A stretch of DNA of 64,000 nucleotides from Polaribacter litorisediminis. Lineage in GTDB: Bacteria; Bacteroidota; Bacteroidia; Flavobacteriales; Flavobacteriaceae. The notes under the pieces were generated by a model. The model did not search any database. It saw only the letters and a list, made by a program, of their open reading frames with translations, and was not told the origin of the DNA. A program made the position numbers and the translations under genes. Shown here in pieces: positions 1-64,000 of this stretch. The number at the start of each line of letters is the position of its first letter. The stretch's first letter is position 1. Location: positions 669,001 to 733,000 of the forward strand of contig NZ_CP082966.1 in assembly GCF_019968605.1 (NCBI RefSeq), given 5' to 3'.

Positions 1-2
1 TG

Positions 3-1163
3 TATACGGTTACAGATTCTTTGTTCATAGGGAAACCGGAAACACCAAGACCTGCTAAAATGAATTTTAATTTAGTGATGGAAGGTGTACCAATTACCAT
101 CACTAAAAATGTAGTAAGAAGATATGCCGAACGTGATCAGGGAGAAATTTATGAGCCGTTTGAAATTTTACCTTTAATAACAACGAAGCTAAAAAACAAA
201 GTGCTTATTTTTTCTGATGAAACACCTAAAAAAGTAAGTGTGGTTGTAAAAGCTGGTGCAAATTTTATTTCGGGTACTGTGCGTTTACAAGCTCCTGAAA
301 ATTGGCAAATTTCTCCTAATGAACATACCTTTAATATCGAACAGAAAAATGATGAAGACACGGTAACTTTTTTGGTAACAGCTCCAGAGAATGAATCTGT
401 TGGAAAATTAAAAGTAGTGGCATCTGCCAATGGAAAAGAATATAGTAAAGAATTGATAGAAATTAATTATAACCATATTCCTAAACAAGCTGTTTTATTA
501 AGCTCTGAAGCAAAAGTAGTTCGTTTAAATATTGAAAAAGTTGGCGATAAAATCGGGTATATTAAAGGAGCCGGAGATGCAGTGCCAGAAAGCTTACGTC
601 AAATTGGATATACTGTTGAAGAAATTAATCCTTCGGAAATTAATGAAAATAATTTACAAAAATACGATGCCATTGTTTTAGGAATTAGAGCTTATAATGT
701 GGTGAAAGAATTAAAATTTAAGCAAAAATTTTTATTAGCGTATGTAAAAAATGGCGGAAATATGATTGTACAATACAACACCAATAGAGGAGTAGATGTT
801 AAGGCTCCTTATGGTTTAAAATTGTCTAGAGACCGTGTTACGGATGAGTTGTCTGAAGTAATTATTTTAGATGAAACACATGAACTCTTAAATTTTCCAA
901 ATAAAATTACACAAGAAGATTTTAACGGTTGGGTGCAAGAAAGAGGCTTGTATTTTCCAAATTATTGGAGTCAAGAATATACACCATTGTTTTCTATGAA
1001 AGATAAAGGAGAAACGCCAAAATTGGGAAGTTTATTAATGACAAAATATGGTAAAGGATATTATATGTATACCGGTTTAAGTTTCTTCAGAGAATTGCCT
1101 GCGGGTGTTTCTGGTGCATATAAATTGTTTGCCAATATGCTTTCTGTTGGAAAAGGGAAATAA
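3..1163 (+). CDS. PIG-L family deacetylase, C-terminal part (5' end outside window)
   Basis: The reading frame is open from the first bases of the window, so the start lies upstream and the TTG at 21 is not a credible start. About 386 residues are visible. They show an immunoglobulin-like beta-sandwich (roughly residues 70-150, with the NEW3-like phrase APENWQISP), then a Rossmann-type glutamine-amidotransferase-like domain (phrase YDAIVLGIRAYN, then NGGNMIVQYN). This tail is typical of the ~830-residue PIG-L/LmbE-type deacetylases of Flavobacteriia; the catalytic N-terminal domain is not in the window, so the activity (N-deacetylation of a sugar conjugate) is family knowledge, not seen. The sodium:solute symporter downstream is a usual neighbour and suggests uptake and processing of an amino sugar or similar solute. 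A different enzyme with the same tail cannot be excluded. Confidence 0.7.
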   Translation, partial: YTVTDSLFIGKPETPRPAKMNFNLVMEGVPITITKNVVRRYAERDQGEIYEPFEILPLITTKLKNKVLIFSDETPKKVSVVVKAGANFISGTVRLQAPENWQISPNEHTFNIEQKNDEDTVTFLVTAPENESVGKLKVVASANGKEYSKELIEINYNHIPKQAVLLSSEAKVVRLNIEKVGDKIGYIKGAGDAVPESLRQIGYTVEEINPSEINENNLQKYDAIVLGIRAYNVVKELKFKQKFLLAYVKNGGNMIVQYNTNRGVDVKAPYGLKLSRDRVTDELSEVIILDETHELLNFPNKITQEDFNGWVQERGLYFPNYWSQEYTPLFSMKDKGETPKLGSLLMTKYGKGYYMYTGLSFFRELPAGVSGAYKLFANMLSVGKGK

Positions 1164-1387
1164 GTTTTATAACAAGAGTCTCCCTATCGTTTTGAGCCTT
1201 TTTGAGTTTAAAATAACATGATAAGAATAGTGTTTATTTGTATTAATTAATAATTTTATGAGAACAAGTTTAGCTTTAATTCAGACTTTCGTTAAATGCA
1301 AGACAGCTTATTTCTTTTAGATTTTAGTTTTTTTAGCGGTAAACAATTGCAGGTCAGGATGATAAATAGCTTCAAAAAAAATAAAAA

Positions 1388-1495
1388 ATGAATCAACAAA
1401 AATATAAATGGAAAAAAGAGTATTCGTTGGTTTTAATTGCCAACGTAGTTTACATAATTCTCTTTTATTTTATTACCAATTATTTTACCGTATAA
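1388..1495 (+). CDS. 35-residue single-helix membrane protein upstream of symporter
   Basis: An ATG at 1388 opens 35 codons ending TAA at 1493-1495, three bases before the ATG of the symporter. The product begins MNQQKYKWKKEYS (basic, hydrophilic), followed by one hydrophobic stretch LVLIANVVYIILFYFI and a short polar end, i.e. a single transmembrane helix with the positive N-terminus expected inside. The tight spacing suggests co-translation with the symporter. Small membrane partners are known for some solute:sodium symporters (for example the DUF485 and DUF4212 families), but I do not recognise this one as a member. Function unknown; a structural or regulatory subunit of the symporter is inference. 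The rest of the 335-base gap between 1163 and 1499 shows only a 20-codon ORF without support. Confidence 0.55.
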   Translation: MNQQKYKWKKEYSLVLIANVVYIILFYFITNYFTV

Positions 1496-1498
1496 TTC

Positions 1499-3382
1499 AT
1501 GGATATAGAAAGCAAATTACACGCCATAGACTGGATCATTTTATCTGTAACGCTAATTTCTATTGTAGTTTACGGAGCCTATGTTACTAGAAAAAACGCC
1601 AATGTAAATGATTATTTAAAAGGAGGAAGCGACTCTAAATGGTGGACGATTGGTTTGTCTGTTATGGCAACACAAGCCAGTGCAATTACATTTTTATCAA
1701 CGCCCGGACAAGCGTTTCATAGTGGTATGGGTTTTGTTCAATTTTATTTCGGATTGCCTTTTGCAATGATCATTATTTGTGTGGTTTTTATTCCGATTTA
1801 TCATAAATTAAAAGTCTATACGGCCTATGAATTTTTAGAAGGTAGATTCGATTTAAAAACAAGAAGTTTAGCGGCAATTTTATTTTTAATTCAAAGAGGT
1901 TTAGCAGCGGGAATTACCATTTTTGCGCCCGCAATTATTTTAAGTGCAGTTTTAGGATGGGATTTACTAACTTTAAATATTATCATTGGCTTTTTAGTGA
2001 TTATTTATACGGTTTCTGGCGGAACAAAAGCGGTAAACGTAACACAAAAGCAACAAATGATTGTTATTTTTATCGGGATGCTCATTGCTTTTTTTATGAT
2101 TGTGAGTCAGTTACCAGAAAATATTACGTTTTTAAACGCTCTAGAAATTGCAGGTGCCAGCAACAAAATGGAAGTGTTAGACTTCTCTTTTGATTTAAGC
2201 AACAGATACACAGTTTGGACAGGGATTCTTGGAGGAACTTTTTTAATGCTTTCTTATTTTGGCACAGACCAAAGCCAAGTGCAACGTTATTTATCAGGAA
2301 AATCTGTAAGAGAAAGTCAGTTAGGGTTAATTTTTAATGGATTGTTAAAAGTACCTATGCAGTTTTTTATATTGTTAATCGGTGTAATGGTTTTTGTTTT
2401 TTATCAATTTAATCCTGCTCCATTAAATTTTAATCCAGGTGCAAATGAGCAAGTTAAAAATTCAAAATACGCTCAAGAATATAAAAATTTAGAAGCAAAA
2501 CATATAGCCATAGAAAATTCAAAAAAAGTAATTTTTGCTGATGGCTTTCAGGTAAAGGAAAAACCAATAGTGCAACAATTAAATGTTGCTGATTTAGCAC
2601 TGAAGGATTCGGCTAAAAACATTATTGATAAAGTTGATAAAGAAAATCTACTAGAGAAAATAGAATCTAATGATAAAGATTATGTGTTTATTCATTTTAT
2701 TTTAAATAATTTACCAAGAGGATTAATTGGTTTGTTGTTGGCTGTAATTTTATCGGCTGCCATGTCATCTACAGCATCAGAATTAAATGCATTAGCGAGC
2801 ACAACTGCTATGGATTTATATAAACGAAATGTAAAAGAAGAAAAAAGTGATGAACATTTTGTTAAAGCTTCTAAATGGTTCACGTTACTTTGGGGGTTAA
2901 TTGCCATTTCTGTAGCTTGTATTGCCAATTTATTTGATAATTTAATTCAGTTGGTTAATATTATTGGCTCTATTTTTTATGGGAATGTTCTAGGAATTTT
3001 TCTTTTGGCATTTTTCTTTAAAAAGGTAAATGGTAACGCTGTTTTTAAAGCAGCAGTTATCACTCAAATATTAATTTGCTCTATTTATTATTTTGGAATT
3101 TATAAGCTAGAATCTCAAGGTTTACAGCCTATAATTAGTTATTTATGGTTAAATTTTATTGGCTGTATTTTGGTGTTATTTTTCTCTTTATCATTTGTTT
3201 TTAAATCAATTAATAAACAAAGTAAAATTACTTTAATCGTTACCTCTTTGGCCATTATTAAAATTAGTTTTGACATTTTGAATGATGTTTCCTTAAATAT
3301 AATTCATGTGGTAACATTAATTGCATTATTCTTTTTTCTAGGTTTTTTTAATATTGATAAAACAGCTTTAAATGAACAATAA
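1499..3382 (+). CDS. Sodium:solute symporter (SSS/SLC5 family)
   Basis: The 627-residue product has the repeated hydrophobic segments of the SSS family (about 13 helices) and family phrases such as DYLKGGSDSKWWTIGLSVMATQASAITFLS near the first helices (residues about 40-65) and SGGTKAVNVTQKQQ after helix 5. It couples sodium entry to uptake of an organic solute; which solute cannot be told from sequence. A soluble, lysine-rich insert of about 95 residues (roughly 303-397) splits the transmembrane core, as in several Bacteroidota members. The ATG follows the 35-codon micro-gene by 3 bases, and the stop overlaps the next gene (Gfo/Idh/MocA) by 11 bases, so all three are probably one transcript together with the PIG-L gene upstream. 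Confidence 0.88.
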   Translation: MDIESKLHAIDWIILSVTLISIVVYGAYVTRKNANVNDYLKGGSDSKWWTIGLSVMATQASAITFLSTPGQAFHSGMGFVQFYFGLPFAMIIICVVFIPIYHKLKVYTAYEFLEGRFDLKTRSLAAILFLIQRGLAAGITIFAPAIILSAVLGWDLLTLNIIIGFLVIIYTVSGGTKAVNVTQKQQMIVIFIGMLIAFFMIVSQLPENITFLNALEIAGASNKMEVLDFSFDLSNRYTVWTGILGGTFLMLSYFGTDQSQVQRYLSGKSVRESQLGLIFNGLLKVPMQFFILLIGVMVFVFYQFNPAPLNFNPGANEQVKNSKYAQEYKNLEAKHIAIENSKKVIFADGFQVKEKPIVQQLNVADLALKDSAKNIIDKVDKENLLEKIESNDKDYVFIHFILNNLPRGLIGLLLAVILSAAMSSTASELNALASTTAMDLYKRNVKEEKSDEHFVKASKWFTLLWGLIAISVACIANLFDNLIQLVNIIGSIFYGNVLGIFLLAFFFKKVNGNAVFKAAVITQILICSIYYFGIYKLESQGLQPIISYLWLNFIGCILVLFFSLSFVFKSINKQSKITLIVTSLAIIKISFDILNDVSLNIIHVVTLIALFFFLGFFNIDKTALNEQ

Positions 3383-4352
3383 AACTATAAAATGGGGAAT
3401 TATTGGCCTTGGAAAAATAGCCAATAAATTTGCTACAGATTTAGCGACATTAGACAATGTAGAATTAGTAGCGGTGGCTTCTAGAAGTAAAAAAAAGGCT
3501 ACTAATTTTGCATTCAAACACAATGCCAAAAAAGCTTATAATTCTTATGAATCTTTGGCAAAAGATCCTGAAGTTGATGCTGTTTATATTGCCACTCCTC
3601 ACAGTTTTCATAAACAGCATACTATCTTATCTTTACAGCATAAAAAAGCGGTTTTATGTGAGAAACCTTTTGCCATAAATGCGCAAGAAGTAGCGGAAAT
3701 GGTTGCGGTTGCAAAAGAGAATGATACTTTATTAATGGAAGCTTTATGGACCTATTTTTTACCACATTTTAAACATGTTCTAGAATTGGTAGAAAACAAT
3801 ACTTTCGGAAAATTAAAAAACTTAGAGGCCGATTTTGGCTTTTACATGCCTTACAATACCGAAAGTAGAGTTTTTAGAAAAGAAGTCGGAGGCGGTAGCT
3901 TGTTAGATATCGGAATTTATCCAATTTTTTTGACCCTATCAGTGTTAGGAATACCAAATAATATTGAGGCGTCAGCTACTTTTTTTGAAAACGGAGCAGA
4001 TTCAAGTTGCTCAATGATTTTTGAATATGCCGATGCAAAAGCGTATTTAAAAAGTTCTTTATTAGAGGAGACACCTACCGAAGCAATTTTTACTTTTGAA
4101 GATGCTGTTGTAAAAATCCATAGTCGTTTTCAAGAGCCTTCAAAAATATCAATTTTTAAAGAGGGTTTTGAGGAGATTATGGACTTAGAAGTGAAAACAA
4201 TTGGTTATGATTTTGAAACTAAACATTTTAATCAGTTATTAAGGAAAGGCAAAAAGGAAAGTAATATTATGACTTTTGAGTTTTCTGAAAATTTGATAAA
4301 AACTTTAGATAAAGTTAGACACATTATTGGTTTAGAGTATTCGGTTTCGTAA
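3372..4352 (+). CDS. Gfo/Idh/MocA family oxidoreductase
   Basis: This 326-residue protein has an N-terminal Rossmann fold with GLGKIA at residues 12-17 (dinucleotide binding) and the family signature CEKPFA at 96-101, whose lysine normally takes part in catalysis. The C-terminal half fits the alpha/beta substrate domain; GGGSLLDIGIYP (about 175-186) is the usual segment carrying the catalytic acid region. Members oxidise or reduce sugars, inositols or related compounds with NAD(P). The gene overlaps the symporter end by 11 bases, so the enzyme probably handles the imported solute or a product of the PIG-L deacetylase. Substrate not determinable here. The 242 bases to the next convergent gene hold only a weak short inverted repeat near 4568-4583. 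Confidence 0.88.
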   Translation: MNNKTIKWGIIGLGKIANKFATDLATLDNVELVAVASRSKKKATNFAFKHNAKKAYNSYESLAKDPEVDAVYIATPHSFHKQHTILSLQHKKAVLCEKPFAINAQEVAEMVAVAKENDTLLMEALWTYFLPHFKHVLELVENNTFGKLKNLEADFGFYMPYNTESRVFRKEVGGGSLLDIGIYPIFLTLSVLGIPNNIEASATFFENGADSSCSMIFEYADAKAYLKSSLLEETPTEAIFTFEDAVVKIHSRFQEPSKISIFKEGFEEIMDLEVKTIGYDFETKHFNQLLRKGKKESNIMTFEFSENLIKTLDKVRHIIGLEYSVS

Positions 4353-4594
4353 CATTGAGGACTGTTTGTTATTTAATTTGTAGAATGTCTATCTAATTTT
4401 CTATGTATTTCTTTTTTATCAATTTTACAACTTTCATTTTTACAATCTTCTATTTCTTTTTTATATTTCATATTTCGAACTTAAATATATTAGTTTAGTC
4501 TCGTTCTGTACGTTTAGATTTACGATTTACTAGTGTATTATATGTTCAACATATGATTGTGTTTTTTTGATTAAAAAATCAATTGGAAAACTCC

Positions 4595-5158
4595 CTATTC
4601 TTTTTCCAATTCAATTTTAGAATTACTATTTTCAAATAGATGTAAATAGTCATCAACTTTAAAAATTTTGCTATGAAAACGAGACGTTCTATTTTTACCT
4701 TCTTGTTGCCTTATGATACTTCTGGCAAAACGTCTAATTTCTTGTTTAGAAGTTAATATAATTCCTGGAACAGGAGCACTTTTTCCTTTTTCATCCTTGG
4801 CAACCATGGTAAAATAAGAGGAGTTGCAATGTTTCGTTTTTCCCGTTCTAATATTTTCTGAAATTACACGCAAACCAACGACCATAGAAGTTCTTCCTGT
4901 AAAATTTATAGAAGCTTTTAAAGTCACTAATTCGCCCACTTCAATCGGATTTAGAAAATCTACTTTATTCACAGATGCCGTTACGCAATAGTTGCCTGAA
5001 TGTTTCGAAGCACAGGCAAACGCAATTTGATCCATTAAATTTAAAATATGGCCACCATGAATTTTACCGCTAAAATTAGAGTGAGAGGGTAACATTAATT
5101 GTGTAATGATTACTTGAGATTCACTAATTTGTTTAAACTGTTTTTTAATTTTCGTCAT
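4595..5158 (-). CDS. Acyl-CoA thioesterase, hotdog fold (YciA/BFIT type)
   Basis: A 187-residue single-hotdog protein with the family phrase HGGHILNLMD at residues 34-43; the Asp at the end of this stretch is the usual catalytic residue. It is expected to hydrolyse acyl-CoA to free acid and CoA in the cytoplasm. It carries a charged C-terminal tail of about 45 residues beyond the hotdog core. It is transcribed alone, convergent with the Gfo/Idh/MocA gene and divergent from the cupredoxin gene. On the minus strand a TATTTTTG box (5163-5170) matching the Bacteroidota -7 element sits only a few bases before the ATG, which would leave almost no leader; this is tentative. Confidence 0.85.
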   Translation of the reverse strand: MTKIKKQFKQISESQVIITQLMLPSHSNFSGKIHGGHILNLMDQIAFACASKHSGNYCVTASVNKVDFLNPIEVGELVTLKASINFTGRTSMVVGLRVISENIRTGKTKHCNSSYFTMVAKDEKGKSAPVPGIILTSKQEIRRFARSIIRQQEGKNRTSRFHSKIFKVDDYLHLFENSNSKIELEKE

Positions 5159-5396
5159 AACTCAAAAATACAATTCTTTGGTTTCGGAACTTCTATTTAA
5201 TTTAAAAAAGATTAAATTCAAACCGTTTTATGTCCCTTTTAGGAGCTTTTTTTCCCTTTTAGCTTATTTTTATTGTGGATAATTTCACTTATTTAGTTAT
5301 TTGTTAAACAGTTAAAAGATATTTTATTAGATTTACATCGTTTAACAATAAGCTGAAAATATTAAACAAAAATAACCCAATTAAAACCTTTAAATT

Positions 5397-6017
5397 ATGA
5401 TTAAAAAACTACCTATTATTTTATTTTTTATGATCTCTTTTGGTCTATCATCACAAACAAATACAATTAATATTGATTGGAGCTTTAATTCAACACCAAC
5501 AGCATCAGGCAATGCTAATTCCAGCAGAACTATAGAAGTTGGCGATACTGTTATTTGGAACTGGTATTCAGGTGGAACTCATAACGTGAATAGTCTTGAC
5601 GGTGCTGAAGAAAATTTTGAAAGTGAATTTTTTGGAAATGGTGGCACATTTTCTTTTACATTTACTAGAGTTGGTGTAAATGATTATCAATGTGATTCTC
5701 ATCCAGGTTCTATGTTTGGTAGAATTACTGTAGTTGCAGAAGGCGTTTTAAGTACACAGTCTTTTGATAATTTGGGCACTATAACTATGTATCCAAACCC
5801 AGCTGAAACGAATCTTAATTTCGATTTCCAAATTCAAAATATCGACAAATTAGATATTAAAATATTTAACTTATTAGGCAAAGAAGTATTGTCTAAACAA
5901 ATTTCAAAAAATGACGCTTCTGTAATGGTTTCAAACCTAAATAGTGGAATTTATGTTGTAAGAATTACTTCTTTAAATGGTGAAAATTCAGCAACAAAAC
6001 GTTTTGTAAAACGATAG
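5397..6017 (+). CDS. Secreted cupredoxin-like protein with T9SS type A sorting domain
   Basis: The 206-residue product starts with a Sec signal peptide (residues 1-19, ending near GLSSQ). Residues about 22-115 look like a plastocyanin/azurin-type cupredoxin: a histidine in GGTHNVNS (H62) and the C-terminal ligand loop CDSHPGSM with C99, H102 and M106, the ligand set of a type I copper site. The last ~85 residues form the Por-secretion (T9SS type A) sorting domain: MYPNPAETNLN, LLGKEVLSK and a short basic tail. It is thus probably exported to the outside and bound or released there. An electron-transfer or copper-binding role is inferred from the ligands. Single gene with its own promoter region; no redox partner is adjacent. 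Confidence 0.82.
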   Translation: MIKKLPIILFFMISFGLSSQTNTINIDWSFNSTPTASGNANSSRTIEVGDTVIWNWYSGGTHNVNSLDGAEENFESEFFGNGGTFSFTFTRVGVNDYQCDSHPGSMFGRITVVAEGVLSTQSFDNLGTITMYPNPAETNLNFDFQIQNIDKLDIKIFNLLGKEVLSKQISKNDASVMVSNLNSGIYVVRITSLNGENSATKRFVKR

Positions 6018-6070
6018 TCTAAATGCTTATGAAAGAGTATATTACTCTTTCGCAATGTATTTACAACAAA

Positions 6071-6126
6071 TCTTTGTAATTTTTAATCGGTTTTTTTTGA
6101 AAAATACCTTTTAAAAATTACAAAGA
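6071..6126. repeat. Long perfect inverted repeat between two genes
   Basis: TCTTTGTAATTTTTAA at 6071-6086 is matched exactly by its reverse complement at 6111-6126, with 24 bases between that partly pair again (GG...CC). It lies between the cupredoxin gene and the GlmU-like gene. It could be a terminator for the upstream gene, but the T-tract expected after the stem is weak; a small non-autonomous repeat is the alternative. Confidence 0.7.
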
Positions 6127-6128
6127 TT

Positions 6129-6136
6129 TATATTTG
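6129..6136 (+). promoter_or_regulatory. Putative -7 element of the GlmU-like gene
   Basis: TATATTTG matches the Bacteroidota consensus TAnnTTTG exactly and lies 14 bases before the ATG at 6151. No well-spaced TTTG -33 box is evident (T-rich stretches at 6096 and 6109 are at the wrong distance), so this is only a partial match. Confidence 0.4.
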
Positions 6137-6150
6137 TAAAAAGCTTTTTT

Positions 6151-7326
6151 ATGAATTATATTCTTTTTGATGGCGATGTTAGACAATCGTTATTACCTTT
6201 TACTTATACAAAACCAGTTGCAGATTTAAGAATAGGCATTTTAACCATTAGAGAAAAATGGGAAAAATACTTAGGTTTAACCACCACAACAATTACAGAA
6301 GAATATTTAGAAGAAAAATATCCAATGGTAGAGTTGGAAGAGAATATTTTGATAAATTCATCTTTTTGTCCGACAAAAAGCTTGGTAAAAAAAGTCAAAA
6401 AATTATCAAAAAATGAGGCAATTTTTAAGGGGGATGATGTCCTTGCTTTTTATACTTCAGACTCACAAGAAGCAGTGAATTTTGAAGAATATACCCATAT
6501 TGAGTTTGATGAAGAAATTCTTCAAATAAAAAATACTTGGGATATTTTTGCTTTGAATGATAAAGCAATTCAGCAAGATTTTGAGTTGTTGACAGAAGGG
6601 AGAACGTCACAACCCATTCCTGAGGGCGTTCAGTACATCAACAAAGAAAATATTTTTATAGAAGAAGGCGCAAAAATTACGTTTGCTATTTTAAATGCTA
6701 CCGATGGACCTATTTATGTGGGTAAAGATGCAGAAATAATGGAAGGTTGTGTAATAAGAGGTGCTTTAGCTATGTGCGAGCATTCTGTTTTAAAATTAGG
6801 CGCAAAAATATACGGAGCTACCACTTTAGGACCTCATTGTAAAGTAGGAGGTGAGGTTAATAATTCTGTTTTAATGGGATATTCTAACAAAGGTCATGAC
6901 GGCTTTTTAGGGAATTCTGTTTTAGGAGAATGGTGCAATTTAGGCGCAGATACCAACAATTCTAATTTAAAAAATAATTATGCCGAAGTAAAGTTATGGA
7001 ATTATGAAACGGGGCGTTTTGCAAAAACAGGATTGCAATTTTGTGGTTTAATGATGGGAGATCATTCAAAATGTGGCATAAACACGATGTTTAATACAGG
7101 AACAGTTGTTGGCGTTTCTGCAAATATTTTTGGTAGCGGATTTCCAAGAAATTTTGTTCCGTCTTTTAGTTGGGGAGGAGCTTCTGGTTTTACGGAATAC
7201 AAAACCAATAAAGTTTTTGAGGTTGCTAGTGTTGTGATGAAGCGGAGAAATTTAATTTTTGATGAAAAAGAACAACGTATTTTAGAACATGTTTTTGAAG
7301 AAACGAGTCAGTATAGAAATTATTGA
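6151..7326 (+). CDS. GlmU-like sugar nucleotidyltransferase/acetyltransferase (TIGR03991 type)
   Basis: The 391-residue protein begins MNYILFDGDVRQSLLPFTYT, characteristic of the Bacteroidota 'alternative GlmU' family. The N-terminal ~190 residues resemble a nucleotidyltransferase domain; from about residue 190 onward the sequence has the spaced hexapeptide pattern of a left-handed beta-helix acyltransferase (GPIYVGKDAEIMEGCVIRG, then GAKIYGATTLGPHCKVGGE). The family is thought to supply UDP-N-acetylglucosamine for wall and LPS synthesis (glucosamine-1-phosphate acetylation and uridylylation); which steps this copy performs is not shown. Single gene with a promoter-like box just upstream and a strong terminator downstream. 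Confidence 0.82.
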   Translation: MNYILFDGDVRQSLLPFTYTKPVADLRIGILTIREKWEKYLGLTTTTITEEYLEEKYPMVELEENILINSSFCPTKSLVKKVKKLSKNEAIFKGDDVLAFYTSDSQEAVNFEEYTHIEFDEEILQIKNTWDIFALNDKAIQQDFELLTEGRTSQPIPEGVQYINKENIFIEEGAKITFAILNATDGPIYVGKDAEIMEGCVIRGALAMCEHSVLKLGAKIYGATTLGPHCKVGGEVNNSVLMGYSNKGHDGFLGNSVLGEWCNLGADTNNSNLKNNYAEVKLWNYETGRFAKTGLQFCGLMMGDHSKCGINTMFNTGTVVGVSANIFGSGFPRNFVPSFSWGGASGFTEYKTNKVFEVASVVMKRRNLIFDEKEQRILEHVFEETSQYRNY

Positions 7327-7335
7327 GTTTTTTTT

Positions 7336-7360
7336 ACAAGACACAAGACACAAGACACAA
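7336..7360. repeat. Short tandem repeat, 7-base unit
   Basis: ACAAGAC is repeated three times and followed by a partial ACAA, directly between the GlmU-like stop codon and its terminator. It is probably a slippage product in untranslated DNA. Confidence 0.8.
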
Positions 7361-7363
7361 AAA

Positions 7364-7402
7364 AAAAGCCTAAAAATGTGGAATCATTTTTAGGCTTTTT
7401 TT
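7364..7402 (+). terminator. Rho-independent terminator after the GlmU-like gene
   Basis: AAAAGCCTAAAAATG (7364-7378) pairs perfectly with CATTTTTAGGCTTTT (7385-7399) around a six-base loop and runs into T's. The A/T symmetry would also let it act on the minus strand, for the convergent DUF2807 operon. Confidence 0.85.
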
Positions 7403-7516
7403 TGTGTTTATTAAACTCACTTTTATCTTAAACTATTTTAGATATATAATGCCATCATACATCTAAATTGGTATTCTATTTCCATGTCTTCCCTTCTAGA
7501 AGCTTTAGATAGGCTT

Positions 7517-8251
7517 TTAATTTTTATCAACAACATCTCCAGATCCAGCAGATTTTACGTCGATATATTTAGGTGTTCCTTTGTAGTAAATGCTTCCAGA
7601 GCCTACTATTTTTGCTTTTATTTTAGTTTTTACAGTAGCTCTAATACTTCCAGAACCAGCAACGGTTGCGCTTAAAGCATTCGTAGGTAATTCATAGGCT
7701 TTTATGCTTCCAGAACCAGCAATAGAACAGTTTAATTCATTAGATGTTCCTGATAATTTTATATTTCCAGAACCACCAATATTAGTACTTACCTCTACAG
7801 CATCAATGTTTAAAGTAATGTTTCCCGAACCTCCTAAAGAAGCAGAGAAATCATTTGCTTTAATAGTACCTTCATTTGTAATATTTCCAGATCCACCTAA
7901 AGAAACTTTCTCAATATCCTTATAGGCAACTGTAACCGTTAATCTTTTGGTAGTACTTATATTCATGTTTTTTTGATATTGTATTTGTAAAGTATTTCCT
8001 TTTACTTCTGTTTCTATATAAGGAATAATGTTTTCTTCGCCTTCAATAGAAATAGCACCTTCTTTTCCTTCTACTAGTACAACGTTAAAAGAACCACCTA
8101 CTCTAATTCCATCATAATCTAAAGTCGTTCTGTTTATGGTAACAACATGACCATTTCCTTTAATTTTTTTATTATTGCCTCCCCAACTTTGAGCATGTAC
8201 AGAGAAACTTATGGTACATAAAAGTAAAGCGAATGTGGTTTTTTTAAGCAT
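7517..8251 (-). CDS. Head GIN domain (DUF2807) exported protein
   Basis: A 244-residue protein with a signal peptide (MLKKTTFALLLCTISFSVHA, cut near residue 20). The mature part starts with the DUF2807 'head GIN' pattern (DGIRVGGSFNVVLVEGKEG) and then consists of repeated short units of the form GSGNI/GSGSI spaced about 20 residues apart, as expected for a right-handed beta-helix. Family members are envelope-associated and of unknown function. It is the last gene of the ECF sigma operon, 39 bases after the DUF4097-like gene, so it is probably part of the same envelope response. Confidence 0.82.
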   Translation of the reverse strand: MLKKTTFALLLCTISFSVHAQSWGGNNKKIKGNGHVVTINRTTLDYDGIRVGGSFNVVLVEGKEGAISIEGEENIIPYIETEVKGNTLQIQYQKNMNISTTKRLTVTVAYKDIEKVSLGGSGNITNEGTIKANDFSASLGGSGNITLNIDAVEVSTNIGGSGNIKLSGTSNELNCSIAGSGSIKAYELPTNALSATVAGSGSIRATVKTKIKAKIVGSGSIYYKGTPKYIDVKSAGSGDVVDKN

Positions 8252-8290
8252 GATTTTATTTTTTAGGTTAATTTTTGAGTAATTTTTTGA

Positions 8291-9370
8291 CTAATTTTCT
8301 TTGATTGATACACCTCCGTATTGAGATTTAATTTTTATGCGAGAATTTGAGTTTCCCTTTCCAAACTTGCCTTCATAATATTTTTTAGAAGATTTCGTAA
8401 TCTTTTTGTAGAATTCCACATTATCATCATCTGTTTTAAAGCCAGCATATTGCAAGTCTAATGTAAAATCAAAAACTGTATCTGCATTCACACCAATTCT
8501 AATTCCTGTATATTCACTATTAATATCCACATTTTCAAAATCTTTAGCCAATCGTTTAATAGTGATTGCACCATAATCGGTGTCTAACGTAAAATTCTTT
8601 AAAATTGTTCCAAAACTCATGCTTAAATAATCTGAATTTCCTTCAACATGGGTTGCTTCATCGATAGCTAAAGATCCATAATCAGCATTAAAATTGATAT
8701 TCTCTACTGTTTCAATTTTTAAAGTGGAATAATCCATATTTACTTTTAACGTTCCTGCTTTTTCAATAGTAATTTTGGAATAATCTAAATTTACGTTTCC
8801 ACTAGCCATAAATACGATGTTTGATGATGAACAGTAGTCTAAGTTAATCGAATTGTTATCAGCAGAAAGTTCTCCTAAAGAAATTTTTCCATAATCGCAA
8901 TTGACGTCTGCTTTTCCAAATAAATCGTCCAAATAAATATTGCCATAATCATTGTCTAAGTCAACTGAATTTGTTTTCGGAATTTTTACTTTGTAATTAA
9001 TTTGATAATTTATGTTTTTGTTATTACCCCAAAGAGACCAACTTTGTTTTTCTTTTCTGAAATTAGTTTTTGCAGACACCCAGCTGACAGAGTTTTCAAA
9101 AGTTACATCGATACTTTCAAGTTTATCTTCAACACTATCTAAATCATCGCCTTTTACTGTGATTGTTACTTCAATTTCTACACGGTTTTTATCCCAAGTG
9201 GTAATATTTAAGTTGCCGTATTTATTATCTAGCGCAACGGTTGCGTCTTTATTCACTTTATATTCTTTTTTGATCGTTTTACTTTTCTCGTGTTTTTTTT
9301 CATCCGTATTGGCAGATGTAATAAGTGGAAAAAGAAGGAATAGTAAAGTTATTTTAAATATATATTTCAT
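8291..9370 (-). CDS. DUF4097-like beta-helix exported protein
   Basis: This 359-residue product has a signal peptide (MKYIFKITLLFLLFPLITSA) and a repetitive mature region in which units such as LDNDYGNIYLDDLFGKAD, VNCDYGKISLGEL and LNADYGSLAIDEA recur about every 20-25 residues, with a DYG or DYS core. The pattern suggests a beta-solenoid; DUF4097-type proteins are the closest family I recognise. The function is unknown but it should be periplasmic or envelope-bound. Its start overlaps the end of the putative anti-sigma gene by 17 bases, which ties it to the sigma operon. Confidence 0.7.
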   Translation of the reverse strand: MKYIFKITLLFLLFPLITSANTDEKKHEKSKTIKKEYKVNKDATVALDNKYGNLNITTWDKNRVEIEVTITVKGDDLDSVEDKLESIDVTFENSVSWVSAKTNFRKEKQSWSLWGNNKNINYQINYKVKIPKTNSVDLDNDYGNIYLDDLFGKADVNCDYGKISLGELSADNNSINLDYCSSSNIVFMASGNVNLDYSKITIEKAGTLKVNMDYSTLKIETVENINFNADYGSLAIDEATHVEGNSDYLSMSFGTILKNFTLDTDYGAITIKRLAKDFENVDINSEYTGIRIGVNADTVFDFTLDLQYAGFKTDDDNVEFYKKITKSSKKYYEGKFGKGNSNSRIKIKSQYGGVSIKEN

Positions 9371-9881
9371 GGTTTAAAAGATTTGGGTTTTTAATTTGTT
9401 CAATTTGTTGTAAAACATTTTCTAAAATTTCTAAACGCTGTTGATAGTTTTTAATCATAGCGTTAATGATTTTGGTTGTATTACCAATATTATTTAATTC
9501 TTTAATAAAAAGCTTATAATTATCTTCTAATTCTTCCAATTCATCTAAAGCCTCTTCAATAATTGTTTCGGTATCTAAACTTCTGTTTTTCTCTATAGTT
9601 TTTAATTCTCTGTTAATGGTGGAGACAAAATAATTCTGAACTTCCTGCATTTTTGGAGATATATCTGCCAATTCTATTTGCCTTTTCTGATGATTGCTGC
9701 CTAGCCAAAAGCCAAGCACTAAAACCACAGAGGCCGCAACGGATAGCCATTTCCAAGGGGTTTTTTGGTGAGTTGGTTGCTGCCTGTTTAACTTTCTTTC
9801 AAAACGTTTTTCATGACCAGTATTGGGTTGGTCAAAATCGAAATCATTTTCAGAAAAAAAGTGTTCTAATTTATCTTCCAT
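9354..9881 (-). CDS. Single-pass membrane protein, putative anti-sigma factor
   Basis: The 175-residue protein has a cytoplasmic N-terminal part of about 43 residues including GHEKRFERKL, a motif that recurs in Bacteroidota membrane proteins next to ECF sigma factors, one transmembrane helix (about residues 45-61, WLSVAASVVLVLGFWLG), and a C-terminal region of ~110 residues rich in Glu, Leu and Lys with coiled-coil character. Its start overlaps the sigma gene by 11 bases. Position and topology indicate that it holds the sigma factor at the membrane; no sequence motif such as a zinc-binding HxxxCxxC is present, so the anti-sigma role is inferred. Confidence 0.65.
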   Translation of the reverse strand: MEDKLEHFFSENDFDFDQPNTGHEKRFERKLNRQQPTHQKTPWKWLSVAASVVLVLGFWLGSNHQKRQIELADISPKMQEVQNYFVSTINRELKTIEKNRSLDTETIIEEALDELEELEDNYKLFIKELNNIGNTTKIINAMIKNYQQRLEILENVLQQIEQIKNPNLLNHEIYI

Positions 9882-10437
9882 ATGCTTGTGTTTCTATATG
9901 TTCTGCAAGGAGTACTTGCTTTAATTTTTTCTTTGCTCTCGAAACTGTAGTTCTTACATTCTCGTTGGTGTATTTTAAAATTTGTGCAATTTCCTCATAA
10001 TCAAAACCTTCTATTAAATGTAAGGTCAGCACAACTCTGTAATTATCTTTTAAACTCTGTAAAGAGTTTAAAACGCTTTTTGGGTTTAAACCTTTATAAT
10101 TTAACAATTCACCTTCTGCTTCATCTTTCGGAATTACTTCCATTTTTACTTCTTCATAGCGATTGTTCTTTTTAAGTTGAGTCAAACTTTTATTGATAAC
10201 AATTCGTTTTAACCATGCCCCAAAAGTAACTTCACCTTTATAGGTATGCATTTTCGTGAAAGCTGTTAAAAAGGCTTCTTGCATAATGTCTTCAGCTTCA
10301 AAGCTATCTTTTAAAATGCGGTATGCAGAATTATACATTGCTTTGTAATAAGCATTGTAAAGTTGCAGCTGTGCGTTTTTGTCAGACGATTTGCAGCGTT
10401 CTACGAGGTTGGTTATATGTGGTTGATTAGCTTCCAA
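9871..10437 (-). CDS. RNA polymerase sigma factor, ECF subfamily
   Basis: A 188-residue sigma-70 family protein with region 2 (about residues 27-95, containing AEDIMQEAFLTAFTKMHTYKG) and region 4 (about 120-175, containing GFDYEEIAQILKYTNENVRTTVSRAKKKLK, a helix-turn-helix). It directs RNA polymerase to a small regulon. It leads a four-gene operon with a putative membrane anti-sigma and two exported beta-solenoid proteins, so an envelope signal is the likely trigger. An inverted repeat just upstream of the start (10459-10490) may be part of its own promoter. Confidence 0.9.
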   Translation of the reverse strand: MEANQPHITNLVERCKSSDKNAQLQLYNAYYKAMYNSAYRILKDSFEAEDIMQEAFLTAFTKMHTYKGEVTFGAWLKRIVINKSLTQLKKNNRYEEVKMEVIPKDEAEGELLNYKGLNPKSVLNSLQSLKDNYRVVLTLHLIEGFDYEEIAQILKYTNENVRTTVSRAKKKLKQVLLAEHIETQAYGR

Positions 10438-10458
10438 TAAAATGGTTCTGTATAAAAG

Positions 10459-10490
10459 ACAAAACTGTTTTTGAGTTGTGACAGTTTTGT
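10459..10490 (-). promoter_or_regulatory. Inverted repeat / possible autoregulated promoter of the ECF operon
   Basis: ACAAAACTGT (10459-10468) and ACAGTTTTGT (10481-10490) form a perfect 10-base inverted repeat 21 bases before the sigma gene start. Read on the minus strand the segment offers a TGTCACAA box followed at about 17 bases by TTTGTCTTTT, which resembles the AAC / GTC layout of ECF promoters. The promoter reading is inference. Confidence 0.4.
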
Positions 10491-10689
10491 AAAATAAAAA
10501 TAGTTTTTTTAGAAATACCCGTTATTGCTTTAAATTACGGTAAAAAAAATAATGTTCTTTTTGTAGACAAAAATAAAAAATAAAGCATCATCTTACTTTC
10601 AGTTTTTTTTAGTTCAAACAGAAAGGGAAACACGTTTTTTATGATCGTAATTTCAAATGATCAATAATATAAGGTAACCGTTTATGTTT

Positions 10690-11640
10690 TTATAAGCTTT
10701 GTAATATGGATTTTACAGCACTTTCATCTTTTACTTTTTGTAAACTCCATTGTAAATCATACTGAATAATTTCTCCTATTTTTAAGGTTCTTTCAGGGCT
10801 TAAACATTCTAATTCACTAAAAAGATCATTTCCAAAAATAGTACAAGAAGTACCGCCATCTGGATATACTGCCTTTTGGTTGTTTTCAAAGTTATATTTT
10901 TCTACAAACAAAGTTTCTGCTAAGAAACTAGCAATCCAGTTTTTAGAATCTGATCCAACTTTTTGAGGCAAGTCTTCAGATGATTTTATGGCTAAAATAT
11001 CATTTGCTACAGATACATTTTTAAAGGCATTATTTTTAGCGTCTGGCCAAACAGGTACTAAATAACCATTCTTAAAACAACTTTTTTTGTGAATGGGGAG
11101 ATAGCCAATATTTGGAGTTTTAATTTTGGATAAGCTCCAGATGGTTAAGGGAATTTCTTCAAGACTTTTATCTTTTGCATCCGTTTTTTTTACCAATTCT
11201 TGTTGGATGTTTACTTCGGTTCCTGTGGCAGAAATTGTAATAATTCTTTTTATTTGTATGCCTAATAATTTACTTATTGGGCTTTCTAAAAGAACTCCAT
11301 TTTTTAAAATGGAATGGGTAAAAGAACTAGCATTTATAAATGGATCGGGAATATGTCTGCTACCTGTAATACGATTAAAGTATTCCTCAGAACATGGTAG
11401 AACTCTATTGCCACCAATATTAGGAGCTTGTTTTAGGTTGTTTTCTGTATAGTATTCTCCTGTTTTAAATTGAGTTCCTTTAAGTTGGTCGTTTTCATAA
11501 AATATATTTTGTCCATCTAAAAAACCATAATGCAGAACTCTACCAACTTCTGGAACTACTAAAATTTTAATTTCTAAATTTGAAATTTCAATAGCATTCC
11601 AATTTTTATAGCGAATTTTGCGAATTTTTATTGCAGACAT
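10690..11640 (-). CDS. Aldose-epimerase-like protein, DUF4380-type
   Basis: A 316-residue cytoplasmic protein with no signal peptide. The N-terminal part reads NLEIKILVVPEVGRVLHYGF, and the C-terminal part ELECLSPERTLKIGEIIQYD; this arrangement (a Pro-x-x-Gly-Arg start and a Glu-Leu-x-x-Leu-x-Pro end) is that of DUF4380 and other galactose-mutarotase-fold proteins. The substrate is unknown, and whether it retains mutarotase activity cannot be decided. It is a single gene, divergent from lon. The 253 bases between it and the sigma gene hold the inverted repeat described and otherwise A/T-rich sequence. Confidence 0.6.
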   Translation of the reverse strand: MSAIKIRKIRYKNWNAIEISNLEIKILVVPEVGRVLHYGFLDGQNIFYENDQLKGTQFKTGEYYTENNLKQAPNIGGNRVLPCSEEYFNRITGSRHIPDPFINASSFTHSILKNGVLLESPISKLLGIQIKRIITISATGTEVNIQQELVKKTDAKDKSLEEIPLTIWSLSKIKTPNIGYLPIHKKSCFKNGYLVPVWPDAKNNAFKNVSVANDILAIKSSEDLPQKVGSDSKNWIASFLAETLFVEKYNFENNQKAVYPDGGTSCTIFGNDLFSELECLSPERTLKIGEIIQYDLQWSLQKVKDESAVKSILQSL

Positions 11641-11842
11641 TTTTTGTTTTTATGTACAAAAATGATAAAAAATAATGAGGTATCCGCGGTATAATTATCA
11701 TTGGCATAACTATTGTTTTTATATAAAATAGTAATTAAATTATATTATTTATGTATTTGATTATCAGAAATTTATAAAAACTAATTTTACATTGATGTTT
11801 TATTTTTATAAAATCAATGTCAGAATGACAGATATACAATAT

Positions 11843-14296
11843 ATGAGCAAAACAAAAGTTATAAAGTTAGACAGTTTGTCTTTTCAAAATATTATGAATG
11901 AAGATTCAGAATTAATTCCTTTAATGACACCAGAGGATGAAGAAATTATCAATAAAGAAACTGTTCCGAAAATATTACCAATTCTTCCTTTAAGGAATAC
12001 GGTTTTATTTCCAGGAGTCGTTATACCTATAACGGCAGGAAGAGATAAATCAATTCAATTGATTAAAGATGCTAATAAAGGCGATAAAATTATTGGAGTT
12101 GTTTCGCAACGTAATGAAGATGAGGAAGATCCTTTGTTAAAAGATCTCAATACAACAGGAGTTGTAGCGCAAATTTTACGTGTTTTAAAAATGCCAGATG
12201 GTAATACAACTGTAATTATTCAAGGTAAAAAACGTTTCGAAATTGATGAAATTATTCAAGATGAACCTTATCTAAAAGCGACAGTAAAAGAGTCGTTTGA
12301 AGACAGAAACGTAGAAGATTTAAAAGAATTTGAAGCGATTATAGATTCTATAAAAGAACAGGCCTTAGAAGTAATTAAGGAAAACCCGATGTTACCATCA
12401 GAGGCTTCTTTTGCAATTAAAAATATTCAATCGAATTCGTTTTTGGTCAATTTTATTGCTTCAAATATGGATTTATCAGTAATGCAAAAACAAGTTATTT
12501 TAGAAAAAGACAATCTAAAAGACCGTGCATTATTAACGCTTAAAAATTTAAATAAAGAGCTTCAGAAATTAAAATTAAAGAATGATATTCAGTCTAAAAC
12601 TCGTGAAGATTTAGATCAGCAACAGCGCGATTATTATTTAAATCAGCAATTAAAAACGATTCAAGAAGAATTGGGTGGTGTTTCTAACGATCAAGAATTG
12701 GAGGAAATGCGCAAGCAATCTAAAACTAAAAAGTGGACCGAAGAAGTTGGTGATACTTTTGAAAAAGAGCTGAGTCGTCTTAAAAGAATGAATCCGCAAG
12801 CCGCAGAATATGGTGTACAAAGAAGCTATTTAGAGTTGATGTTAGAGTTGCCTTGGGGTGTTTTTTCTGAAGATAAATTCGACTTAAAATTTGCAACCAA
12901 AGTTTTAAATAGAGACCATTTCGGCTTGGAAAAAGTTAAAGAAAGAATTATAGAGCATTTGGCTGTTTTAAAGTTGAGGAATGACATGAAATCGCCAATA
13001 CTATGTTTATATGGTCCTCCAGGAGTTGGTAAAACTTCACTTGGAAAATCTGTTGCAGAGGCATTAGGACGAAAATATGTAAGGATGTCTTTAGGTGGTT
13101 TGCGTGACGAAGCAGAAATTAGAGGACACCGAAAAACCTATATTGGTGCTATGCCAGGGCGTTTAATTCAGAACTTGAAAAAAGCGGGCACTTCAAACCC
13201 AGTTTTTGTATTAGATGAAATTGATAAACTTGGACAAAGCCACCAAGGAGATCCGTCTTCGGCAATGTTAGAAGTTTTAGACCCAGAACAAAATGAGTCT
13301 TTTTATGATAATTATTTAGAAGTTGGGTACGATTTATCTAAAGTACTTTTTATCGCAACTGCAAATAATTTAGGTCAAATTCCTTGGGCATTGAGAGATC
13401 GAATGGAAATCATTAATGTTACCGGTTATACGATTGAAGAAAAAGTTGAAATTGCAAAAAGACACTTACTGCCAAAACAGTTAAAGGAACATGGCTTAAC
13501 AGTTAAAGATTTAAAATTAGGTAAAAAGCAAATAGAACAAATTGTTGAAGGCTATACGCGCGAATCTGGTGTTCGTGGTTTAGAAAAACAAATTGCAAAA
13601 GTAGTTCGTTTTGCGGCGAAAAGTATCGCGCTAGAGGAGGAATACGACATTACAATATCATCAGAAAAAATAGAAGCTATTTTAGGAACACCAAGAAACA
13701 GAGATAAATTTGAAAGTAATGAGGTAGCAGGTGTGGTTACTGGCTTGGCTTGGACGAGCGTGGGTGGCGATATTTTATTTATAGAATCGATCTTATCTAA
13801 AGGAAAAGGAACACTTTCTATTACTGGTAATTTAGGAAATGTCATGAAAGAGTCTGCAACCATTGCCTTACAATATATAAAATCGAACGCAGAGGAATTT
13901 GGTATTAAACCACAAACGATGGAAAAGTACAATGTTCATATTCATGTGCCTGAAGGTGCGACACCAAAAGACGGGCCAAGTGCAGGTATTACCATGTTAA
14001 CTTCCTTAGTTTCATCGTTTACACAACGTAAAGTAAAAAATAAATTAGCCATGACTGGTGAAATTACTTTGCGTGGAAAGGTGTTGCCTGTAGGCGGCAT
14101 TAAAGAAAAAATATTAGCGGCAAAAAGAGCAAATATTAAAGAAATAATTTTGTGTGACGACAACAAAAAAGATATTCTTGAAATAAAAGAAAGCTATTTA
14201 AAAGGTTTAACGTTTCACTATGTTTCTGATATGAAACAGGTAATTGAATTGGCACTGACCAAGCAAAAAGTAAAAAATGCTAAGAAGTTAGTGTAA
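11843..14296 (+). CDS. lon: ATP-dependent protease Lon (endopeptidase La)
   Basis: Lon degrades misfolded and regulatory proteins in the cytoplasm. From the ATG at 11843 the product has 817 residues: an N-terminal substrate-binding domain starting near [15 protein letters not shown], a coiled-coil linker, an AAA+ module with Walker A GPPGVGKT at 391-398, Walker B VFVLDEID, and the C-terminal protease with Ser713 in DGPSAG and Lys756 in GGIKEK, which is the same 43-residue spacing as the Ser-Lys dyad of E. coli Lon. ATGs at 11792 and 11825 are in frame, but they add poorly conserved residues; [10 protein letters not shown] looks like the natural N-terminus. Length is normal for Bacteroidota. 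Single gene, terminator-like hairpin right after the stop. Confidence 0.97.
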
Positions 14297-14303
14297 ATTT
14301 TAA

Positions 14304-14355
14304 AAGTCTCCAAGTATGCTTGAATACTATTCAGTGTTTTTGGAGACTTCTTTTA
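14304..14355 (+). terminator. Terminator-like hairpin after lon
   Basis: AAGTCTCCAA (14304-14313) pairs with TTGGAGACTT (14340-14349), with a small inner GTAT/ATAC hairpin in the loop, followed by CTTTTA. It can end the lon transcript. Confidence 0.65.
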
Positions 14356-14553
14356 TGCCTTAATATTATTTTTGTAGGTGTTATTTCTTCCGTCAAAATT
14401 TTTGAAACTTCTGCAAGGAAATTATTAAATTACAAAAAGAAACCATTTAATTTAGAATCAAATAAAGCTGATAGAAAAGTTCTTTCAGCTTTATTTATTG
14501 TAAGTAATGTTATTGATGCCTTGCAACAAACTGGGGGAGTGAATTTAGGCTAA
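14320..14553 (+). pseudogene. Possible gene remnant or short hypothetical ORF
   Basis: The frame from about 14380 to 14553 has the codon character of local genes (A or T in most third positions) and would encode ETSARKLLNYKKKPFNLE and on to VIDALQQTGGVNLG. There is no ATG or GTG start; the only start is a TTG inside the lon terminator. I do not recognise the protein. A remnant of a decayed gene is more likely than a functional gene, but chance is possible. Confidence 0.25.
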
Positions 14554-14566
14554 TGATTCTTATGTT

Positions 14567-14791
14567 TTAAATCTGACGAGTTTCAGGTTTCGTAAAAGAT
14601 TTTAAAATTTTGGTAGATAAGTTTATCGACAAAATTAAACTAGGGAAGAAACAAGAAAAAAAGACGATAAGATTTAACAAATCTAGTAAAGAAGTTATAC
14701 TAGATGACGTAAGTAAATTATAGCCTGAATAGGATAATCCGATTGCAGAAAGTATAAAGAGAGCTGCTTGTTTTAGGGTGTCTGTTTTCAT
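14567..14791 (-). CDS. Two-helix micro membrane protein, tandem copy 1
   Basis: A 74-residue protein beginning MKTDTLKQAALFILSAIGLS, with two hydrophobic helices (about residues 8-27 and 38-60) joined by a short Ser/Thr-rich loop, and a polar end KSFTKPETRQI. The proteins at 15120-15338 and 15704-15928 are clear paralogues: all start M-K/N-T-x-T-x-K-Q and share S-G-x-N-L in the loop and the CFFP motif in helix 2. I do not recognise the family. The conserved CFFP motif and the duplicated promoters argue that these are genuine genes. Holin-like, small-toxin-like or stress-membrane roles are all conceivable; none is supported by a neighbour. Confidence 0.7.
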   Translation of the reverse strand: MKTDTLKQAALFILSAIGLSYSGYNLLTSSSITSLLDLLNLIVFFSCFFPSLILSINLSTKILKSFTKPETRQI

Positions 14792-14833
14792 AATTATGGA
14801 AATTATAAATTAATAAGGACTGTTACTATTACC

Positions 14834-14894
14834 TAAATTTACAACAAAAGGATGGTTTTGATCGCTAAAAAAGAATTGCAGTAGTACGTGTACT
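14834..14894 (-). promoter_or_regulatory. Duplicated promoter and palindrome of copy 1
   Basis: On the minus strand a TAAATTTA box (14834-14841, one base off the TAnnTTTG consensus) precedes the gene by 43 bases. Further upstream lies AGTACGTGTACT (14883-14894), arms AGTAC/GTACT around two bases. The same order and similar flanks recur before copies 2 and 3. The palindrome looks like an operator for a dimeric regulator. Confidence 0.5.
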
Positions 14895-15012
14895 CCTCAG
14901 AAAATAAAGGTGTTAGTTTAAGGGATAAGTGTTTTTATTAGTGCAATTGTGCTTTTAGCTTTTGTGTAATATTTTTACTTTTTGTAATTGAATATGAAGA
15001 ATACAACTTGTA

Positions 15013-15057
15013 CTCCAAAAAAAAACTTAAAGAGTGTTTCTTTAAGTTTTTTTGGAG
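15013..15057 (-). terminator. Long hairpin terminator of micro-gene copy 2
   Basis: CTCC-A9-CTTAAAG at 15013-15032 pairs with CTTTAAG-T7-GGAG at 15040-15057 (18 paired bases, two unpaired A's, 7-base loop). It lies 60 bases beyond the stop of copy 2 on its own strand. The symmetry makes a bidirectional terminator plausible. Confidence 0.7.
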
Positions 15058-15119
15058 GATTTGATCATGAACATACGGCGGGGGAATAGTTTATATAAAT
15101 CGCTATTTAAATTTAAAAT

Positions 15120-15338
15120 CTAATGTGTTGCAAGTTTTAAAATTGATTTTAGAGTTTTAGCAGATAAGTTTGCTGTCAAAATTAAAGAAGGAAAGAAACA
15201 AGCAAAGAAAGTCATTACTGTTACTACATCAGAGAAAGATTGAATGTTCGAGATTTTTATTAAATTAAGTCCTGAAAAGTATAAACCGGTGATAGCGATT
15301 AAAAGAATTACTACTTGTTTGATGGTGTCTGTTTTCAT
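15120..15338 (-). CDS. Two-helix micro membrane protein, tandem copy 2
   Basis: A 72-residue paralogue of copies 1 and 3, starting MKTDTIKQVVILLIAITGLY, with loop SGLNLIKISNIQS and second helix VMTFFACFFPSLILTANLS. Copy 2 and copy 3 share the loop sequence IQS-x-SD and VMTFF and are closer to each other than to copy 1, suggesting two successive duplications. The 328 bases separating it from copy 1 hold the copy 1 promoter and this gene's terminator; the 365 bases up to copy 3 hold its promoter and no other gene. Confidence 0.72.
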   Translation of the reverse strand: MKTDTIKQVVILLIAITGLYFSGLNLIKISNIQSFSDVVTVMTFFACFFPSLILTANLSAKTLKSILKLATH

Positions 15339-15360
15339 GATAGGGAGAATTATTGTTACT

Positions 15361-15421
15361 CAAATTTACAATAAAAGGATTGTTTTTATACTCAAAAAAG
15401 GATCGCAGTAGTACTTGTACT
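15361..15421 (-). promoter_or_regulatory. Duplicated promoter and palindrome of copy 2
   Basis: On the minus strand TAAATTTG (15361-15368) is an exact TAnnTTTG -7 box, 23 bases before the start codon. The palindrome AGTACTTGTACT lies at 15410-15421, followed upstream by a block (AAGGAATAAGTGTTTTT on plus, around 15440-15460) also shared with copy 1. Confidence 0.6.
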
Positions 15422-15703
15422 CCTTAAAAAATAAAAGTATGAATTCAAGGAATAAGTGTTTTTAGAAATAACATGGTAGCTCTAATTTCAAATTAAATTT
15501 TATCAATCTGTATAACAGCATGTTACATTTTTTTGAAAATTTTTAACCGAACGATTAAAGTACAGCATAAAACTATTTGATTTTGAGTTTAAAACTAAAG
15601 ACTTGAGCTGCTTTTAATGCATCTTTTAAAAAAGCCCTTGCTATTTGCAGTAAAGATGTGATGCAAAAAATAATATCAAAAATTTCAATTTTGTCTAATT
15701 TAT

Positions 15704-15928
15704 TTATATTTGTAAGGTTTTAAATTTTACAAGGAATTGTATTAGATTAATAGATAAGTTTACACTTAAAATTGAGAAAGGAAAAAAACAAGAGAAAAAA
15801 GTCATTACCGTTGCTGCATCAGATAAAGATTGTATACTAGGAATGGTCAATAAATTGATTCCTGAAAGGTATAAACCGATGGCACAAACTAAAAGGATCG
15901 TTACTTGTTTTAAAGTATTTGTGTTCAT
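15704..15928 (-). CDS. Two-helix micro membrane protein, tandem copy 3
   Basis: A 74-residue paralogue beginning MNTNTLKQVTILLVCAIGLY, loop SGINLLTIPSIQSLSD, second helix VMTFFSCFFPFSILSVNLS and a basic-hydrophobic end. It is the most upstream of three head-to-tail copies. The 419 bases between it and the pseudogene at 16348 contain its promoter and A/T-rich sequence with no ORF I can support. Confidence 0.7.
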   Translation of the reverse strand: MNTNTLKQVTILLVCAIGLYLSGINLLTIPSIQSLSDAATVMTFFSCFFPFSILSVNLSINLIQFLVKFKTLQI

Positions 15929-15969
15929 AATTGGGGGGAATTATAAATTAATATTAAATATTGATAAGT

Positions 15970-16030
15970 CAAAACTACAATAAAATGATGCTTAAGGCGC
16001 AAAAAAAAGGAGCACAGTAGTAGTTGACCT
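15970..16030 (-). promoter_or_regulatory. Duplicated promoter of copy 3, palindrome degenerate
   Basis: TAGTTTTG on the minus strand (15970-15977) is an exact TAnnTTTG box, 42 bases before the ATG. At the equivalent place of the palindrome the sequence reads AGTAGTTGACCT (16019-16030), aligned with the other two copies by the flanking CAGTAGTA but no longer symmetric, so regulation of this copy may differ. Confidence 0.5.
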
Positions 16031-16347
16031 TTTCAAGAAATAAATGTTGAATTTTAAAGAATAAGTGGTTGAGTGTTAAATTTATTTTTATAATTATCTT
16101 TTTAAATAGATTAAATGTATATAAATAGTCTAGTTTTTTTTCATTTAGATCGTTGTAAGTAGTCTATTTAATTGCAACTAATGTTGTGAATAAAGCAATG
16201 TTACCGCACTTAAATTATATTCAGATGTAGCCAAATACTAGAAGATTTAAAGTGAAATTCACCAAGAATAATAACATAAAGAGATGTCGTTTTACACGAA
16301 TTGAGTAATAAAATTAATCTTAAAACGTCATCTAAAAAATTTCTACA

Positions 16348-17110
16348 GTGAAACATACGTCTTGGATGCAAATATTTACCATCTATCTTCGATATTTAAT
16401 TGGTTTTGCATTTATTTTTGAAAGCCTTGCAAAAATTCAAGGATTATGTTTTACAACAGAAAGTGGCCTTGAAAATCCTATAAATTCTTCTTGTCATTTT
16501 TTTTGAAACGTTATAGGAATCAGGTTTATATTGGCACTTTTTAGGATTGGCACAATTCGTTACAAGAACACTGCTTGTAACGCAATGCTTTGCAAAACTA
16601 GGAACGGTTCTTTTTTTACCAATCATAGCCAACGTTTTTGTTATTACAGTATCTTATGATTTTAGAGGAACCCCTATCATTACTGGGTTAATGTTAATTT
16701 CCACATTATTTTTACTTTATCGGGATTAGGATTCTTTAAAAATATTAGTTAATAAAAAACCAACGAATTCAATCAAAAAAAGAGTAGAGCACGATAGTAA
16801 ATGGATATATTTGGGATTTATTTTTTTAAGAATGACGGTTCTTTCTAAACTTTTTATAAGTAATAAAAATATACTCTATAGTTTCTTAGCGATGTTTATT
16901 ATTGGTATTGTGGGTTTAATTATTAGTTACAACAATCATAAATTATATATTGATTCAAACTTTATCGTAAAAATTAATTTTAAAAAAATGCGTGGTTACA
17001 ATTTTTATAAGTTGTTAAGGTTTCTGGTCAACTTACTAAAATCGATACGGATTTTCTATTCAGTTTTTATTTGCTCAATGAAATACTTGAATAGGCATCA
17101 AGCTAGGTAA
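16348..17110 (+). pseudogene. DoxX-like membrane protein pseudogene, three lesions
   Basis: Joining frames gives a continuous membrane protein: IYLRYLIGFAFIFESLAKIQ, then NPINSSCHFFETL, ESGLYWHFLGLAQFVT, KLGTVLFLPIIANVFVITVS, GLMLISTLFLLYRD, DSLKILVNKK and WIYLGFIFL. The open frame is broken by an extra T in an eight-T run at 16497-16504 (frameshift giving TGA), by a TAG at 16514-16516 where the context suggests Tyr, and by a TAG at 16727-16729 where the context RD-x-DSL suggests Trp. The last fragment stays open to 17110, but homology-like sequence seems to end near 16960. The protein resembles small four-helix DoxX-like proteins of Flavobacteriia as I remember them; the family name is tentative. 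No ATG is left at the 5' end (GTG at 16348). The 253 bases after it hold nothing I can call. Confidence 0.72.
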
Positions 17111-17363
17111 AAACCTTTATTTTTAAATAAAAATAGTGCGTTTACACATGTAAAACCTTAAACATAAATCCATATCATTGGTTATCTGATGTCATTGATT
17201 GAATCACAGAATATAAAGCTAATAAATTATTGGAATTGTAACCTCAAAATCGGCACAAAAATTAAATATAGATTAGCGAACGCTTACTTTGCTGGGGGAT
17301 TTTTTAGTTATCAATCAGATTTAAATGGTATTTATGTATATTTTATGTACATATGTTTATAAA

Positions 17364-17939
17364 TTAGATAGTATATAATTTTTTGCGAATTCTACTTAAT
17401 TGAACGGGCGTAATATTTAGAAAAGAAGCAATGTGATATTGAGGTATTAAATTTTCTATGTTAGGAATTACCCTTTTTAATTTTTTATATCGCATTGTTG
17501 CATCTAAAATAGTTAAGTCATATATCCTTGATTCAAGCAATAAGAATACACTTTCTAAAGCGCTTGCGTACATGTATGCAATATCTTTATCCTCTAAGGC
17601 AAGTTGTTTTAGTTTTTTAAAATTGATGGCATATAACTCACATTCAGTTAAACAACTATAAGAAACATCAGAAGACTTGTCTAAAATTAAAGCGCCTAAA
17701 GCACCCGTAGCACTAAAAGGCGTAAATAGACTTCTTATATATTCTTTGCCTTTTTCATCAGTATAATAAGATCTTACAATCCCGCTTTTAAGAATAAAAA
17801 GGTCTTGTGGTATTTCTCCATACTTTGCTAATATATGGTTATTAGAAAATTTTTTTATTCGTGTAAGCTTTGAAAATTTCTGATAAGATTCTTTAGGTAA
17901 AACATGAAAGTTATTAATAAAATTAAGCAAGTTTTTCAT
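17364..17939 (-). CDS. Crp/Fnr family transcriptional regulator
   Basis: A 191-residue protein with an N-terminal cyclic-nucleotide-binding-like beta-roll (ILAKYGEIPQDLFILKSGIVR, about residues 35-55) and a C-terminal helix-turn-helix end (PQYHIASFLNITPVQLSRIRKKL, about 165-187). The DNA-binding domain is the short form common in Bacteroidota Crp-like regulators; no cysteine cluster for an iron-sulfur centre is seen, so it is not a classical Fnr. Ligand and targets are unknown. It starts 43 bases after the stop of the WbqC gene on the same strand and may be transcribed with it. Confidence 0.87.
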   Translation of the reverse strand: MKNLLNFINNFHVLPKESYQKFSKLTRIKKFSNNHILAKYGEIPQDLFILKSGIVRSYYTDEKGKEYIRSLFTPFSATGALGALILDKSSDVSYSCLTECELYAINFKKLKQLALEDKDIAYMYASALESVFLLLESRIYDLTILDATMRYKKLKRVIPNIENLIPQYHIASFLNITPVQLSRIRKKLYTI

Positions 17940-17981
17940 TTACGAAGTGCCTTTTCAGTTTAAAATAACATTTTTAAAATT

Positions 17982-18578
17982 CTATAGAAAACTTAACGCA
18001 TTGGGGCCTTCCATAAATAATAGGTCTAAAATAGAAAGATTTTCAATAAAACCATGCTTGTCATCAAACATTTGTATATATTTTTCCGTTGTTTTTTTAG
18101 GTTGATGTTTTCTATCGGCTAAAAATCTGTAATCATTTTTTTGGGTTTCCAATTTATAATTATCAGTTTTAGAGAAGTCTGAATTTAGTTGAAGTGCATC
18201 TGTAATAAATAAGTAACTATCGATATTAATATCTTGAAGATATTTGTATTTTTTTTCGAAAATAGGAGCGATATCATCTTCAAGAAGATCAAAAAAAGGA
18301 GAAGTTCTATAAGCGATTTGTAAAGATTTAAAATGTTGATCTTGCCAAGGAAAGTCGTTCTCAATTAACGTGTCTTTTGTTTTCTTTCTAGCTGATTTCA
18401 ATGGATGTTTTACTGGAATACTCAACAATTGTTTTCCGTTTGAATTGTAGATGTAACAACGATTTCGGTAACTTTGTTTCTGAAAATTATCTTCCATTTC
18501 AAAAACTACAGTATCCGATTTTACAATCTCTGAATATTGAGAAATAGGAGAAAAATAAGTAGGAATAAATAATGCCAT
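17982..18578 (-). CDS. WbqC family protein
   Basis: A 198-residue protein with the WbqC family arrangement: MALFIPTYFSPISQYSEIVK at the N-terminus, FQKQSYRNRCYIYNSNGKQLLSIPV (about 32-56), and a C-terminal PNALSFL. Family members occur in glycan or LPS gene clusters and next to lepB in Flavobacteriia; a biochemical function is not established to my knowledge. It follows lepB on the same strand with 205 bases between them. Confidence 0.85.
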   Translation of the reverse strand: MALFIPTYFSPISQYSEIVKSDTVVFEMEDNFQKQSYRNRCYIYNSNGKQLLSIPVKHPLKSARKKTKDTLIENDFPWQDQHFKSLQIAYRTSPFFDLLEDDIAPIFEKKYKYLQDINIDSYLFITDALQLNSDFSKTDNYKLETQKNDYRFLADRKHQPKKTTEKYIQMFDDKHGFIENLSILDLLFMEGPNALSFL

Positions 18579-18582
18579 AAAG

Positions 18583-18605
18583 CCCCTTTTAATTCCCTAA
18601 AGGGG
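18583..18605. repeat. G/C-rich hairpin before the WbqC gene
   Basis: CCCCTTT (18583-18589) and AAAGGGG (18599-18605) form a hairpin with a nine-base loop immediately upstream of the WbqC start codon. Its G/C content stands out locally. It may end a transcript or block readthrough from lepB; I cannot decide. Confidence 0.5.
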
Positions 18606-18720
18606 ATATTTTGGCAAGTTTATGAAAAGATGCTCTAGCTTTTTTATCAAAAGAAATGAATATAAAAACCTTTGCGAACTTTGTTATAAACCTGTGCATA
18701 TTTGTGTTTATTTAACTATT

Positions 18721-18774
18721 TACTGCTACTGAATACTGCTACTGAATACTGAATAATGAATACTGAAAACTGAA
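18721..18774. repeat. Minisatellite, 13-14 base units
   Basis: Four units: TACTGCTACTGAA twice, then TACTGAATAATGAA and TACTGAAAACTGAA, in the intergenic space between lepB and the WbqC gene, ending 10 bases before the lepB stop codon. Confidence 0.8.
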
Positions 18775-18783
18775 TACAGAGGG

Positions 18784-20484
18784 CTATTTCTTAACTTTCT
18801 TTTTCCCTTTAAAAAAACTCCAACCAATATAAAGAGCTATCAAGGCAAAGACAAAATATCTATAAGAAACTGGTTCTCCATCTCCATGAACGGTGGTAAA
18901 CATTCTATCCCATCGAATCGATTTTAACTTTACACCAAAAGAAGGTGCATCAGCATCCCAACTAAACCATATCATTACAGGCTTTCCTAGCACATGATCA
19001 AAAGGAACATACCCCCAATAACGAGCATCTAGAGAGTTGTGTCTGTTATCTCCAACTAGCCAGTAATAATCTTGTTTAAAGGTGTAAGAATCTACTTTTT
19101 CTCCGTTGATAAAAATAGCATCTCCATTGATTACTAAATCATTATTTTCATAATTTTTAATAATCTGCTCGTAATAAGGTAAGGATTTTTTGTCTAATTT
19201 TACAGTAGCGCCAGCTTTCGGAATATAAATTGGACCAAAATTATCTTGGCTCCATTGATTACTTTCTATATGCGGAAAAATAGCATTATCAGGCGCATGA
19301 TTTACTTTTTTAACAGATGCGGTTAAAGGATATTTTTTAAGTCGAGCAACTTCTTCATCTGTCATATTAATATTGATTTTAGTATCAACATTAATCATTT
19401 TTAAACGTTGTGCAAACTCAGGGTTTACACCACCAGCAACTTCTGTATATAAGGAATCTTGACCAATTTTAGAAAGGCTTCCGTTCTTTTTTATAGCCTC
19501 TTGTACTTTGTCATTTTCCCAATATTCAGTCAAAATTTTATAGACGCCTGTTCGTTCTTTATCTAATAAAAATTTAGGAAAAGTACTTTGGCTAATAGGT
19601 TGTTTGCACTCAAAAGTATAGTAAAATTGTAATTTTGCTCTGTAGGGTAAATCGTTCTTTACGCCGTTTATGTAAACATAACCATCTCTAATTTCTAAAG
19701 AATCTCCAGCTATACCAACAGAACGTTTTACATAATTCGTTTTTTTATCGACGGGTTTATAAGTAAATTTTCCTGAAGTATCTCCCCACATTGTGGCTAA
19801 AGTATCGGCAGGCCAGTTAAAACAGACAATATCATTATTCTTAATTTGTTGTAAACCGGGCAATCGTGTATAAGGTAATTGTGGTTTTTTAAGATACGAA
19901 GCTGTTCCCGTAAAAGGCAGCGAATCATGCACCATCGGCGCAGCAATTACTGTAGAGGGTACTCTGGCACCATAATGAAATTTGCTTACGAATAAATAAT
20001 CTCCCACTAATAAAGATTTCTCTAAAGAGGATGTAGGAATGGTAAAAGGTTGCATAAAATAAGTGTGTACTAGCGTAGCAGCAATGATTGCAAAGGTAAT
20101 AGAACTAACCCATTCACCTAATTCTGAACGAGGTTTTAAACTTCTATCGGCTCTGTAGGCTGCATCTGTTGCATAGTTGATATAGAAAATATACAAGCCT
20201 AAAGTTGCGATGACTAAAAGTGAATCTAGTTTTTTGTAAAAACCAAAAGTTCTGATTGTTTCTATCCAAATTACTGGGAACATTAACAAGTTTACAATCG
20301 GTATAAAAAGTAAAACAATCCACCATTTAGGTCGATTTATAATTTGCATTAAAACGATTCCGTTATAAATTGGTATCGCAGCTTCCCAAGCTTTTCTGCC
20401 CGCTTTTACATAGAGTTTCCAAGTGCCTAAAAAATGAATAACTTGAATAACTAGAAAGAAGATAAACCATTGTAAATATGTCAT
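18784..20484 (-). CDS. lepB: Signal peptidase I
   Basis: LepB cleaves signal peptides from exported proteins at the outer face of the cytoplasmic membrane. The 566-residue product is the long Bacteroidota form: two to three N-terminal helices (within residues 1-105), then a further helix at about 126-143, the catalytic Ser153 in IPTSSLEKSLLVGD (the canonical SMxPTL is modified to SLEKSL), Lys253 in YVKRSVGIAGD, and the box GDNRHNSLDARYWGYVP near residue 485. Between the Lys box and the GDNR box lies a ~200-residue insertion not found in E. coli LepB. A final C-terminal helix precedes a KKVKK tail. It is followed upstream by dapB on the same strand (77-base gap). Confidence 0.94.
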   Translation of the reverse strand: MTYLQWFIFFLVIQVIHFLGTWKLYVKAGRKAWEAAIPIYNGIVLMQIINRPKWWIVLLFIPIVNLLMFPVIWIETIRTFGFYKKLDSLLVIATLGLYIFYINYATDAAYRADRSLKPRSELGEWVSSITFAIIAATLVHTYFMQPFTIPTSSLEKSLLVGDYLFVSKFHYGARVPSTVIAAPMVHDSLPFTGTASYLKKPQLPYTRLPGLQQIKNNDIVCFNWPADTLATMWGDTSGKFTYKPVDKKTNYVKRSVGIAGDSLEIRDGYVYINGVKNDLPYRAKLQFYYTFECKQPISQSTFPKFLLDKERTGVYKILTEYWENDKVQEAIKKNGSLSKIGQDSLYTEVAGGVNPEFAQRLKMINVDTKININMTDEEVARLKKYPLTASVKKVNHAPDNAIFPHIESNQWSQDNFGPIYIPKAGATVKLDKKSLPYYEQIIKNYENNDLVINGDAIFINGEKVDSYTFKQDYYWLVGDNRHNSLDARYWGYVPFDHVLGKPVMIWFSWDADAPSFGVKLKSIRWDRMFTTVHGDGEPVSYRYFVFALIALYIGWSFFKGKKKVKK

Positions 20485-20561
20485 AATATTTTTTTAATTT
20501 CCTTTAAGTAGGAATAATTGTATAATTTATAAGGCGCAAAATAGAAAAAATGTTACAGTTC

Positions 20562-21263
20562 TTAACCAATGTTTAACACATCTTTCATAGAAAAAATGCC
20601 TGTTTTATCTAAAATCCATTCTGCGGCAATTACGGCTCCTAAGGCAAATCCTTTTCTGTTATGAGCTGTATGTTTAATTTCTATGGTATCCACTTCAGAA
20701 TTGTACCAAACAGTATGCGTTCCAGGTACATCCGGAATTCTTTTTGCCATAATCGGTATATGTTCTTCGGATGAAATTTTATCTAACTCCCATGCGGTTT
20801 TAGAAGAGTTTGCAATAATTCCTTCTGCTAAAGTAATTGCTGTGCCACTTGGAGCATCTAACTTTTTTACGTGATGAATTTCTTCCATAGAAATGTTATA
20901 ATCTTTTAGATTACTCATCATTTTTGCCAACTGTTTGTTTAGTTCAAAAAAGATATTAACACCCACACTATAATTTGAGGCGTAGATAAAAGCTCCTTTT
21001 TTTTCTTTACACAGCGCAACAGCGTCTTCATATCTGTCTAACCAACCCGTTGTTCCAGAAATTACAGGAACATTATGCTGTATGCAATTAGAAATATTAT
21101 TGAAAGCTGAATTAGGAACGCTAAAATCAATCGCTACGTCTGCTAGCGTAATGTCAATGGTGTCATCAACATCTTTTTTAATCACTATTTCATGACCTCT
21201 GGAAATTGCGATTTTTTCAATCTCTTTTCCCATTCTTCCGTAGCCTAAAAGTGCAATTTTCAT
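20562..21263 (-). CDS. dapB: 4-hydroxy-tetrahydrodipicolinate reductase
   Basis: DapB reduces 4-hydroxy-tetrahydrodipicolinate with NAD(P)H on the way to diaminopimelate and lysine. The 233-residue protein has the dinucleotide motif GYGRMG at residues 7-12, ISGTTGW at about 90 and the active-site stretch HHVKKLDAPSGTA (about 130-142). It is shorter than E. coli DapB (273), as is usual in Bacteroidota. One base separates its start from the stop of the DUF5683 gene, so it belongs to the parA-parB-DUF5683-dapB operon. Confidence 0.95.
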   Translation of the reverse strand: MKIALLGYGRMGKEIEKIAISRGHEIVIKKDVDDTIDITLADVAIDFSVPNSAFNNISNCIQHNVPVISGTTGWLDRYEDAVALCKEKKGAFIYASNYSVGVNIFFELNKQLAKMMSNLKDYNISMEEIHHVKKLDAPSGTAITLAEGIIANSSKTAWELDKISSEEHIPIMAKRIPDVPGTHTVWYNSEVDTIEIKHTAHNRKGFALGAVIAAEWILDKTGIFSMKDVLNIG

Positions 21264-21264
21264 T

Positions 21265-21861
21265 TTAAAAAGTATATTTAATTTTGAGTCCTACAGTTGG
21301 TGCATCAAATCGAATAGGATTTGAAATTACACTAGGTCTAAATGATAAATTATCATCCGTATTAAATTGCAATAAATGTGCATTTACACTAGCTTCTACA
21401 ATTTGTAAGATATATAGTATAACGCCTGTTAATAAGGACATATCTCTATTTTCTCTTAATTGTTCTTGAGCAGTTTCTAGGGTTTCTGTAGAAACAATTA
21501 GTTGACCATTTATGTTAAATTCATCCACTAATCCGTTTTTTCTTAACTTATACGCAGTTCTAAAACGTTTATAGTCGCTATTGTTAATTTGATAATAATA
21601 AGCAGGAATCGCTAATGCTCCCCAAACGATAGGAGCTTTCCAATATTTCTTATTATAAATTTGCCCCATTCCTGGAAAAATAGCGGAATAAAATGCTGCT
21701 TTAGAAGGGGCTAAAGGATTATAAATACCTCCTTGCTTTATTTTTCCTTTTATTTTAAATTCTTTTAATTTCACACTTTTTGATATGGAATCTTTTTGGG
21801 CTAAAAGATTCACAGAAAAACATGCGAGGCATAAAACAAGTATGGCTTTTTTGAAAAACAA
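21265..21861 (-). CDS. DUF5683 domain membrane-associated protein
   Basis: A 198-residue protein with a signal peptide (MFFKKAILVLCLACFSVNLLA). The recognisable part is PSKAAFYSAIFPGMGQIYNKKYWKAPI (about 52-78), typical of DUF5683, followed by hydrophobic segments around 80-90 and 143-158 and a C-terminal beta-like end (APTVGLKIKYTF). It is conserved between parB and dapB in Flavobacteriia. The function is unknown; an envelope location is inferred. It abuts parB directly (zero-base gap) and dapB (one base). Confidence 0.82.
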   Translation of the reverse strand: MFFKKAILVLCLACFSVNLLAQKDSISKSVKLKEFKIKGKIKQGGIYNPLAPSKAAFYSAIFPGMGQIYNKKYWKAPIVWGALAIPAYYYQINNSDYKRFRTAYKLRKNGLVDEFNINGQLIVSTETLETAQEQLRENRDMSLLTGVILYILQIVEASVNAHLLQFNTDDNLSFRPSVISNPIRFDAPTVGLKIKYTF

Positions 21862-22746
21862 TTATTTTAAAAGATTTTTAATACGATTAAAGTCTTCTTC
21901 AGAATGAAAAGGAATGGAGATTTTTCCTTTTCCGTTTGCGGTTATTGTAACATTGATTTTGTGTCCCAAATAATCGCTAATATCTTTTACACTTTCTTTA
22001 ATGTAGGGTGGTACAACTTTCTTTTTTGGTTTTGCTATAACACCAGATTTTAGAGTTTTTACTAAATCTTCAGTTTGTCTTACCGATAATTTTTCACGTA
22101 AAATTTTCTCATAAATCGCTAGCTGATCTTCAGTGTTGTCCACATTAATCATTGCACGGCCATGCCCCATAGAAATAAAGCCATCACGCATTCCTGTTTG
22201 TAAAATAGGATCTAATTTTAACAAACGCAAATAGTTTGTAACTGTAGAACGTTTTTTACCAACTCGTGTGCTTAATTCTTCTTGAGTTAATTGAATTTCA
22301 TCAATTAAACGCTGATAAGAAAGGGCTACTTCTATGGGGTCTAAATTTTTACGCTGTATGTTTTCAACCAAGGCCATTTCTAGCATTTCTTGATCGTTGG
22401 CAAGCCTTATATAAGCTGGTATTGTATTGTTTCCTATTAATTTTGATGCTCTAAAACGTCGTTCACCAGAAACTAATTGAAATTTATTTCCTTCTAATTT
22501 TCTTACGGTTATTGGCTGAATTACGCCTAACTCTCTAATAGAACTAGCAAGCTCTCTTAAAGATTCTTCGTCAAAATAAGTTCTTGGCTGATATGGGTTT
22601 ACATCAATTAATTCTAGCTCTAGTTCAATAATGTTCCCAACAACCTTATCTGCATTTTTATCGGATGCAGTATTGATGTTCGGTGTATCTTGTAACAAAG
22701 CAGATAATCCTCTTCCTAAAGCCTGTTTTTTTGTTGCTTTTGCCAT
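21862..22746 (-). CDS. parB: Chromosome-partitioning protein ParB
   Basis: ParB binds parS sites, spreads as a CTP-dependent clamp and, with ParA, segregates the origin region. The 294-residue protein has the N-terminal CTP-binding domain with GERRFRAS at 94-101 and ENIQRKNLDPIE at 128-139, a helix-turn-helix around TQEELSTRVGKKRSTVTNYL (about 154-173), and a C-terminal dimerisation part. It starts one base after the parA stop. I found no clear parS-like palindrome in this window. Confidence 0.95.
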   Translation of the reverse strand: MAKATKKQALGRGLSALLQDTPNINTASDKNADKVVGNIIELELELIDVNPYQPRTYFDEESLRELASSIRELGVIQPITVRKLEGNKFQLVSGERRFRASKLIGNNTIPAYIRLANDQEMLEMALVENIQRKNLDPIEVALSYQRLIDEIQLTQEELSTRVGKKRSTVTNYLRLLKLDPILQTGMRDGFISMGHGRAMINVDNTEDQLAIYEKILREKLSVRQTEDLVKTLKSGVIAKPKKKVVPPYIKESVKDISDYLGHKINVTITANGKGKISIPFHSEEDFNRIKNLLK

Positions 22747-22747
22747 T

Positions 22748-23512
22748 CTACGAATTCTTTTTTAATAATTCTTGGGCTAAATTTAAATAATTTACAGCGC
22801 CTTTACTAGTGGCATCATATGCAATTATACTTTCGCCATAACTTGGTGCTTCTCCTAAACGCGTATTTCTTCTTATAATTGTATCAAAAACCATGCTAGA
22901 AAAATGTTTTCTAACTTCATCTACAACTTGGTTTGATAAGCGCAATCTAGAATCGAACATGGTGAGCAGTAAACCTTCTATATTTAAATCAGAATTATGT
23001 AAGTTTTGAATACTTTTTATGGTATTCAGTAGTTTTCCTAAACCCTCTAACGCAAAATACTCACATTGTATAGGAATGATCACAGCATCTGCTGCAACTA
23101 GAGAATTTAAAGTGATTAAACCTAATGATGGTGCGCAATCAATCAAAATATAATCATACTGATCTTTAATTTTTTCAACCGCTTTTTTAAGCATATACTC
23201 TCTTTCTTCCTTGTCTACCAATTCTATTTCTATTGCCACCAAGTCGATGTGTGCAGGGATTATATCTACATTAGGAGAAGATGTTTTTACAATAGCATCT
23301 TTTGCAGCAATAGAGTTTTCTAAAACTTGATAAGTTCCATATTCTACAGCATCTACATCTATGCCAAGACCTGAAGAGGCATTTGCTTGAGGATCAGCAT
23401 CAATTAATAATACTTTTTTCTCTAAAACACCCAAAGCAGCTGCTAAATTAATGCTGGTAGTTGTTTTACCAACTCCTCCTTTTTGATTTGCAATTGCAAT
23501 TATTTTTCCCAT
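22748..23512 (-). CDS. parA: Chromosome-partitioning ATPase ParA
   Basis: A 254-residue ParA/Soj ATPase with the deviant Walker A box KGGVGKTT at 11-18, the switch I stretch DADPQANASSGLG (about 39-51) and Walker B YILIDCAPSLG (about 120-130). The ATP-dependent DNA binding of this protein positions ParB-parS complexes. It leads the operon parA-parB-DUF5683-dapB, with lepB possibly read through. The ATG at 23512 fits the standard N-terminus MGKIIAIANQKGG. Confidence 0.96.
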   Translation of the reverse strand: MGKIIAIANQKGGVGKTTTSINLAAALGVLEKKVLLIDADPQANASSGLGIDVDAVEYGTYQVLENSIAAKDAIVKTSSPNVDIIPAHIDLVAIEIELVDKEEREYMLKKAVEKIKDQYDYILIDCAPSLGLITLNSLVAADAVIIPIQCEYFALEGLGKLLNTIKSIQNLHNSDLNIEGLLLTMFDSRLRLSNQVVDEVRKHFSSMVFDTIIRRNTRLGEAPSYGESIIAYDATSKGAVNYLNLAQELLKKNS

Positions 23513-23689
23513 ACCGAGGCTCTTTTTCTAAAGAGTAAAATTACATTTTTTTATGTTTTCTGAAAATGAAAGATGTTAACAAAAGAATAATCTTTTAAAA
23601 GATTGCATTTAAGTGTTTTATGTTCTTTTCTTTTGAGTTTTTAAACAATTGTCAGCATTCAAATGAACGTTATTTTTTATAGTTTGCTA

Positions 23690-25153
23690 TTATTTTTTTT
23701 CTGGAATATTTTTTAAAACCTCCATGAATAATTTCCAGAATTTTTGAGTGGATGATATTTGAGCGCGCTCATCTGGAGAATGCGCTCCTTTTATAGTTGG
23801 TCCAAAAGAAATCATATCTATTTTAGGATAATTCTGACCTAGAATACCACATTCTAAACCTGCATGACAGGCAGCAATATTTGGGTTTTCTTGAAATAAT
23901 TCTTTATACAAATTTTCAAGGACTACTAAAATTTCTGAATTTAAGTTAGGCAACCAACCAGGATAGGTTCCTGCAAAATCAACATCAAAACCCGCCAATT
24001 CAAAACAAGATCGTAAGGAATTTGCCAAATCCCATTTATTACTTTCAGAAGATGAGCGCGTTAAACACGCTATTTTAATTGTACCCTCTTTTACAATAAC
24101 TCTTGCAATATTATTTGAAGTTTCTACGAGCCCTGAAACATCAGGACTCATTCTATATACTCCATTTAAAGCGGCATAAATAGCTTTGATAAAACCTTCT
24201 TGAACTCCTAAATCCATCACTTTTTCTGGAGATGTAACTTCCTTTATTTCAATCTCTAAATTAGCTTCTAATGTTAAAAACTCTTCTTTTATTGTGTTTA
24301 TTAATTGAGTACTTTCAAACAGAAAAGGTTCTTTAGAAACAGTATCAATAATAACAGTTGCGAAGCTTTCTCTAGGAATTGCGTTTCGTAAACTTCCGCC
24401 ATTAATGTTGGCAATTCGCAAACCAAAATTAGTGAAGCCATCAAACAAAATACGATTCATAATTTTGTTGGCATTTCCTAAACCTTTGATGATATCCATT
24501 CCTGAATGCCCTCCATTTAAACCTTTTACAGCAATTGTAAATCCAGTTGTATTCTTAGGGGTTTCTTCTTCTTTATAGGTTCTGGTAGCGGTTACATCTA
24601 CACCACCGGCGCAACCAATTCCGATTTCATCATCTTCTTCGGTATCTAAATTTAACAAGATTTCACCCTTTAATATACCTCCTTCTAAACCCATAGCTCC
24701 CGTCATTCCGGTTTCTTCATCAATGGTAAATAAAGCTTCAATTTCTGGATGTTGAATATCTGTAGAAGACAAAACTGCCATAATTGCAGCAACCCCCAAA
24801 CCATTATCTGCACCTAAAGTGGTGCCTTTTGCTTTTACCCAATCTCCATCTACAGACATTTTAATGCCTTCTTTATCAAAATCGAAAACAGTATCTGCAT
24901 TTTTTTGATGCACCATGTCTAAATGCCCTTGCAGCACAATGGTTTTTCTAGTTTCCATGCCCAACGTTGCTGGTTTTTTTATGATGACGTTGCCAACACT
25001 ATCAACAAAAGTATCGAGGTTTAATTTTTTGCCAAAATCAACCATAAACTGGATAATTCTTTCCTCTTTTTTAGAAGGTCTCGGAACAGCATTTAAATCT
25101 GCAAAATGATTCCAAACTGCTTTTGGTTCTATATTTCTAATCTCTTGACTCAT
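23690..25153 (-). CDS. pepD: Aminoacyl-histidine dipeptidase (peptidase D, M20)
   Basis: This 487-residue M20 metallopeptidase hydrolyses Xaa-His and other dipeptides in the cytoplasm. The zinc-binding pattern is visible: HLD at 77-79 in LQGHLDMVHQ, the bridging Asp116 in LGADNGLG, the catalytic Glu in DEETGMTGAMG (about 145-155), LNLDTEEDDEI (about 172), and HAGLECGILG plus GAHSPDE near the C-terminus. The length matches the family (about 485). It is transcribed alone, with a TACTTTTG box (25179-25186, minus strand) 26 bases before the ATG. Confidence 0.94.
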   Translation of the reverse strand: MSQEIRNIEPKAVWNHFADLNAVPRPSKKEERIIQFMVDFGKKLNLDTFVDSVGNVIIKKPATLGMETRKTIVLQGHLDMVHQKNADTVFDFDKEGIKMSVDGDWVKAKGTTLGADNGLGVAAIMAVLSSTDIQHPEIEALFTIDEETGMTGAMGLEGGILKGEILLNLDTEEDDEIGIGCAGGVDVTATRTYKEEETPKNTTGFTIAVKGLNGGHSGMDIIKGLGNANKIMNRILFDGFTNFGLRIANINGGSLRNAIPRESFATVIIDTVSKEPFLFESTQLINTIKEEFLTLEANLEIEIKEVTSPEKVMDLGVQEGFIKAIYAALNGVYRMSPDVSGLVETSNNIARVIVKEGTIKIACLTRSSSESNKWDLANSLRSCFELAGFDVDFAGTYPGWLPNLNSEILVVLENLYKELFQENPNIAACHAGLECGILGQNYPKIDMISFGPTIKGAHSPDERAQISSTQKFWKLFMEVLKNIPEKK

Positions 25154-25178
25154 GATATTATCTTTAAAATTGGTGCAT

Positions 25179-25186
25179 CAAAAGTA
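25179..25186 (-). promoter_or_regulatory. Putative -7 element of pepD
   Basis: TACTTTTG on the minus strand matches TAnnTTTG, 26 bases before the pepD start. No -33 TTTG at the usual spacing; the upstream terminator of the nitroreductase gene begins just beyond. Confidence 0.4.
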
Positions 25187-25204
25187 CAGTTTTTAAAGAC
25201 CAAA

Positions 25205-25234
25205 AAAAAGCCCTCTGAAGAAAGAAGGCTTTTT
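25205..25234 (-). terminator. Rho-independent terminator of the nitroreductase gene
   Basis: On the minus strand AAAAAGCCTTCT pairs with AGAGGGCTTTTT (one G-T pair, six-base loop) and runs into T's, 16 bases after the nitroreductase stop. It separates that gene from pepD. Confidence 0.85.
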
Positions 25235-25249
25235 ATAGTTTTAATTTAT

Positions 25250-25882
25250 TTAGTTGATTTCTATGATTACATCCTCAAGATTTTTACGAACCTTTTTCAA
25301 ATCTTTCATATAGTCATCATCGGCTCTAAAACCAACAGGTAAAGCTAACGTGGCGGTTAAATTTTGTGCATCTAAGTTTAAAACTTCATCATATTTTTCA
25401 GGAATAAAACCTTCCATTGGGCAAGAATCTATTTTTTCTAAAGCGCAAATTGTAAGTAAATTACCTAAAGCTAAATAGGCTTGGTTTTTGTTCCAGGCAA
25501 ATAATTCGGCTTGTGTTTTTTTCTCAATTTCAGCAGTTAAAAATTTTTTAAAAGGATTCATTACCGAATCTGGAGTTGCTCTAACCTTTTTTACTAAATT
25601 AAAATAATTTTCAACTTCTTTGCTGCTATATTCTTTTGGAATGCAAATAACAAGAAGATGCGAAGCTTCTAAAACTTGTGGTTGATTGTAAGAATGTACA
25701 ACTAATTCTTTTTGAATGTCTTTATTCTTAATTACTAATAGTTTTAAAGGCTGCAAACCATAAGAAGTTGCTGTTAAATTAAAGGCTTCTTTTAAGGTTT
25801 CTATTTGTGCTGTTGATAAGATTTTTTTAGTATCAAATTTTTTAACGGCATATCGCCATTGTAAACTTTCTATCGAATTCAT
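25250..25882 (-). CDS. NAD(P)H-dependent nitroreductase family oxidoreductase
   Basis: A 210-residue flavoprotein of the NfsB-like nitroreductase family: N-terminal WRYAVKKFD (residues 9-17, FMN contact region), ATSYGLQPLKLLVI (about 37-50), and a C-terminal DSCPMEGFIPEKYDEVLNL (about 151-169) and LPVGFRADDD (about 181). It should bind FMN and reduce nitroaromatics or quinones with NAD(P)H; the physiological substrate is not known. Single gene, divergent from the DUF2851 gene. Confidence 0.88.
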   Translation of the reverse strand: MNSIESLQWRYAVKKFDTKKILSTAQIETLKEAFNLTATSYGLQPLKLLVIKNKDIQKELVVHSYNQPQVLEASHLLVICIPKEYSSKEVENYFNLVKKVRATPDSVMNPFKKFLTAEIEKKTQAELFAWNKNQAYLALGNLLTICALEKIDSCPMEGFIPEKYDEVLNLDAQNLTATLALPVGFRADDDYMKDLKKVRKNLEDVIIEIN

Positions 25883-25992
25883 TTTTTTTATTTAAGGTGT
25901 AAAAATAAACGATAAAAATAGTTTGAGAAACGTACCTCTATTGGAAAAATTGATAAGCAAATAAATTTTTTTGTATCTTGAAGCAAAAAAAG

Positions 25993-27267
25993 ATGCACGA
26001 AGAATTTCTTTATTATGTTTGGCAGTACAAAATATTTTCGAGTCTTAAGTTACAAACTTCTGATAATAAGGAGATTTCTATTATAAAATCAGGAATGCAT
26101 AATAAAAATTCAGGGCCCGATTTTTTAAATGCTCAAGTAAAAATAGACAACCAACTTTGGGGTGGAAATGTAGAAATGCATATAAAATCTTCTGATTGGT
26201 ATTTACATAAACATGAAGAGGATGCTAATTATGATGTGGTTATTTTACATGTAGTTTGGGAGCATGATGTCGATGTTTTTATGAAAAATAACCAGCCTTT
26301 ACCAACATTGGTGCTCAAAAACTTTGTTTCGAAAGCGCTTTTAGTAAATTATAAAACTTTAATGTATCATCAACAACGTTTTATTCCTTGTGAACGTCAA
26401 ATTTTAAAAATAGATGAATTTCTTTTAAATAATTGGTTAGAACGATTGTATTTTGAAAGATTAGAACAAAAATCAGGTTTTATTAAAGAGTTATTAGTGC
26501 ACACAAATACCGATTTTGAAGCTGTTTTATTTCAATTATTAGCTAAAAATTTTGGGTTAAAAGTTAATGGAGATGCTTTTTTACAACTGGCAAATTCTCT
26601 TGATTTTTCTGTGGTTAGAAAAGTTTATTTTGATAAAAATCAGCTCACTGCATTGTTTTTTGGTCAAGCAGGATTTTTAGAAGAAGATCTTCCAGAACAT
26701 TATCATCAACAATTGCAGCAAAACTATCGGTATCTAAAACATAAATATAAATTGTTGCCCATCGCAAAAGAACAGTTTCAATTTTTTAGAATGCGACCTC
26801 AAAACTTTCCAACCATTAGAATCGCGCAATTAGCAGCTCTAATTTTTGAACAGCACAATTTGTTTTCAAAATTGATGCATTGTAATAAGAAAGAAGAATT
26901 TTATGCGTTGTTTTCTTTTGAGGTTGATGCGTTTTGGAAAACTCATTTTACTTTTGAATCTGTGTCTAAAAAATCAGCTAAAAAATTATCAAAATCATTT
27001 ATAGATTTAATTTTGATAAACACGATTATCCCTTTAAAATTTCTCTATTTACAGCGTAGAGGAGAGGTGAACGAAGAAGAAATTATGCAATTAATAAAGC
27101 AGGTTTCATCAGAAAAAAATAGTGTTATTTCTAAATTTTCAGCACTTAAAATTATCTCAAAAAATGCTTTAGAAAGTCAGGCTTTATTAGAGCTTAAAAA
27201 TAATTATTGTTCAAAGAAACGCTGTTTGCAATGTTCTATAGGAAATACTTTGTTGAAAAGAAAATAA
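25993..27267 (+). CDS. DUF2851 family protein
   Basis: A protein of 424 residues from the ATG at 25993; a TTG at 25978 would add five lysine-rich residues, but the family N-terminus is MHEEFLYYVWQYKIF, so the ATG is preferred. Further family phrases are SGPDFLNAQVKIDNQLWGGN (about 38-57), a cluster of His residues around HLHKHEED, and a C-terminal CSKKRCLQCSIGN, which has three cysteines in a metal-site-like arrangement. The function is unknown. It is widespread in Bacteroidota, cytoplasmic by composition. The 307 bases after it contain no gene and no convincing promoter box for the next gene. Confidence 0.85.
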   Translation: MHEEFLYYVWQYKIFSSLKLQTSDNKEISIIKSGMHNKNSGPDFLNAQVKIDNQLWGGNVEMHIKSSDWYLHKHEEDANYDVVILHVVWEHDVDVFMKNNQPLPTLVLKNFVSKALLVNYKTLMYHQQRFIPCERQILKIDEFLLNNWLERLYFERLEQKSGFIKELLVHTNTDFEAVLFQLLAKNFGLKVNGDAFLQLANSLDFSVVRKVYFDKNQLTALFFGQAGFLEEDLPEHYHQQLQQNYRYLKHKYKLLPIAKEQFQFFRMRPQNFPTIRIAQLAALIFEQHNLFSKLMHCNKKEEFYALFSFEVDAFWKTHFTFESVSKKSAKKLSKSFIDLILINTIIPLKFLYLQRRGEVNEEEIMQLIKQVSSEKNSVISKFSALKIISKNALESQALLELKNNYCSKKRCLQCSIGNTLLKRK

Positions 27268-27574
27268 ATATTATTGACATTTATAGCATCTTAGTTGTTT
27301 GGAATTTAAGAGGAGGTTGATTACTATATAGGTGTTTTTTAGGGTATTTAGTTTTCTTCAAAAACAGGAAAAAATGGCTGTTTTTTACACTGTTTAATAG
27401 GCATACGTGGAAGATTTGAAATTTTAAGACGCGAAGATTCATGAAATAAAACTATCATTATGTTAAAGGTTGAGATGACTTAAATCTCAAAATCTGTGAA
27501 GAAAAACCAATAGAATTTAAAAATAAACCGTTAATTTTGAAGATATACTATTTTAGTTACTAAATACATATTTT

Positions 27575-28786
27575 GTGTCACTCAAGCAACATCTATTCAT
27601 CATAAATTTTTTGCTAATTTCTTCTTTTAGTTTTTCGCAAGATGTTAGTTTTCAGGAAGTAGACTCTGTAACCTATACTTTATATCAAAAGGAACGGTGG
27701 CAGCAATTAGCAGCATATGGTAAACAATTGGCTCCGCAAAAAATAGATTATTACTATTATAATGTAAGATTGGGCATTGCGCATTATAATTTAGGAGGAT
27801 ATTACAATGCCATTTCGTATTTTAAAAATGCGATCAATAACAATACTACAGATTTTGCAATTTCTTATGTATACTACTCGTACATTAATCTCGGGCAAAT
27901 AGAAAGGGCTAAAGAAATCTACAATCAATTAACAGAAGAATCTCAAAGAAATATAAAAAACGAGAATAGAGCATTAGCATCAGTGTTTGTTGAATCGGGT
28001 TTAAAAAGCTCGAATACTACATTTCAAGACGATTTAACGTATTATTCTTTCACAGGATTACATCGTTTTTCTGATAAAACAGCTATCGTCACAAATATTA
28101 GTTTTATTAATCAAGATAGTGGTTGGGAAACAAATAATCAATATCAATTAGGGTTTTTTCCTTCTTACTATTTATCTAAAGGGCGATCAATTTCTTTAGG
28201 ATATGTGTATGCTAATAATACCAATAAACGAAGTGCAATAACAACAGGAGAGGAGTTTAAAACGAATACAATTATTACAAATAATGCCATTATAGCAAAT
28301 TATAGCAAACAATTTCATAGGTTTAGAGCAGAAGGATTTGTGCAATATATCCATCAAGTTAAAAAAACTACGGGAGAGGTAGAGATTTCTGAGTCTTTAA
28401 ATAATACGATTTTTGGTGCTACCGTTTCTTATGCTTTGCCTAGTGTAAGGGATCGTTTTTCTTTTGGAGTAAATTTAGTTTATGCTTTCGGGAACTCAAA
28501 TTCTTTTATGGCTAGCCCTTTCATCACCCTAAGAATCTCTCCAAAATTATTTTTTAGAACTGTGTATTATACGATTGATCATTTCTTGTACTTAGATAAA
28601 GATTCTAATATTTTATTTGTAAATGCTGATACAAATACACAGCGAATAGCAGGGACTTTTAACTATATTTTAAATGCAAAATGGCAAGTTGTAGGAACCT
28701 ATTCCAACGAGAATATTACGAATATTGATCCTTTGTTAAATCATAAATTGAATTCCTTTTTTGTGGGTATTAATTATCATTTTTAA
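27575..28786 (+). CDS. TPR-containing outer-membrane beta-barrel protein
   Basis: The 403-residue product begins with a GTG start and a signal peptide (MSLKQHLFIINFLLISSFSFS, cut near residue 22). Residues about 30-130 contain tetratricopeptide-like helices (YYNVRLGIAHYNLGGYYNAISYF). The rest is a series of amphipathic, aromatic-rich beta strands (for example SISLGYVYANN, FFRTVYYTIDHFLYL) ending in FFVGINYHF, an outer-membrane barrel C-terminus with terminal Phe. The function is unknown. It is followed at 11 bases by a small TPR gene, so the pair is likely one operon. Confidence 0.75.
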   Translation: MSLKQHLFIINFLLISSFSFSQDVSFQEVDSVTYTLYQKERWQQLAAYGKQLAPQKIDYYYYNVRLGIAHYNLGGYYNAISYFKNAINNNTTDFAISYVYYSYINLGQIERAKEIYNQLTEESQRNIKNENRALASVFVESGLKSSNTTFQDDLTYYSFTGLHRFSDKTAIVTNISFINQDSGWETNNQYQLGFFPSYYLSKGRSISLGYVYANNTNKRSAITTGEEFKTNTIITNNAIIANYSKQFHRFRAEGFVQYIHQVKKTTGEVEISESLNNTIFGATVSYALPSVRDRFSFGVNLVYAFGNSNSFMASPFITLRISPKLFFRTVYYTIDHFLYLDKDSNILFVNADTNTQRIAGTFNYILNAKWQVVGTYSNENITNIDPLLNHKLNSFFVGINYHF

Positions 28787-28797
28787 AATAGAATCTT

Positions 28798-29409
28798 ATG
28801 ACTATGAAAAAACTAGTGATTACTTTTTTATGCACACTTTTGTTTAGTACAACTATTTCAGCTCAGTCTGAGAGCTCTAAAGCTTACTCTAAAAGTTATG
28901 AATTAGAAGCCGCCAAAGATTATAAACAAGCCATTGTAGAAATGGAAAAAATATATGCCGAAAGTTCTTATGACATGAATTTGCGTTTGGGATGGTTACA
29001 TTATATGGCTGGCGATTTTTTTAAATCGCAAAAATACTACGATAAAGCAATTGAAATAGCTAAGAATTCGGTTGAAGCAAGATTAGGATTGATTTATCCA
29101 TTATCTGCCATGCAAAACTGGAATAATGTTTTACAAACCTATTTAGACATTGTTTCTATTGATGCTCATAATAGTACTGCAAATTATCAAATAGCAGTGA
29201 TATACTTCATACGACAGGATTACCAAAAAGCATTGAAATTTGCAAATAATGTGCATACATTATATCCTTTTGATTACAATTCGAATGTATTAATTGGAAA
29301 AATAAAAATTAAGCTTGGAGATATTTCAGGAGCTAAAAGGCACTTAAATAGAGCTTTAAATTATAGTCCTACTTCTCAAGAAGTTTTATATTTGTTATCA
29401 ACTTTGTAA
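28798..29409 (+). CDS. Exported tetratricopeptide repeat protein, paralogue A
   Basis: A 203-residue protein with a signal peptide (MTMKKLVITFLCTLLFSTTISAQ) and about four TPR units, for example NLRLGWLHYMAGDFFKSQKYY and NYQIAVIYFIRQDYQKALKF. It is a close relative of the convergent gene at 29488-30102, with shared stretches NLRLGWLHY, STANYQ and a common length. It is probably a periplasmic scaffold for the barrel protein encoded upstream. Only 78 bases separate the two convergent stops, without an obvious terminator. Confidence 0.82.
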   Translation: MTMKKLVITFLCTLLFSTTISAQSESSKAYSKSYELEAAKDYKQAIVEMEKIYAESSYDMNLRLGWLHYMAGDFFKSQKYYDKAIEIAKNSVEARLGLIYPLSAMQNWNNVLQTYLDIVSIDAHNSTANYQIAVIYFIRQDYQKALKFANNVHTLYPFDYNSNVLIGKIKIKLGDISGAKRHLNRALNYSPTSQEVLYLLSTL

Positions 29410-29487
29410 TCCTTAGATTCAATTTTTAATCATAAAAAGGCATTTGTTTTTAGAATAACTGTTTTTTTACATCACTTTAAATTTATA

Positions 29488-30102
29488 TTACTTAAGCAAA
29501 GACAAGCCTTCTAATGCCGAAGTGTCTTTTGGACTGTATAGAAGTACTTTGTGAAATAAAATTGAGGCATTGTTTTTATTGCCTAAAAAGTAATTCGTCC
29601 AGCCGCTCATTAATAAGTAATTATAATTAAAAGGTATGAGATTTAGTGATACATCAAAATATTTTTTAGCCTTTATAAAATCTTTTCGATAATAGTAGAT
29701 CAATCCTAATTGATAATTAGCTGTCGTATTTTTAGCATCTAATTTTAGTATAGACAAGTATGCCTTCTCGATAGCGACCCAGTTTTCTAATTTGTTATAT
29801 ACAGTAATTACTGCCCATAAAGGCTCTGTCGCTGCTGGTAAAATTTCAGCTGATTTTTTATAGTATTCTATAGATGCTTTTGTTTTATCCGCTAAATAGT
29901 GCAACCAGCCTAGACGCAAATTTATTTCGTAAGAGCTAGGTAAATAAACGGCTTGTAAATCAGAGATGGCTAGGTCATATTGCTCAGCATTTTCATGAAT
30001 GTAAGATTGTTCAAAAGCATCGGTTATTTGTTCATTTTGAGCGTGCAATGAGACCGATAATAAGAGTATTGTTAGAAAGATGATAGTTTTAGTATTTTTC
30101 AT
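29488..30102 (-). CDS. Exported tetratricopeptide repeat protein, paralogue B
   Basis: A 204-residue protein with a signal peptide (MKNTKTIIFLTILLLSVSLHA) and four TPR-like units including NLRLGWLHYLADKTKASIEYY and NYQLGLIYYYRKDFIKAKKYF. It is paralogous to the gene at 28798-29409 but lies on the opposite strand, tail to tail. Its start is 35 bases after the stop of the urea-transporter/M23 fusion gene, so these two are probably cotranscribed and may work together in the envelope. Confidence 0.82.
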   Translation of the reverse strand: MKNTKTIIFLTILLLSVSLHAQNEQITDAFEQSYIHENAEQYDLAISDLQAVYLPSSYEINLRLGWLHYLADKTKASIEYYKKSAEILPAATEPLWAVITVYNKLENWVAIEKAYLSILKLDAKNTTANYQLGLIYYYRKDFIKAKKYFDVSLNLIPFNYNYLLMSGWTNYFLGNKNNASILFHKVLLYSPKDTSALEGLSLLK

Positions 30103-30137
30103 GATATATATAGATAAATGGTTGCTGTTTTTACTTT

Positions 30138-32345
30138 TTATTTTAGAGTAAAAGAATAAGATGCTGATTTGTTTTTTTTATGAATGGTAAGACGCTTAAT
30201 TGCATGGTCTTTAAATTCTAGTTCAAAATTTATTTTTTTGAATGTATAATCCATCACTTTTGCTTGCACTTCAGAATGCACAATTACGTTTTGAGGTGCA
30301 TATTCGTTGTCAGAAGATATAAAGTTAGATTTGTAATTGGCTTTTGTAAACAAGTAAAAGGGAGCTAAGAAATCTTGAAAAAACTGAATTAACTTTCCAT
30401 TAAAATGAATTAATGGTACCTTATCTTCTATAGTGATGGCTTCATAGTAACCTAGTAACTGTCTGTAGTTTGCAAGGTAAAAATGAAACAACAAAGAAGA
30501 TCTATCTCCTTCAAAATCTGTAAAATAAAACATCACTCCGTCATTGACAAAATAGGCGTAAGATTTGGTGTTTTTACAGTAGATATATGTTTTGTTATAG
30601 GCGTCTGTAAGAATTTCCCACTCTGTACTCGTTAAAGTTGCTTCATTTTCTAAAATTATTTTATGACCTGGCATTAAAGAGTACGCCACAACTAATAATT
30701 GATTTACATTTACATTGCTAATAAAAGCGTCTTCATTGGGTACTTCAGAAATTTTTAAGGCAAGTTCGTCTCCTTTTCGTTCCATAAAGTACGCAATAGG
30801 ATACGGATAGGTTACTTCACCTAATACCGGTGTAGTTTGTAATTGAAAATGGATGTGAGGTTCGGGTGATCTTCCTGAATTACCACATAGCGCCAAAAAC
30901 GTTCCTTTGGTTACAAATTGACCTATATAAACCCCAAAGGTGTCTTTTTTTATATGACTTATCTGTGAAAATAATCCATGTAAATGATTGATAATTATTG
31001 TATTTCCCCAATTGTTTTCGGTATCCATGTCTCCAATATCGTTATCGGCCACATTGTTAATAATATCATATACATAGCCATCATAAGGAGCTAAAATTTC
31101 TTGATTATAGCAATAAAAGTTGTCTTTTCCAAAACCTTCTCGAGCACTAAGTGGTAATCGATAGGTATTGTTTAAATGATCTTTGATGACAAAATCTAAG
31201 GCTTTACTCCAATAGCCAAGATGTGTAATAGTGCCATTATACCCCTGACTAACGTTCCACTCACCTTTAAAAGGAAGCGCTAATTTATATAAGTGTTCGT
31301 TTTTAAAACGTTGTAAAGAGTTCATATACTTATAGATGGTTTTTTCTGCCGAAAAATATTGATGGATGACCACATATAAATAGCTGGTAAAAAGTCGTTG
31401 ATTCAGTGCAAATAGAAAAATAATAGTAATGATACTAAAAGATAAAGAGTAGGGTTTAATTTGAAATTCTAATAAAATTTTAGTTAAAGCCAAAGAAGTT
31501 AAAAGAACTACAGGCGTCAGTATAATAACGGTTAGGTAGCTGTAAAGATTTGGTATTAGAAAAAAGCAACCAATAGCAATTCCCATAAAAATAAAATTTG
31601 CGCCGAGCAAGTTGTTGTTTAAATCACTTACATCTGCGCCAAAAATGTAATAGTAAAAATAGGCGCAAGCAAATCCTAAAAGACCTAATGAAAAGGCAAT
31701 TCTAGAAAATTGTAGTAAACCAAAGGCTATAATCATTCCACTAAGAACGCTATTTTGAAAAAAAGTTCCTGCCAAAGTTTTAAAGAAGGTAAGAACAAAA
31801 GTATGCAGTGGTAGGTCATCAAGAGAATGTGTAAATTGATAAAAAGCAGAACCTTCATTGAGCAAAGATTCATTAATGACATAGATATGAGATTCATCTA
31901 AAGTAATATTACTGAAATTAGCAGCGGCTAAAGAAACAATCCAATAGGTAATAATAAAAGGTAAGATTAAAAAAGGAAGTCCATAAATGGTCAAAAAACC
32001 TTTAATACTTACTGTTATGAGTAATAAAACGACTATTGCTGAAATAAATAGTATGACAAAAGAAAAATTAAAATTGAATTCGTATCCCATCGCCATTCCA
32101 ACAAAAAGGGCATTAAAACCAAATAATCCCGTTTTAATATCTTCTTTGTTAAAACCTATAAAATGGGCGATTACATTAATGAGTACAACAGCAACAAATC
32201 CAGATATTCCTACAAACGGCGTAAAAAAAGTAACAACCAATATACAGAGCGCAAAGAGGTTATTTACAGAAAAAAAGACTAAACTGTAACTATTTAAAAT
32301 ACATTGAATCCAGTAATTCGTTTTAAGTTTTTCGATAAATATCAT
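30138..32345 (-). CDS. Urea transporter fused to M23 peptidase-like domain
   Basis: A 735-residue fusion. Residues about 15-325 are hydrophobic and match the urea transporter family (KTGLFGFNALFVGMAMG at about 71-87 and its internal repeat NNNLLGANFIFMGIAIG at about 243-259), which forms a urea-selective channel. Residues about 355-505 resemble an M23/LytM metallopeptidase: APYDGYVYDI, NTIIINHLHGLFSQISHI (His464) and EPHIHFQ (His497, His499). The usual first zinc motif HxxxD reads SKALD at 380-384, so one zinc ligand seems missing and peptidase activity is doubtful. A further ~230-residue beta-rich domain follows. Such UT-M23 fusions occur in other Bacteroidota. The gene is divergent from the VOC/decarboxylase/ATP-grasp operon. 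Confidence 0.85.
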   Translation of the reverse strand: MIFIEKLKTNYWIQCILNSYSLVFFSVNNLFALCILVVTFFTPFVGISGFVAVVLINVIAHFIGFNKEDIKTGLFGFNALFVGMAMGYEFNFNFSFVILFISAIVVLLLITVSIKGFLTIYGLPFLILPFIITYWIVSLAAANFSNITLDESHIYVINESLLNEGSAFYQFTHSLDDLPLHTFVLTFFKTLAGTFFQNSVLSGMIIAFGLLQFSRIAFSLGLLGFACAYFYYYIFGADVSDLNNNLLGANFIFMGIAIGCFFLIPNLYSYLTVIILTPVVLLTSLALTKILLEFQIKPYSLSFSIITIIFLFALNQRLFTSYLYVVIHQYFSAEKTIYKYMNSLQRFKNEHLYKLALPFKGEWNVSQGYNGTITHLGYWSKALDFVIKDHLNNTYRLPLSAREGFGKDNFYCYNQEILAPYDGYVYDIINNVADNDIGDMDTENNWGNTIIINHLHGLFSQISHIKKDTFGVYIGQFVTKGTFLALCGNSGRSPEPHIHFQLQTTPVLGEVTYPYPIAYFMERKGDELALKISEVPNEDAFISNVNVNQLLVVAYSLMPGHKIILENEATLTSTEWEILTDAYNKTYIYCKNTKSYAYFVNDGVMFYFTDFEGDRSSLLFHFYLANYRQLLGYYEAITIEDKVPLIHFNGKLIQFFQDFLAPFYLFTKANYKSNFISSDNEYAPQNVIVHSEVQAKVMDYTFKKINFELEFKDHAIKRLTIHKKNKSASYSFTLK

Positions 32346-32527
32346 CGATTATATAATTAGAAATTAAATATTATTTTCTATTTATTTTCAAAAGTAGCAA
32401 CAATTATATTAAAATATCATAGGTTCTTGCATTTAAATTGTTAAAAAATTAAAGATGTGATTTTTTATATACCGTATTTTTTTAGTACGTTAGCATAGTA
32501 TAAAGATTACAAATATTATATCCAATT

Positions 32528-32965
32528 ATGGGGTCTACAGTTAATTTAAAAAATAGGATAAAAGAAGCAAGTTTAAACAAGTTAAAAGGGGAGTCTGTTT
32601 TTAAAAACTTTGTAAGTTGGTTTGAAATACCTGCCTATAATCATTTCAGATCCATGGCGTTTTACAACTATATTTATCAAATAGAAATGAAATATGTGGA
32701 GCTAAATGGATATGCAATGGCATTTTTTCCAGCAGATTCTGGTATAGGTGGCGCTATTGTTACGGGGGTTGGTTGCGTTCCTAGTGAAACAGGAACCTTA
32801 ATTTATTTAAATGCAGGAGAAGATTTAAATGTTGTTTTAGCAAGAGTGAACGAGGCCGGAGGTAGAGTTGTAATGCAGAAAACGTTTTTAGGTGAAAATG
32901 CAGGGTACTTTGCTTTGTTTATTGATTCTGAAGGAAATAGATTGGCATTACATTCAAAAAATTAA
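32528..32965 (+). CDS. VOC (glyoxalase-fold) family protein
   Basis: A 145-residue single-domain protein with a VOC fold: SWFEIPAYNHFRSMAFYNYIY (about 35-55) at the start and AGYFALFIDSEGNRLALHS near the end, where Glu of SEGNRL is a usual metal ligand. Other ligands are less clear, so catalytic activity is uncertain. Relatives act in lyase, dioxygenase or resistance roles; no specific one is indicated. It opens an operon with the decarboxylase gene six bases downstream. Confidence 0.85.
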   Translation: MGSTVNLKNRIKEASLNKLKGESVFKNFVSWFEIPAYNHFRSMAFYNYIYQIEMKYVELNGYAMAFFPADSGIGGAIVTGVGCVPSETGTLIYLNAGEDLNVVLARVNEAGGRVVMQKTFLGENAGYFALFIDSEGNRLALHSKN

Positions 32966-32971
32966 TAGAGA

Positions 32972-35701
32972 ATGATTTCAAAACAGTATAATATTATTCA
33001 GCTTCGTGTTAATTTATGGAATCACCTTAAAGAACAGAGCAATAAAATTTCTGCACAAAGTAAGAGCGAGAGCTCTCATCAGGGCGTGAGTATTATTCTA
33101 GAAATTTTAGAAAACTTATTATGCATTGAACAATATTTTGCTTTTCCAGGGGCTACGATTACAAAAGAAATTATAGCCACAGTTAAAAATGGTGAACAGA
33201 ATGCTATAAGTCATCGGGTATCAGAAATTGTTTCCTTATTAGTGAGTGATGATTATCGGAACCATCCCGAATTACGTCCTGTTCATTTTGAGACGGCAGA
33301 AAGTCTGCGAGATAGAAAAATTTCTAATGCTAAAAAAAACTCGTTTGAAGTTTTATATGTAGAGGATTTATCTGAAAAGGAAGAAATACTTCTTAAAAAA
33401 AAGTTTAATTCATTAATGGATGATACTGATACTCTAACCTATAATTTGGTTGTTCAGCGTTCATTTCAAGATGCTTTAATAGGCTTGTTTTTTAATTATA
33501 ATATACAAGCTGCTGTTATTAGATACGCACCTTTGTCTTTATCAAACAACATCACAAAACTCATTAAACCCTTTATTCAAAATGTTCTTAAGATTGATTT
33601 AGAGGGAGTTTCAGACATAGAATTGGGGCCTTTGTTAGGTCATTACATCCATCAGTTTAGACCAGAATTAGATTTATATTATATCACAGATACTTCTTTA
33701 ACACATTTAAAAGATACCACTTTGCATGCTTTTCGGCGTATTTTTTATCGGATGGAAGACATGCAGGAGTTGCATTTAACTATACTTAGTGGAATAAATG
33801 AACGTTATGAAACTCCTTTTTTTACGGCACTTACAGAGTATAGTAAATTACCAATAAGTATTTTTCATGCGTTACCAATCTCAAGAGGTAATTCTGTTTT
33901 TAAATCTAGATGGATTTCTGATTTTGGTGATTTTTATGGTAGAAATGTGTTTTTAGCAGAAACATCCGCAACGAATGGTGGCCTAGATTCTTTGTTACAA
34001 CCTAAAGGACCCATTAAACAGGCGCAAAAAAAAGCAGCAAAAGCCTATGGTGCGCAACATACCTTTTTTGTAACTAATGGAACTTCTACCGCCAATAAAA
34101 TTGTACAACAAGCTTTAATTAAACCAGGAGATATTGTTTTGGTTGATAGGGATTGTCATAAATCACATCATTACGGATTGGTTTTAGCAGGTGCATTTCC
34201 TGCTTATTTAGATTCTTATCCCATAGAAAAATATTCCATGTATGGTGCTGTACCATTGCGTATAATTCGAGAAAAATTAATAGAATTAAGTAAAGCAGGA
34301 CGATTAAATAAATTAAAAATGCTTTTATTAACCAACTGTACTTTTGATGGATTGGTGTATAATGTAGAAAAAATAATGGAGGCCGTACTGTCTATTAAGC
34401 CAGATATGGTCTTTTTATGGGATGAGGCTTGGTTTGCTTTTGCGAGTTTTACATACACGTATAAGCAACGTACAGGAATGTATGTTGCTCAAAAATTATT
34501 TCATAAATATAAAACACCAGCATATAGAACAGCATATAACGAGCATCTTAAAAATCTACTACCGGGAGAATTCCCATCAATGCCCGATCCTGATAAAGTA
34601 AAAATAAGAGTATATGCCACTCAAAGCACACATAAAACGTTGTCTAGTTTCCGTCAAGGTTCTATGATTCATATTTGGGATGAGGAGTTTAGCCGTAAAG
34701 TAACAGATGCTTTTCATGAGGCTTATATGACGCATACCACTACATCGCCAAATTATCAAATTTTAGCTTCTTTAGATGCCGGAAGAAGACAAATAGAATT
34801 AGAAGGGTACGAACTAGTAGAGCAGAGCATAGAAATGGCCATGATTGTTCGTTCCAAAATTAAAGATCATCCGCAGTTAAGTAAATATTTTCATCTATTA
34901 TCCGTAAGTGATTTAATTCCTTTAGAATTTAGAGAATGCGGCGAAAACGATTATTATACAGCAGAAAAAGGTTGGAATAGGATGGAGGAATCTTGGGAAA
35001 AAGACGAATTTGTTTTAGATCCTACCAAGTTGACTTTATCCATCGGTAAAACAGGAATTACTGGAGACGTTTTTAAGAATGTATATTTAATGGACCGTTT
35101 TAATATTCAAATTAATAAAACCTCTCGTAATACCATTTTACTAATGACAAATATAGGTACCACGCGAGGTAGTGTTACTTTTTTAATAAATGCACTACTC
35201 CAAATCGCAGACGAATTGGATAAAAGTATGTATTCGTTAAATAAACGTGAGGCAGAAATTTCTAAAAAAGAGATTCATTCCTTAATATATGATGTGCCTC
35301 CATTGCCAGATTTTAGTAGTTTTCATCATTCTTTTTTGGCAGCACCAGGTGTTCCAGGTGGTAATATAAGAGAGGCTTTCTTTTTGGGTTATGAAGAGGA
35401 TTTGTGTGAATATGTCCTTTTATCCGATTGTTTACTTCAATTAGAAAATAATAAGGTATTCGTCTCTACTTCTTTTGTGATACCATATCCTCCAGGATTC
35501 CCTATATTGGTTCCTGGTCAGGTAGTTAGTGCAGAAATTATTAAATTTATGTTAGCTTTAGATGTTACAGAAGTACACGGCTATCGGGCCGCTTTAGGTC
35601 TTAAAGTTTTTACACAAATGGCTTTAAATAGAAAAAACACAATCTCTGCCATGGGGGCAATGCATGCCATGAATGCCATACATACGGGTACCGAAAAATA
35701 A
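32972..35701 (+). CDS. Orn/Lys/Arg decarboxylase family PLP enzyme, long form
   Basis: The product has 909 residues. The fold-type I decarboxylase core is clear: TNGTSTANKIVQQALIKPGD (about 370-389), DRDCHKSHHYG, WDEAWFAF (about 489-496, with the Asp that binds the PLP ring nitrogen) and STHKTLSSFRQGSM, in which Lys555 forms the Schiff base. These match bacterial lysine, ornithine and arginine decarboxylases (about 710-755 residues), but here the N-terminal region is about 190 residues longer than in E. coli LdcI. Reaction: basic amino acid to diamine or agmatine plus CO2; which amino acid is used cannot be read from the motifs. Neighbours are a VOC protein upstream (6 bases) and an ATP-grasp enzyme downstream (12 bases). 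Confidence 0.88.
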   Translation: MISKQYNIIQLRVNLWNHLKEQSNKISAQSKSESSHQGVSIILEILENLLCIEQYFAFPGATITKEIIATVKNGEQNAISHRVSEIVSLLVSDDYRNHPELRPVHFETAESLRDRKISNAKKNSFEVLYVEDLSEKEEILLKKKFNSLMDDTDTLTYNLVVQRSFQDALIGLFFNYNIQAAVIRYAPLSLSNNITKLIKPFIQNVLKIDLEGVSDIELGPLLGHYIHQFRPELDLYYITDTSLTHLKDTTLHAFRRIFYRMEDMQELHLTILSGINERYETPFFTALTEYSKLPISIFHALPISRGNSVFKSRWISDFGDFYGRNVFLAETSATNGGLDSLLQPKGPIKQAQKKAAKAYGAQHTFFVTNGTSTANKIVQQALIKPGDIVLVDRDCHKSHHYGLVLAGAFPAYLDSYPIEKYSMYGAVPLRIIREKLIELSKAGRLNKLKMLLLTNCTFDGLVYNVEKIMEAVLSIKPDMVFLWDEAWFAFASFTYTYKQRTGMYVAQKLFHKYKTPAYRTAYNEHLKNLLPGEFPSMPDPDKVKIRVYATQSTHKTLSSFRQGSMIHIWDEEFSRKVTDAFHEAYMTHTTTSPNYQILASLDAGRRQIELEGYELVEQSIEMAMIVRSKIKDHPQLSKYFHLLSVSDLIPLEFRECGENDYYTAEKGWNRMEESWEKDEFVLDPTKLTLSIGKTGITGDVFKNVYLMDRFNIQINKTSRNTILLMTNIGTTRGSVTFLINALLQIADELDKSMYSLNKREAEISKKEIHSLIYDVPPLPDFSSFHHSFLAAPGVPGGNIREAFFLGYEEDLCEYVLLSDCLLQLENNKVFVSTSFVIPYPPGFPILVPGQVVSAEIIKFMLALDVTEVHGYRAALGLKVFTQMALNRKNTISAMGAMHAMNAIHTGTEK

Positions 35702-35713
35702 AATAAAATAACC

Positions 35714-37204
35714 ATGATAAATGCTAGTTCAGAACAAAAAAAACTGATAGGTTTAAAAGAAATAAAAAGTTTTTTTAAGGATAATAAGACCCCTATATAT
35801 TTTATAAGCGCTACTAATTTTAATTTATTAGGAATGGATGAATGGATCTCGAATCTTAAGTTCATCAGTTATAAAGATTCTTATGATGGGAAGCATCCTA
35901 ATTTATTTTCTCCGAAAGAAGAAATTTCTCATAATGAATTTACTAGTATTGAAGATATCAATAATTACTTATTATTACATCCAGAGGTTATTGAGTATAT
36001 CAATGCTCATAAAGTAAACGGAAAAGCAGGAAAAGCCTTGTTTTTAATGTTTGATAAAAAGACAGAACAATTGGCTAAAATTTTAGGATTAGAGGTCTGT
36101 TTTCCGTCGGCTGAATTGCGCACCTTTTTAGACAATAAAGTAAATACCAACCGTATTGCCGAAAAAGCGGGAGTGGCTTGTGTGCCCTATGTATTGTCTA
36201 AAGTATATAATTATGAACATCTGCGTAAAATATCTAAAGGATTAACTGAAAAACTCGTGGTACAGTCGCCTTATGGCGATTCAGGACACACTACCTTTTT
36301 TATATCTGATGAAGAAGAATACAACCAATATGCTGCTGAAATAGAAAAAGAAGATGAGTTAAAAATCATGAAACAAATTAATTGTTATGGAACGGCTATT
36401 GAAGGTTGTGTAACGCAACATGGTACTTTAGTTGCACCCTTAATGACAGAATTAGTTGGTTTTAAAAGTTTAACGCCATACAAAGGCGGATGGTGTGGAA
36501 ATGAAATGTATCCAAATGCTTTTAATGCAGATATCCGAGAAAAAGCAAAAGTATATACCAAACGTTTTGGAGACCAATTGCGTGCCGAAGGATATAAAGG
36601 ATATTTTGAGTTAGATTTTTTAATAGATCAAGATAATAATGAAATCTATTTGGGCGAGTTAAATCCAAGAGTTTCTGGTGTTACTAGCTTAACCAATCAT
36701 AACAAATATGCCAAACAAGATGTGCCGTTATTTTTGTTTCATTTATTAGAATGGATGAATATTCCTTATGAAATTGATTGCGATGCTTTAACAAACCGCT
36801 GGGCAGAAGCAGTCAATATGGATAGTTGGAGCCAGTTAGTAATTAAGCATACATTTAAAACTTTAGAGATGACTACAAAGGTGCCTCAATCTGGAATTTG
36901 GGAGATGAAAAATAATGGTAATATTACATTTAAAAAATCAGATACACATCACCAAGCAATAGGGGGCGATAACGAAGCTTTCTTTTTGCAGATTACTCAA
37001 AAAGACAATTATTTATACCAAGGTGCTGATTTAGGAATTCTAATTTTACGAGGAAGATTAATGTCTGATGAATTTGAACTTTCAGAACGCGCTAAACGCT
37101 GGATTAAAGCATTAAAGTCGCATTATAAATCGGATATTATAGATATGAGTGAGCTTTCAGCTGAAGAGTTATTGGAGCTTGAGCAAAGCTTTAAGGTTTC
37201 CTGA
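35714..37204 (+). CDS. ATP-grasp family ligase
   Basis: A 496-residue protein with an ATP-grasp module: a nucleotide-binding loop in KLVVQSPYGDSGHTTFF (about residues 178-194), KIMKQINCYG, and the metal-binding end GYFELDFLIDQDN...ELNPRVSGVTS (about 295-325, acidic residues and Asn of ELNPR). It is often labelled 'biotin carboxylase', but no biotin or carboxyltransferase domain is present. ATP-grasp enzymes join a carboxylate, via an acyl phosphate, to an amine or thiol. Since it follows the amino-acid decarboxylase by 12 bases, an amine product could be its nucleophile; this is inference. The C-terminal ~120 residues are not assigned. Confidence 0.82.
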   Translation: MINASSEQKKLIGLKEIKSFFKDNKTPIYFISATNFNLLGMDEWISNLKFISYKDSYDGKHPNLFSPKEEISHNEFTSIEDINNYLLLHPEVIEYINAHKVNGKAGKALFLMFDKKTEQLAKILGLEVCFPSAELRTFLDNKVNTNRIAEKAGVACVPYVLSKVYNYEHLRKISKGLTEKLVVQSPYGDSGHTTFFISDEEEYNQYAAEIEKEDELKIMKQINCYGTAIEGCVTQHGTLVAPLMTELVGFKSLTPYKGGWCGNEMYPNAFNADIREKAKVYTKRFGDQLRAEGYKGYFELDFLIDQDNNEIYLGELNPRVSGVTSLTNHNKYAKQDVPLFLFHLLEWMNIPYEIDCDALTNRWAEAVNMDSWSQLVIKHTFKTLEMTTKVPQSGIWEMKNNGNITFKKSDTHHQAIGGDNEAFFLQITQKDNYLYQGADLGILILRGRLMSDEFELSERAKRWIKALKSHYKSDIIDMSELSAEELLELEQSFKVS

Positions 37205-37270
37205 TGTAATTTTTTTGGCAACAAATGCTATAAATATGCTGCATTACCAAACAAACATCAAAATGACTTG

Positions 37271-37400
37271 TTAAATTCGTTTCTATTTCCTTTATCTTTT
37301 AAGACAAAATAAGACGATTACTTGCTATGCTTTTATTTTTTAAATCATCTAAAGAAAAATATAGTTCAAATTTAGAATCAATCACTTGGAGGTTCAGTTG
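37271..37400. repeat. Imperfect direct repeat, copy A
   Basis: The segment starts TAAATTCGTTTCTATTTC and ends near CAAATTTAGAATCAATCA followed by TTGGAGG. It is repeated in the same orientation at 38700-38830, on the other side of the acyltransferase gene. Copies match best at the two ends and differ by small indels in the middle. Short ORFs in the copies are not conserved as protein. Confidence 0.75.
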
Positions 37401-37402
37401 TT

Positions 37403-38449
37403 CTAAAAATAGTATTCTTTATGCTCCTTTTTTTTGTAAGATTTTAATTTTAAATAAAAATAGGTTAGGGTACTCACAAGGAATAGCATTCCACAAAACG
37501 ACAAGACTAAAATTAAAGGAGATTCTACACTTTTAAAGATAATTGTTGCTGTATTTCCAATAAGTATCCATTGTATAATATAAACTGCCGTAACATTTTT
37601 TCCTAACCATTTAAGGTAGATAAAAACACTACTATTTCCAAGTTTTTGATCTAATTCATGAATTGTTAAACTATAAAATATCAAAAATATAAAAGTCCAG
37701 AAAAAGAATAAAATGCCATGGTGATAATACTCTTGCAGGTTGGCTGAAACTCTTATTGCATAGCGCAGGCTATAGATTAAAAAGCCAACAAAAATAATTC
37801 CTGAAATAATCTTAATAAAGGGTGTAAATACTATTTGTAAATCATATTTTTTGTTGATTTGATAAAAGGCATATCCCAGCAAAGAATAGGATATCCATGG
37901 AAAAACAGGAAAGTAAGACCAATACGATGCGCCATAAAAAAAAGAGGCTATATATTGCAAATAGACTTGGTCTATAGTGTGGTTTAATAAATAGTGACCT
38001 AGAAAGGCAGCTACCACACTGATGCTTATCGAAATTAAAATACTATGTTTTAATCGCTTCAGCAATGCGAAAAATACAATTGAAATTCCTGCAAATTGTA
38101 AAATATCTACACCAAATAGATAAGGAAATATGGAGATGTTCAGTTTGCCTTGATACACATGAATAAATAGATTTAAGTTTAAAAGTATGTTTAGTAACAT
38201 ACCTGCCAAAAATATCTTAATACCACGCCAAATAAGTTGTTTTGTTGTTTTTTGGGATGACCCAATATAATATCCAAGAATGCCTACAAATATAGGGGCA
38301 ACCAATGGTCCACCTAAAAAGAGTAAAAATTGACCAATAGTACTTGAAAAAATTTTTGGAGTTGCAAATAGTTCTACAATATGAACTTGTATCATGAGTA
38401 TAACTGCAATTCCTTTTAATAAATCTGCTGTTCTAGATCGTTGTGCCAT
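37403..38449 (-). CDS. Membrane acyltransferase, heparan-alpha-glucosaminide N-acetyltransferase-like (DUF1624)
   Basis: About 10 transmembrane helices. From the ATG at 38449 the product is 348 residues; a TTG at 38470 would add seven residues and is less likely. The N-terminal phrase RTADLLKGIAVILMIQVHIVELF is that of DUF1624/HGSNAT-like membrane acyltransferases, in which a membrane His (here H20 of the ATG form) takes part in acetyl transfer from cytoplasmic acetyl-CoA to a sugar on the other side. The C-terminus is basic and ends in EHKEYYF. The substrate is unknown. The gene stands alone and is bracketed by ~130-base direct repeats. Confidence 0.75.
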   Translation of the reverse strand: MAQRSRTADLLKGIAVILMIQVHIVELFATPKIFSSTIGQFLLFLGGPLVAPIFVGILGYYIGSSQKTTKQLIWRGIKIFLAGMLLNILLNLNLFIHVYQGKLNISIFPYLFGVDILQFAGISIVFFALLKRLKHSILISISISVVAAFLGHYLLNHTIDQVYLQYIASFFYGASYWSYFPVFPWISYSLLGYAFYQINKKYDLQIVFTPFIKIISGIIFVGFLIYSLRYAIRVSANLQEYYHHGILFFFWTFIFLIFYSLTIHELDQKLGNSSVFIYLKWLGKNVTAVYIIQWILIGNTATIIFKSVESPLILVLSFCGMLFLVSTLTYFYLKLKSYKKKEHKEYYF

Positions 38450-38699
38450 TTTTTCAATTTGATAAACCAAATTACAATTTTTATTTCTCTTTTAGGGTTT
38501 CTTTAAATTTAGATCAAAAAAAATCATTTTAGAGCTATAATACTGCAATAAATCATTGGTTTTTTTTCTTATTTTCTGTAAAAAATGACAATAACGAAGG
38601 CTACGCTAATGCTATTTTAATTTCAATGAATCAAAAAATAATTCAATTTATAGATAGATATCCTTAACCTAAATTGGTAAAAAAAATATAAAAGACATA

Positions 38700-38830
38700 C
38701 TAAATTCGTTTCTATTTCTTTTCTATTTCACTATGAGATACAAGCGTTATGTATCTATCGTTTTATTTTTTAATCATTTAAAGAAAATATATTTCAAATT
38801 TAGAATCAATCATTGGGGGTTTAATTGGTA
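38700..38830. repeat. Imperfect direct repeat, copy B
   Basis: It corresponds to 37271-37400: TAAATTCGTTTCTATTTC at the left, then TTTTATTTTTTAATCATTTA, CAAATTTAGAATCAATCA and TTGGGGG at the right. The 402 bases between the acyltransferase and the CDF gene hold this repeat and A/T-rich DNA, no gene. Confidence 0.75.
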
Positions 38831-38872
38831 TTCCTATGTTCATCAGTTAAATAGAAATCTTTGAAATAGTTT

Positions 38873-39742
38873 TTATGTGTCTGGTTCTATATGGATTAAA
38901 ACGTGTCCTAAATTTGGTATTTCATTTCGCAAATAGTCCTTTAAATTATGAGCAATATCGTGTCCTTCCTTAACGGAAATTTCTCCGTCAACTATTGCGT
39001 GTAAATCTACATGGTATTTCATTCCTGCTTTTCGGATAAAACATTTTTCTGTTCCAACGACACCTTCGACTTTTATAGATTCTTCTCGAATTTCTTCCAA
39101 AAGATCATCATAAAGATGCTCATCCATTATTTCTCCTAAGGCTGGTCTAAAAATCAAATAGCTATTATAAAGAATAAAACCAGAAGCTATCAAAGCTGCC
39201 CAATCATCTGCTGTTTCATAGCCTTTACCGAAAATTAAAGCAATACAAATTCCGATAAATGCCATCATAGAAGTTATTGCATCACTTCTATGATGCCAGG
39301 CATCTGCTTTGAGTGAGGAACTATTGGTCTCTTTACTTTTTTTGAGCACTATTCTAAATGAAATTTCTTTCCATACAATAATACACCCAAGAACAATTAA
39401 CGTCCAAGATTTAGGAATTTTATGAGGTGTCTGAATATTTTGAATGCTTTTGTAGGCAATAATGGTTGCCGATGTTACAAGAAAAGCAACGACCAAGAAT
39501 GTTATGAGCGGTTCAATTTTTCCGTGTCCGTATGGATGATTTTCGTCTGCTGGTCGTTTTGCATATTTTAAACCAAATAGAACAAGGAGAGAAGAGAAAA
39601 TATCGGTTGTTGATTCTATTGCATCCGCAATGAGAGCGTATGAATTACCAAAGAATCCTGCAAGCCCTTTAATCAAAGCTAAACTGGTATTTGCAATTAT
39701 GCTAAAATATGTCGTTCGTATGGCAGTTTGTTCGTTATGCAT
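38873..39742 (-). CDS. Cation diffusion facilitator family transporter
   Basis: A 289-residue CDF protein that should export divalent metal ions (Zn, Fe, Co or Mn) in exchange for protons. It has six predicted helices, the metal-site helices with LIADAIESTTDIFSS (about 36-50; Asp residues) and AWHHRSDAITS (about 147-157, HxxxD), the phrase KYAKRPADENHPYGHGKIE between helices 2 and 3, and a C-terminal cytoplasmic domain with HVDLHAIVDGEI and HVLIHIEPD. Single gene. Confidence 0.92.
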   Translation of the reverse strand: MHNEQTAIRTTYFSIIANTSLALIKGLAGFFGNSYALIADAIESTTDIFSSLLVLFGLKYAKRPADENHPYGHGKIEPLITFLVVAFLVTSATIIAYKSIQNIQTPHKIPKSWTLIVLGCIIVWKEISFRIVLKKSKETNSSSLKADAWHHRSDAITSMMAFIGICIALIFGKGYETADDWAALIASGFILYNSYLIFRPALGEIMDEHLYDDLLEEIREESIKVEGVVGTEKCFIRKAGMKYHVDLHAIVDGEISVKEGHDIAHNLKDYLRNEIPNLGHVLIHIEPDT

Positions 39743-40116
39743 TCAGATTCATTCAGTTTTTAGAATTACTTATAACTCATTATATTGTAATTTTTATGCC
39801 ATACACCTCATAATTTAATGTGATGTAATGCCTTTTTTTACTGATATAATGTAAAGATAATTTATTTAAAGCGGTACCTAAAGGACTTTTTATTGGTTTT
39901 AAATCTTTTCTTGTTACATTACAGAAGCTATAAAAGTAAAATAGTTTTTAAGTGGGAGTGTAATTTTAACTCTGTCTGTTAATTTTTTCCGTTTTAAAAA
40001 TAGTTTGATTTTTTTATAATCTGGCTTAAAAAATCCAGCTGTTTTTAAAATGAGTCCTATCGGCAGTGTCAAAAATTACTTTCAAAATCAAAAAGATCTG
40101 AGTGTTTAAAAATAAA

Positions 40117-40151
40117 TATTGCACAATAAAACGTAGTTTCATTGTGCAATA
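40117..40151 (-). terminator. Hairpin terminator of the zinc metalloprotease gene
   Basis: TATTGCACAAT (40117-40127) pairs with ATTGTGCAATA (40141-40151), with an inner AAAC/GTTT stem around a three-base loop. It is 28 bases after the metalloprotease stop and followed on the minus strand by a T-rich stretch. The remaining DNA up to the CDF gene (39743-40116) holds nothing I can call. Confidence 0.7.
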
Positions 40152-40178
40152 GGGATTAATTTGATGACAAAATTGTTT

Positions 40179-42602
40179 TTACTTAGGGTTTAGTATTTCT
40201 TTAATTGTAGACAAACAATCTGCATAATGGTATCTTGTAATTTTATTAACACGTTTATTTTTTGCAATGGTTAATTGAAACTTTAAGTTTGCCAATTCTC
40301 CTTTAACAATTGAGGTGATGTCAGAATTTTTGGAATCTGTTGAATTTAATAACATTCCCATTCTATTGATAAAAGATTTTTGAAGATTACGTCTAAAAAC
40401 ATCTACATTTTTGGTGTAACCTGTTTCAGAGAAAAGTCCAATTCTTAAATCGCGCATCATATCTAAAACATTATACGTATCCGTATTAATTATTTCTGCA
40501 TCAATCATTCTTTCTAGTTTCGATGCATTTAAGATTCCGTACAGTTGTCTGTTTTGCAGGCTTAACATTCTACTCGTGTAACCACTTTCGTTGATATTCG
40601 CTAAAATATTTGAGTCTAATAACCAATCTTGTGTTTTAAAAGCATTTTCTTGCAGCCAAATCATTGAATTTTTTTGTGTTTTTTTTGATACAGGCTTGTA
40701 GATATCACCATCTTGACTAGGGTTTTTATTGTATTCGTATACACCACCAATATTGCCAGATACATGCCCCACATATCTACTCCAAACGCTTAATAATTCT
40801 CCGTATAATTCTGATAAATCTTCATAATTATTGGTTTGATCTGACGTCCAGTTAGGTAAATTTTTAGCAACAATTTTAAGATTTTTTATGCCGTAAGTTG
40901 AAGCTTTTACCTGGTCGTTCCCAATACCTTCAGTTTGTGCAGAAGGGTCAAAACGCTGTCCTCCAAATCTATATATGGGGTTGTTGGCTTTCTCCTCAAT
41001 CCATTTATCTAAAGTTTTTACCTCTTGTTCTGGGGTTTTTGCTGTAGGAATTTTACGGTACCCCCAATTAATGGCATAATGATCATAAGGCCCTAATTGA
41101 CGAATAAATCTGATGTTTTCATCCCCTGGTTGTGCAACATAATTATAACGAGCATAATCCATGATGGTTGCAGCAATACCCATTTTTTGGGTAAATTTTC
41201 CTGATCGTAAAGAATCTACTGGGTACGCATAACTAGCTGCCATATTGTGAGGTAATCCCAATGCATGACCAACTTCATGAGAAATTACCATACGCATCAT
41301 TTCTCCAATTTCTTCAGCAGGCGTATCTAAGGTTCTAGCAGACGGATTTGCAGCCCCTGTTTCTAATAAATACCTGTTTCTGTATGAGCGTAAATGATTA
41401 TGATACCAGATAATATCGCTCTCAATAATTTCTCCAGTTCTAGGATCAGAAACGCTGGGTCCTGTAGCATTTCTAGTGGTACTGGCTACATATCTTATAG
41501 ACGAATAACGCGCATCTTCCATGCTAAATTCTGGGTCTTCTTCTTTTGTTGGCGCATATTTTGCCATAATGGCATTTTTAAAACCAGCAGTTTCAAATAC
41601 TTTTTGCCAATCATCTACTCCTTGTTTAATGTACTTTTTTAGTTTGTCTGGCGTTGCCGGGTCTAAATAGTAAATAATGGGTTTTATAGGCTCCACTAAT
41701 TCACCACGATTATACGCATCGATGTCTTTAGGTTCTAATCGCCAACGTCTTATATATCTTTTATTATCAGCTTTTAAAGCTTCTGAACTGTAATCAACAT
41801 TTCCTAGACTAAAATAACCAACTCTTTTGTCATAAATTCTTGGCATCATTTTATCTTCTGGCAATAAAATCATCGATTGATTGATACGCATGGTAATGGT
41901 GTTTGTTGATGAATTACTTGGCGGTGCATCTGCCTCAAACGTAAAATCTTGCACAACTTCTATATTCTTTGGATAACTTTTTACGTTGTTGATAAAACTT
42001 CTAGAAGCATCGAGTCTTTTTACTTTATATCTTCTTCTATATGAATTAGGCAAACCCGAAATTGCTTTTACATCCGAAGAAAAGAATTTAGTAACATCTA
42101 TTAAAACAGCAGTAGAATCTGTATTTTGTGTTTTGATATCAAAAGCATAAATGATAGGTTCTAAGTTATTCGCTTTTACAGATTTATAAATAGGCAAAGA
42201 ATCATTGGCAACAGCATTGTAAGATTTTACTTTTAATAAAATCTTATTTTGAAATTCTTCCCAAACAATAACTTGGGTGTTTATTTTAGAACCTGCATTT
42301 ACATAACCGCCGCCTAAACCTGCCGGAAGTTCTTTAATTCTAGTGACTAATAACATCTCTTTTCTGAAATGAGATTTGGGAATTTCGTATAGGTAATTAT
42401 TGTCTGTTTCATGCACTTTAAAAATACCATCATCTGTTTTTGTTTTAGACGTAACAAAATCAGCATATTTCGGAATTTTACTTTTTTTAGGTGGTGGTGG
42501 CGTTTGAACTGTTTCTTTATCTTTGGATTTTCTTCTTTGCCCTTGTATTTCAGATGGAATTGTAAAAGCGATAATCAGGGCAAACAATAATAGTTTTTTC
42601 AT
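40179..42602 (-). CDS. Exported zinc-dependent metalloprotease (DUF5117/DUF5118 type)
   Basis: From the ATG at 42602 the product is 807 residues with a signal peptide (MKKLLLFALIIAFTIPSEIQG); an upstream in-frame start at 42629 would put nine residues before it and is unlikely. The zinc site is HEVGHALGLPHN at residues 442-453, the extended HExxHxxxxxH metzincin-like motif. The N-terminal domain (about 25-300) fits DUF5117/5118, and the C-terminal third is the usual helical domain. The protein should be periplasmic or at the surface; the substrate is unknown. It lies downstream of the 2-oxoacid dehydrogenase gene on the same strand, but the strong terminator at 42683-42710 separates them. Confidence 0.88.
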   Translation of the reverse strand: MKKLLLFALIIAFTIPSEIQGQRRKSKDKETVQTPPPPKKSKIPKYADFVTSKTKTDDGIFKVHETDNNYLYEIPKSHFRKEMLLVTRIKELPAGLGGGYVNAGSKINTQVIVWEEFQNKILLKVKSYNAVANDSLPIYKSVKANNLEPIIYAFDIKTQNTDSTAVLIDVTKFFSSDVKAISGLPNSYRRRYKVKRLDASRSFINNVKSYPKNIEVVQDFTFEADAPPSNSSTNTITMRINQSMILLPEDKMMPRIYDKRVGYFSLGNVDYSSEALKADNKRYIRRWRLEPKDIDAYNRGELVEPIKPIIYYLDPATPDKLKKYIKQGVDDWQKVFETAGFKNAIMAKYAPTKEEDPEFSMEDARYSSIRYVASTTRNATGPSVSDPRTGEIIESDIIWYHNHLRSYRNRYLLETGAANPSARTLDTPAEEIGEMMRMVISHEVGHALGLPHNMAASYAYPVDSLRSGKFTQKMGIAATIMDYARYNYVAQPGDENIRFIRQLGPYDHYAINWGYRKIPTAKTPEQEVKTLDKWIEEKANNPIYRFGGQRFDPSAQTEGIGNDQVKASTYGIKNLKIVAKNLPNWTSDQTNNYEDLSELYGELLSVWSRYVGHVSGNIGGVYEYNKNPSQDGDIYKPVSKKTQKNSMIWLQENAFKTQDWLLDSNILANINESGYTSRMLSLQNRQLYGILNASKLERMIDAEIINTDTYNVLDMMRDLRIGLFSETGYTKNVDVFRRNLQKSFINRMGMLLNSTDSKNSDITSIVKGELANLKFQLTIAKNKRVNKITRYHYADCLSTIKEILNPK

Positions 42603-42682
42603 GTTAGTTTGAGTTGAGAATTGAAGCAACTAAAATAATAAAAAGGAGAAGTATTTGCTTTATGGATTGTGTTAAAATAAAA

Positions 42683-42710
42683 AAAGCTCAATCAGATTTG
42701 ATTGAGCTTT
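42683..42710 (-). terminator. Rho-independent terminator of the 2-oxoacid dehydrogenase gene
   Basis: AAAGCTCAATCA (42683-42694) pairs perfectly with TGATTGAGCTTT (42699-42710), four-base loop, and A-rich sequence on plus gives a T-tract on minus. It lies 20 bases after the stop codon. Confidence 0.9.
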
Positions 42711-42729
42711 ATATTTTAGTTCATATTTT

Positions 42730-45183
42730 TTAATACAGACTTTTAAATTTTTGTGGATTAAACTCGTGCATTATTTCATAAACCTTTTCAAATACATCTT
42801 CTGCAGATGGTTTTGAGAAATAATCGCCGTCAGTACCATAGGCTGTTCTGTGTTCTTTGGCAGTTAATGTTGCGGGTTTGCTATCTAAATATTGGTATCC
42901 GTTTTGGTTTTCTAAAATTTCTTGTAAAAGATAAGCAGAAGCTCCTCCAGGAACATCTTCATCGACCACTAATAATTTATTTGTTTTGGCAACACTTTTT
43001 ACACAATCATGGGCCACATCAAAAGGTAATAAACTTTGGGCGTCAACGATTTCAATATCAATGCCAACTTGTGCCAAATCTTTTTCTGCTTCTTGTACTA
43101 TTCGTAAAGTTGATCCGTAAGAAATAATAGTAATATCTTTACCTTCTTTTACAGTTTCTACTACCCCAATAGGTGTTTTAAAATCGCCTAAATTTGTTGG
43201 CAGTTCTTCTTTTAGTCGGTAACCATTTAAACATTCTATAACCAAAGCAGGGTCATCACCTTCTAATAAAGTATTATAAAATCCTGCTGCCTTCGTCATG
43301 TTTCTAGGTACTAAAACGTGCATTCCTCTCACATTGTTTATAATGCCTCCCATGGGCGAACCTGCATGCCAAATTCCTTCTAATCGATGCCCTCTAGTTC
43401 TAATAATTAAGGGGGCTTTTTGTTTGCCAAAAGTTCTATAACGTAAAGTTGCTAAATCATCACTCATAATTTGAAGCGCGTACAATAAATAATCTAAATA
43501 TTGTATTTCTGCTATCGGTCTTAATCCTCTCATTGCTAAACCAATTCCTTGACCAATAATGGTGGCTTCTCTAATACCAGTGTCTGAAATTCTAGTAGCT
43601 CCATATTTTTCTTGTAAACCTTCTAGTCCTTGATTTACATCGCCAATAAAACCTGCATCTTCACCGAAAATAACCACATCTGGATGTTTTAAAAGAACTG
43701 CATCAAAATTATCTCTCATGATGATTCTTCCATCTACTAAATTTTTAGTTTGGTCGTAGATTGGTTTATTCTCTAAAACCCCTAAAGGAGTTAATTCGGT
43801 TTCGCTTAATAAATGCGATGAATATCTGTTATGCGCATCTTGTAGAGATGTTTTTATGAAATTTTGGAGTTCTATTTTTTTAGAAAAATGTTCATCTTTT
43901 AAATAACGTAAACATTTTCTTGCAGTAGCTAAAATATCTTTTCGTGTTGGTTCTCCTATTGCTGATAAATCGTTTTTAAATTTAGTAATAAATGTTCCGT
44001 TATTACTTTTAGCAGCAACATTTTCTAACAATTGAACGGCAACTAAAAGTTCAGATTTTATCTCATTTAAAAAAGCATTCCAAGCATTTCTTTTCGCATT
44101 GGTAACCTCTTTTTTAGCTTCTTTTTCTAATATAATGAGTTCTTCTTCAGATGCTACAAAACGTAAAATATCGCCAGTTTCTGTTTCTAGTTCAAAATCT
44201 AGAATCCATTCACGGAATTTGGTGATACAGTCATGTTCTTTCTCCCATTGTAAGCGCTCTTTATCTTTATATCTTTCATGAGAACCCGAGGTAGAATGCC
44301 CTTGAGGTTGTGTTAATTCTTTTACGTGAATTAAAACAGGTACATGTTCTTCTCTTGCAATTTTTGCCGCTTTTTGATAAACATCAACCAATTGCACATA
44401 ATCCCATCCATTAATTACAAAGATTTCATAACCATCTTTTTCGTGTTCTCTTTGAAAACCTTTTAAAATTTCTGAAATACTTTCTTTTGTTGTTTGATAT
44501 TTAGCATGTACCGAAATACCATACTCATCATCCCAAACACTCATTACCATGGGTACTTGTAGTACTCCAGCAGCATTTATAGTTTCAAAAAATAAGCCTT
44601 CGCTTGTGCTTGCATTTCCAATTGTACCCCATGCAACTTCATTTCCTTGGTTAGAAAAATTAGTTTTGTGTTGCACACTTTTTTCATTTCTGTAAATTTT
44701 TGATGCTTGCGCTAAACCTAACAAACGTGGCATTTGACCTGCTGTTGGCGAAATATCTGCACTAGAATTATATTGTTTTGTTAAATTTTTCCAGCTACCA
44801 TCTTCGTTTAAACTATGGGTTGCAAAATGACCACCCATTTGTCTTCCTGCAGACATTGGGTCTGCTTTGATGTCGGTATGTGCATATAAACCTGCAAAAA
44901 ACTGTTGCGCGGTAAGCTCGCCAATGGCCATCATAAAAGTTTGATCTCTATAATAACCAGATCTAAAATCTCCTTTTTTAAAGGCTTTTGCCATAGCAAG
45001 TTGTGGCACTTCTTTTCCGTCACCAAAAATACCGAACTTTGCTTTTCCGGTGAGTACTTCTCGTCTGCCTAATAAGCTACATTCTCTGCTAATTTTTGCA
45101 ATCTTATAATCACTTAAAACTTCTTTTTTGAAGTCGTTAAAAGAGATTTCTTGTTGATTTAAAGTAACTGTTTTTTGCAACAT
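42730..45183 (-). CDS. 2-oxoacid dehydrogenase E1, fused alpha and beta subunits (branched-chain type)
   Basis: The 817-residue protein joins an E1-alpha domain (about residues 20-340; GNASTSEGLFFETINAAGV is the thiamine-diphosphate region) to an E1-beta domain (about 485-810; VVIFGEDAGFIGDVNQGLEGL, REATIIGQGIGLAMRGLRPI and VVDEDVPGGASAYL). Such fused E1 proteins are usual in Bacteroidota and decarboxylate branched-chain 2-oxo acids to feed branched fatty-acid synthesis and leucine/valine/isoleucine breakdown. A helical linker of about 130 residues lies between the domains. The E2 and E3 genes are not adjacent. Transcribed alone from a good promoter match. Confidence 0.92.
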   Translation of the reverse strand: MLQKTVTLNQQEISFNDFKKEVLSDYKIAKISRECSLLGRREVLTGKAKFGIFGDGKEVPQLAMAKAFKKGDFRSGYYRDQTFMMAIGELTAQQFFAGLYAHTDIKADPMSAGRQMGGHFATHSLNEDGSWKNLTKQYNSSADISPTAGQMPRLLGLAQASKIYRNEKSVQHKTNFSNQGNEVAWGTIGNASTSEGLFFETINAAGVLQVPMVMSVWDDEYGISVHAKYQTTKESISEILKGFQREHEKDGYEIFVINGWDYVQLVDVYQKAAKIAREEHVPVLIHVKELTQPQGHSTSGSHERYKDKERLQWEKEHDCITKFREWILDFELETETGDILRFVASEEELIILEKEAKKEVTNAKRNAWNAFLNEIKSELLVAVQLLENVAAKSNNGTFITKFKNDLSAIGEPTRKDILATARKCLRYLKDEHFSKKIELQNFIKTSLQDAHNRYSSHLLSETELTPLGVLENKPIYDQTKNLVDGRIIMRDNFDAVLLKHPDVVIFGEDAGFIGDVNQGLEGLQEKYGATRISDTGIREATIIGQGIGLAMRGLRPIAEIQYLDYLLYALQIMSDDLATLRYRTFGKQKAPLIIRTRGHRLEGIWHAGSPMGGIINNVRGMHVLVPRNMTKAAGFYNTLLEGDDPALVIECLNGYRLKEELPTNLGDFKTPIGVVETVKEGKDITIISYGSTLRIVQEAEKDLAQVGIDIEIVDAQSLLPFDVAHDCVKSVAKTNKLLVVDEDVPGGASAYLLQEILENQNGYQYLDSKPATLTAKEHRTAYGTDGDYFSKPSAEDVFEKVYEIMHEFNPQKFKSLY

Positions 45184-45203
45184 ATGGTTCGTTTTTACTC
45201 GTA

Positions 45204-45234
45204 CAAATATAGTTTTTTTAATTGATATTTAAAA
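45204..45234 (-). promoter_or_regulatory. Promoter of the 2-oxoacid dehydrogenase gene
   Basis: On the minus strand TATATTTG (45204-45211) matches the Bacteroidota -7 box and TTTT (45231-45234) lies 19 bases upstream as the -33 region. The -7 box is 21 bases before the ATG. Confidence 0.55.
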
Positions 45235-45326
45235 GTATTCATGCTTATCTAAGAATATGGTAAATAAACAAGAGTAAACTTAGTCTTTGTTGAGGATTAT
45301 ATAATTGATTTTAGATTGTTTTATTT

Positions 45327-48152
45327 CTACAGAAATCCTCTTCTAAAGAAATTATAAATTGAACTTATATTTCCTGTCAACGTAAATCTAATGTTTTGAG
45401 GATATGCATGTTGTGATATTTCCCACCCATTATTTGAATAGAGAGGAAAGTAAACTTCGAGTATGTTATGGATAAAATTAAGCCGTATTCCGTTGTTATA
45501 GCCAAAATAAATAGGATTATCTCTATTCTTTAAAAAGGCAACATCATTGTAAAATTCAACCCATCTCCATATACCAATACTCGCATTAAAAGACATCATG
45601 TATTGATTTGCGAATCTGGTTGGTAAAACAGATTTAAAGCCTCCTTCTGCAATAATATATTGCTGACTAAAAATACCTGAACTTTCTGAACGACCAAAAT
45701 AATTTAGTTCAAATAAATAGTCATTGGCTCTGTCTAAACCAAAACTGAAATAATCTCCAACAGAATTATTATGCAAAAATGTACCTATAAATAGCCTAAA
45801 ATCTAACTGTGTATCTGAGGTTGATAAAGATCTAAAACGCAGGTCTGTTGCAAGTTTTGAGAAGTTTTTAGCATATTCAAAACTGAAATTATATCTAAAT
45901 TCTTTAATTATATCTGGGTTAATGTAGTTGTAACTTAGGCTAAAGACATCATAATTATCTTCATCACTTTTAATTTGATCTAAAGGTATTTCTTTGTTGA
46001 TATGCAATAATTTAGCTGTTATAGATTCTTGAGTTGCATCTCTTAAATCTTTTCTTTTAAAAATAACATTTACAAAAGGTACAAAGGATCTGTAAGACAA
46101 TTCAGGAGCATAATCTAATGTCTGCCCTGCAACTCCGTACATGATTTTGTAAATATTAGTTTTTTCGAAAAATTGATTATATAATACAGAAAAAGAACCG
46201 ATGGCTGTGTTACTTTTTGTTGCGTAAGACGGAGCAAAAGTAAGTTCTAAATTTCTAGCAATTAAAGGTTTGTTATGAAGTTTTACTCCTAAAATTAAAC
46301 CATTGTAAAAATTATAACTGGCGTTAGGTTGGTAGAAAATTTGGTTATAGTAAGGATCTTCTATATCTTTTATTAAGCTTAATTTTAGAGGTTTGTTAAA
46401 TATTTTATTTTGCAAACCTTTCCAGTTATCAAGTGTATTGATTTCTGGATATAAATTTTCATAATTGAGAGCTACTTTGTTAATTCCCTTTTTAGGGATG
46501 CTTACCGTTTTGTAGTTTTCAACATTTGTTATCCATTTTTTGAATTTTATTTCTTTGTCTTTTAGTCCATATAATAAAACGGGGGTCGTAATATTTCTTT
46601 TATTTTGTATCGTTACTTCTATACTGTCTTTTTTTATAGAAACACTTTCTATGGTATGATCTATTTTTTTATTTGTTTTAATAAAATCATTAAAAAACCA
46701 GTCAATATTTTTTTCTGTTTTAGTTGCTAAAATCTCTTTAAAATCTTGACTAGTTGCAATTTTAGATTGTTTTTTTTGATAAAAATCTTTAATGCTGCTA
46801 TTTAGAATTGTATCGCCTAAAAAACCTTTTAAATATCTAAAACCTAATCCAGCTTTGTATTTATTGGCAATTTTTCTGTTAAAATTAGAAAGTGAATCTG
46901 CTGGTGTGGTTAAAGCTTGGTCTAAAAACTTACGAGAAATAAATTGATATACAAACGGATATTTATCATTAAAATCTAACTTAGAAAAATTAAATCTTTT
47001 TAAAAGCCAATAATTTGAAACTTCACCTAATAATTTTACGTCTGGATAAAATTTTTCAATATACTCAATCATTAAATAATTTTGTACTCCTTCTAAAAAC
47101 CAATGATCTGTTCTCTTGTTTAGGAGCATTGTGTTTTCTATAAATTTTCTACTCAGTGCCTTAAACATGGTAATGTCCCATTTAAAAGTATCTGAAAAAG
47201 GCCGTAAAAAATTTGGTAACTGATTTAGTCCGTATATCGGATCTTTGCTTTGTGTAATTTTATCGATACAAATATCTTTATGTGGGTATTTGCCTAAAAA
47301 TGTTTCAATAAAATGGAATTCTCTATTTAAAATTTCGGTTGCAGATTCGTCGCTAATTTCTTTATTGAGCAAATTGGTATGAACTGTAGTATTTTTAGTT
47401 TTAAAAGATTTAAGTTGTTTTATGTAATTAATTCCTAAAGTAACATCTGTTCTATTTTTTTCTTCTAAATAATAATTATTAAAATTGGCGAGCTCAATTT
47501 TATTTTGATTTAAATTACTTTCTAAAATATACTCTTTTGGTATTTTTAAATTGATCTTAAAATCTGTTGCTTTTTCATATAAATCATCAATATTTAAATT
47601 GCTCATTAACTGCCAGCCGTTATTGTAAACTGCTGGAGTTATATACCAAAAACGTAGATGAAAACCTTCTTTTGTTTTGCCGTACCCCGTAAATTTTGCG
47701 TTTGGTATTTTTACAGTATACGTTAAAAATATTTTTACGCTATCCTTGGCAATTAAAGGTTTATTAAGCGCAATTTTTAAAATATCAGCATTGTTTTCTA
47801 ATTCATTAAATTGAACATTTTCAAAATTTAGGGTAAGATTCTTTATTGTTGTTTTTCCTAAATTCTTTTCTTTGGTAAAATATAATTCTTTTTTAAAATC
47901 TTTAATAAATCTTTTTGATAAAGGTGTTTTTCGGTCTCTAAAACTATTGGGCCAATTGTGTAGAAAAATATTTTTTAAAATTGAATCTGAAGTATTGATA
48001 AAAACAATCTCTTGTTTTATTAATAACTCTCTGCTAACTGAATTTAGTTTAGCCTCTATAGCGATAGTGTTATTTTGTGCTTGAAAAAATACACATCCAA
48101 AAAAAAGGAAGAATAATATGTGTAAAAAAGATTTCAAATTAAGCTTTCGCAA
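45327..48152 (-). CDS. M1-peptidase-like protein lacking HExxH, with C-terminal beta-barrel-like domain
   Basis: A 941-residue protein with a signal peptide (about residues 1-25). Residues about 30-240 form the beta-rich N-terminal domain of M1 aminopeptidase-like proteins, and about 270-480 the thermolysin-like helical domain. Where active M1 enzymes have HELAHxW followed by E, this sequence reads LSRKFIENTMLLNK...HWFLEGVQNYL (about residue 340): the downstream Glu is kept, but both zinc histidines are gone. The last ~330 residues are aromatic-rich amphipathic strands (for example DVFSLSYNYINPDI, DYLFELNYFGRS) and look like an outer-membrane barrel; the C-terminus FFRRGFL is atypical. It is probably a surface protein without peptidase activity. 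Confidence 0.68.
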   Translation of the reverse strand: MRKLNLKSFLHILFFLFFGCVFFQAQNNTIAIEAKLNSVSRELLIKQEIVFINTSDSILKNIFLHNWPNSFRDRKTPLSKRFIKDFKKELYFTKEKNLGKTTIKNLTLNFENVQFNELENNADILKIALNKPLIAKDSVKIFLTYTVKIPNAKFTGYGKTKEGFHLRFWYITPAVYNNGWQLMSNLNIDDLYEKATDFKINLKIPKEYILESNLNQNKIELANFNNYYLEEKNRTDVTLGINYIKQLKSFKTKNTTVHTNLLNKEISDESATEILNREFHFIETFLGKYPHKDICIDKITQSKDPIYGLNQLPNFLRPFSDTFKWDITMFKALSRKFIENTMLLNKRTDHWFLEGVQNYLMIEYIEKFYPDVKLLGEVSNYWLLKRFNFSKLDFNDKYPFVYQFISRKFLDQALTTPADSLSNFNRKIANKYKAGLGFRYLKGFLGDTILNSSIKDFYQKKQSKIATSQDFKEILATKTEKNIDWFFNDFIKTNKKIDHTIESVSIKKDSIEVTIQNKRNITTPVLLYGLKDKEIKFKKWITNVENYKTVSIPKKGINKVALNYENLYPEINTLDNWKGLQNKIFNKPLKLSLIKDIEDPYYNQIFYQPNASYNFYNGLILGVKLHNKPLIARNLELTFAPSYATKSNTAIGSFSVLYNQFFEKTNIYKIMYGVAGQTLDYAPELSYRSFVPFVNVIFKRKDLRDATQESITAKLLHINKEIPLDQIKSDEDNYDVFSLSYNYINPDIIKEFRYNFSFEYAKNFSKLATDLRFRSLSTSDTQLDFRLFIGTFLHNNSVGDYFSFGLDRANDYLFELNYFGRSESSGIFSQQYIIAEGGFKSVLPTRFANQYMMSFNASIGIWRWVEFYNDVAFLKNRDNPIYFGYNNGIRLNFIHNILEVYFPLYSNNGWEISQHAYPQNIRFTLTGNISSIYNFFRRGFL

Positions 48153-48311
48153 ATTTTAAAGTGTTATTAATTTCAAAAAGAACATCGGATTCTAGTTCCT
48201 TACTGAGTTAAAAAATAAAAGCATTTTTCTAAAGACTTTTTAATATGATTTTATACTTTTTTGTTTTAACATCAAAAAGTAAGCCATCTACAAAAGATAT
48301 TATGAACACTC

Positions 48312-49019
48312 TTAAAAATTAGGTTTTAATTTGTGTTTCTCATAGAATTTAACAAAGTGATCAACAGTTTCATCTGCGGTATCTACCAATCTGAAAAGAT
48401 TTAAATCATCTTCATTAATATTACCTTCTTTTATGAGTGTGTTTTTGATCCAATCCATCATGCCTCCCCAGAATTTTTTACCTACTAAAACAATAGGAAA
48501 ACGTCCAATTTTTTTAGTTTGAATTAGAGTAATCGCTTCAAAAAGTTCATCCATGGTGCCAAAACCTCCTGGCATTACTACAAAACCTTGAGAGTATTTT
48601 ACGAACATCACCTTACGGACAAAAAAATAATCGAAGTCTAAATTTTTTCCTTGATCAATCCAAGGATTGTCATGTTGTTCATGAGGTAATTCAATATTTA
48701 AACCTACCGAAAGTCCTTTTCCTCTTCTGGCTCCTTTATTTCCAGCTTCCATTATTCCTGGTCCACCTCCAGTAATGATACCAAACCCATTTTGCGTTAA
48801 TTTAAAACCAATTTCTTCTGCTAGTTTATAATAAGGGTCACTTGGTTTTGTTCTAGCAGAGCCAAAAACAGATACACAAGGGCCAATTTTACTTAAACGT
48901 TCATAACCGTCTACAAATTCTGCCATTATTTTAAAAATGGCCCAAGAATCATTTGTTTTTATTTCGTTCCAAGTTTTTTGTTGCAGCTGCTCTCTTATTT
49001 TTCTATCGTCTTTGGTCAT
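48312..49019 (-). CDS. LOG family / TIGR00730 Rossmann-fold protein
   Basis: A 235-residue protein with the LOG-family signature PGGFGTMDELFEA (about residues 149-161) and an upstream Arg and GGGPGIMEAGNKGARRGKG (about 83-101). Members release adenine or cytokinin bases from nucleoside 5'-monophosphates (phosphoribohydrolase, known for plant LOG) or cleave nucleotides at the N-glycosidic bond. The longer form with an N-terminal helical extension, as here, is common in bacteria. Single gene, 292 bases before which no other gene is seen. Confidence 0.9.
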   Translation of the reverse strand: MTKDDRKIREQLQQKTWNEIKTNDSWAIFKIMAEFVDGYERLSKIGPCVSVFGSARTKPSDPYYKLAEEIGFKLTQNGFGIITGGGPGIMEAGNKGARRGKGLSVGLNIELPHEQHDNPWIDQGKNLDFDYFFVRKVMFVKYSQGFVVMPGGFGTMDELFEAITLIQTKKIGRFPIVLVGKKFWGGMMDWIKNTLIKEGNINEDDLNLFRLVDTADETVDHFVKFYEKHKLKPNF

Positions 49020-49254
49020 GGTATTTCTGTTTTTAAAAAATGGATTATTGTTTTATTTTTAAAAAAATAAATGCTGGCTAAATTAGTTCTTTTTTTAAAT
49101 TTTATTGCAATATTTTGTCAAGTAATTTTTTTGATTTTTTACCCCTAAATAAAAAATAATCCTTTTATTTTTGAGTAAAATATAGAAGTATTTTCGTAAT
49201 TAACGACCTTTTAAAGTTTAGAAGATACTATTATGGTTAGAATGCCTTATAATT

Positions 49255-52074
49255 TTAAAGTTCTTTTTTCAAAAATTTGGCAGTATAACTTGTTTTGTGT
49301 TTTGCAACTTGTTCAGGTGTTCCGGTTACCAATATTTTTCCACCTTTTTTTCCACCTTCCATACCAACATCAATTACATAATCAGCTAATTTTACAACAT
49401 CCAAATTATGTTCAATAATCAATACCGTATTGCCTTTATTGGCTAGTTTATTCAAGACTTCCATTAAAACTCGAATATCTTCAAAGTGCAAACCTGTTGT
49501 GGGTTCATCTAAAATATAAAAGGTGTTTCCCGTATCTCTTTTAGATAGTTCTGCGGCTAATTTTATACGCTGGGCTTCACCACCAGATAGTGTTGTAGAT
49601 CTTTGTCCTAGAGTGATGTATCCTAAGCCAACATCTTTTATTGTTTTTAATTTTCTGTGTATTTTAGGAATCAATTGAAAGAAATCTGTAGCATCTTCAA
49701 TCGTCATATTTAAAACATCAGAAATTGACTTTCCTTTGTATCTAATTTCTAGCGTTTCTCGGTTAAAACGTTTTCCTTGGCAGGTTTCACATTCTACATG
49801 CACATCTGGTAAAAAGTTCATTTCTATGACTCTAACGCCACCTCCTTGGCAAGTTTCGCAACGGCCACCTTTTACATTAAAAGAAAAGCGTCCTGGTTTG
49901 TATCCACGAATGGCAGCTTCTGGTGTTTTTGCAAATAAACTTCTAATTTCATCAAAAGTTTTGGTGTATGTTGCTGGGTTAGATCGTGGGGTTCTGCCGA
50001 TAGGAGATTGGTCTATATCAATTACTTTATCGACATGTTCTAAGCCTTCAATTTTTTTGTAAGGCATTGGTTTTTTAACACCTCTATAAATATGAGCGTT
50101 TAAAATAGGGTAGAGCGTCTCATTGATTAATGTAGATTTTCCACTTCCAGAAACTCCAGTAACGCAAATCATTTTTCCTAAAGGAAACTCAACCGATACA
50201 TTTTTTAAATTATTTCCTGAAGCTCCTTTTAGTTTGATGCTTTTTCCGTTGCCTTCTCTTCTTGTTTTTGGAACTTCAATTTTTTTTCTTCCGGTTAAAT
50301 AATCTGCGGTTAAAGTGCGCTCTTTTTTCATAGAATTAAAAGTGCCTTGGCTCACAATTTCTCCACCATGTCTTCCGGCTCCTGGACCAATATCTAAAAC
50401 AAAATCGGCTTTTTTAATCATATCTTCATCGTGTTCTACCACAATAACAGAATTACCAACATCACGCAATTTAATTAAAGAATCTATTAATTTTTGATTA
50501 TCTCGTTGGTGTAAACCAATACTCGGTTCATCTAAAATATATAAAACGCCCACTAATTGAGATCCAATTTGAGTTGCCAAACGAATTCTCTGAGCTTCAC
50601 CACCAGAAAGCGATTTTGACGTTCTGTCTAAAGTTAAATAATCTAAGCCAACATCGAGTAAAAATTGTATTCTAGTGCTTATTTCTTTTAGAATTTCTGA
50701 TGCAATGGTCAGTTGTTTTTCCGATAAATCTTTTTGAATCGTTGCAAACCAATTCGCTAATTCAGTGACGTCTAATTGCGCTAAATCGCTAATATTTTTA
50801 TCCTTAATTTTAAAATGAAGTGCCTCTTTCTTTAATCTTTTGCCGCTGCAAGTGTTGCAGGTTACTTCATCCATAAAACCTTTTGCCCAGCGTTTTATAG
50901 AAGTGCTTTCTGCATGGTCATATTGTCCAGTGATAAAAGCTACGATGCCCTCAAAATCAATTTTATAATTTCTTGTGATGCCTACCGTTTTAGACTCAAT
51001 TTCAAAAGATTCGTTGCCACCATGCAAAATAATCTCTAAGGCTTCTTTGGGGATATCTTTAATGGCATCCGTTAGTTTAAATTGATACCGTTCTGCAATA
51101 TTTTGAACTTGTTTAAAAATCCAGCTATTTTTTTGTTCTCCTAAAGGAACAATACCGCCATTTTTTATGGAAACATCGGTGTCTGGAATTACTTTTTTTA
51201 GGTTGATTTCATTTGTGATTCCTAAACCATTGCAGGTATCACAAGCTCCTTTTGGCGAATTAAAAGAAAAATTATTCGGTTCAGGATTTGGATAAGCAAT
51301 TCCTGTTGTGGGGCACATCAACTCACGACTAAAATAACGAGGATTGTTATCTTCAATATCAATCACCATCATGATATTATTGCCAGAATACAAGGCTGTT
51401 TTTATGGTTTCTTCAAGTCTTTTTTCTGCGGATTTGCTAATGGCTAATCGATCAATAACCACTTCTATATCGTGGGTTTTATAGCGATCTAACTTCATGC
51501 CTTTTTCAATTTCTTTGATCTTTCCATCAACCCGAACTCGTAAAAAACCTTGTTTAGAAATTTGTTCAAAAAGTTCGCGATAATGTCCTTTTCTAGATTT
51601 GATTAAAGGTGCTAAAATGGCTATTTTTTTATCCGCAAAATCTTTTAAAATAAGTTGTTTAATTTGTTCATCAGAATAACTCACCATTTTTTCACCTGTA
51701 TTGTAAGAGTAGGCATCTGCGGCTCGGGCAAACAATAATCGTAAAAAATCGTAAATTTCAGTGATGGTGCCCACGGTAGAACGCGGACTCTTATTCGTTG
51801 TTTTTTGCTCTATAGAAATTACTGGAGAAAGGCCGTCAATTTTATCAACATCGGGTCTTTCTAGTCCTCCTAGAAATTGACGTGCATAGGCAGAAAAAGT
51901 CTCTATATAACGCCTTTGTCCTTCGGCATAAATAGTATCAAAAGCTAAAGAAGATTTTCCACTTCCGCTTAAACCAGTGATGACCACTAGCTTTTCTCGT
52001 GGAATTTTTACATCAATATTTTTTAAATTATGAACTCTAGCTCCGTAAACTTCTATATATTCTTGGTCTTTCAA
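49255..52074 (-). CDS. uvrA: Excinuclease ABC subunit A
   Basis: UvrA recognises DNA damage and loads UvrB in nucleotide excision repair. The protein has two ABC ATPase modules with Walker [10 protein letters not shown] (about residue 31 onward) and GVSGSGKST (about 640 onward), signature motifs [13 protein letters not shown] and [13 protein letters not shown], and zinc-binding CxxC pairs (CDTCNG, CNTCSG, CETCQG). No ATG is available at the 5' end. The family N-terminus is [19 protein letters not shown], and a TTG at 52074 lies right before it (939 residues). A TTG at 52101 would add nine residues, but it overlaps a TAACTTTG -7 promoter box, so 52074 is chosen. Confidence 0.95.
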
Positions 52075-52098
52075 AAAAAGGTGGTTTTGGCAAAAGCG

Positions 52099-52106
52099 CA
52101 AAGTTA
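52099..52106 (-). promoter_or_regulatory. Putative -7 element of uvrA
   Basis: TAACTTTG on the minus strand matches TAnnTTTG exactly, 25 bases before the TTG at 52074. An A/T-rich -33 region lies about 22 bases further up. It supports the downstream TTG as the start of uvrA. Confidence 0.45.
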
Positions 52107-52184
52107 ATCAATAGAAATCATTTTAGATAAAAAAGTAGAGATCAAATAGGCAGATTATAGTATCTTGCATTTAAAATTTTACAA

Positions 52185-52412
52185 ATGAAATCAATGCACG
52201 CTATTCGTCATTTTTTTGAAAGACATGGCTTTGGAGTTTTTTCAAGACTAGCCGATAGGTTGGGTATGCATGCAAAAAATGTGCGCATCTATTTTATTTA
52301 TGTAACCTTTTTTACTGTAGGTTTATCTTTTGGGTTTTATTTAACTTTTGCATTTTTAATAAAGTTAAAAGATTTAATTTATACAAAAAGAAGCTCGGTT
52401 TTTGATTTATAG
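52185..52412 (+). CDS. Small PspC-like membrane protein
   Basis: A 75-residue protein with one hydrophobic region (about residues 34-60) after a basic N-terminal segment FFERHGFGVFSRLADRLGMHAKNVRIYFIYVTFFT, which has the pattern of the PspC domain (an N-terminal helix pair followed by a membrane helix). Members respond to membrane stress or act as small regulators in flavobacteria; no direct evidence here. The K+ channel gene starts 3 bases after its stop, so they are cotranscribed. Confidence 0.75.
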   Translation: MKSMHAIRHFFERHGFGVFSRLADRLGMHAKNVRIYFIYVTFFTVGLSFGFYLTFAFLIKLKDLIYTKRSSVFDL

Positions 52413-52415
52413 GTT

Positions 52416-53414
52416 ATGAAGGTTTTAGATTCTAAAATAAATAAAATTCTAGTTTTAGTTGCATCAATTATGGCAATCGGTACCCTAGGTTATATGTGGT
52501 TGTCGCACTATACTTTTATCGATGCTTTATACATGACTGTAATTACAGTGACTACAGTAGGTTTTGGCGAATTAAGGCCATTTTCTCCAGAAGAAAAAGT
52601 ATTTACAATTTTTTTAATTTTAACAAGTATTACGGTGTTTGGATATGCAATATCTTCATTTTCAGAATATTTAGTTAGCGGAAAACTATTTGATCATTTT
52701 AAACAAAGAAACGTGGAAAAAAAAATAAATAGATTAGCGGGGCATACGATTGTCTGTGGTTTTGGTAGAAATGGTAGGCAAGCAATTTTAAAATTAAAAA
52801 ACTACAATATTGATTTTGTAGTGATAGATAATTTTAGAGATGTTATTGATTTTTTAGATTCTGAAAACGTACTAAATGTTCATGGAGATGCTACCACAGA
52901 TGATGTGTTGCTAAATGCAGGTATTTTAACGGCATCTAATTTAATTACTACTTTACCTTCGGATGCAGATAATCTATTTGTAGTTTTAAGTGCAAGACAA
53001 TTAAATCAAGGTTGTACCATAATTAGTAGAGCTTCTAAAGAAAGTTCTTATGGTAAATTAAAAATTGCAGGTGCAGATAATGTAATTATGCCAGATAAAT
53101 TAGGAGGCAATCACATGGCATCTTTAATAGCAACTCCTGATGTTATTGAGTTTGTAGACCGATTAACAATTGAGGGAGAAACGACCGCAAATTTAGAGGA
53201 AATTGCGGTAAATGATTTACCTCTGATGTATTTGAATAAAACTATTTTAGATTTAGATTTAAGAAAAAAAACAGGTTGTACGGTAATAGGGTATAGAACC
53301 CCAAATAAAGATTATATTATAAATCCGGAAGCAAATTGTAAGCTAATTGAAGATTCTCAATTAATCGTTTTAGGAAGGCCAGAACAGATATTAAAATTAA
53401 GAGAAATTTTTTAA
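52416..53414 (+). CDS. Two-helix potassium channel with TrkA-N (RCK) domain
   Basis: A 332-residue channel subunit: first helix about residues 8-28, pore helix and filter TVTTVGFGEL (about 43-52, TVGFGE being the K+ selectivity filter), second helix about 62-85, then a cytoplasmic RCK domain with HTIVCGFGRNGRQAI (about 109-123, NAD-binding GxGxxG) and a C-terminal TrkA-C-like domain ending LIVLGRPEQILKLREIF. It should form a tetrameric, ligand-gated K+ channel like MthK/YugO. It is embedded in an operon with the PspC-like gene (3 bases before) and the RfbD-like gene (1 base after). Confidence 0.92.
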   Translation: MKVLDSKINKILVLVASIMAIGTLGYMWLSHYTFIDALYMTVITVTTVGFGELRPFSPEEKVFTIFLILTSITVFGYAISSFSEYLVSGKLFDHFKQRNVEKKINRLAGHTIVCGFGRNGRQAILKLKNYNIDFVVIDNFRDVIDFLDSENVLNVHGDATTDDVLLNAGILTASNLITTLPSDADNLFVVLSARQLNQGCTIISRASKESSYGKLKIAGADNVIMPDKLGGNHMASLIATPDVIEFVDRLTIEGETTANLEEIAVNDLPLMYLNKTILDLDLRKKTGCTVIGYRTPNKDYIINPEANCKLIEDSQLIVLGRPEQILKLREIF

Positions 53415-53415
53415 A

Positions 53416-54315
53416 ATGATAAAAGTAGTTATTACAGGTAGTAACGGTTTATTGGGTCAATCACTATTAAATTTATTACTAAAGCAAAAAGAGAAATATC
53501 AAGTTTTTGGTTTTTCAAGAGGAGAAAATAGAAGTGGTAGAAAAGATTTTTCTTATGTTTCTATAGATCTTACCAATCAAAAAAATCTTAAAAAAAAGCT
53601 TCAAGATATTCATCCAGATTTTATTATTAATACTGCGGCGATGACTTTAGTGGATGTTTGTGAAAATCAAAAAGAAGCATGTGATTTATTAAATGTTTCT
53701 GTTGTAAAGTGGTTGTCAGAAATCGCTGATGAACTAGGTGTTCATTTAATTCATCTTTCTACAGACTTTGTTTTTGATGGAATAAAAGGAAATTATAAGG
53801 AAACCGATACACCAAATCCGGTGAGTTATTATGGAGTATCAAAGTTGAAATCTGAAGAAGTTCTTGTAAATTCAAAAATTAACTTTGCAATTTTAAGAAC
53901 CATTCTTGTATACGGAAAAGTATTTGATATGAGCCGAAGTAATATTGTGCTTTGGGTAAAACAAATGCTAGAAGCTGGTAAAGAAATTACGGTTGTCAAT
54001 GATCAATATAGAATGCCAACATACGTCAAAGATTTGGCTAGGGCTTGTAAAATTACTATGGACAAAAGGGCAACAGGAATTTATCATGTTTCATCAAATA
54101 AATTGTTCAGCGTATACGAAATTGCACAGCAAATTGCCGAGGTTTTTCAGTTAGATAAAAGCTTGATAAAACCAATTTCGTCATCCAGCTTAAACCAAAT
54201 AGGAAAAAGGCCTCCTAAAACTGGTTTTGATTTATCTAAGACTCATAAAGAATTAGATTTCTATCCGAGACCATTTAAAGAAAGTTTACAAAAATTTAAA
54301 GAAAGCATTACTTAA
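53416..54315 (+). CDS. SDR family protein, dTDP-4-dehydrorhamnose reductase-like
   Basis: A 299-residue extended short-chain dehydrogenase with the nucleotide motif GSNGLLGQSLL (residues 8-18), NTAAMTLVDVCE (about 72-83), STDFVFDG (about 115-122) and the catalytic YYGVSKLKSE (Tyr and Lys, about 138-147). The pattern is that of RfbD, which makes dTDP-L-rhamnose, but no rhamnose genes are near; relatives also act on other sugars. It is the third gene of a tight operon, one base after the channel gene. Confidence 0.8.
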   Translation: MIKVVITGSNGLLGQSLLNLLLKQKEKYQVFGFSRGENRSGRKDFSYVSIDLTNQKNLKKKLQDIHPDFIINTAAMTLVDVCENQKEACDLLNVSVVKWLSEIADELGVHLIHLSTDFVFDGIKGNYKETDTPNPVSYYGVSKLKSEEVLVNSKINFAILRTILVYGKVFDMSRSNIVLWVKQMLEAGKEITVVNDQYRMPTYVKDLARACKITMDKRATGIYHVSSNKLFSVYEIAQQIAEVFQLDKSLIKPISSSSLNQIGKRPPKTGFDLSKTHKELDFYPRPFKESLQKFKESIT

Positions 54316-54403
54316 AAAAATACTTTTAACGCTCAAAAGTTGTTAGAACTTCATTTTTTTATGATATTGCGCAAACTAATTGAAAAACTAATAATAAGAT
54401 ATT

Positions 54404-55996
54404 ATGAATAAAAAACTTTTATCACTACTCTTTTTAATAGCACCATTTTTTACCTTTGCTCAAGAGAAAGGGTTAGATCAGCAAATCGACGAGGCATTTG
54501 GAAATGCAACAGGATGGTTTGTTGATTTTATTTTTTACCAAATCCCCTTTACAGATACAATTAACATTTATTGGGTTTTATTTCCTTTAATCTTAGGAGC
54601 AACTTATTTTACCTTCTATTTTAATTTTATTAATTTTAAAGGTTTTATTACGTCAATTAACATTGTTAGAGGTAAATATGATGATTTAGAAGGAAGAGAA
54701 GATCATCATGTAGAAATAGCTAAATCAGAATTTACAGACGAAGAAGACAATCCAGATACCATTAGAATAGAGGGCCATGATGGAGAGGTTTCTCATTTTC
54801 AGGCATTAACCGCCGCTTTGTCCGCAACCGTTGGTTTAGGAAATATTGCCGGTGTTGCAATTGCCGTTTCTATTGGTGGTGCAGGTGCTACTTTTTGGAT
54901 GATTGTTGCCGGGTTTTTAGGAATGGCTTCTAAATTTGTAGAATGTACTTTAGGGGTAAAATACAGGGATATTGAAGCCGACGGAACGGTTTATGGAGGT
55001 CCTATGTACTATTTAACAAAAGGTTTAAAAAATAAAACATTAGGAAAAATTTTAGCAGGATTATTTGCAATTTTTGTAATCGGAGGTTCTTTCGGAGGCG
55101 GAAATATGTTTCAAGTAAATCAAGCTTTTCAATTAGTTGAGAATATTACAACGCCAGTTGGTGGCGTTTCTTTTTTACACGGAAAAGGATGGGCTTTTGG
55201 TCTTGTTATGGCAATCTTGGTAGGGATTGTAATTATCGGAGGAATTAAAAAAATAGCAAAAGTAACCGATAAAATTGTTCCTTTTATGGTGGCAATTTAT
55301 GTAGCGGCATCAATTTTTGTGATTTTTGCAAATTATGATATGATTGGAGGTGCTTTCTTGCAAATTTTTAACGGAGCATTTAGTCCAGAAGGAATTGCCG
55401 GTGGAGCAGTCGGAGTTTTAGTGCAAGGATTTAGAAGAGCAGCTTTTTCTAATGAAGCCGGTATTGGATCTGCCTCTATTGCACATTCAGCTGTAAAAAC
55501 AAAATATGCAGCAAGTGAAGGTATGGTTGCTTTGTTAGAACCTTTTATAGATACCGTTGTCGTTTGTACTATGACAGCTTTAGTCTTAATTATTACTGGA
55601 AACGTAAATGCAGAAAATGCTTCTTTGAATGATGCGCAAGCTATCTTATTAACATCTGGAGCCTTTGAGTCTGCAATTTCTTGGTTTCCATATGTATTAA
55701 CTGTAGCTGTAGTTTTATTTGCCTTTAGTTCTATGATTTCTTGGTCTTATTATGGTTTTCAAGGTTGGGTTTATCTTTTTGGAAGGTCTAAAAAAATGGA
55801 ATATACTTACAAAGTAATATTCTGTATATTCGTTGTCATTGGCGCGGCAGCTAGTTTAGGTTCTGTAATTGGTTTCTCTGATGCTATGGTTTTTGCAATG
55901 ATGGTTCCCAATATGATCGGTTTAATTTTTCTAGCACCAAAAGTTAAAGAAGAATTAGTGAGATTTATGGATGCAATTAAAGCTAGCAAAGCATAA
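54404..55996 (+). CDS. Alanine/glycine:cation symporter (AGCS family)
   Basis: A 530-residue inner-membrane transporter for alanine or glycine with sodium or proton. It has an N-terminal signal-like segment (residues 1-19), then about 11 helices. Family phrases are ALTAALSATVGLGNIAGVAIAVSIGG (about 127-152), ECTLGVKYRDI (about 181), GGPMYYL and GFRRAAFSNEAGIGSASIAHSA (about 342-363). A charged loop of ~50 residues after the third helix (DLEGREDHHVEIAKSE...) is longer than in E. coli and common in Bacteroidota. Nine bases separate it from the helix-hairpin-helix gene. Confidence 0.92.
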   Translation: MNKKLLSLLFLIAPFFTFAQEKGLDQQIDEAFGNATGWFVDFIFYQIPFTDTINIYWVLFPLILGATYFTFYFNFINFKGFITSINIVRGKYDDLEGREDHHVEIAKSEFTDEEDNPDTIRIEGHDGEVSHFQALTAALSATVGLGNIAGVAIAVSIGGAGATFWMIVAGFLGMASKFVECTLGVKYRDIEADGTVYGGPMYYLTKGLKNKTLGKILAGLFAIFVIGGSFGGGNMFQVNQAFQLVENITTPVGGVSFLHGKGWAFGLVMAILVGIVIIGGIKKIAKVTDKIVPFMVAIYVAASIFVIFANYDMIGGAFLQIFNGAFSPEGIAGGAVGVLVQGFRRAAFSNEAGIGSASIAHSAVKTKYAASEGMVALLEPFIDTVVVCTMTALVLIITGNVNAENASLNDAQAILLTSGAFESAISWFPYVLTVAVVLFAFSSMISWSYYGFQGWVYLFGRSKKMEYTYKVIFCIFVVIGAAASLGSVIGFSDAMVFAMMVPNMIGLIFLAPKVKEELVRFMDAIKASKA

Positions 55997-56005
55997 ATAG
56001 TTTTT

Positions 56006-56905
56006 ATGAAAATATATAAATCCCATTTCTGGTACAATAATAGCCAAAGAAATGGGATTTTCTTTTTGGTATTACTTATTGTTGTTTTTCAAAGTGCTAT
56101 TGTTTTTGATGTTTTTTCTTCGGATAAAACTGTAGCTATAAATCAATCAAAAATACGTGCGTTTCAAAATCAAATAGATAGTTTAAAGATTATAGAAATA
56201 GAAAATAGAAAACCTAAAATTTATCCCTTTAACCCAAACTATATTACAGACTACAAAGGAGAACAATTAGGCATGTCTTTAGATGAAATTGATCGATTAC
56301 TCGCTTTTAGAAAAACGAATAAATTTATCAATTCAAAAAAGGAATTTCAAAAAGTTACCAAAGTTTCTGATTCTTTATTAGCTAAAATTTCGCCATATTT
56401 TAAGTTTCCAGATTGGGTTGTAAAAAGAAATCAATCTAATAATTCTTCCTCTAAACAAGAATCTAAGTCTTATTTTAAAAAATCTAATAAGGAAATAGTT
56501 TTAACAACCACAGACATCAACAAAGCAACCGCAAAAGATTTGCAAACCATAAACGGAATTGGTCCTGCTTTTTCAGAAAGAATTATTAAGTATCGTTCTA
56601 AATTACAGGGTTTTTCTTTTAACAATCAGTTGTATGAGGTTTGGGGTTTAGAAAAAGAAATAGCAGATAAAGTACTTTTAACTTTTAAAATTGACCAAAA
56701 ACCAGTCATCAAAAAGATAAACATAAACACAGTAACGTTTAAGGAATTGCTAAAAAACCCGTATATAGATTACGATTTATGCATTAAGATTTTTAATTAT
56801 CGAGATGAGGTTGCTGAGCTCCAAAACATATCAGAATTAAAAAACATCAAAGATTTCCCAATAGATAAGTATGCTAGAATAGTACTATATTTGTTGGCAG
56901 AATAA
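56006..56905 (+). CDS. ComEA-like helix-hairpin-helix protein with N-terminal membrane anchor
   Basis: A 299-residue protein with one N-terminal transmembrane segment (about residues 18-36, FFLVLLIVVFQSAIVFDVF), then a helix-hairpin-helix-like region (about 70-125), a linker rich in Ser and Lys, and two more such motifs: ININ/DINKATAKDLQTINGIGPAFSERIIKYR (about 172-199) and ININTVTFKELLKNPYIDYDL (about 244-264). The topology suggests DNA binding outside the cytoplasmic membrane, as for ComEA in DNA uptake. Homologues next to acyl-CoA dehydrogenase and AGCS genes are common in Flavobacteriia. A competence role is inferred. Confidence 0.8.
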   Translation: MKIYKSHFWYNNSQRNGIFFLVLLIVVFQSAIVFDVFSSDKTVAINQSKIRAFQNQIDSLKIIEIENRKPKIYPFNPNYITDYKGEQLGMSLDEIDRLLAFRKTNKFINSKKEFQKVTKVSDSLLAKISPYFKFPDWVVKRNQSNNSSSKQESKSYFKKSNKEIVLTTTDINKATAKDLQTINGIGPAFSERIIKYRSKLQGFSFNNQLYEVWGLEKEIADKVLLTFKIDQKPVIKKININTVTFKELLKNPYIDYDLCIKIFNYRDEVAELQNISELKNIKDFPIDKYARIVLYLLAE

Positions 56906-56925
56906 ATAACTCAAATTCGTAATTA

Positions 56926-58092
56926 ATGAATAGCATGTATTTTACTGAAGAGCATGAAGCATTTCGCCAAAGTTTTAAAGATTTTTTACAAAAAGAAGTA
57001 GTTCCACACATCGAAAAATGGGAAAAAAATGGTTCGATAGAACGTTTCATTTGGAAAAAGTTTGGGGAAATGGGGTATTTCGGATTGTCAACTCCAGAAG
57101 AATTCGGAGGAATGGATCTCGATCTTTTTTACACCGTAATATTTTTAGAAGAATTACAGAAAATTAATTCCGGCGGATTTGCAGCTGCCATGTGGGCACA
57201 CGAATATTTAGCAATGACCCACTTAAATAAAGAGGGTGATGATTTTATTAAAAATAAATATTTAGTTCCAAGTGTAGAAGGAGATATGATAGGGTGTTTA
57301 TGCATCACAGAACCTTTTGGAGGCTCTGATGTTGCTGGAATGCGCTCTACAGCAATTAAGAAAGGGGACAAATATATTTTAAACGGGTCAAAAACATTCA
57401 TTACCAACGGTGTTCATTCAGATTATTTAGTAGTTGCTGCAAAAACTGATCCTTCAGAGAAGTATAAAGGAATTAGTATGTTTGTAGTAGATAGAAGTTC
57501 AAAAGGAGTATCTGCAACAATGTTAAATAAACTAGGTTGGAAAGCAAGTGATACAGGAGAAATTGCTTTTGATAACGTAGAGATTCCGGTTTCAAATTTA
57601 TTAGGAGAAGAAGGCAAAGGCTTTCCGTACATTATGCAACATTTTGCTTCAGAACGTTTAATTATGGGAGTAAATGCGCATGCTAGAGCAGAATTTGCTT
57701 TAGAATATGCAATCAATTATATGCACGAGCGCACTGCTTTTGGTAAATCTTTGGATAAATTTCAAGCATTACGCCATAAAATAGCCGAAATGGCGAGTAG
57801 AGTAGATATGTGTAAAGAATATAATTACTCCATTGCCAAACGCTTAAATGATGGTCATTATGTTGTAAAAGAAGCAAGTATGTCTAAATTGTTATCCACT
57901 AAAATGGCAGATGAAGTAATTTATGACGCTTTACAAATGTTAGGTGGGTATGGTTATATGGAAGAATATCCTATGGCGCGTTTGTTAAGAGACAGTAGAT
58001 TAGGCCCAATCGGAGGCGGAACCTCTGAAATCTTAAAAGAGATTATCGCAAAAATGGTTATTGATAAAAAAGAATATAAACCAGCAACGTAA
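56926..58092 (+). CDS. Acyl-CoA dehydrogenase
   Basis: A 388-residue flavoprotein that oxidises acyl-CoA to trans-2-enoyl-CoA with FAD. Visible are the N-terminal helical domain (FTEEHEAFRQSFKDFLQKEV), CITEPFGGSDVAGMRSTAIK (about 125-144), GSKTFITNGVHSD, and the C-terminal helical domain HERTAFGKSLDKFQALRHKIAEM and GGYGYMEEYPMARLLRDSR. Where medium-chain enzymes have the catalytic Glu in YEGT, this one has IGGGT, as in LCAD/isovaleryl-type enzymes that place the Glu elsewhere. The first ATG (56926) and the ATG three codons later are both possible. The last 14 codons and following bases are the first unit of the tandem array that continues downstream. Confidence 0.92.
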   Translation: MNSMYFTEEHEAFRQSFKDFLQKEVVPHIEKWEKNGSIERFIWKKFGEMGYFGLSTPEEFGGMDLDLFYTVIFLEELQKINSGGFAAAMWAHEYLAMTHLNKEGDDFIKNKYLVPSVEGDMIGCLCITEPFGGSDVAGMRSTAIKKGDKYILNGSKTFITNGVHSDYLVVAAKTDPSEKYKGISMFVVDRSSKGVSATMLNKLGWKASDTGEIAFDNVEIPVSNLLGEEGKGFPYIMQHFASERLIMGVNAHARAEFALEYAINYMHERTAFGKSLDKFQALRHKIAEMASRVDMCKEYNYSIAKRLNDGHYVVKEASMSKLLSTKMADEVIYDALQMLGGYGYMEEYPMARLLRDSRLGPIGGGTSEILKEIIAKMVIDKKEYKPAT

Positions 58093-58443
58093 TTATAGTC
58101 AGCTGATTCTTTTTGCGAAAATCATTCTGATTCGCAAAAATGGTTATTGACAAAAAGGAGTATAAACCAGCAACTTAATTATAATGAGGTAATTATTTTT
58201 TGCGAAAATCATTTTGATTCGCAAAAATGGTTATTGACAAAAAGGAGTATAAACCAGCAACTTAATTATAATGAGGTGATTACTTTTTGCGAAAATCATT
58301 TTTGATTCGGAAAAAAAATCATCGATAAAAAGGATTATAAACCAACAACTTAATTATAATGAGGTAATTACTTTTTGCGAAAATCATTTTTGATTCGGAA
58401 AAAATAGTTATTGATATAAAGTGTTGTAAATCTTGTGCTTAAT
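58047..58443 (+). repeat. Tandem array of gene 3' ends, ~87-base units
   Basis: Units start at 58047 (inside the acyl-CoA dehydrogenase gene), 58133, 58220, 58308 and 58396 (partial). Each unit holds the last ~14 codons plus stop of the dehydrogenase and a trailer with TTTTTGCGAA...TTCGCAAAAA (a 10-base inverted repeat in the early units). Units 1 and 2 encode exactly the gene's own C-terminus KMVIDKKEYKPAT with four differences, all at third codon positions; unit 3 encodes KKIIDKKDYKPTT; unit 4 reads KIVIDIKCCKSCA and then stops. So these are diverged gene ends, not simple slippage copies. There are no spacers, so it is not a CRISPR. Confidence 0.85.
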
Positions 58444-58473
58444 CTTCTGAAATCAAATTTATTGTAAAACATC

Positions 58474-58510
58474 ATCCTGCAAGTATTCCAAAAACTTGCA
58501 GGATTTTTTT
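58474..58510 (+). terminator. Rho-independent terminator
   Basis: ATCCTGCAAGT (58474-58484) pairs with ACTTGCAGGAT (58494-58504), nine-base loop, then seven T's. It lies after the last unit of the gene-end array and probably ends the acyl-CoA dehydrogenase transcript. Confidence 0.9.
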
Positions 58511-58544
58511 AACTTTGAACATGGAAAACTTAATGTTTTTTTAA

Positions 58545-58653
58545 GGGCGTTCCTTTATCTTGAAAGGATTCAAGATAAAGGTCGGGCTTTCACTACTCGC
58601 TTTTTTTATGAAAAATAAAAAAGAGCTCAAACAAACCGTTCAATCCCTAACGC
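58545..58653 (+). repeat. Structured GGGCGTT...CCCTAACGC element
   Basis: The 109-base segment starts GGGCGTT and ends CCCTAACGC, whose GCGTT/AACGC ends can pair. Inside are a perfect 12-base stem CCTTTATCTTGA (58552-58563) with TCAAGATAAAGG (58570-58581), the phrase GGTCGGGCTTTCACTACTCGC, and an A/T-rich stem closed by GC pairs (about 58599-58626). From memory, the frame GGGCGTT - stem - GGTCGGGCT - stem - AATCCCTAACG recurs in many intergenic regions of Flavobacteriia with variable stems, so it is probably a dispersed structured repeat or RNA. No protein is encoded. Confidence 0.6.
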
Positions 58654-58688
58654 AAATTGAGTGTTTAAAAATAAATTGCAAATTTTAA

Positions 58689-58718
58689 TTTGTAGTAAGT
58701 ATTTAATAATTACATTTG
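58689..58718 (+). promoter_or_regulatory. Promoter of rpsU
   Basis: TTTG (58689-58692), 18-base spacer, TACATTTG (58711-58718): a full match to the Bacteroidota sigma-A-type promoter. It gives a leader of about 67 bases before the rpsU start. Confidence 0.8.
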
Positions 58719-58774
58719 CAGTCCAAAAAATAAACCAATAGTTTAAGGACTATACAAAATATAAAGATACGATG

Positions 58775-58784
58775 AAGGGAGGTG
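58775..58784 (+). promoter_or_regulatory. Strong Shine-Dalgarno sequence of rpsU
   Basis: AAGGGAGGTG is placed 7 bases before the ATG at 58792. Shine-Dalgarno sequences are rare in this window, as in Bacteroidota generally. In Flavobacterium, bS21 helps to hide the anti-Shine-Dalgarno of 16S rRNA, and a strong site on rpsU allows ribosomes lacking bS21 to translate it preferentially (established for F. johnsoniae). Confidence 0.85.
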
Positions 58785-58791
58785 CCAACAT

Positions 58792-58989
58792 ATGTTAATT
58801 ATACCAATTAAAGAAGGAGAGAATATAGATAGAGCTTTAAAGCGTTACAAAAGAAAATTTGATCGTACAAAAACGATGAAAAACTTACGTGCAAGAAAGA
58901 ACTTTACAAAGCCGTCAGTAGCAAAAAGAGCTCAAAACATTAAAGCCTCTTATGTACAAAGATTAAGAACACAAGAAGAAGTAGGTTAA
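58792..58989 (+). CDS. rpsU: 30S ribosomal protein bS21
   Basis: A 65-residue basic protein beginning MLIIPIKEGENIDRALKRYKRKFDRTKTM, the standard bS21 pattern, with the C-terminal Arg/Lys-rich tail. It sits near the anti-Shine-Dalgarno end of 16S rRNA in the small subunit. It has its own promoter, a strong Shine-Dalgarno site that probably provides autoregulation, and its own terminator, so it is a single-gene unit separate from the recombinase gene downstream. Confidence 0.97.
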   Translation: MLIIPIKEGENIDRALKRYKRKFDRTKTMKNLRARKNFTKPSVAKRAQNIKASYVQRLRTQEEVG

Positions 58990-59090
58990 AGGAACTTAAT
59001 TTTGAGTAGTTTTTAAAGAAACCATCAACATGATAAGTGCAATGAATTCCTAACTTTTTGAGGAATTTTTACTGAAAATTTTACAATATT

Positions 59091-59124
59091 AAACTCGTAT
59101 TGATTTTTCAATACGAGTTTTTTT
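59091..59124 (+). terminator. Rho-independent terminator of rpsU
   Basis: AAACTCGTATTG (59091-59102) pairs perfectly with CAATACGAGTTT (59109-59120), six-base loop, followed by T's. Confidence 0.92.
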
Positions 59125-59175
59125 ATGCGCTATTTTTTGTAAATTTACATTTATTTATAACCAATAACTCCTATT

Positions 59176-60063
59176 TTGATAGAAGCATTTCTAGATTATT
59201 TATCATTTGAAAAGAAATATTCTGACAACACAGTTACGGCGTATAAGAACGATTTAATATCATTTGCGGAATTTATTCAGATACAATTCGACCAAAAAGA
59301 ATTAATAGAGGTTCATTATCCTCAAATTAGAAGTTGGATCGTTTCTCTTGTCGATGCTGAAATTTCGAATAGAACTATTAACAGAAAAGTTAGTTCATTA
59401 AAATCATTTTATAAATTTCTTCAAAAGAGCGAACAAATAACAATAAATCCACTTTCAAAACATAAAGCTTTAAAAGTATCTAAAAAAGTTCAGGTACCAT
59501 TTAGTGCTAAAGAAGTAAAATCGGTACTCGATGTACATCATGCAGAAAACGATTTTATAGCAGTAAGAAATAAGTTAATGGTAGAATTATTTTATTCTAC
59601 AGGCATAAGAAGAATAGAGCTCATCAATATAAAAGAAAGTGACATTAGTTTTTCTAACAAAACAATTAAAGTTTTAGGAAAAAGAAATAAAGAACGTTTT
59701 GTGCCACTTTTGCAAAGCGTTTTAAGTACTCTAAAAAAATATTTAGAATTAAAGGTAGAATTTTCTAAGGATTTAGATGATCTTTTTATCACAAAAAAAG
59801 GAAATAAAATTTACGAAACGCTTGTATACAGAATTATAAATTTGTACTTTAGTAGAGTCTCTTCAAAGGTGAAAAAGAGTCCTCATATTTTGAGACATTC
59901 CTTTGCTACTCACTTGTTAAACGAAGGGGCAGATTTAAATTCGGTTAAAGAATTGCTAGGGCATTCTAGTTTAGCCTCCACTCAAGTCTATACTCACAAT
60001 AGTCTTGAGGCCATTAAAAAAGTGTATAACCAAGCTCATCCTAGGAGCAATAAAAAAGAGTAA
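59176..60063 (+). CDS. Tyrosine recombinase, XerC/XerD family
   Basis: A 295-residue tyrosine recombinase with an N-terminal SAM-like core-binding domain (about 1-85) and the catalytic domain carrying Arg145 (TGIRRIEL), Lys169, His237-x-x-Arg240 (HILRHSFATH), His263 (LGHSSLAST) and Tyr272 (VYTH). It should resolve chromosome dimers at dif together with a partner recombinase. It uses a TTG start at 59176 because no ATG precedes the conserved N-terminus IEAFLDYLSFEKKYSDNTV. The setting rpsU - xer - hpf - tRNA - tuf is a conserved arrangement in Flavobacteriia, so it is a housekeeping gene, not a mobile-element integrase. Whether it should be named xerC or xerD is not settled here. Confidence 0.92.
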   Translation: MIEAFLDYLSFEKKYSDNTVTAYKNDLISFAEFIQIQFDQKELIEVHYPQIRSWIVSLVDAEISNRTINRKVSSLKSFYKFLQKSEQITINPLSKHKALKVSKKVQVPFSAKEVKSVLDVHHAENDFIAVRNKLMVELFYSTGIRRIELINIKESDISFSNKTIKVLGKRNKERFVPLLQSVLSTLKKYLELKVEFSKDLDDLFITKKGNKIYETLVYRIINLYFSRVSSKVKKSPHILRHSFATHLLNEGADLNSVKELLGHSSLASTQVYTHNSLEAIKKVYNQAHPRSNKKE

Positions 60064-60066
60064 CTT

Positions 60067-60375
60067 ATGAAAGTATTCACACAGTCAGTTAATTTCAACG
60101 CAGACAAAGAGTTAGTAGCCTTTGTAGAGAACAAAGTTGGTGCATTAGTAAAGTATCATGATAAAATTGTTGATGCAGAGGTGTTTTTAAAAGTTCAAAA
60201 AACAAGTGATAAGGAAAATAAAATCACCGAAGTAAAAATAAATATTCCAGGTAACGAGTTGATTGTAAAAAGAGAAACAAAAACCTTTGAAGAAGGTATT
60301 AACACTGCGGTAGACAATTTAAAAAGACAATTAAAAAAGTCAAAAGAAAAGCTTCGAGATTCTCTTATTTCATAA
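60067..60375 (+). CDS. hpf: Ribosome hibernation-promoting factor, short form (HPF/RaiA)
   Basis: A 102-residue protein of the HPF/YfiA family: MKVFTQSVNFNADKELVAFVENKV at the start, ADVFLK-type strands (VDAEVFLKVQK) and a C-terminal basic helix (DNLKRQLKKSKEKLRD). It binds the 30S decoding region during stationary phase. It lacks the C-terminal dimerisation domain of long HPF. It starts three bases after the recombinase stop, so they are cotranscribed. Confidence 0.9.
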   Translation: MKVFTQSVNFNADKELVAFVENKVGALVKYHDKIVDAEVFLKVQKTSDKENKITEVKINIPGNELIVKRETKTFEEGINTAVDNLKRQLKKSKEKLRDSLIS

Positions 60376-60411
60376 AAAGTAAAAAAAAAGTAAAAAAATA
60401 ATTATAAAAAG

Positions 60412-60442
60412 TTTTAGAATATAAAAAAACTTTATACATTTG
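60412..60442 (+). promoter_or_regulatory. Promoter of the tRNA-tuf transcript
   Basis: TTTT (60412-60415), 19-base spacer, TACATTTG (60435-60442) followed by CAATCC. The -7 box is an exact match. It precedes tRNA-Thr by about 41 bases and probably drives the tRNA genes and tuf. Confidence 0.75.
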
Positions 60443-60483
60443 CAATCCGTTAGAAATAGCGGGTTGTTTTTTTGCAGCAGAAA

Positions 60484-60557
60484 GCCGATGTAGCTCAGCT
60501 GGCTAGAGCAGCTGATTTGTAATCAGCAGGTCGTGGGTTCGAGTCCCTCCATCGGCT
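60484..60557 (+). tRNA. tRNA-Thr (anticodon TGT)
   Basis: A cloverleaf with acceptor stem GCCGATG/CATCGGC, discriminator T, D-loop with AGCTCAGCTGG, anticodon TGT in a CTGAT/ATCAG stem, and GGTTCGAGTCC in the T arm. CCA is not encoded. Confidence 0.95.
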
Positions 60558-60597
60558 CAAAAGCAAAAAATATAGTTCATTGAAATAGTAAATTTAA

Positions 60598-60679
60598 GGG
60601 GAGATACTCAAGCGGCCAACGAGGACGGACTGTAACTCCGTTGACTACGTCTTCGCAGGTTCGAATCCTGCTCTCCCCA
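60598..60679 (+). tRNA. tRNA-Tyr (anticodon GTA)
   Basis: Acceptor GGGGAGA/TCTCCCC, discriminator A, anticodon GTA, a long variable arm as expected for class II tRNA-Tyr, and T arm AGGTTCGAATCCT. Length 82 bases, CCA not encoded. Confidence 0.95.
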
Positions 60680-60693
60680 CAAATTTACATATT

Positions 60694-60766
60694 GCGAAAG
60701 TAGCTCAGTTGGTAGAGCGTCAGCCTTCCAAGCTGAATGTCGCCGGTTCGAACCCGGTCTTTCGCT
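60694..60766 (+). tRNA. tRNA-Gly (anticodon TCC)
   Basis: Acceptor GCGAAAG/CTTTCGC, discriminator T, anticodon TCC in a CAGCC/AGCTG-type stem, T arm CCGGTTCGAACCCGG. The 134 bases after it up to the next tRNA hold no gene. Confidence 0.95.
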
Positions 60767-60900
60767 CTAAGAGTTTTTGTTTTAAATATAAGTTTCGTGG
60801 CATAAGAACGTTACTTTAATGCAAAACAAAAGGCAAGTTGATAAATTTACGTAAGGCATGCTTAAGTTATTTTTAGTATTCCTTTATAAATAATCAGTAA

Positions 60901-60973
60901 GCCGGTGTAGCTCAGTCGGTAGAGCGCATCCTTGGTAGGGATGAGGTCGTGGGTTCAAATCCCATCGCTGGCT
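60901..60973 (+). tRNA. tRNA-Thr (anticodon GGT)
   Basis: Acceptor GCCGGTG with CGCTGGC (two G-T pairs), discriminator T, anticodon GGT in a CATCC/GGATG stem, T arm GGGTTCAAATCCC. It is the second threonine tRNA of the cluster, 61 bases before tuf. Confidence 0.95.
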
Positions 60974-61034
60974 CATTAAAAACGTATTAATTAGACACTA
61001 AATATATTTAAACTAAGAATTAAAATCAATAATT

Positions 61035-62222
61035 ATGGCAAAAGGAACTTTTGACCGTTCGAAACCACACTTAAACATTGGTACTATCGGACACGTAGAT
61101 CACGGTAAAACAACTTTAACTGCGGCTATTACTAAAGTATTAGCTGATGCAGGATTCTCTGAAGCTAGATCTTTTGATCAGATTGATAACGCTCCAGAAG
61201 AAAAAGAAAGAGGTATTACAATTAACACTTCTCACGTTGAGTATCAAACAGCAAATCGTCATTACGCACACGTTGACTGTCCAGGTCACGCGGATTACGT
61301 AAAGAACATGGTTACGGGTGCTGCTCAAATGGATGGAGCAATTTTAGTTGTTGCTGCAACAGACGGACCAATGCCACAAACTCGCGAACATATCCTTTTA
61401 GGACGCCAAGTAGGTATTCCTCGTATAGTAGTATTCATGAATAAAGTGGATATGGTTGATGATGAAGAATTAATCGAATTAGTTGATATGGAAGTAAGAG
61501 AATTACTTTCTTTCTATGAATATGATGGAGATAATGGACCTGTAATTGCTGGTTCAGCTTTAGGTGCATTGAACGGAGAGCAAAAATGGGTTGATACCGT
61601 TTTAGAATTAATGGCTGCTGTAGATGATTGGATTGAAGAGCCTTTAAGAGAAATTGATAAAACTTTCTTAATGCCAGTTGAAGATGTATTTTCTATCACT
61701 GGTCGTGGAACTGTTGCTACAGGTCGTATCGAAACAGGTATTGCGAATACAGGAGATGCAGTAGATATTATTGGTATGGGTGCTGAGAAATTAGTTTCTA
61801 CTATTACTGGTATTGAAATGTTCCGTCAAATCTTAAATAGAGGTGAAGCAGGAGATAATGCAGGAATCTTATTAAGAGGTATTGCAAAAGAAGATATTAA
61901 AAGAGGTATGGTAATCTGTAAGCCAGGTTCTGTAACACCACACGCTAAGTTTAAAGCTGAGGTTTATGTTCTTAAAAAAGAAGAAGGTGGTCGTCATACT
62001 CCATTCCATAACAACTATCGTCCGCAGTTCTATGTAAGAACTACAGATGTAACAGGTACTATTAATTTACCAGCAGGTGTTGAAATGGTAATGCCAGGAG
62101 ACAACTTAACAATCACTGTAGATTTACATCAAGCAATTGCCTTAAATGTTGGTTTACGTTTTGCAATCCGTGAAGGTGGTAGAACTGTAGGTGCAGGTCA
62201 AGTAACTGAATTATTAGACTAA
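61035..62222 (+). CDS. tuf: Elongation factor Tu
   Basis: EF-Tu brings aminoacyl-tRNA to the ribosome as a GTP complex. The 395-residue protein has the P-loop GHVDHGKT at residues 18-25, switch region [17 protein letters not shown] (G3) and NKVD (G4), and domains 2 and 3 with the typical C-terminus [10 protein letters not shown]. The codon use is more C-rich at CGT, GGT and ATC codons than in neighbouring genes, as expected for high expression. It lies after four tRNA genes and before tRNA-Trp, secE and nusG, the usual bacterial order. Confidence 0.99.
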
Positions 62223-62252
62223 TAAGTCATTAGTTTATTAATAAAATAAATA

Positions 62253-62283
62253 AAAGGTATTCCGTTTTTAACGGAATACCTTT
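62253..62283 (+). terminator. Terminator-like hairpin after tuf
   Basis: AAAGGTATTCCGTT (62253-62266) pairs perfectly with AACGGAATACCTTT (62270-62283), three-base loop, with little further T tract. It may attenuate rather than fully stop transcription into tRNA-Trp and secE. Confidence 0.8.
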
Positions 62284-62298
62284 ATCAATGAATAAAAT

Positions 62299-62370
62299 AC
62301 GGGCGTAGTTCAGCGGTAGAGCACTGGTCTCCAAAACCAGCTGTCGGGAGTTCGAATCTCTCCGCCCGTG
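62299..62370 (+). tRNA. tRNA-Trp (anticodon CCA)
   Basis: Acceptor ACGGGCG/CGCCCGT, discriminator G, anticodon CCA in a CTGGT/ACCAG stem, T arm GAGTTCGAATCTC. It lies 20 bases before secE. Confidence 0.95.
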
Positions 62371-62390
62371 CAATAAAACATAAAAGAAAA

Positions 62391-62588
62391 ATGAAATTTA
62401 TACAATATATCAAAGATTCTTTTGACGAGTTAAGCAACCACATGACGTGGATCTCAAAAGAAGATGCTCAAAAAACAACTGTAACTGTAGCTGTATTTAC
62501 AATTCTGTTTGCATTGGCAGTAGCTGGTATAGACTATGTTTTTCAATCTGGGTTAGATAATTTTTTCGAAATGTTTAAATCCAATTAA
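62391..62588 (+). CDS. secE: Preprotein translocase subunit SecE
   Basis: A 65-residue single-helix membrane protein: an amphipathic N-terminal part MKFIQYIKDSFDELSNHMTWISKEDAQKTTV, then a transmembrane helix (about residues 32-52). It stabilises SecY in the translocon. Short SecE with one helix is standard outside the enterobacteria. nusG follows after two bases. Confidence 0.95.
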   Translation: MKFIQYIKDSFDELSNHMTWISKEDAQKTTVTVAVFTILFALAVAGIDYVFQSGLDNFFEMFKSN

Positions 62589-62590
62589 TA

Positions 62591-63142
62591 ATGGCAACTG
62601 ATTCAGTAATGAAATGGTATGTTGTTAGAGCCATTGGAGGACAAGAAAATAAAGTAAAAGCATACATAGAAACAGAAATTTCTAGAGTAGGCTTATCAGA
62701 TTACGTGAGTCAGGTAATTGTGCCTACTGAAAAAGTAGTGCAAATTAGAAATGGAAAAAAAGTAAACAGAGAAAGAGCCTTTTTTCCTGGTTATATTATG
62801 ATTGAAGCGAATCTTTCAGGAGAAGTACCGCACGTAATTAAAGGGATAACAGGTGTTATAGGTTTTTTGGGTGAAGTAAAAGGTGGGGAACCTGTACCGA
62901 TGCGTAAGTCTGAAGTAAATAGAATGTTAGGTAAGGTCGATGAGCTTTCTATACAAGATGAAAATATGGCAATTCCTTTTAATATAGGGGAAACTGTTAA
63001 AGTTGTAGATGGTCCTTTTAATGGATTTGACGGAACCATAGAAAAAGTAAACGAAGAAAAGCGTAAACTTGAAGTGATGGTAAAGATTTTCGGAAGAAAA
63101 ACACCATTAGAATTAAGTTATATGCAAGTAGAAAAGATATAA
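62591..63142 (+). CDS. nusG: Transcription termination/antitermination factor NusG
   Basis: A 183-residue protein with an N-terminal NGN domain (MKWYVVRAIGGQENKVKAYIE; FFPGYIMIEA at about 61-70) and a C-terminal KOW domain (FNIGETVKVVDGPFNGFDGTIEKVN, about 133-157). It binds RNA polymerase and couples it to ribosomes or Rho. It is located between secE and rplK as usual; 74 bases separate it from rplK. Confidence 0.97.
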   Translation: MATDSVMKWYVVRAIGGQENKVKAYIETEISRVGLSDYVSQVIVPTEKVVQIRNGKKVNRERAFFPGYIMIEANLSGEVPHVIKGITGVIGFLGEVKGGEPVPMRKSEVNRMLGKVDELSIQDENMAIPFNIGETVKVVDGPFNGFDGTIEKVNEEKRKLEVMVKIFGRKTPLELSYMQVEKI

Positions 63143-63216
63143 TTGTTACACAAATATATAGAACGATTTGTTTTTAGCTTCCAAATAAAATCAAATCATC
63201 ATTAAACATTTTTAAA

Positions 63217-63654
63217 ATGGCAAAAGAAGTTAGTAAAGTAGTTAAGTTACAAGTAAAGGGAGGCGCAGCGAATCCATCGCCGCCGGTTGGACCTGCTTTG
63301 GGTGCTGCTGGTGTTAACATTATGGAGTTCTGTAAACAGTTCAATGCAAGAACGCAAGACAAACAAGGTAAAGTTTTACCTGTTGTTATTACTGTTTTCA
63401 AAGATAAATCATTCGATTTTATTGTAAAGACTCCTCCTGCAGCAGTTCAGTTACTAGAGGTAGCCAAAATTAAAAAGGGTTCAGGTGAACCAAACAGAAA
63501 GAAAGTAGCATCGGTTACTTGGGATCAAATTAAAGTAATTGCAGAAGATAAAATGGTAGATTTAAATGCCTTTGAAATTTCTTCAGCAATGCGTATGATT
63601 GCAGGTACAGCACGTTCTATGGGTTTAACAGTTAAAGGTGATGCACCAGCATAA
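63217..63654 (+). CDS. rplK: 50S ribosomal protein uL11
   Basis: A 145-residue protein with [21 protein letters not shown] at the N-terminus (the loop bound by thiostrepton-type antibiotics) and the RNA-binding C-terminal domain ending [17 protein letters not shown]. It forms the GTPase-associated stalk base with 23S rRNA. It is followed 20 bases later by rplA. Confidence 0.98.
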
Positions 63655-63674
63655 GCTTTATAAAAAGTAGCAAA

Positions 63675-64000
63675 ATGGCAAAATTAACAAAAAAGCAAAA
63701 AGAATCGCACGCAAAACTAGATCGTTCTCAATCTTATGATTTAGCAGCGGCTTCAGAGCTAGTCAAAGAGATTACTAACGTAAAGTTTGATGCATCAGTA
63801 GATTTATCAATTCGTTTAGGAGTAGACCCACGTAAAGCAAATCAAATGGTTCGTGGTGTGGTAACATTACCTCATGGAACGGGTAAAGATGTAAAAGTTT
63901 TAGCACTAGTTACTCCAGATAAGGAGGCAGAAGCTACAGAAGCAGGTGCAGATTATGTAGGTTTGGATGAATATCTTCAGAAAATTAAAGGAGGATGGAC
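63675..64000 (+). CDS. rplA: 50S ribosomal protein uL1, N-terminal part (cut by window end)
   Basis: The ATG at 63675 opens a frame that runs off the window: [18 protein letters not shown], then [20 protein letters not shown] and [18 protein letters not shown], the typical uL1 start. About 108 of an expected ~230 residues are present. uL1 forms the mobile L1 stalk and represses its own operon in many bacteria. Confidence 0.97.

Follow-up and report, generated by a model that had tools for sequence, protein, structure and literature searches.

Three small genes within a 64,000-nucleotide stretch of the Polaribacter litorisediminis genome (the window) are read, on a modest balance of probability, as arrayed cassettes under LytTR control, from a family restricted to one genus, in which C-rich mRNAs encode a two-helix membrane protein and sister C-rich small RNAs (sRNAs) belong to the same regulon. 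In relatives, a switch that looks alike also precedes short C-rich RNA genes beside a likely regulator, and a single signal may therefore activate the small proteins and the RNAs alike. On the level of the sequence, the reading is carried by a promoter module, its direct repeats, the link between module and gene family in the genome of the window, an excess of C-runs, and similar repeats before RNA genes. The cassettes share one layout: the module with its repeat pair, a -7 box, a short leader, the open reading frame (ORF), and a 3′ untranslated region (UTR), with a terminator hairpin in several.

The window array and its protein family

The array consists of three head-to-tail ORFs on the minus strand, w1 (14567..14791), w2 (15120..15338), and w3 (15704..15928), encoding predicted two-helix membrane proteins of 74, 72, and 74 amino acids, respectively. 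A preliminary description of the stretch had placed the genes at exactly these positions, and the N-terminal pattern, the SGxNL loop, and the CFFP motif were all found as described there. The AlphaFold2 model of w1 (mean pLDDT of 84.7) shows helices at residues 2 to 28 and 35 to 67; going by this model, the protein looks like a two-helix hairpin integral to the membrane. Invariant residues among the nine proteins of the genome include K7, Q8, G18, L19, G23, N25, L26, D37, F44, F45, C47 to P50, and N57 to S59. The window copies have no family match in Pfam, NCBIfam, or PHROGs (which gives no cutoff; best E value of 0.11), in agreement with the earlier claim that no family is known for them, and four relatives have no match in Pfam. 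A Foldseek search against the PDB returned 73 matches at an E value of ≤10 and none at ≤0.001, which is uninformative because the query is a two-helix hairpin. No credible Rfam match was obtained for the units of the window stretch, and across 12 loci at the gathering threshold the units remained without a match, with tRNAs and the DUF805b RNA appearing elsewhere in the loci. Four of the arrays have the DUF805b RNA in their loci (L056 8811-8843, L171 1169-1201, L055 871-903, and L169 5788-5820). The proposal of a small membrane protein outside the known families fits these results, and the protein would be a regulated one.

The genome of the window, one contig of 4.34 Mb, contains nine intact family copies at four places: the window array, the tandem genes x1 to x4 (1814550-1816566), and the singletons y (259143) and z (1500036). 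Six of these lie outside the window and were absent from the preliminary description, as were the relic described next, the direct repeats, and the C-run in most leaders of the family. The x1 and x2 proteins are identical. A decayed tenth unit at 3430060 has kept the module and is missing the start and the first codons. The preliminary description had proposed calculating dN/dS between the copies: all 36 pairs among the nine lie below 1 (0.00 to 0.84), with values of 0.15 to 0.21 in the close pairs w1/x3, w1/x4, w2/x1, w2/x2, and x3/x4, so that purifying selection fits the nine copies. Its view that whole gene-plus-promoter units were duplicated, with retention of protein and promoter, holds as well, given a module on each of the nine intact copies and the relic together with dN/dS values below 1. 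Arrays in relatives reach up to eight near-identical copies (genome G009). Single Crp/Fnr-like genes lie near both tandem arrays of the window genome, at 17364-17939 of the window (tested with Pfam) and at L009 2468-3004; the two proteins are 26% identical to each other.

Of 166 congeneric genomes searched with a broad profile (A4), 27 carry the family, among them the window genome; the genus is apparently Polaribacter. Homologues, the search for which had been suggested, thus exist and are confined to one genus in the genome searches. Outside the genus, 16 of 397 genomes of the taxonomic family gave weak matches, and the five that were read are chance frames. Among the matches listed, Polaribacter sp. 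IC066 is the one relative with a GTDB name; genome G549 carries a protein that is listed under Polaribacter gangjinensis. A large protein set holds 39 family proteins, of which three are named Polaribacter and one is named after a Paraglaciecola metagenome-assembled genome (MAG), the rest being nameless or hypothetical. The protein listed under the Paraglaciecola MAG (P0028) would lie outside the phylum, by either transfer or a binning error.

The neighborhoods of the copies differ between subfamilies. A divergent single-copy subfamily with proteins of ∼65 to 68 amino acids, lacking the strict repeats, is seen in five genomes (L037, L047, L058, L064, and L065) between what we take to be accA and a thioredoxin-like lipoprotein gene; this accA type is perhaps the ancestral form. 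Other copies (L057, L059, L060, L061, L062, and L025) lie near a cluster that we presume to contain GH20 hexosaminidase, nucleotidyltransferase, GHMP kinase, and sodium-symporter-like genes. An uncharacterized protein of ∼164 amino acids that looks secreted is encoded near family copies in six genomes (L025 4328-4822, L055 2344-2829, L056 6933-7427, L059 5850-6377, L061 3351-3848, and L062 3293-3790), with 37 to 68% identity between loci. It was rejected as an obligate partner, as the window genome has two such genes (106978 and 3629731), neither of them beside the copies.

The promoter module and its direct repeats

All nine copies of the window genome share a conserved upstream module of ∼98 bp with 74% mean column identity. 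In the aligned units, it extends from CACTTATTCCTT to CCTTTTTT, and the -7 box comes next. R1, a model of the module sequence built from the nine copies, scores the window modules, all three of which were in its training set, at 79.6 bits (w1, 14838..14934), 82.7 bits (w2, 15365..15461), and 72.5 bits (w3, 15974..16070), all on the minus strand. As the preliminary description had noted, a TAnnTTTG-like box precedes each gene on the same strand: TAAATTTA at 14834..14841 for w1, where the last base is off, TAAATTTG at 15361..15368 for w2, and TAGTTTTG at 15970..15977 for w3. We take the -7 promoter of the cassettes to be of the Bacteroidota type.

In the window genome, R1 recovers the nine copies and one more strong place, the relic at 3430060-3430157 (E value of 2.7e-16), with weaker matches beginning at an E value of 2.5e-4 (260033). 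A 32-base pattern of the module, allowing up to three mismatches, gives seven matches, each before a family gene (7/9), compared to none for the reversed control. Since the matches of both R1 and the pattern fall there, the clear module is tied to this family in the window genome. A weak module (23 bits) lies ∼900 bp downstream of y (L010 6034-6127), with no recognizable gene or C-run closely after it, and is probably a relic.

The preliminary description had drawn attention to a shared palindrome, AGTACNNGTACT. It is exact in w1 (14883..14894) and w2 (15410..15421), with a chance expectation of 0.01 in the window, and does not stand as a conserved control element. Only these two of the nine copies have it; x3 shows a near-match, and the other six read, e.g., GCTCAAATACTAC at this place. 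Across the genome, the palindromes with up to two mismatches are not more common than their reversed controls (24 + 19 versus 35 + 40), and AGTACNNGTACT was therefore rejected as an operator. The conserved upstream part is wider than the palindrome: CACTTATTCCTT..TACcTTTATTTTCTAAA..CTCAAATACTACtgcgatCCTTTTTT.

Common to all nine modules are 9-bp direct repeats, CA[C/G]TTATTC, spaced 21 bp apart. In the window, the pairs lie on the minus strand at 14902..14931 for w1 (14923-14931 and 14902-14910, the second repeat being degenerate), 15429..15458 for w2 (15450-15458 and 15429-15437), and 16038..16067 for w3 (16059-16067 and 16038-16046). For the repeat test, three A7 rows and L168, which has no anchor, were left out; 23 rows were kept, corresponding to 15 nonredundant modules. 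In these 15, the match at offset 21 is 7.07 of 9 positions, compared to a null of 2.69 (standard deviation [SD] of 0.35), and none of 2,000 shuffles reached the score at any offset from 12 to 35. The third base is equal in both repeats in 10 modules outside the type of the window genome and IC066 (C/C in eight and G/G in two, some of them near-identical); in the 13 modules of that type, the second repeat has a T at this base regardless of the first.

LytTR-binding sites consist of two direct or inverse repeats of 9 to 11 nt with 11 to 13 nt between them and have no common consensus (PMC4847170); a frequent form has 9-bp repeats and a 12-bp spacer (PMC6193735). The cassette repeats, with 9 bp and 12 bp between them, show this architecture, and all three window pairs are LytTR-site-like in this sense; the likeness claimed is one of architecture only, since no common consensus exists among LytTR sites.

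Within the wider family, the strict first repeat is present in 16 of the 73 protein units examined. The units with repeats belong to the window genome, IC066, G549, G054, and G597. The other 57 units show no repeat pair above chance (1.49 versus a null of 1.31; 58 of 200), so that LytTR control could hold for only part of the family. Across the genus, R1 matches 36 of 166 genomes at an E value of ≤0.01, above what such E values predict; the matches read singly are those of the window genome, G574, G549, G547, and the places on contig C245 of G054. In none of the 16 R1 loci L147 to L162 is there a repeat pair, and these therefore look like composition matches. In IC066, a clear module (35 bits; L163 1848-1938) is separated by ∼300 nt from the start of a downstream gene, which by eye resembles a PAS sensor kinase gene of the window genome (L090 5678-8770).

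C-runs in the leaders and predicted C-rich RNAs of relatives

A second feature of the family is a C-run directly before the start codon. Of 72 distinct family units, 48 have CCCC in the 30 nt preceding the start; among other ORFs of ≥120 amino acids, taken from 31 of the loci, the count is 2 of 164. The set of leaders was reduced from 75 to 72 by removal of duplicates; six frames without a start were left out, as were two A7 rows from the consensus. A smaller first comparison, restricted to 22 nt before the start, gave 32 of 50 units versus 0 of 75 controls. After the stop codon, CCCC is found in 26 of 71 units versus 13 of 163 controls. The accA-type subfamily has a leader C-run in only 1 of 14. 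In the window genome, three of nine leaders contain CCCCC or longer, five contain CCC (w2 and x1 to x4), and w1 contains CC.

On the minus strand of the window, CCC lies at 15343..15345 in the w2 leader, and CCCCC lies in the 3′ UTRs of w2 (15080..15084) and w1 (14533..14537). The w3 leader is predicted to form a hairpin (15924..15947) with an A/U stem, a CCCCCC loop (15933-15938), and the AUG in the 3′ arm. The C-run as the loop of an A/U stem with the AUG in its 3′ arm recurs in y, z, some copies of G047 and IC066, and others. The excess of leader stems is modest, with 4.15 pairs compared to 3.21 (SD of 0.25) in 20 nonredundant leaders (0 of 2,000 shuffles), and is driven by few leaders; one IC066 leader folds no better than its shuffles (z score of -0.56). 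Terminator-like hairpins are predicted downstream of w2 (15013..15057; folding z score of -5.1) and w1 (14460..14496; -4.1), both on the minus strand. A terminator scan is negative at both, because the hairpins are A/T rich and the scan demands three G-C pairs.

Repeats similar to those of the cassettes also precede predicted RNAs without an ORF. Eight such C-rich units of ∼90 to 130 nt are found in three genomes (G549, G054, and G006), all with a CANTTAT pair upstream, spaced 21 bp in seven and 22 bp in the third unit of G549. R1 scores five of the eight at 14 bits or more and two weakly (9.1 and 8.2 bits), with no match at one. In G549, two tandem modules are each followed by a -7-like box and a predicted transcript of ∼115 nt, with three single-stranded C-runs and an intrinsic terminator carrying a CCCC loop predicted in both RNAs; the third unit, upstream of these, has the weak module of 9.1 bits and one C-run. 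The three units contain four, four, and one runs of CCC or more and fold with z scores of -4.0 to -4.3. Multiple copies, a length of ∼100 nt, repeated C-rich motifs, and a terminator, the features of C-rich sRNAs of the LhrC/csRNA kind, are thus all present in the predicted units. The G549 RNA stretch has no credible match in Rfam.

A covariance model built from the three G549 units (R2) matches 6 of 166 genomes at an E value of ≤0.01, convincingly in G054 and G006 and more weakly in G582, G599, and G046. G054 contains two complete RNA units and a third truncated by the end of its contig; the total is taken as three because the terminal part of contig C220 overlaps with the truncated unit. Their modules lie directly upstream (R1 of 20.3, 14.2, and 18.7 bits). 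G006 contains two units. The matches in G582 and G599 were set aside for lack of the CCCC loop; G046 has a C-loop terminator, and no module is seen there. A C-rich RNA of the G549 type was not found in the window genome.

The RNA loci of G549, G054, and G006 also contain regulatory genes. On one side lie genes for a LytTR protein, a histidine kinase of ∼395 amino acids, receiver proteins, and a larger sensor kinase. Pfam, run for G549 only, identifies LytTR (PF04397; E value of 1.6e-14) and, in the kinase, HisKA and HATPase_c; the LytTR frame of G006 is open over 249 codons. On the opposite side lies an alpha/beta hydrolase gene headed by repeats (R1 of 14.5, 19.8, and 7.2 bits in G549, G054, and G006, respectively), with WS/DGAT genes beyond it in G549. 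These two sides fall on separate contigs in both G054 and G006. The best match of the RNA-locus LytTR protein in the window genome is P0047 (on the 4339639-bp contig), with 67% identity overall, 59% in the receiver half and 76% in the DNA-binding half. Taken alone, such a relative, a candidate for the cognate regulator, is weak evidence, because LytTR regulators of this type are numerous (372 matches). The P0047 gene lies in none of the stretches read, and the RNA-locus kinase was not seen in the window genome among the best 120 of 199 matches listed. Among the 23 closest LytTR proteins (P0040 to P0062), relatives of the protein at L187 5829-6581, one (P0049) has a precomputed Pfam receiver match; since many more distant LytTR proteins do match, the receiver domain of the closest ones may be degenerate.

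A proposed joint circuit, its alternatives, and known systems

We propose a circuit in which a signal would act through a kinase on a LytTR regulator, which would bind the repeats and turn on all cassettes at once, in the way known for LytTR proteins and other groups of small genes. The many copies of the cassette would serve dosage. The C-run before the AUG may be a site of posttranscriptional control at which a joint RNA or protein partner acts, as it would on the C-rich RNAs; the excess of C-runs and the shared repeats are the reasons for assuming a partner common to leaders and RNAs. The protein, judging from sequence and model, would be inserted in the inner membrane, its two ends facing inward, and act on a membrane partner upon the signal.

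A more specific version, somewhat unlikely and put forward tentatively, is a Csr-like circuit around the C-run: the LytTR regulator would induce the membrane-protein mRNAs, with their C-run next to the start codon and in some copies in an A/U hairpin loop, together with tandem C-rich decoy RNAs that repeat the motif, and an RNA-binding protein or a G-rich RNA would read the motif. Protein and decoy levels would then increase in parallel. The coding cassettes would then be dual-function RNAs themselves. Of a motif placed in a hairpin loop at the mRNA start, as in Csr systems, the C-run is seen in the 48 of 72 units mentioned above and the hairpin in a subset only. One pattern search for a G-rich trans partner, run at zero to one mismatch, picked up nothing but antisense sequences to leaders of two family units, and it gave 42 matches at two mismatches.

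Type I toxin-antitoxin loci such as Ldr and Ibs are characterized by small hydrophobic toxins, tandem copies, and a patchy distribution, and the small hydrophobic two-helix proteins with their tandem copies and narrow, patchy distribution have the same appearance. The toxins would be held by an antisense RNA, with the C-run leader as the pairing site. This explanation is unlikely. An antisense -7 box at one common place is missing in the nine units of the window genome: six have one within the ORF, at either of two places and with TTG upstream in two, and three have none. Moreover, the repeats also precede ORF-less RNAs in the same direction. A small membrane protein of a housekeeping type, carried along by its neighbor genes and with incidental duplications and modules, would account for the single copies without strict repeats at fixed places in several relatives (beside accA or the GH20-type cluster). 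It is improbable in view of the C-run excess and of nine copies in four places that keep a module of ∼98 bp (mean column identity of 74%). A further possibility is that the cassettes encode bacteriocin-like peptides controlled by a LytTR protein. In streptococci and lactobacilli, several small genes of this kind have direct-repeat promoters in common; the promoter logic would be equal, and the small genes here are likewise multiplied and diversified. However, no export or immunity gene was recognized by eye among the recurring neighbors, no double-glycine leader is visible, and the protein looks like an integral hairpin, making such peptides quite improbable. A phage holin (one of the earlier guesses for this two-helix protein of holin size) or other mobile-element gene is highly improbable, and phage or plasmid origin was rejected, as no relatives are found in IMG/VR (0 of 503 candidate stretches) or, with w1 as the only query, in INPHARED and PLSDB, and the neighbors of w1 to w3 are chromosomal, with no phage gene beside an endolysin.

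If joint LytTR control of cassettes and RNAs is correct, Polaribacter, a common marine genus, would offer a testable LytTR regulon joining a new family of small membrane proteins with multicopy C-rich sRNAs, and the start-codon C-run, common to both kinds of RNA, would open a concrete way into the little-known posttranscriptional control of flavobacteria. A literature search that left most subscription papers outside its reach found no paper on such Polaribacter RNAs or proteins.

The proposed system resembles the LytTR regulons of AgrA (the subject of PMC4227749), YpdB, and HdrR/BrsR in having direct repeats of 9 bp, with a 12-bp gap, ahead of the promoter, in its several small targets, and in the LytTR gene with a histidine kinase at the RNA locus; it differs in its own repeat sequence, in the Bacteroidota-type -7 promoter, and in its targets, for which a new family of membrane proteins and C-rich RNAs are proposed. 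LytTR regulatory systems, as described in PMC6193735, combine regulator and membrane protein in one operon under direct repeats, in contrast to the loci read here, where the membrane-protein gene is not in the operon of the regulator. Within the same phylum, the FopS sRNAs of Bacteroides likewise form a multicopy family; they are ORF free, bound by RbpB, and act via the R1′ seed, and the C-run rule is absent from the published FopS passages at hand (PMC11697453).

The Csr/Rsm systems, with CsrA and the CsrB/RsmX decoys, share the repeated short motif in sRNAs and two-component control; the motif here is CCCC and not GGA, and the binding protein is hypothetical. In Csr/Rsm systems, the short motif also occurs in mRNA leaders. 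The nearest functional parallel is provided by LhrC1-5 and the C-rich (UCCC) sRNAs, with no sequence relation claimed. Flavobacteria hardly use Shine-Dalgarno pairing, so the targets would differ from those of LhrC, and, unlike for LhrC, similar repeats here also head protein-coding units with C-runs. The LhrC1-5 RNAs of Listeria are multicopy and under two-component control, and each carries three redundant UCCC sites in loops and a single-stranded stretch; the authors themselves compare LhrC with Csr (PMC4132741).
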